A stretch of 32,239 bases of DNA from Desulfuromonadales bacterium. GTDB taxonomy: Bacteria; Desulfobacterota; Desulfuromonadia; Desulfuromonadales; BM103. Of the stretch, positions 1-32,239 are shown in pieces (within the stretch, counting starts at the first letter, position 1; each line of letters starts with the position of its first letter). A program made the position numbers and the translations under genes. The notes under the pieces were generated by a model. That model was not told the DNA's origin. It saw only the letters and a list, made by a program, of their open reading frames with translations, and searched no databases. The DNA lies in NCBI GenBank assembly GCA_030145195.1, contig JAQYVY010000039.1:1-32239 (forward strand), given 5' to 3'.

Positions 1-2
1 AG

Positions 3-827
3 CAGCGCCCGGTTCCGACCGATGTCACCCTGACCAGCGTCTACTTTATCAATGACCAGCTCGGCTGGGCCGCCGGGCACGATGCTGTCATCCTGCGCAC
101 GGATGACGGTGGCCTGACCTGGCAGCAACTTTATGCCGATCCGGAAGACCAGCGGCCGATTCTCGATCTCTGGTTCCGGGATGCGATGGTGGGTTACGCC
201 GTCGGTGCTTATGGGCTGTTTCTCGAAACCAGGGATGGCGGTCGCAGTTGGGAACTGTTGGATTTTGAACCGGCCATATTGCGCAGCGAGGTTCAGGCGG
301 CCGAAGACCCCTGGGCCGAATCGACAGAAGCAGCCTGGGGGATCGACTTTCATCTCAACCAGATAACCTCGGATAACCTTGGGAGTGTTTTTATCACTGC
401 AGAAGCGGGCAACCTCTACCGTTCCGATGACGGTTGTCACTCCTGGGTCAGCCTGCCATCGCCTTACGACGGCTCTTTCTACGGACTATTGCCGCTGGGT
501 GAAAGCAGCCTGCTGCTTTATGGCCTGCGCGGGCACCTGTTTCACTCGCAGGACGGCGGACTCAGCTACCTTGAGGTTGAGACTGGCAGCCAGGCGACCC
601 TTAATGACGCCATCCGGCTGCAAGATGGCCGCATTGTAATCGTTGGCCTGGCTGGCACGCTGCTGATCGGCGACAATGAAGGCCAAGCTTTTATCCAGCT
701 GAACAACCTGGAAAGAACCGGAATCGCCAGGGTGTTTGAGACGGCCGATCAAGCGCTGATACTGATCGGCGAAGGCGGGGTGAAACGTGTCGAACTGCCC
801 ACCGCAGCAGCGGAGGACAACCGATGA
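3..827 (+). CDS. YCF48/BNR-like beta-propeller protein, 5' end missing
   Basis: The reading frame is open from the left edge, so only the C-terminal 274 residues or so are present. It contains repeated beta-propeller blades with the motif (T/S)xDGGxxW: TDDGGLTW, TRDGGRSW, SDDGCHSW and SQDGGLSY. These are typical of YCF48/photosystem II stability factor-like and BNR/sialidase-fold repeat proteins, and one blade contains the usual GWAAG. The stop overlaps the next start (ATGA at 824-827), so it is translationally coupled to the RND exporter. In other proteobacteria, YCF48-like proteins are found beside such exporters, often with DUF1302/DUF1329 outer-membrane genes. By analogy this is probably a periplasmic or outer-membrane-associated partner of the exporter. 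Signal peptide and true start lie outside the window. Confidence 0.8.
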   Translation, partial: QRPVPTDVTLTSVYFINDQLGWAAGHDAVILRTDDGGLTWQQLYADPEDQRPILDLWFRDAMVGYAVGAYGLFLETRDGGRSWELLDFEPAILRSEVQAAEDPWAESTEAAWGIDFHLNQITSDNLGSVFITAEAGNLYRSDDGCHSWVSLPSPYDGSFYGLLPLGESSLLLYGLRGHLFHSQDGGLSYLEVETGSQATLNDAIRLQDGRIVIVGLAGTLLIGDNEGQAFIQLNNLERTGIARVFETADQALILIGEGGVKRVELPTAAAEDNR

Positions 828-3163
828 AAAGAACGTCTATTCTTGATCGCCTGGAAGATCTGATCTTCGGCCAGAGACCGCTAATCGTTCTGCTCTTTGC
901 TATCGTTACAATCATCATGGGCTACGGCCTGACCAAGCTGCATATTGACGCCGGGTTCTCCAAGCATCTGCCATTGCAACACGAATATATGCAGACCTTT
1001 GTTGAGCATCGGGCTGAGTTCGGCGGCGCCAATCGTGTATTGGTAGCTCTGCGCGCCCGCGATGGCAATATGTTCAGCCCCGAGTTCTTTGAATCGTTGC
1101 GTCGTGCGACTGACGAAGTCTTCTTTATCCCAGGCATCGACCGCAGCCGCGTGTCCTCCCTGTTTACCCCTAATGTGCGTTTTACCGAGGTGGTTGAAGA
1201 TGGGATGGCAGGCGGCAATGTGGTCCCGGCAGATTTTCAACCGACCGCAGAAGGTCTGGAGCAGGTTCGCAAGAACATTCTCAAATCGAGTATCGTCGGG
1301 CGCCTGGTGGCGAATGATTTCTCTGCGGCGATCATCAGTGCGCAACTGATTGAGTTCGATCCACAGACCGGCGAAAAAATTGATCTGATCGACGTCGGCC
1401 ATCAGCTGGAGAAGCTTCGCCATAAAATTGAGAATGACCAGATTGAAGTCAATATTATTGGCTACGCCAAGGTCATTTCCGACATTGCCGATGGCGCCAA
1501 GCGAGTAGTGCTCTTTTTCCTGGTGGCGTTCTTTGTCAGCGGCTTGCTGGTTTATCTCTTCACCCGTTCCCACCGGGTCACGGCAATGGCCTTGTTCTGC
1601 TCGCTGATTGCCGTGGTCTGGCAGCTTGGGTTGCTGACCTATCTCGGCTTCGGGATCGACCCAATGGGGATCCTGGTGCCATTTTTGATCTTTGCCATCG
1701 CCGTGAGTCACGGCGTACAGATGATCACCGCCAATCGTGCTGCTGTGTTCAATGGCGCAGACGGTCTGACCGCCGCGCGTGCAAGTTTCCGCGCCCTGCT
1801 GGTTCCCGGTGGTGTGGCTTTGATCTCGGACACCATCGGCTTCATCACCATCATGCTGATCGATATTGAGGTGATTCAGCAGATGGCGATCACTGCCAGC
1901 CTCGGTGTGGCCACCATCATCTTCACCAACCTGATGTTGTTACCGGTGCTGCTCTCCTACGTCGGCTTTCCCAAAGATTATCGTCAGCGCCTGCGCGACA
2001 GCATTGAACGCATGGATCGCTTCTGGATGCGGGTTTCACGAACGGCCAAGCCCTGGCCAGCAGCAATGCTGATTTTGTTTGCTTTGGCATTGATGGTCTT
2101 TGGCGCTATAAAAGGCAGCGAGATCAAGATCGGTGATTTGCATCAGGGGGTTCCTGAACTCCGCCCGAATTCACGTTACAACCTCGATAGCCAAGCGATT
2201 ACCGAGCATTTTTCCATTGGTGTCGATATGCTTAACGTCATCGTCGAAACGGTCGCTGATGGCTGCATTGACTACGACGTCATGGACAACATCGATACCT
2301 TTGCCTGGCAGATGTCAAATACACCTGGTGTCCAATCGGTAATCGCCCTGCCCGGCATTGCCAAAATCATTAATGCTGGCTGGAGCGAAGGCGCGCTCAA
2401 GTGGCGTGTGCTACCGCGCAATCGCCAGGTCCTGGTTGAGGCGGTACAGTATATTCCCACCAGTAGCGGCCTGCTCAACGCCGACTGTTCCACCATGCCA
2501 GTGATGATTTTCACCAGCGATCACAAGGCTGAAACCATCTCTCACATTGTCACAAGGATCAAAGACTACCAGGCTGAGCACGGAACCGACCAGGTCAAGT
2601 TTCGACTCGCAACCGGCAATGTCGGGGTCATGGCAGCAACCAATGAGGAAGTCGCAGCCGCACAATTCCCGATCCTGATTTATGTATTTGCCGCGATCAT
2701 CATTCTCTGTCTCATAACCTTCCGGTCACTCAGGGCGACCTTGGCGATAACTCTGCCGCTGGGTCTGGTTTCACTCCTGGCATACGCACTGATGACCGAA
2801 TTGGAGATTGGGCTCAAGGTCTCGACCCTGCCGGTTGTCGCTCTCGGCGTCGGCGTGGGCGTCGACTACGGCATTTATATTTATAGCAGGTTCCAGTCGC
2901 ATCTTAACGAAGGGATGACGATCTACCAGGCCTACCATGAAACGCTCAAAGTCACCGGCAGCGGGGTATTGATCACCGGCATCACCCTGGCGATCGGCAC
3001 GGCCACCTGGATTTTCTCGCCGCTGCAGTTTCAAGCCGACATGGGCATTCTTTTGACCTTCATGTTCTTACTCAACATGCTCGGTGCGCTACTCTTGCTG
3101 CCCGCTCTGGCCAGTTGGTTGCTGCGCATCAAGCATCGCAACAACCAGGACTCGCAAGGGTAA
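824..3163 (+). CDS. RND/MMPL-family exporter
   Basis: A 779-residue inner-membrane protein with the duplicated RND/SSD architecture. One transmembrane helix lies near residues 18-38, followed by a large periplasmic loop and a bundle of helices at about 228-380. The pattern repeats with a helix near 410, a second periplasmic loop and a C-terminal bundle ending near 770. The GVGVGVDYGIYIYSR segment near residues 677-691 carries the GxxxDY signature of the proton-relay helix in this superfamily. The length is well below AcrB-type pumps (about 1,030) and fits the MMPL/hopanoid-transporter-like 'predicted exporter' group, which often moves lipids or hydrophobic molecules. It overlaps the upstream YCF48-like gene by four bases and is followed six bases later by an acyl-CoA synthetase, which supports a lipid-related substrate (inference). 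Confidence 0.88.
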   Translation: MKRTSILDRLEDLIFGQRPLIVLLFAIVTIIMGYGLTKLHIDAGFSKHLPLQHEYMQTFVEHRAEFGGANRVLVALRARDGNMFSPEFFESLRRATDEVFFIPGIDRSRVSSLFTPNVRFTEVVEDGMAGGNVVPADFQPTAEGLEQVRKNILKSSIVGRLVANDFSAAIISAQLIEFDPQTGEKIDLIDVGHQLEKLRHKIENDQIEVNIIGYAKVISDIADGAKRVVLFFLVAFFVSGLLVYLFTRSHRVTAMALFCSLIAVVWQLGLLTYLGFGIDPMGILVPFLIFAIAVSHGVQMITANRAAVFNGADGLTAARASFRALLVPGGVALISDTIGFITIMLIDIEVIQQMAITASLGVATIIFTNLMLLPVLLSYVGFPKDYRQRLRDSIERMDRFWMRVSRTAKPWPAAMLILFALALMVFGAIKGSEIKIGDLHQGVPELRPNSRYNLDSQAITEHFSIGVDMLNVIVETVADGCIDYDVMDNIDTFAWQMSNTPGVQSVIALPGIAKIINAGWSEGALKWRVLPRNRQVLVEAVQYIPTSSGLLNADCSTMPVMIFTSDHKAETISHIVTRIKDYQAEHGTDQVKFRLATGNVGVMAATNEEVAAAQFPILIYVFAAIIILCLITFRSLRATLAITLPLGLVSLLAYALMTELEIGLKVSTLPVVALGVGVGVDYGIYIYSRFQSHLNEGMTIYQAYHETLKVTGSGVLITGITLAIGTATWIFSPLQFQADMGILLTFMFLLNMLGALLLLPALASWLLRIKHRNNQDSQG

Positions 3164-3169
3164 TTCACC

Positions 3170-5077
3170 ATGCAACCATCATCACCCTCATGGCAGCCTC
3201 ACTCCAACTCGGTCATCGCCGCAGTGATGGCGACCTGCCGTAAATTTCCTGAGCACAAGGCTTTTGTCTACCGGGTTGGTGATAGTGAGCTGACGGTCTC
3301 CTACAACAAGTTGCGTGAAGATGTTATCTTGCTGACACGGTCATTCCAGGAGAATCATATTGGCGCCGACAGCAAGGTGCTGATGCTCGCGGATAATCGC
3401 TATGCCTGGATGGTCACAGACCTGGCACTGATGGCGCTCGGCGCTGTCAGTGTGCCGCGCGGCAGCGATACCCCCTCTCAGGAACTGGAATACATTCTCA
3501 AACACGCCGACTGCTCGTGCCTGGTGGTGGAGAACGAGGCCTTGCTGACCCGACATCAAGAGGTAATCAGCGGTCGCAAAGAGCTCAAAAACATCTTCAT
3601 CATCGAAGGCAGCGACCGCCACACTCTGTTCAGTCGACTCTACTCCTACAACGACCTGCTTAAAGAACGCACTCTGACCCCGGAACATTTTGCTGCGTTC
3701 GACGCGATGATTGAGCCGATCAATCAGAACGCGTTGGTCACCATCATCTATACCTCCGGGACCACTGGCACGCCAAAAGGGGTGTTGCTGAATCATCGCA
3801 ACATCCTGTTCAACACTGAGAACCTGCCTCCATTGGTCGCCTTGACGGATCAGGACCTGTGGGTCTCAATTCTGCCGATCTGGCACATCTTTGAGCGCAC
3901 CGCCGAGCTCCTGGCTCTGACTGCTGGCTCCTGTATCGTTTATTCGAACCTCAAGAGTTTTTCTGCCGATCTGGAAAAGTATAAACCGACCCTGGTGGCA
4001 ACCGTTCCGAGACTGTGGGAGGCCATGCACGACAAGGTGCTGAACGCCGTTGCCGTTCGTGGGCGTTCCGCACAAAAGATCTTCACTCTGTTGATCAAAA
4101 TCTCGGTTCGTTTTCGTCGTGCCCAACGGCAGTTGCGCGGGCACTTGCCGAAATTTGTCAAAGAGCCCTTGCCGGTCCGTCTGGGACGGAATCTAGCGGC
4201 ATGTTTTGAACTGATTGTGCTGGCGCTACCTTACCGTCTGGCACAGAAAAAGCTCGCCCCGCTACGTGCCAAATTCGGTGGTCGGCTGCGGATCGCCATC
4301 AGCGGAGGCGGCAGCTTGCCCACCTATCTTGAAAACTGGCTTGATGCCATTGGTATCCGGATTGCCAACGCCTACGGCATGACCGAATGCGCCCCCGCTA
4401 TTGCCGGACGTGGCTACAATAGCGATATCTTTGGCACCCTCGGTGGCCCGGTTTCAGTCACCGAGCTGCGGGTGGTTGATGCTGACGGCAACCCTGTGGC
4501 TCCCGGTATTGAAGGTGAGGTTGAAGTTCGCGGTCCGCAGGTTTTTCCCGGCTACTACGACAATGATGAAGAGAACCGCAAAGCTTTTACCGGAGACGGG
4601 TTCTTTCGCACGGGCGACCTTGGTAAGTTTACCCTCACGGGCGAGCTGGTTTTGACCGGTCGGGCCAAAGAAATCATTGTCTTGGCCAGCGGTGAGAACA
4701 TTGATCCTTCACGGATTGAAGGTGCCATCAACCAGCTGCCGTTCGTCAATGATGCGGTGCTGGTCGGTCAGGATCGCAAAGGGCTGGCAGCCCTGATTGT
4801 TCCGGATTGGGACAAGTTGAAAGAATTGGTCGCTGACAAGTTGTCATATAATGGCTGCGAAGTGCAAAGTGACAAGGCGATGCGTGATCGGGTCAAAGCC
4901 GAGATCAACCGCTTGCTGCAAGCTAAAAACGGTTTCAAGCCCTACGAAAAACTGCAGAAGATCGTTTTTTTAAAGCATGAATTTACGGTTGGCGAAGAAT
5001 TGACCAACACCTTTAAAAAGCGCCGCCACGTGATTGAAAAGAAATACCGCGAAGTAATTGATCGGCTGTTTAAATAG
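3170..5077 (+). CDS. Long-chain acyl-CoA synthetase (AMP-forming)
   Basis: A 635-residue adenylate-forming enzyme predicted to convert a long-chain fatty acid, ATP and CoA to acyl-CoA, AMP and PPi at the inner face of the membrane. The ATP/AMP signature TIIYTSGTTGTPKGV is at residues 191-205. YGMTECAP is the adenine-binding A5 motif. The FFRTGDLG segment followed by LTGRAKEIIVLASGENIDP supplies the ribose-binding Asp and the hinge. The C-terminal lysine-rich region is normal for the family, as is the length. An AAGGG ribosome-binding site precedes the ATG. It starts six bases after the exporter stop and so is probably co-transcribed, perhaps activating fatty acids handled by the exporter (inference). 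The gene meets the 4Fe-4S gene tail to tail, 18 bases away. Confidence 0.93.
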   Translation: MQPSSPSWQPHSNSVIAAVMATCRKFPEHKAFVYRVGDSELTVSYNKLREDVILLTRSFQENHIGADSKVLMLADNRYAWMVTDLALMALGAVSVPRGSDTPSQELEYILKHADCSCLVVENEALLTRHQEVISGRKELKNIFIIEGSDRHTLFSRLYSYNDLLKERTLTPEHFAAFDAMIEPINQNALVTIIYTSGTTGTPKGVLLNHRNILFNTENLPPLVALTDQDLWVSILPIWHIFERTAELLALTAGSCIVYSNLKSFSADLEKYKPTLVATVPRLWEAMHDKVLNAVAVRGRSAQKIFTLLIKISVRFRRAQRQLRGHLPKFVKEPLPVRLGRNLAACFELIVLALPYRLAQKKLAPLRAKFGGRLRIAISGGGSLPTYLENWLDAIGIRIANAYGMTECAPAIAGRGYNSDIFGTLGGPVSVTELRVVDADGNPVAPGIEGEVEVRGPQVFPGYYDNDEENRKAFTGDGFFRTGDLGKFTLTGELVLTGRAKEIIVLASGENIDPSRIEGAINQLPFVNDAVLVGQDRKGLAALIVPDWDKLKELVADKLSYNGCEVQSDKAMRDRVKAEINRLLQAKNGFKPYEKLQKIVFLKHEFTVGEELTNTFKKRRHVIEKKYREVIDRLFK

Positions 5078-5095
5078 TCCACAAGTCGCGCTCTG

Positions 5096-6373
5096 CTAGC
5101 GCGCATCATAACGTTCACACAACGCACCCAGATAGCGTGATCCAATCTGTTCGCTGGCCAGCGCCCGCTTGACCGGTGGAAGCTTCAGAATGACTCCGAA
5201 CATGGCCGCCAACGCCCGGTGGCGCCACATCACCTGATTATCGAAAATCAAATTTTGCAGTTTACCTCGTTCTATCGCCATCAGCACCGCTTTATGCGTC
5301 GAGTTCACCGGGGTAATCACCCGGCTCGCCCGGGGCTGCATGGTTAAAGCCCCAAGCCGACAATTGCGCACGCAGACCCCGCAACCCAGGCAGAGCTCCA
5401 GGTCGATGACGGCCTGTTTCCTGCCAGAACCATCGACCTGTTCGGCCTCCAGAGCAATAACCTTGACCGGACAAACGGGCAGACACTGGCCACAACCGCT
5501 ACAACCTGTCCCAACCCCGGCAATGAAGTTGCTGGTGTGAACCGGCCGTTCGTAGCCGAAGCGCTGTGCGGCGAGTAAGGCCTCACAGCAGCAGGAGCAA
5601 CAGTTGCAGATGAAGCTGATATCGTTTTGAACATTCTCACCAAACTGGACCAGGTTCTGCTCATAAGCCTTGTGGAGCAGCTCCTTGCATTCGCTGCGGT
5701 CGATTTTGCGGGCGTAGTCGCTCCGAATCAGTGAGCTCGCAACGTTATTGAACGTCATGCAGATATCCATTTCAGCAGAACAGGCCCGGCCCTGGTGCTG
5801 GCGCTTATGCCGACAGTAACAGAGGCCGACCCCGATATCGTCTGCGGCTTCGATCACCGCAGTCGCCTTATCATACCCCAGCACATGTAGCGCCTGCTCG
5901 CTGCTGACCGCGCTCTCATGAACAAAAACCCGTCCCAACTGGGTCTCGCCGGTTAAAAACAACTCCCGCACAAAATCCTCTTCAACCGAAATATATTGTT
6001 CATAGAGCTCACTTAAGAGCTTCTGGTCAATATCTTCTCGGGTGCGCATCAGGGCAAACTCGAAAAACCCCGCCATTGGTGGTGGCAGGACATAAGACAC
6101 AGAGTCCTCCAACTGGATATCAACCAGGAGAGCCCGCCTGGCCAATTGCTGCAGAGTTTGTTTGGCTTCCGCAATGGGAATTCGCCAGTTTCGTGCCGCT
6201 TGCTCAGCGGTGAACGGCTTAATGGGCAACAGAGAGACCCGTTCCGCTTCCTCTTCACTGAAGAGCAGGGTCAGAATTCGATTGAGCAGTTTGGAGGGGG
6301 GAGACCCCTGCGGGCAGAGGTTGAGGCGGTGAGTCAGTTGCTGGTAACTGGTGCGGGACGTGTGGTGAGCCAC
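5096..6373 (-). CDS. Cysteine-rich 4Fe-4S dicluster protein
   Basis: A 425-residue protein with a GTG start preceded by GGAGG. Residues 30-100 look like a winged-helix-type region. A CYCRHK motif (C185, C187) followed by C198 and C205 may hold another metal site. A very unusual CNCCSCCC cluster lies at 256-263. Two classical CxxCxxCxxxC ferredoxin motifs follow at C291/294/297/301 and C328/331/334/338, the pattern for two 4Fe-4S clusters. There is no signal peptide, so it is probably cytoplasmic. From memory, similar proteins occur in anaerobic deltaproteobacteria without an assigned reaction; a redox or electron-transfer role is inferred. It starts 24 bases after the diguanylate cyclase stop on the same strand and is probably co-transcribed with it. 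Confidence 0.85.
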   Translation of the reverse strand: MAHHTSRTSYQQLTHRLNLCPQGSPPSKLLNRILTLLFSEEEAERVSLLPIKPFTAEQAARNWRIPIAEAKQTLQQLARRALLVDIQLEDSVSYVLPPPMAGFFEFALMRTREDIDQKLLSELYEQYISVEEDFVRELFLTGETQLGRVFVHESAVSSEQALHVLGYDKATAVIEAADDIGVGLCYCRHKRQHQGRACSAEMDICMTFNNVASSLIRSDYARKIDRSECKELLHKAYEQNLVQFGENVQNDISFICNCCSCCCEALLAAQRFGYERPVHTSNFIAGVGTGCSGCGQCLPVCPVKVIALEAEQVDGSGRKQAVIDLELCLGCGVCVRNCRLGALTMQPRASRVITPVNSTHKAVLMAIERGKLQNLIFDNQVMWRHRALAAMFGVILKLPPVKRALASEQIGSRYLGALCERYDAR

Positions 6374-6397
6374 TGAAACCTCCGTAAGGAGAGAGAA

Positions 6398-7441
6398 TCA
6401 GGCCGAAAGAACGGCGTCGCGTGACGTTTCCTTAACTCGATACATGGCTTGGTCGGCAAGACGGATCAAACCGTCCTTGGAATCCGCATCATCAGGAAAG
6501 GTGGCAATCCCGAAACTGGCGGTCAATTTAAAGGGGACCCCGTTATCATCACGGAAATCGTAGGCACGGAAAAGTTCGCACAGCTTGGTCGCCAGAGTCA
6601 TCGCGCCGCTTTTGCCAGTATTCGGCAGTACGACGACGAACTCATCACCACCGTAACGGGCGGATTTGCAGATCTTGCGCACATTGTTTTTAATCAGAGC
6701 ACCGACTTCACTGAGGGTCCGGCTGCCAACCAGATGACCACAGGTATCATTGATCTTCTTGAAGAAATCAAGGTCGATGAAAATCAGTGACAGCTTACCG
6801 CCAAAGCGCCGCACCCGCTCGATTTCTTCTTCAATCAAAGTGTGCAGGTAGCGACCGTTGTAGAGTCCGGTCAGATCGTCGGTAATAACCAGTTCGCTGA
6901 TACGCATGAAGTTACGGGCGTTTTCAATGGCGATGGCCGCATAATCGGAGATGGTCGAGAGGATCTGCAGGTCGGCCTCTTTGAAAATCTTTTCGTTCGG
7001 GCCGTTAACCAGTTCGATAACACCCAGCACCTTATCCCGGCTGCGTACCGGCACACAAAGCACCGACTGCGTGATAAAGGAAGAAACTTTGTCAAAATGA
7101 TCGGAGAAACGATCATCCTCGGTGACATCGGCGATCAGTAGCGCTTCGCCATGCTCTGCCACCCAACCGGCGACTCCCTGACCCGCAGCCACTTTCAAGC
7201 CTTTGAGCTGTTCTGACGCCGGAGAAACCGCAATTTCAAAAGTCAGCTCACCAGACCCTTCATCGCGCAGGAGCAGCGACCAAGACTGGGATTTCAGGAG
7301 GCGGCTGAGCTGATCCATAATCAGGCTGAGGACATTTTCCAGATCCACTGTCGACGTCAAGGCCTTACCAATCTCGATAAGGACTTCAAGTTCCCGATTC
7401 CGTCGTTCTAGCGTTTTTAGTAAATGGGTGTCTATCGACAC
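6398..7441 (-). CDS. GAF-GGDEF diguanylate cyclase
   Basis: Predicted cytoplasmic enzyme making c-di-GMP from two GTP. I chose the GTG at 7441 because GGAGA (7448-7452) lies at ideal spacing; an in-frame TTG at 7456 has no such site. The protein is then 347 residues. A short N-terminal coiled coil leads into a GAF sensor domain (about 20-170), then a GGDEF domain starting at DDLTGLYN. The active-site GGDEF is intact at 264-268. The inhibitory I-site position reads RKIC instead of RxxD, so product feedback inhibition through the usual primary site is probably lost. No membrane segment is seen, so the GAF ligand should be a small cytosolic molecule, unidentified. It is transcribed with the downstream 4Fe-4S gene and divergently from the ATPase operon. 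Confidence 0.92.
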   Translation of the reverse strand: MSIDTHLLKTLERRNRELEVLIEIGKALTSTVDLENVLSLIMDQLSRLLKSQSWSLLLRDEGSGELTFEIAVSPASEQLKGLKVAAGQGVAGWVAEHGEALLIADVTEDDRFSDHFDKVSSFITQSVLCVPVRSRDKVLGVIELVNGPNEKIFKEADLQILSTISDYAAIAIENARNFMRISELVITDDLTGLYNGRYLHTLIEEEIERVRRFGGKLSLIFIDLDFFKKINDTCGHLVGSRTLSEVGALIKNNVRKICKSARYGGDEFVVVLPNTGKSGAMTLATKLCELFRAYDFRDDNGVPFKLTASFGIATFPDDADSKDGLIRLADQAMYRVKETSRDAVLSA

Positions 7442-7562
7442 AGGCAATCTCCACAATATTTGGAATTATCGTGGCAATTTATCACGTTTTACTGAGCAGG
7501 TCACTCTTTTCAAGTAAATTCAGGGGCCTCGGAACGCACACAGAGCGAAAATCGCCACCCTC

Positions 7563-7571
7563 TGGTATACT
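7563..7571 (+). promoter_or_regulatory. Candidate extended -10 promoter for the A/V-ATPase operon
   Basis: TGGTATACT fits an extended -10 element (TGn followed by TATACT, five of six matches to TATAAT), 31 bases before the first ATPase gene. No convincing -35 box sits upstream, as is common for extended -10 promoters. It lies in the 161-base divergent region between the cyclase and the ATPase operon. Based on pattern only. Confidence 0.4.
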
Positions 7572-7602
7572 GAAAACATTAGTAACCACTGAGGGTTTAC
7601 CC

Positions 7603-7947
7603 ATGAGTGACGGATTACTGGAAAGTATCATTCAATTGGAGAAATGGATTCAAGCCCAGGTTGTTGCCGAACAAGAGCGTGCCGCAACCTGGCAAGAGCG
7701 TGAACTGGTTGCGCTCGAAGCATCCCAGTCCAAATTGAGACAACAGGTCGAAGACCGCTTCCATCAGGAACTGATCAAGCGCCAGAAGAGTTTTCAGCAT
7801 CAAGGAGAAACCCTTGAGGCCGAAGCGAGCGGTTGGTGTCAGCGCTTGGCGGCGCTGGATGACGCAACCCTATGCGAAATTTTGCGCAGACATCTTGCTG
7901 CTCTTCTGCCAGGGGGTGACAATGATCATCCGCATGTCCAAAATTGA
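7603..7947 (+). CDS. ntpF: A/V-type ATPase peripheral-stalk coiled-coil subunit (NtpF-like)
   Basis: A 114-residue, almost entirely helical, Gln/Glu-rich protein with no membrane segment, as expected for the stalk subunit that dimerises with subunit E and holds the catalytic head still. The start is the ATG of MSDGLLES, 12 bases after GAGGG. An upstream in-frame ATG at 7471 would add a low-complexity extension overlapping the promoter region and is unlikely. It is the first gene of the ATPase operon, the position of ntpF in Enterococcus hirae, and its 3' end overlaps the subunit I start by 26 bases. Sequence similarity in this family is weak, so the call rests mainly on position, size and coiled-coil character. 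Confidence 0.75.
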   Translation: MSDGLLESIIQLEKWIQAQVVAEQERAATWQERELVALEASQSKLRQQVEDRFHQELIKRQKSFQHQGETLEAEASGWCQRLAALDDATLCEILRRHLAALLPGGDNDHPHVQN

Positions 7948-9799
7948 GATCATCGGCCCCAAGGAAAAGTTGCTCGAAACCCTTGATCTTATACATAACC
8001 GGGGCGTCTTTCAGCCCGATCCGCAACTATTGGAACGGATTGAGTTGACAGAGGGACAACGCCCCCAAGCCTTAGTCCTTGATGAGGATGAGCTGCGAGA
8101 AAGAACTTTTTTCAGCGATTTGCACGCCCGCTTGTCAGTACTGATTGAACTCCTGCCGAAAACAACCGGCCAGACCTCCCAATTGCAACCGCTTCCGGTT
8201 ATGGATGCGCTGAACGAGCTTGCCAACCAGCATCTGGCCGCAGTCCGCGAACGAACCGAGCAGCTGGCTGAACACCGTCAGGAAGTGGAGACTCTACAAC
8301 GCGACCTCTCCTTCTGGAAGGCTCTGGAACCACTGACTCACGATCTCCCCACTGGCTCAAACCTGGAATTGTTTGGCATTGCCATTCGAGATGCCCAGCA
8401 ACTTGAAGTCCTTGAAAATTTGCTGCACGAGCGCACTCTGGGCCGTTGTCACGTCAGCAGCACATTGACTGCCGATGGGGCCTTGGTTGGCCTGATCGCA
8501 ACCACAGGGGAAATATCGAGCCAGTTGCGTGAGGCGTTGACCAGTGAGCATGTGCCGGAGTTGTCGGTGCCAGAAGATCTGGCCAATCTGCCGATACCAC
8601 AACGGGTGACTGCCTTGAGTGAACGTTTGGCGACCTCTCTGGCACGATGTCGAACGATAGAGTTGCAAACGCAGGAGATGTCACACCGCTGGCTGCCGAT
8701 TTATCAGCGGGCTCTGGCTTGGCTGGAAGAGCGTCTCGACCTCTACCGGGCAACAGCAACGGTCTTTACCACCCAGCTCTGTTTTATTATTCAAGGCTGG
8801 ATGGCAAAAACCGAAGTGCCTGAGCTAAAAAGTCTGTTAACGCAGGCCTTTGATGGTTGCGTTGTTCTCGAACAACAGGCCATCTTCGAGGAGGAGATTG
8901 ATCAGATTCCAGTAAAATTGTGCAATCCAGGTTATTTTGCGCCGTTCGAGATTTTTTCCCGGCTACTACCACTGCCTAAATACTCCTCCTACGATCCGAC
9001 TCCATTTATCGGGCTCTTCTTCCCGGTCCTGTTCGGCATGATTCTCGGTGATCTTGGCTACGGCCTGGTGCTTCTGGTTATTGCGGTGGTTTTCACCAAG
9101 CGATTCCCTGCTCACCATTTAGCCAGTGATCTGGGTAAAGTCCTCGGCGTAGCAGCCCTTTATGCCTGCCTGTTTGGGTTGCTCTATGGTGAGCTGTTTG
9201 GTGATCTGGGCAAAGTCAATTTTGGTTTGGAGCCCCTCTGGTTTGATCGCGGTACCGAACTTGTGCCGATGATTGTGTTCTCCCTGACCGTTGGGGTCGT
9301 GCACATTCTGCTCGGCAGTCTCCTTGGTGTCTGGTCTCATTTACGCCGACATCAACCGCGCGAGGCTCTCATCAAGCTGGTGATGCTGCTCGCGATTCTG
9401 TTGCTGGTTCTGGCGGCGGTCGGCTGGTTCTATCCGCATCCTTGGCTAGCCACCCGACCTCTGCTGCTCAGCGTCGCTATTTTGCTGCCGATATTGATTG
9501 CGGCAGAAGGGTTGCTTGCGCCCCTTGAAATGCTCAAAACTCTTGGCAATATCATCTCGTATGTCAGGATCATGGCCATCGGTCTCTGTTCGGTTCTACT
9601 CGCTATGGTCGCCAACCAACTGGGCGGCATGACCGGCGACATCCTGGTCGGGACTCTGGTTGCAGGGGTGTTACACGGTTTCAATCTATTGCTCGGTGTG
9701 TTTGCACCGACCGTCCACTCGCTACGCTTGCATTATGTTGAATTTTTCAGCAAGTTTCTTGACCTGGGTGGTCGGCGGTTTGAACCCTGGCATAAATAG
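7922..9799 (+). CDS. ntpI: A/V-type ATPase subunit I (membrane a-subunit)
   Basis: A 625-residue stator subunit that forms the ion half-channels against the c-ring. The N-terminal half (to about residue 335) is soluble and coiled-coil rich, and the C-terminal half has seven or so membrane helices beginning at the FFPVLFGMILGDLGYG region. The essential ion-path arginine is visible as R549 in SYVRIMAIGL, equivalent to the conserved Arg of Vph1/NtpI. The ATG at 7922 follows GGGGGTGA; a second in-frame ATG 12 bases later (MSKIEIIG) is also possible. The length is slightly short for the family (usually 640-660), with the difference in the soluble half. It overlaps ntpF and is followed 27 bases later by the c-ring gene. 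Confidence 0.93.
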   Translation: MIIRMSKIEIIGPKEKLLETLDLIHNRGVFQPDPQLLERIELTEGQRPQALVLDEDELRERTFFSDLHARLSVLIELLPKTTGQTSQLQPLPVMDALNELANQHLAAVRERTEQLAEHRQEVETLQRDLSFWKALEPLTHDLPTGSNLELFGIAIRDAQQLEVLENLLHERTLGRCHVSSTLTADGALVGLIATTGEISSQLREALTSEHVPELSVPEDLANLPIPQRVTALSERLATSLARCRTIELQTQEMSHRWLPIYQRALAWLEERLDLYRATATVFTTQLCFIIQGWMAKTEVPELKSLLTQAFDGCVVLEQQAIFEEEIDQIPVKLCNPGYFAPFEIFSRLLPLPKYSSYDPTPFIGLFFPVLFGMILGDLGYGLVLLVIAVVFTKRFPAHHLASDLGKVLGVAALYACLFGLLYGELFGDLGKVNFGLEPLWFDRGTELVPMIVFSLTVGVVHILLGSLLGVWSHLRRHQPREALIKLVMLLAILLLVLAAVGWFYPHPWLATRPLLLSVAILLPILIAAEGLLAPLEMLKTLGNIISYVRIMAIGLCSVLLAMVANQLGGMTGDILVGTLVAGVLHGFNLLLGVFAPTVHSLRLHYVEFFSKFLDLGGRRFEPWHK

Positions 9800-9826
9800 C
9801 GTTATCAACCTTAAAGGAGGAGCATC

Positions 9827-10042
9827 ATGGAAAAAGTCTTGATTGCCTTTGCTGCAGCTCTAGCGATCGGTCTACCGGCCATCGCCACGGCGTGGGCCCA
9901 GTCGCGCATCGGCGCGGCAGGAGCCGGGACTCTGGCGGAAAAACCTGAGCTTACCGGGGCTATCATCATCCTGGTCGCTATTCCAGAAACCATGGTCATC
10001 CTCGGCTTTGTGGTCGCGGCGATGATCCTGCTGATGATCTAG
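9827..10042 (+). CDS. ntpK: A/V-type ATPase subunit K (c-ring proteolipid)
   Basis: A 71-residue, two-helix proteolipid, a single hairpin rather than the duplicated four-helix form of E. hirae NtpK. The ion-carrying glutamate is E54 in AIPETMVILGF, and Q25 lies in helix 1. The Q25-E54 spacing of 29 equals Q110-E139 in E. hirae NtpK, and the ET pair and ILGF that follow also match that Na+-binding hairpin. Na+ rather than H+ as coupling ion is therefore plausible (inference). It has the best ribosome-binding site in the operon, AAAGGAGG at 9813-9820 with six bases to the ATG, consistent with the many copies needed per ring. Confidence 0.93.
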   Translation: MEKVLIAFAAALAIGLPAIATAWAQSRIGAAGAGTLAEKPELTGAIIILVAIPETMVILGFVVAAMILLMI

Positions 10043-10048
10043 TCACCC

Positions 10049-10648
10049 ATGGGTGAAAATGAACTAAAAATCGCCCTGAAGAACCAGGGCGAGCAACAGA
10101 TCAGAACCGGCTGGGAGTCGGCGGAACAACGCGTTTCCGAACGCCGTTGTGCCATTGAAGAGGCGGTTGCGGGGCTGCAGGAACAAACCGACCGGCAGCT
10201 GCAAATCCAAACGGCCGCCCAACGTAGCGAGCTCCTGCACGAAGCCCAGACCCGAACTCGCGAGGGTCGACTGCACGCCGAGGCCGACTTGGGTTGTCGC
10301 CTGTATGCGTTAGCGCAGGAGCTGCTACCAGAGCTTGCGGCAACCGAGCGTCGGCAACGCTGGCAAGCGTTATGCGACGAGATTCCACCAGCCGAGTGGC
10401 AACAAGTGCTGGTTTGTACTCCAGACCGCGCACAGGCGCAGCAGGTTTTTCCTGCCTGCGAAATATCGCTTGAGGACAATTTGGGCGGCGGACTCATGGT
10501 TACCACCGCAGAGGGCTTGATCACGGTTGACAACTCCTTGCGATGCCGTCTGCAACGATCCTGGCCCGCTCTGCTGTCGAATCTTCTGGCCGAACTTCGC
10601 ATTTTGGTGGAGAGCGATGAAGCTACTGACACCGACACCTCCAGCTGA
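10049..10648 (+). CDS. ntpE: A/V-type ATPase subunit E (peripheral stalk)
   Basis: A 199-residue stalk subunit. The N-terminal two thirds form a long Glu/Gln/Arg-rich coiled coil, and the C-terminal globular part contains the family pattern of a Gly-rich turn followed by a strand and DNSLRCRL (GGGLMVTTAEGLITVDNS). It pairs with the small coiled-coil subunit to link the A3B3 head to subunit I. The ATG lies six bases after the subunit K stop with little Shine-Dalgarno sequence, so translation is probably coupled. Its end overlaps the subunit C start by 32 bases. Confidence 0.88.
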   Translation: MGENELKIALKNQGEQQIRTGWESAEQRVSERRCAIEEAVAGLQEQTDRQLQIQTAAQRSELLHEAQTRTREGRLHAEADLGCRLYALAQELLPELAATERRQRWQALCDEIPPAEWQQVLVCTPDRAQAQQVFPACEISLEDNLGGGLMVTTAEGLITVDNSLRCRLQRSWPALLSNLLAELRILVESDEATDTDTSS

Positions 10649-11519
10649 ACTTCCGGGCGAGGCCCTGCTGGCACGCTTGCGTTGCCGTCGAGCCGGCATT
10701 GACCTGACCGGTCGTTCGCAAATGTCTCAGGATCATGCTCCGGGACAGCCACTGCCACAGGCTGTTGACTGGGTTTACCGGCGGCTCAATGCCCGCCTTA
10801 AAAAACAGCTTGAACCGTATCTGGACCTTCTGGCGGTGCGCTCCCTGGTGCTGATGCTGCGGTATCGCTTGGCAGGTGAACCTCTACCGCTAGCTCTGGA
10901 GCGTGAACCGCTCCTGAACATCCAGATAAAAAAGCTGCTCACGCCCGATCTCGAACCAGAGTTAATTGTCGTCAATCTAGCCAGATCGCTACAGGTCGAA
11001 TACCCTTTTTTTGAGAACTTGGCGACAACCTGGCGACGACAGGGACCCGGTGGCGTAGAGCAACAATTGCTCAGCGGCATTCTGCGCCACAGCTTGAGCA
11101 CAACGCGCGACGCGACAGTTCGAAAAGCGATCCGCTACCTGCTCGATATGCGCAACCTGCTGATTGTTATGAAATTCTGGCGCTGGAGAATCTCGACCCC
11201 GCCAGAGCTGACCGTTGGCGGACAGCTCACCGCAGAGAACCTGCTGCGGATATGGAAAAACCATGACACTCGGCGGCTTGCGACACTGGCCAGCAGCATG
11301 GTCGGAGTTCCCACCGTTGAATGCGAGGCAACCGTTATGGAGCGCCACCTTCTGAGCGGGCTGGGCCGACAGTTACAACGCGCGGGACGTGACCCGTTAA
11401 GCGTGGGAGTTATCCTCGACTACCTCTGGCGAGCACAGCTTGCTTCTTATAACCATATCTTGCGTCAAACGCTGACGCCGGACAGTGAAGAGCTGCTTGA
11501 GGAGGTGATGCTGTTATGA
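10617..11519 (+). CDS. ntpC: A/V-type ATPase subunit C (AC39-like socket)
   Basis: A 300-residue helical protein matching the V-ATPase C/AC39 family, which caps the c-ring and docks the central rotor stalk. I chose the ATG of MKLLTPTP, which has GGAG seven bases upstream; an upstream in-frame ATG at 10527 would extend it far into subunit E. The family feature visible is the RKAIRYLLDMRNLLIVMKFWRW segment in the middle, where D-M-R-N-L is typical. The N-terminus overlaps subunit E, and the stop overlaps the subunit F start (ATGA). Divergence is high, so identity rests on this motif plus position. Confidence 0.85.
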   Translation: MKLLTPTPPAELPGEALLARLRCRRAGIDLTGRSQMSQDHAPGQPLPQAVDWVYRRLNARLKKQLEPYLDLLAVRSLVLMLRYRLAGEPLPLALEREPLLNIQIKKLLTPDLEPELIVVNLARSLQVEYPFFENLATTWRRQGPGGVEQQLLSGILRHSLSTTRDATVRKAIRYLLDMRNLLIVMKFWRWRISTPPELTVGGQLTAENLLRIWKNHDTRRLATLASSMVGVPTVECEATVMERHLLSGLGRQLQRAGRDPLSVGVILDYLWRAQLASYNHILRQTLTPDSEELLEEVMLL

Positions 11520-11830
11520 AGGAGGTTCTCTTTTTGACCCCGGCAGACAGTGACCCCGGGTTTGCCCTGACCGGAGTCCGGCAGTCGATACTGGAGGTGG
11601 ATGAAACCTGGCCAGCGATTCAAGCCGCGTGTGCCGACCCCGACATCGGTGTCATTGCGGTAGATGCCCGGCTGCTCGAAGGCCTTGATCCGGCGCAACT
11701 GCACACGCTGACGGAACGTTGGCCGGGCGTGATGGTGACGATGCCAGCTCCAGCTGGACGAACGCAACCAGCAGTGGATGAACTGCAACGCCTGGTGCAA
11801 CGCGCGCTTGGTTATCACGTCAAGCTGTAA
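11516..11830 (+). CDS. ntpG: A/V-type ATPase subunit F (rotor stalk, NtpG-like)
   Basis: A 104-residue small soluble alpha/beta protein in the position of E. hirae ntpG. A Rossmann-like core (VLFLTP ... DIGVIAVDARLLEGL ... PGVMVTMPAP) resembles the family, whose members bind subunit D in the central rotor and often modulate ATPase activity. It is joined to subunit C by an ATGA overlap and is separated from subunit A by 58 bases, the largest gap in the operon. Confidence 0.87.
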   Translation: MKEVLFLTPADSDPGFALTGVRQSILEVDETWPAIQAACADPDIGVIAVDARLLEGLDPAQLHTLTERWPGVMVTMPAPAGRTQPAVDELQRLVQRALGYHVKL

Positions 11831-11888
11831 CAAGTGTGGGCCGAAAACACCGGATAAGGACGGTGCTGTTTCAATAGGGAAAACAACT

Positions 11889-13514
11889 ATGGATGGCAAG
11901 GTAATCAGCATCAGCGGCGCGACCGTGCGCGTCGACCTTCCCGACCTGAAGATCGGTGATCGGGTCTTTGTCGGACAAGATCGTCTGACCGGGGAAGTGG
12001 TGCGCCTTGAAGGGGAAACCGCGACCGTGCAGGTCTTTGAAGAAAACCGCGGCCTCGGCATCGGCGAGCCGGTACAAAGTGCTCACAGCCCGCTAACGGT
12101 ACAACTCGGCCCCGGCCTGCTGGGCGGTATTTTTGACGGGCTTCAGCGCCCATTGCGCCGCTTGAAGGAAATCGGCGGCGACTTTATTGCCAGTGGCCTT
12201 GCGCCTTCTGCTCTCGATTTTGAACAACCATGGATCTTCCGTCCCAGCAGCCAGACCGGAGCCAAGCTGCTGCGGGGCGCAACGCTTGGCTGCGTTCGAG
12301 AAGGCCACCTTGAGCACCTGTTGCCGCTCACGGAGGAGGGAACCCTAGCGACTCTGACCGAGGGCGAAATTCGTCTTGACCAGCCGATCGCGTCCCTTGA
12401 GGAGGGACCTTCGGTTCTGCCCTGGCACAGTTGGCCGGTACGTCGTGCCAGACCGTTCAAACGCAAGCTGTCCCCGGAAACACCTCTGATCACCGGTCAG
12501 CGCTGTCTTGATTTTCTTTTTCCCTTATTGAAGGGTGGCGTCGCAGTCGTTCCCGGCGGCTTTGGTACCGGCAAAACAGTTTTAGAGCAAACCATCGCCA
12601 AATTCGCCGATGTTGATGTGGTTGTTTATGTTGGCTGCGGTGAACGTGGCAACGAAATGGCGGGGCTGCTCGATGAATTTGCAGAGCTGGAAGACCCACT
12701 CACCAAGCGACCGTTGATGGAACGAACCATTATTGTCGCCAATACCTCGAACATGCCGGTGGCTGCCAGGGAATCGTCCATCTTCACCGCCGTCACCATG
12801 GCTGAATATTATCGTGACATGGGTCTCGACGTGCTCTTCTTAGCCGACAGTCTGTCGCGCTGGGCGGAGGCTTTGCGAGAAATTTCGGCGGCGCTTGAAG
12901 AAATGCCCGGCGAGGACGGCTACCCGACCTACCTTGGCTCACGCCTTTCTGGCTTCATCGAACGGGCGGGCGTAGTGGAAACCTTGGGAGGAGCGGTCGG
13001 TTCTTTGAGCATGATCCTTGCTGTTTCGCCGCCGGGAGGTGATTTCGCCGAGCCGGTAACCCAGGCCTGCCTGCGCGTTGCCGGAGCCTTCTACATGCTC
13101 GATACCCGGCTGGCCCATCGCCGACATTTCCCGGCGATCAACTGGAAGCAAAGTTATTCGCTCTACGGCGGGGTCGCAAAAGATCACTTTGTCGGCAAGC
13201 ATCCTCACTGGACTGAGTTGCAAGCTCGCTGCACCGATATTCTCCAGCGCGAAGACGCCCTGCGCGAAGTCGCCGAAGTCGTCGGCATGGAAGGATTGCA
13301 AGACCGCGACCGCCTGTTGATGCGAACCGCAGAGCAAATCCGTCTTGATTTTCTCTGCCAAAATAGCTTTACCGACGATGCCTACGCCACTCCGGACATG
13401 ACGATTGTGCATATCGCTCGACTGATTGCCGAGCATGACCAGATCTTGTCCGCTCTTGATCAGGGCAAAATTCTCGACGAGCTGCTCAAGGAGATAAAAG
13501 ATGCGGCTCTCTGA
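11889..13514 (+). CDS. ntpA: A/V-type ATPase catalytic subunit A
   Basis: A 541-residue nucleotide-binding catalytic subunit. The P-loop GGFGTGKT is at 223-230, a slight variant of the family's GPFGSGKT. The catalytic glutamate lies in GERGNEM, and the Walker B stretch is [18 protein letters not shown]. The ATG at 11889 is preceded by AGGGA about ten bases upstream, and [15 protein letters not shown] is a typical N-terminus. It is about 40-50 residues shorter than E. hirae NtpA (593), mostly in the A-type insertion (about 110-190). It overlaps subunit B by 14 bases. With no F-type genes in view, it cannot be told whether this is the cell's main ATPase. Confidence 0.97.
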
Positions 13515-14826
13515 ACATAGCTATCGCACCGTAAGCGCCGTCCGCGGGCCGCTGCTCTTTCTCAACCGGGTGTTCCAAGCCCGCCTCGGCGAGCTGGTTA
13601 ATATCACGGCACCTGACGGTCGTGCCTTGACCGGTGAAGTGCTAAAACTCTCCGCCGACCAGGTTCTGGTTCAGGTCTTCGGCGGAACCCACGGTCTGGA
13701 CACCAAGACGACCACGGTTCGTTTCAGCGACGCGGTCATGCGCGCGCCTCTCGGCCCTGGCTGTCTTGGCCGGGTATTTGACGGCTCTTTCCGCCCACGC
13801 GACGAGCTCCCGATGTTCGTTCCGGAAAAATCTATGCCGGTCACCGGCGCTCCGATCAATCCTGTCGCCCGAGCTCACCCCGAGGAATTCATCGAAACCG
13901 GATTTTCGGCTATCGATGGTTTAAGCACCCTGATAAAAGGACAAAAGTTGCCAATCTTCTCCTGTGCCGGTCTACCGGCACGGGAGATGACCGACCAGTT
14001 GCTAAGACAGTCACGGTTGCCCGATGGCGGACCGTTTGTCCTGGTCTTTGTCGCCCTCGGTCTGACCCATTTCGAATATCAATTCTATCGCCAGACTCTG
14101 GCCCACATGCAGAGCCGTTTCGTCGCCTTTATCAACTTGGCTGATGACCCGGTGGTGGAGCGTCTGCTGGCGCCGCGGCTCGCCCTGACTGTGGCCGAGG
14201 AACTGGCCTTTCAGCAAGAAATGGATGTGTTGGTTATCATGACCGACATGACCAATTATTGTGATGCGCTGCGTGAGATCTCAACCGCCCGCGAAGAGCT
14301 GCCCGGTCGCCGCGGCTATCCCGGCCATATGTATTCCGATCTGGCCTCCCTTTACGAGCGCGCCGGCCGCATCCACAACCGGAAAGGTTCGATCACCCTG
14401 CTGCCAACGGTCACCATGCCGGAGGACGATATCACCCACCCGATTTCAGACCTGACCGGTTACATCACCGAAGGTCAGATCGTCTTGTCGAGAGAGCTGC
14501 ACCAGAAGGGAATTTATCCTCCGGTGGATGTTTTGCCCAGCCTTTCGCGGCTGATGCAGTACGGCATCGGCAAGGAGCAAACCCGTCAGGACCATCGCGA
14601 GCTGGCTAATCGGCTCTATCGGAATTATGCCAAGGGCTGTGATTTACGTCGCCTTGAAGCCGTGGTCGGCCGCGATGGAATGCTGGCTGAGGATCGGCAC
14701 CTGCTCGATTTTGCCGACGCTTTCGAGTCTGATTTTGTGCACCAGGGGGAAACCCGCAGAAGCATGACCGAAACGCTTGATACCGCCGTGCTCTTATTGG
14801 AGAAATTTTGCGAGGTGGCAAAATGA
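13501..14826 (+). CDS. ntpB: A/V-type ATPase regulatory subunit B
   Basis: A 441-residue paralogue of subunit A that alternates with it in the hexamer head. As is normal for B subunits, the P-loop is degenerate: the position after GLSTLIKGQKLPIFSCAGLPA lacks GKT. Family motifs visible are GLTHFEYQFY, VLVIMTDMTNYCDALREIS, the GRRGYPGHMYSDLASLYERAGR segment carrying the nucleotide-contacting arginines, and LPTVTMPEDDITHPI. The length is close to the usual 455-465. It starts inside the end of subunit A and runs into subunit D with an ATGA overlap. Confidence 0.97.
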   Translation: MRLSEHSYRTVSAVRGPLLFLNRVFQARLGELVNITAPDGRALTGEVLKLSADQVLVQVFGGTHGLDTKTTTVRFSDAVMRAPLGPGCLGRVFDGSFRPRDELPMFVPEKSMPVTGAPINPVARAHPEEFIETGFSAIDGLSTLIKGQKLPIFSCAGLPAREMTDQLLRQSRLPDGGPFVLVFVALGLTHFEYQFYRQTLAHMQSRFVAFINLADDPVVERLLAPRLALTVAEELAFQQEMDVLVIMTDMTNYCDALREISTAREELPGRRGYPGHMYSDLASLYERAGRIHNRKGSITLLPTVTMPEDDITHPISDLTGYITEGQIVLSRELHQKGIYPPVDVLPSLSRLMQYGIGKEQTRQDHRELANRLYRNYAKGCDLRRLEAVVGRDGMLAEDRHLLDFADAFESDFVHQGETRRSMTETLDTAVLLLEKFCEVAK

Positions 14827-15461
14827 ACCACCCGACCCGGACCAACCTGCTGCTGCTCAAAGATCGGCTACGGGCGGTGTTGAACTGCACCACCATCCTC
14901 AAGGGCCGCCGCCAGGCACTGATCAAGGAATTCCTCAAGGTCACTAAACCATTAATGCAGTCGCGAGAGGAGATCAGCCAAGCCTATGCTCGCGCGCTTG
15001 ATGCTCTACATGTCAGTTCCGGCCGGGAAGGTCCCGTCGCGGTGAAGGCACTGGCCACGAGCAACCGGCGCCAGCTGGCAGTGGACATTATCGAATGTAA
15101 CCTGCTTGGGTTACGCTATCGGGATTTAAAGATGCACGAAACTGTGGCCCGAGGCTTTGATGAACGCCCTTATGACATGCTTGGCAGCACCCCCTGGCTG
15201 GAAGAAGCGATGCAGGATTTTGAGGGGATTGTCGAAGAGATGCTCTCTATAGCCACCTTCGAGGGCAAATTTCGGCGGCTGGCAGAGGAGTTGGTGCGCT
15301 TGACCCGGCGCATCAGAATTCTGGAAGAGAGAGTGACTCCAGAGCTGCACAAGGAAATTCACGCCATGACCCAATATCTGACAGAGCGCGAGCGCGAAAC
15401 CTATTTTCGGTTAAAGCGGTTTAAGGGCGGCACTACGCAACAGGCCCAAGAGTTAACTTAA
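14823..15461 (+). CDS. ntpD: A/V-type ATPase subunit D (central rotor shaft)
   Basis: A 212-residue protein with the two long helices of the rotor shaft. The N-terminal PTRTNLLLLKDRLRAVLNC and LLKGRRQALIKEF-type pattern, and the C-terminal RIRILEERVTPELHKEI coiled coil, are the hallmarks of subunit D. I chose the ATG at 14823, overlapping the subunit B stop as ATGA with GAGG just upstream, rather than the in-frame ATG 15 bases earlier. It is the last ATPase gene and faces the TraB-like gene tail to tail with three bases between stops. No clear terminator hairpin is visible there. Confidence 0.93.
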   Translation: MNHPTRTNLLLLKDRLRAVLNCTTILKGRRQALIKEFLKVTKPLMQSREEISQAYARALDALHVSSGREGPVAVKALATSNRRQLAVDIIECNLLGLRYRDLKMHETVARGFDERPYDMLGSTPWLEEAMQDFEGIVEEMLSIATFEGKFRRLAEELVRLTRRIRILEERVTPELHKEIHAMTQYLTERERETYFRLKRFKGGTTQQAQELT

Positions 15462-15464
15462 CCG

Positions 15465-16721
15465 CTATTGACCTATTGTCCGATGCTGTGGGTTGTTTTC
15501 GGTAAAATATTTCAAAAAGCTGGCATAAGGGAGAGTTCTGAAATCAAGGCTGAGGCGTTCCTGTGTCTTGGCAAGAAGAAAGCCCTGCTTAATTACGGCG
15601 GCTTCGATCTCCGGCATATGCATGGCCCCCCACGGAATGACGATTGTGTCGTAATCCTTCAGGGTCATGACCAGTCGCCGAACCACTTCCACATTGCGGT
15701 TTATGAGGATATCGTCGGTAATTATCTCGATCCATTCCGGGGTCATATGCGCATTGACCCAGGCATTGTACTCTTGCAGACCTGCCTTGAGAGGGGCTCC
15801 GCTGAGCAGGGTGTTGCCGAGCACGTTAAGAAATTCAATGGTTTTGGGATTAAAGCTATTCAGGTCAACATCCGCGACGGCAATATCCGGTTTCGTGCTC
15901 TGGTCCTGATCCAAGCGCAACGGTTCAGGATCATCCAGATCAACCAGATGGCCATCGAACTTGAGCGTCTCCTGAGCAGACAAGCCTAAAACCCCAGCCA
16001 GCTTTCCGTAACTAAACTGACTCTGCAACAAATGATCACGATCGGTGACCCCTTCAGCAAGAATGATGGTTCCCTCGACCGGAACCGATCCGGCCAGGTC
16101 CTGGTAGTAGGCCTCATTGCCTATGTGCATCATCCCTGCCAGGCGGACGACCTTGTGATCAAGATGATAGGTGCGCTCAGTCATGTAGATCCCAAGTGGG
16201 CTGAGGCGCATGAATCCGGAAGTCTGTTCTTCAAGAAAGAGGCTGGCTGTTGCCATCCCGAAAAAGAGGGCAGCAAAGGGCAACAGGCAGAGGTTCACCG
16301 CCGTAAAGGTCAGGGTGTTGCGCCAACTGAAAAAAGGCGACTGAAACAGCTCTTTCGGCAACAGGATACCGCTGCTGTCGCGCGAACGTAGGGCCAAGAC
16401 TGCGTAAACCCCAAGCACCGTCTGCCCGACTGCTGCGGCTACCTCCAGAATCGCCCGGTCAAAAAATCCCGCCAGCGGCCACAAGCCGAGATCGCACCAT
16501 AAGATGAAGACAATTAACGGCACAAAAACCCGCTTTTTCAAGCGCTTATCGATGCCGAGGGTCGCATAGAGCGGGAGGGCCAGAAGCAAAACCAGAGAGG
16601 CAACCAGGTAGCGCAACTCGGTGAGGGCCGTCACGGTAGCAGTAGCAAGCAGTTCATCAATCAGGGAAAGTCCACCATCAAGGAGATAGAGGATGATAAA
16701 GAGTTTGGCAAAGAATCTCAT
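15465..16721 (-). CDS. Membrane protein with TraB/GumN-like domain
   Basis: A 418-residue protein. The first 165 residues hold about five hydrophobic segments (roughly 4-20, 38-56, 66-86, 90-112, 136-162). The rest resembles the TraB/PrgY/GumN (Tiki-like) fold. It has the paired GxxH motifs of that family, GMMHIGNEAYYQDL at 196-209 (H199) and WGAMHMPEIEAAVIKQGF near the C-terminus, with E223 in ILAEG and a conserved Arg/Asn pair before the second motif. Tiki relatives are metal-dependent peptidases and PrgY reduces extracellular pheromone activity, but the bacterial role here is unknown. No clear Shine-Dalgarno site precedes the ATG. GlgX lies 92 bases upstream on the same strand, so co-transcription is possible. 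Confidence 0.72.
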   Translation of the reverse strand: MRFFAKLFIILYLLDGGLSLIDELLATATVTALTELRYLVASLVLLLALPLYATLGIDKRLKKRVFVPLIVFILWCDLGLWPLAGFFDRAILEVAAAVGQTVLGVYAVLALRSRDSSGILLPKELFQSPFFSWRNTLTFTAVNLCLLPFAALFFGMATASLFLEEQTSGFMRLSPLGIYMTERTYHLDHKVVRLAGMMHIGNEAYYQDLAGSVPVEGTIILAEGVTDRDHLLQSQFSYGKLAGVLGLSAQETLKFDGHLVDLDDPEPLRLDQDQSTKPDIAVADVDLNSFNPKTIEFLNVLGNTLLSGAPLKAGLQEYNAWVNAHMTPEWIEIITDDILINRNVEVVRRLVMTLKDYDTIVIPWGAMHMPEIEAAVIKQGFLLAKTQERLSLDFRTLPYASFLKYFTENNPQHRTIGQ

Positions 16722-16813
16722 GTTCAGTTCACTGTCTCAACTTGGAATTGATGTGGTTGAATCTTTTCAGAGTACCAGAAGGCTCCAACTGGGAAACACC
16801 GAGGGCATCGCAC

Positions 16814-18919
16814 TCAAGAACTGACCAACACCACAACCGACTGTTTCTTCACGCGGTAGGAGTGCGCGTCTCCCAGCGGCACTTCCTGACCCGGAACCGA
16901 ACTCGCCTCTTGGGCCGACAGTGCGGTATCGACAAAGCGCCGCCACTGGTTGCCCTTGCCCGGTTGCGGCAGGGCAAAAGTCGCCGGGGTATCGGCGGCG
17001 CGGGCAATCAGGTAAATCTCAGCCTCATCAGCCAACCCCTGCAAGTGCATGCCGAGGGAATGGGAACGTTTTGACCAGTCGGGTTGGTTTAATCTGGTGC
17101 CGTGCCAGGTCAGGCACCGTTCGCCACTCTCTGCGCCTTCAAAATGCCTGGGCCGTAACAGCGGATGCCGTTGGCGAAAGGCGATCAGATTGCGAAAGAA
17201 GTTGAACAGGTCGCGATTGCTTTCCAGCTCGGACCAGTTTAGCCAGCCGAGTGAATTGTCCTGACACCAAGTGTTGTTGTTGCCCTTTTGGCTGCGCCCC
17301 ATTTCATCACCGGACAGCAGCATCGGCACACCATGGGCGAGAATTAGCAGGGCCGCCATATTCCGCACCTTTCGGGCACGTAGTTTGAGGATCGCGGGGT
17401 CGTCGGTCTCGCCCTCTACCCCGTAATTGGCACTGAAGTTGTTGTCGCAACCGTCGGCACTGAATTCACCATTGGCTTCGTTGTGTTTTTGTTCGTAACT
17501 AACCTGGTCGGCAAGGGTGAAACCGTCATGACTGGTGACGAAGTTGATACTGTGATAGGGCGCCCGGCCATCGTCCTGGTACAGATCGGAACTCCCGGCC
17601 AAGCGGGTGGCGAGCACCGGCACCAGGCCGTTATCTCCGCGGACAAAGCAGCGAATATCGTCGCGAAACTTGCCATTCCATTCTGCCCAACGGCCAAAAT
17701 TGGGGAACGTCCCTACCTGATAAAGGCCTGCGGCATCCCAGGCCTCGGCAATCAGCTTGGTTCCTGCCAGCACCGGGTTCCCCGCTATCCGTTCAAGCAG
17801 CGGTGGATTGGCCAGGACTTCACCTTTAGAACCGCGACCAAGAATCGAAGCAAGATCAAAGCGGAAACCGTCCACATGCATCTCGGTGACCCAGAAGCAC
17901 AAGGCATCGATAATCAGGTCGCGCACCACCGGGTGATTGCAGTTGACCGTGTTGCCGCAACCAGAATAGTTAGCATAAGCCCCGGTTTTTTCATCCAGAA
18001 TGTAATAGACACTGTTGTCAAGACCACGGAAGGAGAGGGTTCGCCCCTGTTCGTTGCCTTCCCCAGTGTGGTTGAAAACCATGTCGAGGATAACTTCAAT
18101 CCCGGCGGCATGCAGTGCCTTGACCATCTCTTTGAATTCGCGCACTTGGGCGCCAGCGGCAAGATTAACCGCGTAGGCGGCCTTGGGAGCGAAAAAACTG
18201 AGCGGATGATAACCCCAGAAGTTGTGCAGGGATTGGCCCGTCAGTGGGTTGGTGCGATAGTTGTCCGCCTCATCGAATTCGGTTACCGGCAGCAGTTCTA
18301 CCGCCGTGATCCCAAGCTCCATAAGATAAGGGATTTTTTCAATGAGACCAAGGAAGGTCCCCGGATGAGCGACCTTTGCCGAGACGTCTTGGGTGAACCC
18401 ACGCACATGCATTTCATAGATCACCGTGTCCGCCAAATGCCGGTTCAGCGGGCGATCCATCCCCCAGTCGAAACGGTTATCAACCAGAAGACCGCGCCAG
18501 TTGCCCTGACGGGCGGCCTGGCGAGACGCGGTACGCCAGATCGAAGGCCCAGAAATTGCTTGGGCATAAGGATCAAGCAAAACCTGCTTGGCATCGAAAC
18601 GATGAACGGGTGATTTGTCGTCAGAGTCCCGTGCAGCGCAATAGCCGTACTCGAAGCCGGCAACCAGACCCTGTAGACAGAGGTGCCAGACGTCGCCGGT
18701 TCGGTTGATCTCCGGGTCGAGCGGAAAAACCATCAATGGTTCAAGGACGCCTGGTTGAAAAAGCACTAAGCTGAGAGCGGTTGCATGCCGTGAAAAAACC
18801 GCAAAATTAACTCCGCCTGCCAAATTGCTGACGCCAAAAGGTTGAGGATGACCGCGGAGTATGGCAAAGTCGGTTGTAACAGCATCCAACAGGCGGTTAT
18901 GATGATCGGGGTGTGGCAT
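16814..18919 (-). CDS. glgX: Glycogen debranching enzyme GlgX
   Basis: A 701-residue GH13 enzyme that hydrolyses alpha-1,6 branches of glycogen limit dextrin. An N-terminal CBM48-like domain (GVSNLAGGVNFAVFSRHATA region) precedes the catalytic barrel. The catalytic triad is visible: nucleophile D355 in DGFRFDLAS, acid/base E392 in LIAEAWDAAG, and transition-state stabiliser D465 in TSHDGFTL. The segment LLSGDEMGRSQKGNNNTWCQDN is the GlgX/TreX/isoamylase signature. It is slightly longer than E. coli GlgX (657). It stands apart from other glycogen genes in this window. Its start diverges from the DUF1653 gene across 91 bases. Confidence 0.96.
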   Translation of the reverse strand: MPHPDHHNRLLDAVTTDFAILRGHPQPFGVSNLAGGVNFAVFSRHATALSLVLFQPGVLEPLMVFPLDPEINRTGDVWHLCLQGLVAGFEYGYCAARDSDDKSPVHRFDAKQVLLDPYAQAISGPSIWRTASRQAARQGNWRGLLVDNRFDWGMDRPLNRHLADTVIYEMHVRGFTQDVSAKVAHPGTFLGLIEKIPYLMELGITAVELLPVTEFDEADNYRTNPLTGQSLHNFWGYHPLSFFAPKAAYAVNLAAGAQVREFKEMVKALHAAGIEVILDMVFNHTGEGNEQGRTLSFRGLDNSVYYILDEKTGAYANYSGCGNTVNCNHPVVRDLIIDALCFWVTEMHVDGFRFDLASILGRGSKGEVLANPPLLERIAGNPVLAGTKLIAEAWDAAGLYQVGTFPNFGRWAEWNGKFRDDIRCFVRGDNGLVPVLATRLAGSSDLYQDDGRAPYHSINFVTSHDGFTLADQVSYEQKHNEANGEFSADGCDNNFSANYGVEGETDDPAILKLRARKVRNMAALLILAHGVPMLLSGDEMGRSQKGNNNTWCQDNSLGWLNWSELESNRDLFNFFRNLIAFRQRHPLLRPRHFEGAESGERCLTWHGTRLNQPDWSKRSHSLGMHLQGLADEAEIYLIARAADTPATFALPQPGKGNQWRRFVDTALSAQEASSVPGQEVPLGDAHSYRVKKQSVVVLVSS

Positions 18920-19010
18920 GGTACACTTTCCCAGTTAAAGTGACAGATTCAGTCTCAGGATCAAGTTTAACAGACTCTGTGCTTTAGCAACAGATGGATC
19001 AGGAGAGAGC

Positions 19011-19235
19011 ATGCAATCAATGGTTCAACCGGGGCGCTACCGGCACTACAAGGGCAACCTCTACGAGGTCATCGACATTGCACGCCATAGTGAAACCGAG
19101 GAGCAACTAGTGGTTTATCGCTGCCTTTACGGTGATCATTCTCTCTGGGTTCGGCCAGTAGCAATGTTTGTTGAAAGGGTCGTTGTCGATGGCAATATAA
19201 TGCCACGATTTGCGCGCTGTTTAGAATCTGATTAA
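19011..19235 (+). CDS. DUF1653 family small protein
   Basis: A 74-residue protein matching the DUF1653 consensus: a G-x-Y-x-H-Y-K-G-x-x-Y-E-V start, ARHSETEEQLVVYR in the middle and WVRPVAMFVERV near the end. The function is unknown; it is a small cytoplasmic all-beta protein widespread in proteobacteria. AGGAGAG precedes the ATG at good spacing. It lies 15 bases before the unrecognised 252-residue gene, so the two probably form an operon. Confidence 0.9.
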   Translation: MQSMVQPGRYRHYKGNLYEVIDIARHSETEEQLVVYRCLYGDHSLWVRPVAMFVERVVVDGNIMPRFARCLESD

Positions 19236-19250
19236 TTTTGGGAGAGGCAA

Positions 19251-20009
19251 ATGCATATTATTGCTGTCCACCAGATGCAAGGAGAAGAGAGCTTTTTAGC
19301 CAAAGAGTTGGCAACTGCTCTCGGCATCACCCCCTACGAGGCCAAGCCGCGAGTCAGCGTTCCCGGTGGCGGTCCGGCGGTGGTTGCCCGCTTTGCCGCA
19401 GTTGAAGCCGCCGAAGCTTGCGCGGCGCAATTACGCGCTGCCGGCTTCTCCGTAATCGTTTTGGACGCAGCAACAGAAGCTCAGGGGCAGGCGCCGCTAA
19501 TCGTTCATCGGCTTTTTTTGGGCGAACACGCGTTGGAGGTTTTTGACCATCAGGGGCAAACGCTGGCCCTTCCTTACCAAACCGTTACCCTGTTGCTGAG
19601 TGGTATTGGCATCAGCAGCACCACCAGGATTGAAACCAAGAAGGAACGCAAGTTCAGCCTGGGCCGAACGGTTGCTACCGGGGGGCTGGTCATGAGTAAA
19701 AAGAAACAGGTTGTTACAGAGCACTCAGAGGAAGACCGCCAGCCTTTTTGTCAACTTTTTGCATCCGATTGCCCGCCTCTGCTTTTACGACAGGCGAGTA
19801 TGGATTTCCAAACCTTTGACTCTGAAATCAAACCGACTCGGGAAGCAAATTTCTCATGGCTGTGTGCTGAATTGCGGCGGCGTTGCCCTTCTGCCCGCTG
19901 GGATGCACGGCTACAAACTCGCGCCGGTCAGACCCAACTGCTTGGTCCCGGCCTGGCGCCGGAGCAACATCTCGACTTGGCAATTCGCTTGATTGCGCTC
20001 ACTGGTTGA
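19251..20009 (+). CDS. Uncharacterised protein
   Basis: A 252-residue protein that I do not recognise. No signal peptide or strong membrane helix is present. The N-terminal 80 residues alternate strand and helix (MHIIAVHQMQGEESFLAKEL; PAVVARFAAVEAAEACAAQLRAAGFSVIVLD). This looks like a small ferredoxin-like alpha/beta domain dealing with a score or residue pair rather than an enzyme. Residues 125-160 are basic and contain KSKKKQ-type stretches. The C-terminus (180-250) is a separate helical domain. GGGAGAGGC lies just before the ATG. It is co-oriented with and close to the DUF1653 gene, which does not reveal a role. It may be restricted to close relatives. Confidence 0.65.
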   Translation: MHIIAVHQMQGEESFLAKELATALGITPYEAKPRVSVPGGGPAVVARFAAVEAAEACAAQLRAAGFSVIVLDAATEAQGQAPLIVHRLFLGEHALEVFDHQGQTLALPYQTVTLLLSGIGISSTTRIETKKERKFSLGRTVATGGLVMSKKKQVVTEHSEEDRQPFCQLFASDCPPLLLRQASMDFQTFDSEIKPTREANFSWLCAELRRRCPSARWDARLQTRAGQTQLLGPGLAPEQHLDLAIRLIALTG

Positions 20010-20102
20010 GACAGCAGCTACCAGATCAACCCTCATTAGCGCGACCAGCTTATTTTCGGCCAGGGTCTCTGCCCCCCGCCCATCGGGAGAAAAGAATAAG
20101 CA

Positions 20103-20804
20103 CTAATGGTAGTGGATCTTTTTAATTCCTGCCAACTGTTTGATTGCTTTCGTCAGTTCACGACCAACGCTTTTTTGCTGTTGGGTAATCACCACTTGAT
20201 AGATGAGTTCGTCTTCTATCAGATCGACAGTGGAGCTGATATTGGCAATATGCAGTTTTCGCTGCGCAAAAAGTTCTTCCAGCTCATCAAAGAGAGCCTC
20301 TCGGTTTTGTGCTGTCACCGCGATGGTTAAATAGTGGTCTTTTTTGATAAGAGGATCGAGCTTTTTCAGAAAGATCAGGCAGCTCAGCACCAGAATGGTC
20401 GCGAGCACACCCAAGCTGTAAAAGCCCATACCAAAGGCCATCCCCAGCCCAGCAACCGTCCAAAGACTGGCTGCGGTGGTCAAGCCTCTTACCGACGCTC
20501 CTTCCTTGAGGATAACGCCCGCACCGATAAAACCGATTCCGGTCACAATCTGCGCCGCAACCCGGGAAGGATCCAATCGCAAAGTACTCTCGGCACCAAA
20601 GCGGCCGTATTTAAGGTAAAAAGCCTCCGAGACAATCATCATGACGCAGGACCCCACCGCAACCAGCAGGTTGGTGCGTAAACCCGCCGGGCGGCCATGT
20701 TTTTCACGCTCCAGACCGACCAACCCGCCGGCCAGGGCTGCCAACAACAGCTTGACGATAAGATCCAGCTCACTGGCACCTGAAAACGCCTGATCAAAAG
20801 ACAT
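20103..20804 (-). CDS. MgtC/SapB family membrane protein
   Basis: A 233-residue protein. The N-terminal part has four or five membrane helices with the family motifs GLEREKHGRPAGLRTNLLV and GIGFIGAGVI, plus RGLTTAASLW. The C-terminal 80 residues form a soluble ACT-like domain, as in full-length MgtC. Members are linked to Mg2+ limitation and to modulation of F-type ATP synthase in Salmonella. The presence of an ATPase operon nearby is noted but not evidence of a link. I chose the ATG at 20804, five bases after GGAG; a GTG two codons upstream sits directly on that site. Confidence 0.9.
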   Translation of the reverse strand: MSFDQAFSGASELDLIVKLLLAALAGGLVGLEREKHGRPAGLRTNLLVAVGSCVMMIVSEAFYLKYGRFGAESTLRLDPSRVAAQIVTGIGFIGAGVILKEGASVRGLTTAASLWTVAGLGMAFGMGFYSLGVLATILVLSCLIFLKKLDPLIKKDHYLTIAVTAQNREALFDELEELFAQRKLHIANISSTVDLIEDELIYQVVITQQQKSVGRELTKAIKQLAGIKKIHYH

Positions 20805-21011
20805 AATCACTCCACAAAGAAAACCGATAGAAAATCAACTCTTCGTCCAATTATACACGACTGGATTACGGCAACCAGCTTTGCTGTTCGTTTAGAATTG
20901 TTTATTCCATCAGGAGCCTGCCGAATCTGACAGGCGGGCCTGAACAGAGTGGCGAGTCGAGACTTAAGACAACCGAAGAACAGGTGGCAAGGCTCTTTGA
21001 CTTTGGAGGGT

Positions 21012-22541
21012 TTAGCTCTGGTGCGCAGGACGAAGCAGATCAAAGACCGTTTTGACCGGGTTGAATGTTTCTGCCGGAATTTCAACAAAAAGGGTGTGCC
21101 AGCCTGCCATGCCGCCATTCCATAACCCCGGGCGCTCCAACACCCTGACGTCTTTGTCGTCCTGCCTCTTGGTCGTGATGATCACAGCCTCATCATCGAC
21201 GAACCGCGTCAGGTCGTAAGGTCTGCCACGCCAGTCGCTGACCCCACAGACCATGTCAACAGGGTTGAAATGGGTTGAGTGCGCCAGGATGTCAGCTTGC
21301 CCGGAGTTGTCCTTGTCAATCTGGGCTCCTTCCACGATCTGTTTGGTGATCCGACCCCGGGCATCGCGCACCCAGAATGGACCACCTCCCGGTTCGCCAC
21401 TATTTGGCACCATGCCGCAAACTCTCAAGGGGCGATCAAGCTGGTCAAGCAGAGTTTTGCTGTCATCATTCAAGGAGACCGCCGCTTGCACTCGATCGAT
21501 CAGAAAACTAATCACCAGTTCACGAACTAACGGGTCGTCAGGCTGCTCGTGCAGCGCCTTAAGCAGGGCGTGTTGTTCCTCTTGCACGGAAAGGAGATAA
21601 CCGACGAGTAATTTGGTCCAAACCAGGTTGGCTTCCTTGTGCCGGTCGGGGACAACATTATCAATATTTCGTACCAAAATGATGTCGCCAGCCAGATCAT
21701 TCAGGTTTTCAATCAGGGCACCGTGGCCGCTGGGACGAAACACCAGCGTGCCATCAACATCGCGTAGCAGTTGTCCGCCTTCGTCCAGGACCAGTGTATC
21801 GGTCGAGGCTTTTTGCATCGAGTAGGTGACATCGAAACGACAACCATAGGCCATTTCAAGGGTGTCTCTCCACGCCGAATATTGTGCCTTGAAGAGAACG
21901 AGGTGCTCTTCAGAGACAGTAAAGTGAAGGGCCACAACCCCGTCCAGACCATTCAGCAGCGCGGCTTCGGCCAGGTGCTCAACAAAGGGTGTTCGAGCAC
22001 CATCAACAGCGGCATGAAAAGCGAGCAAACCCTTGGGCAAACGAGCGTAACAAAGGCCAGCAGGTTCCAACAGATAGCGAAGAATCAGTGCCAGATCGCG
22101 TTTGGCAATAGCCTGCGGTAGATCGTATCCATCTTCAGCCATGGCGTTTTTCAGGTCGGGATAAAACGCGAAAGATGTCAACTGCTCAAGAAATTTTCGC
22201 AGTTTAAACTCTGCCGGATCAGCCCCAGGGTCGGGCTGACCAGTGCGGCAGGACTCCAGAACTGAGCTGTTGACCTGGAGGGGACCGAACATCCGCGAGG
22301 CGGCCCCTGACGCGGGAACAAAACGCCCCAGGCGTCCAGCGGCAACGGCAGAGGCAAAAACTTTATTCAGGTAACTGTGAGCTTCGGGTTGTATCTGTAC
22401 GATGCCGTCATTAAGAGAGCAGGATCTCACCAATTTGACATCAACCTGCCCGGTCTTTAGCCAGCCGACCTGGCGCGCAGCTTTTGATGGTTCAATGTTG
22501 CGAGCTTTCAGTTGCTTTAGATCATCAGCAGAAAAATTCAT
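21012..22541 (-). CDS. DUF4301 family protein
   Basis: A 509-residue cytoplasmic protein with the DUF4301 signature FVPASGAASRMF at residues 74-85, a Gly/Ser/Arg motif that resembles the phosphate-binding loop of nucleotidyltransferase-like sugar-nucleotide enzymes. Later segments FRPSGHGALIENLNDL and RNIDNV...DRHKEANLVWTKLLVGYL also fit the family. The reaction is uncharacterised. The ATG has no strong Shine-Dalgarno site. It is 63 bases downstream of the universal stress protein gene on the same strand. Between it and MgtC (20805-21011) lie about 207 bases with no supported gene. Confidence 0.82.
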   Translation of the reverse strand: MNFSADDLKQLKARNIEPSKAARQVGWLKTGQVDVKLVRSCSLNDGIVQIQPEAHSYLNKVFASAVAAGRLGRFVPASGAASRMFGPLQVNSSVLESCRTGQPDPGADPAEFKLRKFLEQLTSFAFYPDLKNAMAEDGYDLPQAIAKRDLALILRYLLEPAGLCYARLPKGLLAFHAAVDGARTPFVEHLAEAALLNGLDGVVALHFTVSEEHLVLFKAQYSAWRDTLEMAYGCRFDVTYSMQKASTDTLVLDEGGQLLRDVDGTLVFRPSGHGALIENLNDLAGDIILVRNIDNVVPDRHKEANLVWTKLLVGYLLSVQEEQHALLKALHEQPDDPLVRELVISFLIDRVQAAVSLNDDSKTLLDQLDRPLRVCGMVPNSGEPGGGPFWVRDARGRITKQIVEGAQIDKDNSGQADILAHSTHFNPVDMVCGVSDWRGRPYDLTRFVDDEAVIITTKRQDDKDVRVLERPGLWNGGMAGWHTLFVEIPAETFNPVKTVFDLLRPAHQS

Positions 22542-22604
22542 GTGTCGCTTTAAATCCTGTAGTCGTCGTTTGTTGTAGTTTCAGTTTTAATGGTGATCAA
22601 AATA

Positions 22605-23033
22605 TCAGAAAAGCAGGACCGGACAGATGACATTGTGCAAGACATAATTCGCCACCGAACCAAAGATCACGTCACGAATTTCCCCGGTACTTTCGCGACG
22701 GCCGATGATTGTCAACTGAAACTCTTCGTCGTTGGCGACCTTACAGATGGTTTGCCTGATCGTACCGTACTCCAGACGTGCACCAACATTGAAGCCCGCA
22801 GCTTCAAGTTGTTTCACCTTGTCATCAAGCACCAACTGTCCAGCCTTACCGGCGTTTTCGCGGATCATCTCCATCTGGAAATCGGGGATCATGCGATAAG
22901 TGAGTTTATCGACATCAACCACGTGCAGCACGGTAAGCTTGTTGGGAAAAGACTCTTTGAGATTGATGATCTTTTCGAGGGTACGGCCTGCTGTCGCTGA
23001 GCCATCGACCGGAATCAGAATTTTCATTTCCAT
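22605..23033 (-). CDS. Universal stress protein (UspA family)
   Basis: A 142-residue single-domain UspA protein: KILIPVDGSATAGRTLEKI at the N-terminus and IIGRRESTGEIRDVIFGSVANYVLHNVICPVLLF at the C-terminus. The family's ATP-binding motif G-x2-G-x9-G-(S/T) is partly altered: the second glycine is Glu (GRRE), though the terminal GSVA is kept, so ATP binding is uncertain. AGGAGG stands five bases before the ATG. It follows dctM by 43 bases on the same strand. Usp proteins are known partners of TRAP transporters (TeaD with TeaABC in Halomonas elongata), which makes a role in tuning this transporter plausible. Confidence 0.92.
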   Translation of the reverse strand: MEMKILIPVDGSATAGRTLEKIINLKESFPNKLTVLHVVDVDKLTYRMIPDFQMEMIRENAGKAGQLVLDDKVKQLEAAGFNVGARLEYGTIRQTICKVANDEEFQLTIIGRRESTGEIRDVIFGSVANYVLHNVICPVLLF

Positions 23034-23076
23034 AGCATCCTCCTAGAGCCAATTTTACGACAGGACGGGTTCCATG

Positions 23077-24369
23077 TCAGGGTGGCGGGTAGACCCAATT
23101 TGGCAGGAAGAGCACCAGATCGGGGCAGAATGTCAGAAGCATCAGGATGGCGATTTGGATAAGCAGAAACGGCAGAACCGCCTTGGAGACATAGAGCAGG
23201 TCGCGGTTGGCGACTGCCCCGGAGATATAGAGGCTGACTCCCAGAGGAGGTGTGCAGTAGCCGATTCCGAGATTGAGGGTCATGAGCAGGCCGAAATGCA
23301 TGGTGTCGATACCGAACTGGCTCAAGAGCGGCAAAAAAATCGGTGTCAGGATCAAGGTGGCGGAGATGATGTCCATGAACATGCCGATGATCAACAGCAT
23401 GATATTGACCGAGAGCAGAAAGACCCAGGGGGTTTGAATGTTTTCCACTACGGCGTTGGCAATCTGGCCTGGAATCTGTTCGAAGGTCAGATATTCACCG
23501 AAAACCGAGGCCCCGGCCACGATGACCAACAAGGTTGATGAGGTGATCGCCGAGGAGATCACGACCCCTTTGATATCGCGCAGTTTGAGATCGCGGTGGA
23601 TGCAGATTTCGACAATGAACGCATAAACGCAGGCGACCACAGCCGCTTCGTTGGCTGTGAAGTATCCGGAATAGATGCCGCCAAAAATCAGCACCGGCAG
23701 CAACAGAGCCCAGATGCTTTCACGCAGGGTTGCCATAACTTCGCGCACACTTGGACGCGGCATGGTCGGGGCATCCTGGCGTTTACAGAAAAAGTACGCA
23801 TAGAGTGACATGAAGAAGATGATCAGGGCTCCGGGTACAAAGCCGGTCAGAAAAAGCGCTTCAAGCGGGTCGTTGGTGACCATGGCGTAGAGGATCATCG
23901 AGATCGATGGCGGGATAATCACGCCAAGGATCGGTGCCGTGGTCATGATGCCGACCGAGAACTTTTCGTCATAATTGTTCTTGAGCAGAGCCGGGATCAT
24001 AAAGCCGCCGATGGCGACCACCGTGGCCACGGTAGAGCCGGAAATGGCGCCGAAAAATCCGCAGGCCAAAACCCCGGCCATGGCCAGCCCGCCGGGCAGG
24101 AAGCCGACCAGACAGTTGGCGGTTTTAATCAACTTGGCGACGATGCTGCCGGTGGTCATGATGTTGCCGCAGAGGACAAAGAAGAGCACCACGATCAGGG
24201 CAAACTTGTCCATGCTGCGATAAAGAACTTCGATCACAATCTGCGGATCAATCCCGGCAATCCAGACCAGACCGACCATGCCGGTGAAGAAGAGCGCCAT
24301 GAACACCGGAATGGTTGAGGCCAGACAGCCGATCAGCAGCGCCATGATGACGAGGGAATTGGTGTCCAT
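23077..24369 (-). CDS. dctM: TRAP transporter large permease DctM
   Basis: A 430-residue inner-membrane protein with about 11-12 helices, the ion-coupled channel of a tripartite ATP-independent periplasmic (TRAP) transporter. Typical stretches include GAISGSTVATVVAIGGFMIP and GVIIPPSISMILYAMVTNDP near residues 105-160, the conserved Gly/Ser/Pro regions of DctM, and LNLGIGYCTPPLGVSLY near the C-terminus. The length is as usual. It starts two bases after the dctQ stop. Confidence 0.96.
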   Translation of the reverse strand: MDTNSLVIMALLIGCLASTIPVFMALFFTGMVGLVWIAGIDPQIVIEVLYRSMDKFALIVVLFFVLCGNIMTTGSIVAKLIKTANCLVGFLPGGLAMAGVLACGFFGAISGSTVATVVAIGGFMIPALLKNNYDEKFSVGIMTTAPILGVIIPPSISMILYAMVTNDPLEALFLTGFVPGALIIFFMSLYAYFFCKRQDAPTMPRPSVREVMATLRESIWALLLPVLIFGGIYSGYFTANEAAVVACVYAFIVEICIHRDLKLRDIKGVVISSAITSSTLLVIVAGASVFGEYLTFEQIPGQIANAVVENIQTPWVFLLSVNIMLLIIGMFMDIISATLILTPIFLPLLSQFGIDTMHFGLLMTLNLGIGYCTPPLGVSLYISGAVANRDLLYVSKAVLPFLLIQIAILMLLTFCPDLVLFLPNWVYPPP

Positions 24370-24371
24370 GA

Positions 24372-24893
24372 TCAGGAGACCTCATCTTCGGTCGGGAGCT
24401 CACAGAGTTGGATGCCGAGCCAATCCTCGGCCATGATGATCAGGGTGCGAATAAACATCATGCCCCCCATGATCGGCAGGACGGCGTAAAAGTACCATTC
24501 CGGAATCTGCAGTGACGCGGTTTTGGCGTATTGGTCATGGTAGACCATTGTGGTCAGGCCGTAGCCGAGTTTAATCATGAAGCCGGAGAACACCAGCACC
24601 CCAATGTGACTGAACAGAGTCAAGGGCTTTTTCAAGAAGGGAAAGAGTTGCGGCAAGGCGTCAATACGGATCAGCGAGCGATTACGGATCGCTGCGATAC
24701 AGCCGACATAGGTGGTGAAAAAGATGGTTTTTCGTACCACCTCATCTGACCAGTAAAGGTTGACGTCATTGGTCATTTTGCGCAAGGCGACATTGGCAAT
24801 CGCCACCAGCAAGGCAACCATGACCGTGACAAAGAGGCTCCAGTCCTCGACAAAGGCGAAACCGCGATGAATGTAATAAATGAACTTTTTCAT
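24372..24893 (-). CDS. dctQ: TRAP transporter small permease DctQ
   Basis: A 173-residue membrane protein with four helices and the family's conserved middle: NLYWSDEVVRKTIFFTTYVGCIAAIRNRSLIRID. I chose the ATG of MKKFIYYIHRGFAFVEDW; a longer in-frame version would run back over the terminator upstream and is not supported. There is no recognisable Shine-Dalgarno site before this ATG, so translation may be weak or coupled. It supports DctM in binding the substrate-loaded solute-binding protein. Confidence 0.9.
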   Translation of the reverse strand: MKKFIYYIHRGFAFVEDWSLFVTVMVALLVAIANVALRKMTNDVNLYWSDEVVRKTIFFTTYVGCIAAIRNRSLIRIDALPQLFPFLKKPLTLFSHIGVLVFSGFMIKLGYGLTTMVYHDQYAKTASLQIPEWYFYAVLPIMGGMMFIRTLIIMAEDWLGIQLCELPTEDEVS

Positions 24894-24988
24894 AAAAGGC
24901 GAGTGGCGCGTAACGCTAATATTTATGGGGTTGAATCGAGAGGATGTCCAGATGACATCCATCATTTCGTTATGTGCCGCTGGACTGC

Positions 24989-25022
24989 AAAAAAACGATC
25001 GGGGAGAGTCATCTCCCCGATC
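24989..25022 (-). terminator. Intrinsic terminator between dctP and dctQ
   Basis: Read on the minus strand: an 11-base-pair perfect stem GATCGGGGAGA / TCTCCCCGATC with a four-base loop, followed at once by GTTTTTTT. This is a textbook Rho-independent terminator placed after dctP but before dctQM. A partial stop here would make far more binding protein than permease, as TRAP and ABC systems usually require. Confidence 0.85.
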
Positions 25023-25051
25023 GCTGATCATAACGGGTTTTATTCCAAGAA

Positions 25052-26164
25052 TCAATTCCCGAGCGCAGCTTGGACCTTTTTGAAATAATCCATGCCGATC
25101 TTCTCGCCCCAGGTCTGGTAAACAGGCGCGATCATGTCAACCAACTGCTGCTTTTCAGCGGCGGACAAGGAGAAGAAGGCAACGCCAGCTTCCTTGGCCT
25201 TGGCAACTTGGGCAGCATGCTGCTGGCGAGTCAGCTCACGGGTCTTGGCGCTCTCTTCCTCAATGACCGTGATCAGGATTGTTTGCAGGTCAGCAGGCAA
25301 CTTGTCGAACCATCCCTTGTTCATCAGGTGGATGAAGAGGCCCTGGGCATAATCGAGCTCGGTAAAGTTCTTGGCGATGGTGAACTTCTTGGTAATGTTG
25401 CAGACGATCGCAGTGTGATCGAGGCCGGTGATGACCCCTGTCTGCAGCGCCTGGGGAACGTCTGGCCACGGCATGACCGTAAACTTCATGCCCCATGCCT
25501 TGTAGAAATCGGCATTGAGGGGGGCCTGAGCAATCCGGAAATTAATCGATTTGGCATCGGCAATGGTTTTGACCGGGGTGTTGGTGGCCCAACCGTAGGG
25601 GCCGTAACCGGTGACGTCAACCGTCATGATGTCGCTTTTCAGGGCGCTGTCAGCAAAGGGCTGCCAGAGCTCGGGAGTATTGCGGAAGGTATCGAGCTTG
25701 TCGAAAGTGTCGACAACGTAGGGCATGTTGACGATACCGAGGGTGTCAGCGACATTCTGCGCTGCCACCGAAGAACTCAGCATGCCGTGAACAGCACCCA
25801 GCTTGAGCTTGTTGATGACATCTTTTTCCCCACCCAGCTGAGCAAGGGGACGGAAATCGACGAAGAGGCGTCCTTTTGATTCTTCCCAGACGCGATCGCG
25901 AATCCGGTAACCAGCGCCGACCCCTTCGATAACCGGGTGCGAGATATTGGAAAGAATGTAAGTGAATTCTGCGCCGCTTGGATCGAATTTAGCTTTCCAT
26001 GCTTCCAGAGGGTCTTTTTTCTTTGGTTCCGCAGCCGTTGGTTCCGCCGCCTTTGCTGCTACCACTTTTTTTGCTGTGTCAGCTGGCTTCGGAGCTTCTT
26101 CCCCGCAGCCGAAAAGCATTACCGTCGCAAATAAAACTGTAATAATTAAAGACATTTTCTTCAT
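25052..26164 (-). CDS. dctP: TRAP transporter solute-binding lipoprotein DctP
   Basis: A 370-residue solute-binding protein. The start is the ATG at 26164, six bases after AGGAGA; a longer in-frame start upstream is not needed. The N-terminus MKKMSLIITVLFATVMLFGC is a lipoprotein signal with C20 as the lipidated residue (lipobox LFGC), followed by an Ala/Lys/Pro/Glu linker to about residue 50. The TRAP binding fold runs from 51 to 370 and includes LGGEKDVINKLKLGAVHGM, GYGPYGWATNTPVKT and INFRIAQ, where R210 is the likely carboxylate-binding arginine of TRAP proteins. The ligand cannot be named from sequence. Residues 51-330 are nearly identical to the N-terminal domain of the caspase-like gene upstream. 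Confidence 0.94.
   Translation of the reverse strand: MKKMSLIITVLFATVMLFGCGEEAPKPADTAKKVVAAKAAEPTAAEPKKKDPLEAWKAKFDPSGAEFTYILSNISHPVIEGVGAGYRIRDRVWEESKGRLFVDFRPLAQLGGEKDVINKLKLGAVHGMLSSSVAAQNVADTLGIVNMPYVVDTFDKLDTFRNTPELWQPFADSALKSDIMTVDVTGYGPYGWATNTPVKTIADAKSINFRIAQAPLNADFYKAWGMKFTVMPWPDVPQALQTGVITGLDHTAIVCNITKKFTIAKNFTELDYAQGLFIHLMNKGWFDKLPADLQTILITVIEEESAKTRELTRQQHAAQVAKAKEAGVAFFSLSAAEKQQLVDMIAPVYQTWGEKIGMDYFKKVQAALGN
25175..26014 (-). repeat. Duplicated solute-binding-domain segment, copy in dctP
   Basis: About 840 bases shared with 28061-28900 in the same orientation. Identity extends to silent positions; for example, the block around 25376-25500 matches 28261-28385 at nearly all bases. 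By eye I count about 33 amino-acid differences over 280 aligned residues. This marks a recent duplication or gene conversion. Confidence 0.85.
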
Positions 26165-26251
26165 TTTCTTCTCCTGTTTTGATCGTTGATGACTTAGGTA
26201 CAATGTTCTGGCTCAAGACTGTCCCTATACCCCTAATGCGCAAAAAACTAA

Positions 26252-28978
26252 CTATTCTAAAATTGCCAGCACCGACGCTTTGTCGCCACTGACACTTGGA
26301 TCTTGATTGATGTTTCTCAAACGGCCTGCCATATAGGGAACTTTTTCTTTAAGATACGTCTCCATCTCTGAAACCGTAATGCTTTTGTTGTTGTCAACAT
26401 CTGCTGTTCCTTGCAAACCTTTCAGGAAATAATACGTGAACAATGAGTGTTTTTTTTCGTGATACCAGGCGGAAACTTGGCCTGTAGATGTGCTGGTGAA
26501 GACGACGGCCTGCGGAGGACTTTCAGCTAAGGCGTTGGTTTTCAGCATAGCCGGGCTTATCCCCCGAAATAGCGGCCCCTGTTCTGAATTTCCGGAAAAG
26601 CAGGCGTCTAGAACAATAGTCATTGTTTCTGAAGGTAGCTTCGCGAGGTTTTTGTACAAGGTTTCAATGGAATAACCATTAGTGCTTAGGTACTGCGGGT
26701 CTGCATCGGCAGGCACAAAGTAGGCGTCACCAGTCTTCAAATCCGGAGCACCGTGTCCTGTGTAATAGATAAACACGTGGGACGTTCTTTCTGGGTGGAC
26801 AAATCGTGCAAGTTTACCCTTGTGGTCTCGATCATTGCCAAACAATTCATTGAACTTGGAGAGCGTGGCGTTTTCCTCAAAGAGGATATTCTCTGTTTTG
26901 AACCCAAGAGTCTGAATTAAATATTTCCGCATAACATTGGCATCGCGTATTGCAAATGCCACGTCTGGGACATTGGGGGCACTGTAGTCACGGTTGCCGA
27001 TAATAACGGCGACATCATAATCGCCAGCTTTCTGACCTGCCGGGATGTTGTGATCAACATCAACACTTAAGCCCCGGGTGGAATCAATCCTCTCCGTCTG
27101 GTGCTCAGGTTGCGGCAACGACTCGATCACAACCTGCTGGATCTCACGAAGAGAAGCCTCCATCTTCAAATCCAGTTTGGCTGTTTGCGCAAACCGGTGC
27201 CGGGCCTCATCAATTTTCAGCTCTACCGGGATTTCTTCGCCGACGTTAATCCGCCTGTTTGTATAGATACTAAAGCTAATGTCTCTATGTTCACCCGGCA
27301 TTAAAGCCCCAATTTCAAAGGAACTTTTACTGTCGGCAGCGAGGTACACATTGGGACCAAGTTTGATTGTGGCTATAGTGTCGCGCGCGTCACCGGAGCC
27401 AACGTTCTGCACTCTTAACGTTAGCTCGACAAACTCCTTTGGCTCAATTCGAGCGTTTCCGCTCTGGTCATTGATCCCTAAATCCGCCAAGATCAAGCGT
27501 GGTGGTGCGAGAGCCTTGCATTCAAATACGAGTTTTATTGGCTCCGGGTCAAAGCCCCGACTCTCCAGCGAGTCGATGCGCAGTCGAACATCACCATCAC
27601 TCAGCAACTCGCTGGCATTGAGTTTTATCTTTTTCGTCTTGCTCTGACCTGCGTTCAAGTCACCGATGAAAACTTTTTGTGGGTAATTCAAGCCAGTGAT
27701 TCGATTCTGGGCCGTTAATTGTGCTTCCACGTTGAAAGCCTTGCCCCGGCCAAGATTTTCAAAAACAAGAACAAGCTGCCCTGTCTCCTCAGCATCGAGG
27801 ATACGGTTACCCGATGGTTCAAGGAAGCTTGCAGAGACCATTAGGTCTGGAGGATATTGTTGCATTGGCGTTGAGATCTGTGATCGATCCTCTTTTCCGG
27901 TAGCAACGTAACTGTCCTTAGAGTCTTCCTGAGAAAAATACGCTTCAACGTTTGCTAGATAATCCCGGCCGATTGCAGCTCGGGACTTACTTCGGTACTT
28001 ATTATAGACAGCCTGTGACTGCCGAATCAGCCTGTTCCTATCCTCCGTGGCCAGATTGTAAAACTTCACGCCAGCCTTCTTGGCTTTGGCGACCTGGTCA
28101 GCATGTTGTTTACGGGTCAGTTCCCGGGTTTGGGCGCTCTCTTCCTCAATGACCGTGATCAAGATTTTCTGCAGATCAGTTGGTAGTCTGTCAAACCAGC
28201 GCTTGTTCATCAGGTGGATGAAGAGCCCCTGGGCATAATCGAGTTCGGTAAAATTTTTAGCGATGGTGAATTTCTTGGTAATGTTGCAGACGATCGCAGT
28301 GTGATCGAGGCCGGTGATGACACCAGTCCCCAGAGCCTGAGGAACGTCTGGCCACGGCATGACCGTAAACTTCATGCCCCATGCCTTGTAGAGGTCGACG
28401 TTGAGTGTAGCCTGAGCGATTCGGAAATTGATCGATTTGGCATCGGCAATGGTCTTGACCGGGGTATTGGTAGCCCAACCGTAGGGGCCGTAACCGGTGA
28501 CGTCAACCGTCATGATGCCGCTTTTCAGCGTGCTGTCAGCAAACGGCTGCCAGAGCTCGGGAGTGTTGCGGAAGGTGTCGACTTTATCGAAGGTGTTGAC
28601 CACGTAGGGCAAGTTGACGATGTTCAGGGTGTCAGCGATATTGGTAGCGGCGATCGAACTACTCAACATGCCGTGAACGGCGCCAAGCTTGAGTTTGTTG
28701 ATAACGTCTTTTTCCCCGCCCAGCTGGGCAAGGGGACGGTAATCGACAAAGAGACGTCCGTTGGTTTCTTTCCAGACGCGGTCTCGAATCCGGTAACCGA
28801 CGGCGACGCCCTCGATAACAGGGTGGGAAATGTTGGAGAGAATGTAGGTATACTCGGCGCCATTCGGATTAAACTTTGGCTTCCACGCTCCCAGCGGGTC
28901 TTTTGCCGCTTGCAACGGTGGTGACAGAAAGCAAAGATCGACCAAAAGTATAATTAAAAACACTAATTTCTTTAACAT
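26252..28978 (-). CDS. Exported fusion: TRAP solute-binding domain, two CARDB-like repeats, metacaspase-like peptidase C14
   Basis: A 908-residue protein; the ATG at 28978 was chosen, and an in-frame GTG at 28990 is also possible. A Sec signal peptide ends near A24, with no lipobox, so it is probably periplasmic. Domain order: TRAP solute-binding domain (about 27-350; R186 kept in INFRIAQ); a short linker; two tandem Ig-like CARDB-type repeats (about 376-487 and 492-606), each opening with PP-x-L and G-N-x-x-(L/I) and carrying N-(L/V)-G-x-G-x-A; a linker; then peptidase C14 (653-908). The catalytic dyad is intact: H742 in YYTGHG and C793 in DACFSG. The DxCxSG form is metacaspase-like, and D791 would favour Arg/Lys at P1. 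DVDNNKSITVSE at 860-871 fits an EF-hand calcium loop. It lies 87 bases before dctP on the same strand, with no terminator between. The role (ligand-gated periplasmic protease) is inferred. Confidence 0.88.
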   Translation of the reverse strand: MLKKLVFLIILLVDLCFLSPPLQAAKDPLGAWKPKFNPNGAEYTYILSNISHPVIEGVAVGYRIRDRVWKETNGRLFVDYRPLAQLGGEKDVINKLKLGAVHGMLSSSIAATNIADTLNIVNLPYVVNTFDKVDTFRNTPELWQPFADSTLKSGIMTVDVTGYGPYGWATNTPVKTIADAKSINFRIAQATLNVDLYKAWGMKFTVMPWPDVPQALGTGVITGLDHTAIVCNITKKFTIAKNFTELDYAQGLFIHLMNKRWFDRLPTDLQKILITVIEEESAQTRELTRKQHADQVAKAKKAGVKFYNLATEDRNRLIRQSQAVYNKYRSKSRAAIGRDYLANVEAYFSQEDSKDSYVATGKEDRSQISTPMQQYPPDLMVSASFLEPSGNRILDAEETGQLVLVFENLGRGKAFNVEAQLTAQNRITGLNYPQKVFIGDLNAGQSKTKKIKLNASELLSDGDVRLRIDSLESRGFDPEPIKLVFECKALAPPRLILADLGINDQSGNARIEPKEFVELTLRVQNVGSGDARDTIATIKLGPNVYLAADSKSSFEIGALMPGEHRDISFSIYTNRRINVGEEIPVELKIDEARHRFAQTAKLDLKMEASLREIQQVVIESLPQPEHQTERIDSTRGLSVDVDHNIPAGQKAGDYDVAVIIGNRDYSAPNVPDVAFAIRDANVMRKYLIQTLGFKTENILFEENATLSKFNELFGNDRDHKGKLARFVHPERTSHVFIYYTGHGAPDLKTGDAYFVPADADPQYLSTNGYSIETLYKNLAKLPSETMTIVLDACFSGNSEQGPLFRGISPAMLKTNALAESPPQAVVFTSTSTGQVSAWYHEKKHSLFTYYFLKGLQGTADVDNNKSITVSEMETYLKEKVPYMAGRLRNINQDPSVSGDKASVLAILE
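28061..28900 (-). repeat. Duplicated solute-binding-domain segment, copy in the caspase fusion
   Basis: Partner of 25175-26014, same orientation, about 2.9 kb apart. Similarity stops near residue 306 of the fusion, where the two proteins diverge. Past that point the fusion gene turns clearly more AT-rich. Confidence 0.85.
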
Positions 28979-29013
28979 AATTATTAGCACTTAGACTGGA
29001 GAAGTTGTAAGCG

Positions 29014-29042
29014 ATAATATTTCAAACCATGTTTTATTACAA
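29014..29042 (-). promoter_or_regulatory. Candidate sigma70 promoter for the caspase fusion/TRAP operon
   Basis: On the minus strand, TTGTAA (29042-29037), 17-base spacer, TATTAT (29019-29014). This gives four of six and five of six consensus matches at the ideal spacing. The start would lie near 29007, about 28 bases before the chosen ATG. Confidence 0.5.
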
Positions 29043-29180
29043 AGGTTTTATTGGTAAAACTTTTAATCCCAGAGAGGAATTCTTTATTTTCGAGCTTATA
29101 AATTAAAAACCGCCAACGACTCTGTTATGTTTATAGAAATGTTAACTTGACGAAAGCATAAAAACAATATATATGTTTTT

Positions 29181-29209
29181 TTGAATATTGTTAAAGGGTG
29201 CATTATAGA
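29181..29209 (+). promoter_or_regulatory. Candidate sigma70 promoter for the efflux operon
   Basis: TTGAAT (29181-29186), 17-base spacer, TATAGA (29204-29209), four of six matches in each box, about 80 bases upstream of the TolC-like gene. The surrounding AT-richness raises the chance of a coincidental match. Confidence 0.4.
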
Positions 29210-29289
29210 GTTGCGTATTCATATGATCAACCCACACGCATCCCAAGACACCCAGACGAACGGCTATCAACTAAATTCTAGGTAAAAAA

Positions 29290-30645
29290 ATGGAAGCATA
29301 CCGATTCATACTTCTTCTCCTGACCGTATTGATCTGCGTACCGGGACTCACCGTCGGTTCGGAAATTCCTGAAACTTGGACGGCACGCCAAGCGATCACC
29401 TTTGCCAGGCAGAACAACCCTGACAGCCAACTAGCCGCGCAGCGGATTCTCCAGGCCGATGCCATGGTGCAGAAAGCCGCGGTTGGTTTTTATCCCCAGG
29501 TAGCACTGACTGGCAGCTATAGCCAGACGAATAACCCGATGTACTCCTTTGGCAATATTCTTAACCAGGGGGAATTTTCGCCGACAATCGACTTCAACAA
29601 TCCCGGGCGCACCGACAATCTTGGCCTCGGCGTTGGAGTGCAGTACCGCCTCTATAATGGTGGCCAGGATCTGGCAAAAAAAACCGCGGCCGAAGCTGGC
29701 GTCGATCTCTCGGCTGCAGCGAGTACAGCGGTCATCCTGAGACTTGAATTCGAGGTCTTTCGGGGTTTTCAGCAAATTATTGAGGGCGGCAAGGTTGTGC
29801 AAGCCCGCCAAAAGGCATTGGCAGCCATCGTCTCCTCGCTGGCGGTGGCACAGTCGCGCTACGATGCCGGAGAGCTCCTCAAGCTTGACTTGCTGAATCT
29901 TGAGGTGGAGAAGTCACAGGCCACGGAAAAGCTGCTTCAGGCGCAACATAATCTTGCCCTGGCCAAAAGGGTTTTTCTGACTCTGGTAGGGCTCCCTGGC
30001 GACGATCTGCAGATCGAGATCAATGACGCAGAGCTTCCAGCCCAGCCAAGAGACCCCGACCCGACTCAGCGTCCGGAGTTGCAGCAGATGTCCGCAGCTA
30101 TGCAGGCCGCTAAATCACAGCTGGCAGCAGCGCGCGGCAGTCGTTTACCGACCGTCGATGGCTTTGCGCGTTACCAGTATGATCAGGGCACGATCCTGAA
30201 TGGTAACGGCGACTCCTGGATGACCGGTATTAACTTCAACTTCAAACTCTTTGACGGCCATCAATCAAATGCCGAGATCGCTATAGCCGAAGCGCAACTC
30301 GGTGCATTACGCGCCGAACAAAAGAAGCTGGAACTGGCACTTGGCCTTGAAGTGAACCAGGCTGAGTTGGCTTTAGAGTTGGCTCGGCAGCGGCTGCAGG
30401 TCACGCAGCAGACGGTTGAACAAGCCGTTGAAAGTGAAAGTTTGGCCCAAGCCCGTTTCAACGCCGGGGTGCTTTTAATTTCCGAGCTGATTGACAGCGA
30501 GAATCGCTTGACCGATGCCCGGGTTCGCAATGCGCTTGCTTCTTCTGCAGTGCAGATCGCCATCGCAGACCTGCGGCGCGCCGCCGGTCTGCCGCAATAT
30601 CCTGAAGACGCCAATTCGACTACCAGCTTGGAGAACCGGCCATGA
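29290..30645 (+). CDS. TolC-family outer membrane efflux protein
   Basis: A 451-residue protein with a signal peptide (about 1-24, ending near TVGS) and two outer-membrane-efflux repeats rich in Ala/Gln/Leu heptads. Characteristic segments include NPDSQLAAQRILQADAMVQKAAVGFYPQVALTGSYSQ, YRLYNGGQ, ARFNAGVLLISELIDSENRLTDAR and IADLRRAAGLP. It forms the outer-membrane trimeric duct for the adaptor and RND pump that follow. The Shine-Dalgarno site (AGG, eight or so bases before ATG) is weak. The stop overlaps the adaptor start (ATGA). Confidence 0.92.
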   Translation: MEAYRFILLLLTVLICVPGLTVGSEIPETWTARQAITFARQNNPDSQLAAQRILQADAMVQKAAVGFYPQVALTGSYSQTNNPMYSFGNILNQGEFSPTIDFNNPGRTDNLGLGVGVQYRLYNGGQDLAKKTAAEAGVDLSAAASTAVILRLEFEVFRGFQQIIEGGKVVQARQKALAAIVSSLAVAQSRYDAGELLKLDLLNLEVEKSQATEKLLQAQHNLALAKRVFLTLVGLPGDDLQIEINDAELPAQPRDPDPTQRPELQQMSAAMQAAKSQLAAARGSRLPTVDGFARYQYDQGTILNGNGDSWMTGINFNFKLFDGHQSNAEIAIAEAQLGALRAEQKKLELALGLEVNQAELALELARQRLQVTQQTVEQAVESESLAQARFNAGVLLISELIDSENRLTDARVRNALASSAVQIAIADLRRAAGLPQYPEDANSTTSLENRP

Positions 30646-31685
30646 CCCGGAAAAAAAGTTCGACTTTTCTAGCTCTTTTTAGCCTGCTTGTTATTGCAGG
30701 CTGCCATGATCCTGTCGATAAATCAGCAGGTTCGCCCCTGCCCACGGTTGAGGTCCATGTCGAAACTCTGGTCCTGAATGCGGCAGCTCTTCAAGTTGAA
30801 CTGCCCGGAACCGTGCAGGCGGTCGAACAAGCCACAATCTCTGCTCGCGTCGCTGGTCAGATCGTCAGTCTGCCGGTGAAGATCGGTTCGAAGATCAAGC
30901 AGGGAGACTTGCTGGTGAAGATCACTGCCGCTGAAATTAACGCCAGGCTTCAACAGGCCGAGATTCAGCTTGTTCAATCGCGGCGCAACCTGGCGCGCGA
31001 GACCAAGTTACAGCTGGTCAATGCGTCGACTCGGGAAAAGGTCAAGACTCTCCAGGAACTGGTGCAGATCAATGAGGCCGTCTACCGCGAAGCGCAAACG
31101 ATCCTTGGCTACACCGAAATCAGGGCGCCATTCGCCGGCACAATCAGCGGCAAGCTGGTCGAAGTCGGCGATCTGGCTTCACCCGGAACTCCTCTGCTCA
31201 AGCTTGAAAACGGCACGGCTCTCGAAGTCGTGAGCCAGGTCCCGGAGGCTTTAGCTCATCATCTGAGCCTAGAGAGCCGGCTACCGTTGACCGTACCGGC
31301 CGCCGGGCTCGCGCTTACGGCGCCAATCCGGGAAATTTCACCCACGGTTGATCCGACCTCACGAACCACACAAATCAAGTTGATGCTGCCCACGGCTCCC
31401 GAACTGCGCAGCGGACAGTTTGCCCGTGTTGCCCTGGTCGATAATCAGGCGAAGACCTTGATGATTAACAGCAGGGGCCTTAGGCAAAAGGGCCAACTGC
31501 AGCAGGTTTTTGTCGCAGAACAGGGCTCGGCCAGAATGCGCCTGGTTCGAACCGGCGCGGAGTTTGGAGGACAAATCGAAATTCTCTCTGGTCTGCAGGC
31601 AGGGGATTTGGTTGTGATCGACGCGAGCGAAAAACTACAGGATGGCCAGCCGCTTAAGGTGATCACGGACGGATCGACAAAATGA
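30642..31685 (+). CDS. RND efflux periplasmic adaptor (HlyD/AcrA family) lipoprotein
   Basis: A 347-residue membrane fusion protein. The lipobox LVIAGC places a lipidated Cys at about residue 21. The lipoyl/barrel-sandwich halves are visible as [31 protein letters not shown] (about 64-95) and [21 protein letters not shown] (about 160-180), separated by a helical hairpin. A beta-barrel and membrane-proximal domain follow. It links the inner-membrane RND pump to the TolC-like duct. It overlaps both neighbours by four bases, so all three are translationally coupled. Confidence 0.94.
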
Positions 31686-32239
31686 GCGAGCCACAGGTCG
31701 AAAAAGTCGGCTTTGCCGGGCAGATTACCGCATATTTTATCAATTCGCGGCTAACGCTGCTGATCGTGATCTTCTCGATGCTGCTCGGTCTGATGGCAAT
31801 CAGCATGTTGCCTCGCGAGGAAGAACCGCAGATTAAGGTGCCGATGATCGATGTTATGGTCAGCATGCCCGGTGCCACGCCCGCCGAGGTTGAGCAACAA
31901 GTCACCATCCCGATGGAAAAGCTGCTCTACGAGCTGCCAGGGGTCGAGTACATCTATTCAACCTCAATGGCCGGCCAGTCGCTACTGATCGTTCGATTTT
32001 ATGTCGGTGAAAATGCTGAATCAGCAATTGTTCGCCTCAACCAGAAGTTGGCAACCAACTTTGACCGAATCCCGCCAGGGGTCTCCAAACCGCTAGTCAA
32101 GCCGCACTCCATTGATGATGTGCCGATTCTGGCGCTGACCTTCCATGGTGGGGGTTACGACCATTTTATGCTGCGGCGGCTGGCGGCTCAGGTTGATGAC
32201 GAAATCAAGACCATTGCCAATGTCGCCGAGACAAAACTT
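31682..32239 (+). CDS. RND efflux pump, AcrB family, 3' end missing
   Basis: Only the first 186 residues are present; the frame stays open to the right edge. A cytoplasmic start precedes helix TM1 (about 22-45, [19 protein letters not shown]), followed by PREEEPQI and [36 protein letters not shown]. This is the porter-domain start typical of the AcrB/HAE-like pumps. It starts as ATGA on the adaptor stop. The substrate cannot be inferred from this fragment. Confidence 0.94.

Follow-up and report, generated by a model that had tools for sequence, protein, structure and literature searches.

A TRAP solute-binding domain joined in one gene to a predicted caspase-fold protease suggests that an imported nutrient may control or position proteolysis outside the inner membrane

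Why a nutrient transport operon should hold a protease is the question raised by one gene of the window, by which the whole 32,239-nucleotide stretch of DNA analysed from a Desulfuromonadales bacterium is meant. The original prediction had read this gene as a single frame that joins a signal peptide, a complete TRAP solute-binding domain, two CARDB-like repeats and a peptidase C14 domain, in that order. The frame is indeed continuous: it lies on the minus strand, as do all features given below, and runs at 26252-28978 from an ATG, encoding 908 aa. An upstream GTG at 28990 extends it to 26252-28990 (912 aa); the ATG at 28978 is the likelier start, and residue numbers throughout are those of the 912-aa (GTG) form. 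Pfam places DctP at residues 70-333 (E 8.3e-42), CARDB at 502-595 (E 1.9e-8) and Peptidase_C14 at 660-883 (E 2.4e-16), each above its curated cut-off, and together with the open frame these matches bear out the fusion. The signal peptide was found where it had been claimed, at about residues 5-28 (28907-28978, ending LQA ahead of AKD), as read by eye and from hydropathy. After residue 40 the maximum 19-residue hydropathy mean is 1.16, with no further membrane-helix stretch, and a lipoprotein was dropped as a candidate because Cys20 shows no lipobox fit by eye. The protein would go to the periplasm.

The genes that follow 3' on the same strand are dctP, dctQ, dctM and usp. The plain dctP (25052-26164, ATG at 26164; frame and alignment), which has a lipoprotein-like start, MLFGCGEE, by eye, shares 81% identity with the fused DctP across 321 aa. 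A hairpin scan found a terminator-like structure of 14 pairs and a T tail (24994-25025) near the dctP-dctQ boundary. A frame with a Pfam match gives dctQ (24372-25055; 227 aa with TTG as the start, a shorter form being likely), and a frame with a profile match gives dctM (23077-24369), so that the fused gene has the linked dctQ and dctM (23077-25055) that mark a TRAP SBP. The universal stress protein gene usp (22605-23033; Pfam) follows dctM here, as it does by eye in several relatives. Upstream comparison revealed an exact match at 29023-29038 to an element common to relatives, AATAAAACAYGGTTTG, which falls inside a sigma-70-like promoter match (29042-29014, minus strand, TTGTAA-17-TATTAT). 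The element lies 5' of dctP in 13/26 relatives (counted over 26 relative dctP starts, L043 with only 254 upstream bases); here it lies 5' of the fused gene, and it is absent 5' of the window's plain dctP. Two promoter-like matches farther upstream outscore the one that holds AATAAAACAYGGTTTG (10/12 vs 9/12), and promoter-like matches are about twice as frequent in the region as in shuffles. The fused gene thus looks to sit behind the apparent ancestral dctP promoter, and the gene order and the upstream element agree with the earlier claim that it comes first in the TRAP operon.

The DctP-type TRAP solute-binding domain (residues 30-353; 27932-28903; Pfam, alignment, model) proved complete, as had been claimed. 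It scored 143.9 bits against PF03480 (cut-off 23.4) and 142.8 against NF037995 (cut-off 50), while the TIGR00787 cut-off of 175 was missed by both the fused DctP (93.7) and the plain dctP (92.5). Structure models cover the two halves of the protein separately, and the AlphaFold2 model of the DctP half (residues 47-366, from a 65-row alignment) has a predicted TRAP SBP fold, matching 4nhb with Z 35.5 over 309 aligned residues at an rmsd of 2.0. Arg190 corresponds to the conserved Arg of the family (SiaP Arg147, IseP Arg177), which has a carboxylate-binding role according to an excerpt of PMC4646407, and it is also present in the plain dctP and in 43/43 relatives. When ligand-pocket positions were mapped from IseP (PMC11668362), the fused and the plain domain agreed at 14/14, the salt-bridge Arg included; at IseP Arg156 and Asn217, two usual TRAP carboxylate contacts, the fused DctP and all 43 relatives have Tyr and His. 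Residues 150-249 are 94% identical to the plain dctP. With dN at 0.116 and dS at 0.75 (dN/dS about 0.15), the DctP half is, as far as this comparison of coding sequences goes, under purifying selection relative to the plain copy. The domain has nevertheless drifted faster than most relatives, with an end branch of 0.52 in the tree against a median of 0.095, and it is altered at 10/140 positions at which at least 93% of 44 other rows agree, among them P195T, five residues past Arg190.

Change was also found beside the junction. The C-terminal segment of the DctP domain at residues 310-349 (27944-28063; alignment) is only 31% identical to the plain dctP over 36 ungapped columns, while residues 30-309 are 88% identical. 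Fourteen other rows in which the rest reaches at least 0.88 keep an identity of 0.64-0.89 at 310-349, and among 44 rows the ratio of the segment to the rest is lowest in the fused row. L031 and L032, two more distant upstream dctPs, have lower absolute identities at 310-349 (0.28 and 0.25); in the alignment, the DctP end by the junction is therefore changed out of proportion in the sense of the most uneven ratio, not the lowest absolute value.

In the AlphaFold2 model of residues 360-912 (44-row alignment, mean pLDDT 83.7), two successive all-beta blocks stand ahead of the caspase domain. The second (residues about 485-605; 27176-27538) matches the CARDB profile with 34.9 bits against a cut-off of 22.7, while the first (residues about 383-475; 27566-27844) comes from the model, the alignment and TIGR03900, which spans residues 328-612 at a score far under its cut-off; both predicted repeats were recovered in this way. 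The C14 domain (residues 660-912; 26252-27013) scored 60.6 bits against PF00656 (cut-off 21.4) and did not reach the cut-off of 140 of NCBIfam NF047832 (EACC1-associated caspase; 73.2). Its model best matches Arabidopsis metacaspase 4 (6w8s; Z 22.6, 213 aligned, rmsd 2.6) and also MALT1 (Z 21.4) and caspase-8 (Z 21.3), and the structure prediction that had been proposed as a check on the caspase fold accordingly came out in its favour. The His/Cys pair that had been called intact consists of His746 (YYTGHG; codon 26753-26755) and Cys797 (DACFSG; codon 26600-26602), and in the alignments it is kept in 44/44 homologues and, in a wider set, in 59/59. The 44-row alignment is without L105 (internal stop), L071 (near copy of L070), L115 and L117, and also without the weaker matches L008, L055-L061, L065, L068, L072 and L073; the 59-row alignment holds the C14 frames without L105, L058-L061, the C14 gene of L079, window copies and some order and phylum matches.

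As for what such a protease would cut, D795 sits two residues ahead of Cys797, at the presumed place of the acid for a basic P1. Alignment columns further show an acidic loop, D864-x-D-x-N-x-S-I-T-x-x-E875 (26366-26401), which is EF-hand-like and a possible Ca2+ site. From D795 and this loop I infer cleavage after Arg or Lys and a need for Ca2+. An excerpt of PMC6426788 credits an acid residue with the basic P1 preference in metacaspases and has the metacaspase/orthocaspase family cleaving after basic residues. An anti-phage caspase was considered and provisionally dropped, as the PADLOC 'caspase' model matched weakly (30.3 bits, residues 661-841 only); the five downstream genes scanned were transport, stress or unknown genes, and by eye the protein carries a signal for export.

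An assembly chimera, in which a dctP copy was wrongly joined to a separate CARDB-C14 gene, would make all of this an artefact. Such an error might seem in keeping with a single assembly of 100 contigs, with no second genome of the genus among the matches listed, and with a composition step at the junction, where GC3 drops from 0.66 (DctP half) through 0.53 to 0.48 in the remainder. It is nonetheless very improbable: the flanking genes on both sides of the fused gene match three relatives with one plain dctP, and since both flanks are syntenic, one false join cannot account for the fusion. The linker is in frame and unbroken, neither half has a near-copy elsewhere in the genome (81% and 58% identity), and 0/13 own-genome matches are a leftover end of either half. 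As sequence the fusion is real, and its source modules, operon position, dyad, predicted fold and kept pocket residues can likewise be read from the sequence.

The comparisons indicate how it arose, namely by the joining of a duplicate dctP, at a domain boundary, to an exported CARDB-CARDB-C14 module. The sister of the C-terminal half, with 100/100 support and 58% identity, is L002 on contig C85 of the same genome, which has the same CARDB-CARDB-C14 arrangement and an AMIN/STN-like front end with all matches below Pfam cut-offs (AMIN 20.2/20.5, STN 22.2/28.4, GspD N0 21.8/27). The neighbours of L002 are a TPR-C14 gene and one for an OpuAC binding protein, whereas the fused gene of the window belongs to a TRAP operon. 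On the DctP side, a recent copy of the adjoining dctP was dropped as the source, because a dS of 0.75 means that a duplication from this neighbour was not recent. Plain tandem dctP pairs occur in at least 21/57 other genomes of the order (positions among the matches listed), and an orthologue of the upstream member of such pairs was also dropped, since the tree places the fused copy elsewhere. It groups with plain dctPs of the dctQ-adjoining kind, with the included upstream partners outside (fork 82/99, drawn open, its bootstrap not settled); resolution within the 22-row clade is poor, and the fused row is one of those flagged for long branches.

The tandem pairs bear on a further explanation, that the fused protein serves as an additional transport SBP still feeding DctQM, and that the protease has an unrelated envelope function and merely gained a promoter and an export signal through the fusion. 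The commonness of the pairs and the retained ligand pocket speak for it, but the place of the fused copy in the tree, the disproportionately altered DctP C-terminus at the junction and the absence of any match past query residue 367 among those listed from the 57 other genomes all count against it, and I consider it unlikely.

Wider searches returned the same picture. In the genome contigs searched, which may leave out the window's own genome, 11 loci were found, all with the DctP part only. The C-terminal half had no relative of the same architecture in 135 other genomes of the order, nor among the matches listed from 394 other phylum genomes (E up to 1e-20); the whole protein had no full-length relative among the matches listed from the same 394 (E up to 1e-60) or from 276 other class genomes (E up to 1e-100). 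Scoring in the phylum and class searches covered the best 2-3 candidates of each genome, and the genome sets overlap and all lie within one phylum. Literature searches in open-licence PMC papers gave no match to the fusion or its domain combinations either. The DctP-CARDB-CARDB-C14 fusion is hence a single case, from one bacterium related to Desulfuromonas, among the genomes searched, and the earlier statement that no TRAP-caspase fusion was known stands within the genomes and papers searched. Since only one searched genome carries the fusion, no cross-species conservation stands behind a coupling of its halves. This singleness, the long DctP branch and the GC3 step would also suit a viable duplication product without a settled function, tolerated and diverging. 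That reading is quite improbable, given 912 open codons, the low dN/dS in the DctP half, an intact dyad, a kept promoter element, and a C14 half that differs from its sister mostly at third positions (identity of 73% at the first codon position, 84% at the second and 40% at the third).

The explanation that I favour, though tentatively and at somewhat less than an even chance when taken as a whole, is a captured-module fusion that makes a periplasmic His/Cys protease of Arg/Lys type, whose activity or location would be set by the TRAP ligand; it includes a DctP domain that would bind the organic acid imported by DctPQM. Binding of the ligand would close the DctP domain, the altered helices at its C-terminus and the pair of Ig-like domains might pass this closure on, and the relay could set protease activity or substrate access. 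The protease, probably Ca2+-needing, would then cut after Arg or Lys. Ligand gating is made plausible by the 14/14 pocket identity and the disproportionate change at the junction end of DctP. In its strongest form, with the SBP domain as allosteric sensor under the transporter's own promoter and the imported nutrient switching envelope proteolysis, a ligand-gated periplasmic caspase is possible, if doubtful.

Docking onto DctQM via the SBP domain would account equally for the pocket identity and the changed DctP C-terminus. Here the DctP domain would bring the protease to DctQM or compete with the plain DctP, the ligand affecting docking and not catalysis, and the protease would trim the transporter, the plain DctP or nearby envelope proteins. 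The shared operon and promoter region, the retained SBP fold and the near-identity to the plain dctP at residues 150-249 would fit, and TRAP SBPs work with QM in both open and closed states (an excerpt of PMC10774421); the ten changed near-invariant residues may on the other hand weaken docking, and this arrangement appears rather unlikely. Whether by gating or by docking, the sequence suggests that the nutrient taken up may control a protease beyond the inner membrane or set its position.

Among SBP fusions, all those known to me join an SBP to a permease. In the extended TAXI SBP BP0403, two additional domains precede the SBP domain, one alpha/beta globular and one helical (an excerpt of PMC12344293). 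DctP-type TRAP SBPs such as IseP (8t9t) and the plain dctP have the fold, the conserved Arg and the dctQM operon in common with the fused gene, which differs by about 560 extra residues with the protease. Six stand-alone proteins of the same phylum (G192, G355, G377, G286, G580, G643) are 49-54% identical to the window's C-terminal half and, by alignment, have two CARDB-like domains and a caspase domain in the same order; Pfam finds one CARDB and C14 each in G192, G355 and G377 singly. Wherever the start is present, a signal peptide can be seen by eye, but unlike the window gene these proteins are without a DctP domain (the 5' end of G192 is cut by the contig). A gene resembling FGE-sulfatase lies near 5/6 of these modules (L082, L083, L084, L127, L128) and is not in the 3.8-kb contig of G192. 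Prokaryotic metacaspases and orthocaspases share the His/Cys dyad, the caspase fold and modular partners with the fused protein, and excerpts of PMC3501461 and PMC6426788 list WD40, TPR and FGE-sulfatase as partners of prokaryotic C14; 'CARDB', 'DctP', 'SBP', 'solute-binding' and 'periplasm' are absent from the main text of PMC3501461, a survey of 671 sequences. This makes the fused protein a new architecture within a known, modular group of bacterial caspase homologues, and the novelty is in the partner and not the protease, because the CARDB-CARDB-C14 part already existed as an exported module and its C14 relatives are combined with a wide range of other domains.

A transport operon can evidently gain a proteolytic output through gene duplication and module capture. 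As far as I am aware, little is established about what triggers bacterial caspase homologues outside the cytoplasm or what they cleave. The sensing domain in this case comes from a family for which a standard binding screen can identify ligands, and the operon also contains the transporter and its plain SBP, which has the same pocket, so that a switch on an exported caspase becomes testable with one purified protein. If true, a gated caspase would be one product of a lineage in which sensor and effector domains are repeatedly swapped onto exported caspases.

The fused frame at 26252-28978 on the minus strand was uninterrupted and encodes 908 aa from its ATG, or 912 aa from a GTG at 28990, the latter form being used here for residue numbering. 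DctP (residues 70-333, E 8.3e-42), CARDB (502-595, E 1.9e-8) and Peptidase_C14 (660-883, E 2.4e-16) were all matched above the Pfam cut-offs, which bears out the original prediction of a TRAP solute-binding domain (SBP) joined in one frame to CARDB-like repeats and a caspase-like protease. Among NCBIfam models, the TRAP SBP model NF037995 was matched above cut-off, while matches to TIGR00787 and the EACC1-type caspase model fell below theirs. The signal peptide was read by eye, and hydropathy revealed no membrane-helix hydrophobicity past it. Residues 328-612 matched TIGR03900 at 58 bits, far below the cut-off of 661; the CARDB pair resembles part of this MXAN_5808-type serine peptidase family, and so may be common to unrelated proteases.

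The DctP part was well modelled and matched TRAP SBPs (4nhb, Z 35.5, rmsd 2.0, 309 aligned), but this model was poor past residue 360, probably owing to its alignment. A second model of residues 360-912 (44-row alignment, mean pLDDT 83.7) contained a caspase domain preceded by two all-beta blocks (about 383-475 and 485-605), and its top match was Arabidopsis metacaspase 4 (6w8s, Z 22.6, rmsd 2.6, 213 aligned), in a near tie with MALT1 (21.4) and caspase-8 (21.3). The top Foldseek row for this model was the MALT1 caspase domain (E 2.7e-10); integrins came soon after, presumably due to the beta blocks.

His746 and Cys797 were invariant in 44/44 homologues and in 59/59 of a wider set. Asp795, two residues ahead of Cys797, was equally invariant in both sets, and I take Asp211 of a trypanosome metacaspase to stand at the same distance from its catalytic Cys. 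In that enzyme Asp95 and Asp211 hold the basic P1 residue, according to PMC6426788. Residues 864-875 of the fused protein read D-x-D-x-N-x-S-I-T-x-x-E, with Asp at 864 in 36, Asp or Asn at 868 in 40, and Glu at 875 in 39 of the 44 homologues. By its sequence this loop is EF-hand-like, and since Ca2+ dependence of the protease would rest on the loop sequence, it is a guess.

Fourteen positions lining the pocket or binding ligands in the characterised TRAP SBP IseP were taken from PMC11668362 and placed by hand on the alignment, leaving out Ser242, which is also named there. At 14/14 of these, the fused DctP has the same residue as the plain dctP product encoded directly downstream, including Arg190, the family's salt-bridge Arg (role given in PMC4646407). 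In contrast to IseP, Arg156 and Asn217 are replaced by Tyr170 and His230 in the fused DctP and likewise in all 43 relatives; all 45 aligned DctP sequences carry this pair, so the ligand is probably held otherwise than the usual TRAP carboxylate. Identity between fused and plain DctP was 84% over residues 30-99, 86% over 100-149, 94% over 150-249 and 85% over 250-309; over 310-349 it was 28% if four gap columns are scored as mismatches (31% without gaps). Of 44 rows compared with plain dctP over 310-349, two distant upstream dctPs scored lower (0.25 and 0.28), being 58-59% identical elsewhere. The fused row had 0.31 here vs 0.88 elsewhere, the lowest ratio of all 44 (0.35; next 0.43), while the 14 other rows with at least 0.88 elsewhere kept 0.64-0.89. 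The binding region thus appears to be held, while the junction-side part of DctP has changed out of proportion. A transport SBP carrying a passenger protease would also keep its pocket, yet this reading is improbable. Counting against full retention, 10 of 140 near-invariant DctP positions were altered, including P195T and Q221G, although 2/44 other rows exceeded that number.

The fused protein would be exported and co-produced with the transporter. Its DctP domain would bind the transporter's ligand, and the altered DctP C-terminus and two Ig-like domains would separate sensor from protease, an arrangement that would suit allosteric control or positioning alike. The original prediction that the TRAP ligand gates the protease is plausible judging from the sequence, and I tentatively favour ligand-set activity or access, at somewhat short of an even chance. 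Pure docking of the fused protein to DctQM is possible but rather doubtful.

Neighbourhoods were compared on 11 named contigs with plain dctP, gene labels deriving from comparison with the window's genes. In L041, L042 and L047, a single dctP lies between the same divergent efflux genes and dctQ and dctM, with usp and DUF4301 genes following in L041 and L042; in L038, L040, L045, L046 and L048 another large gene precedes dctP, and at this place L039, L043 and L044 are either truncated or occupied by other genes. In the window this place holds one additional gene, the fused one. A misassembly is highly improbable, because both flanks agree with relatives and a single false join is therefore unlikely. 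Tandem plain dctPs occur in L045 (two) and, read from positions among the matches listed, in at least 21 of 57 other genomes; no listed match in these 57 reached past query residue 367. The dctM of L047 (7602-8948) and the dctP of L048 (6001-7058) are each in two frames, reflecting real breaks or sequencing errors.

The motif AATAAAACAYGGTTTG (up to 2 mismatches) starts 40-152 bp ahead of the dctP frame in 13/26 upstream regions of relatives, or in 9/22 once the four regions from which it was read are excluded. The window has one such site, an exact one at 29023-29038 on the minus strand, starting 60 bp ahead of the fused ATG (shuffle expectation 0.03), and nothing better than 4 mismatches upstream of plain dctP. 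The operon's ancestral promoter region thus seems to belong now to the fused gene. AATAAAACAYGGTTTG covers the spacer of a sigma-70-like match at 29042-29014 (9/12) and by eye contains a short inverted repeat, AAAAC-ATG-GTTTG; spacer and repeat (29014-29042), like the site in 13/26 relatives, are a possible regulator site ahead of the TRAP operon. Two sigma-70-like matches further upstream score higher (10/12 each), and the region holds 13 promoter-like matches vs 6.5 in shuffles, which leaves the start site of the fused gene ambiguous. Nothing terminator-like turned up in the 87 bases separating the fused gene from plain dctP. A strong terminator-like hairpin of 14 pairs at 24994-25025, near the dctP-dctQ boundary, may give more binding protein than permease.

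In a 45-row tree with bootstrap not settled, the fused DctP joined the window's plain dctP and dctQ-adjacent dctPs in a group of 22 rows (82/99, a fork drawn open), its position within the group not being fixed; its end branch was 0.52 against a median of 0.095, with a program warning of long branches. Fused and plain DctP differed by dN 0.116 and dS 0.75, and plain dctP and its nearest relative (in genome G019) by 0.055 and 0.96. A 14-row tree placed the C-terminal half as sister (100/100, 58% identity) to the CARDB-CARDB-C14 part of L002, a gene on contig C85 of the same genome with a front end similar to AMIN and STN domains under the Pfam cut-offs. GC3 was 0.66 for the DctP part (0.635 for plain dctP), 0.53 for the CARDB part and 0.48 for the C14 part (L002 gene 0.49), a composition that agrees with two putative sources.

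FGE-sulfatase-like genes lay close to C14 genes in L082, L083, L084, L086, L087, L089, L118, L119, L121, L122, L124, L126, L127 and L128, and none in L120, L123 and L125; five genes in four loci (L087, L082, L127 twice, L128) were Pfam-confirmed, the remainder being assigned by sequence match, and in L072 and L073 the match is in the same frame as C14. This domain is a known metacaspase fusion partner, as stated in PMC3501461. In the window's genome, L077 (G000:C57; 2849-4240, 4445-6250, 9321-10457, 7079-8596) holds three C14 genes with a subtilase gene among them on a 10.5-kb contig, one C14 gene having a cytochrome c7 domain, one PEGA and an FKBP-type isomerase, and one no other Pfam domain; the caspase-cytochrome join merits separate attention. 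In L080 (G000:C85:28000-39886), three consecutive genes share one strand at 5786-11280, spaced by 66 and 74 bp: the sister CARDB-C14 gene, a TPR-C14 gene and a gene for an OpuAC binding protein of the glycine betaine type. From gene order, this row puts a solute-binding protein in putative association with an exported caspase for a second time in this genome; no further OpuAC relatives were found among the collected loci.

No full-length relative of the fused protein was found in genome_contigs, nor among the matches listed for 276 other genomes of the class and 394 others of the phylum (overlapping sets). The C-terminal half matched 12 of 135 other genomes of the order, as C14 alone or weak partial matches, and none of the 135 had the CARDB-CARDB-C14 unit. 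Among the matches listed, that unit occurs without DctP in at least G192, G355, G377, G286, G580 and G643, and a distant version of it (28%) in G304 was seen without its 5' end. The fusion is a single case among the genomes searched. That such a gene has no settled function is quite unlikely. Among 59 C14 proteins, counted from the best 25 of 68 families, partners were CARDB (9, the window's included), ankyrin (6), the commonest TPR model (5), WD40 (4) and HEAT_2 (3), and the window's protein was the sole match to the DctP profile. Within its genome, C14 is joined to DctP, AMIN/STN-like, TPR, cytochrome c7, PEGA and FKBP, and WD40 domains. A 2012 survey of 671 prokaryotic metacaspases described 112 architectures, and its main text contains neither CARDB, DctP nor solute-binding (PMC3501461). 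Such varied partners suggest that partner swapping is a habit of the C14 family, with DctP a new partner as far as searched.
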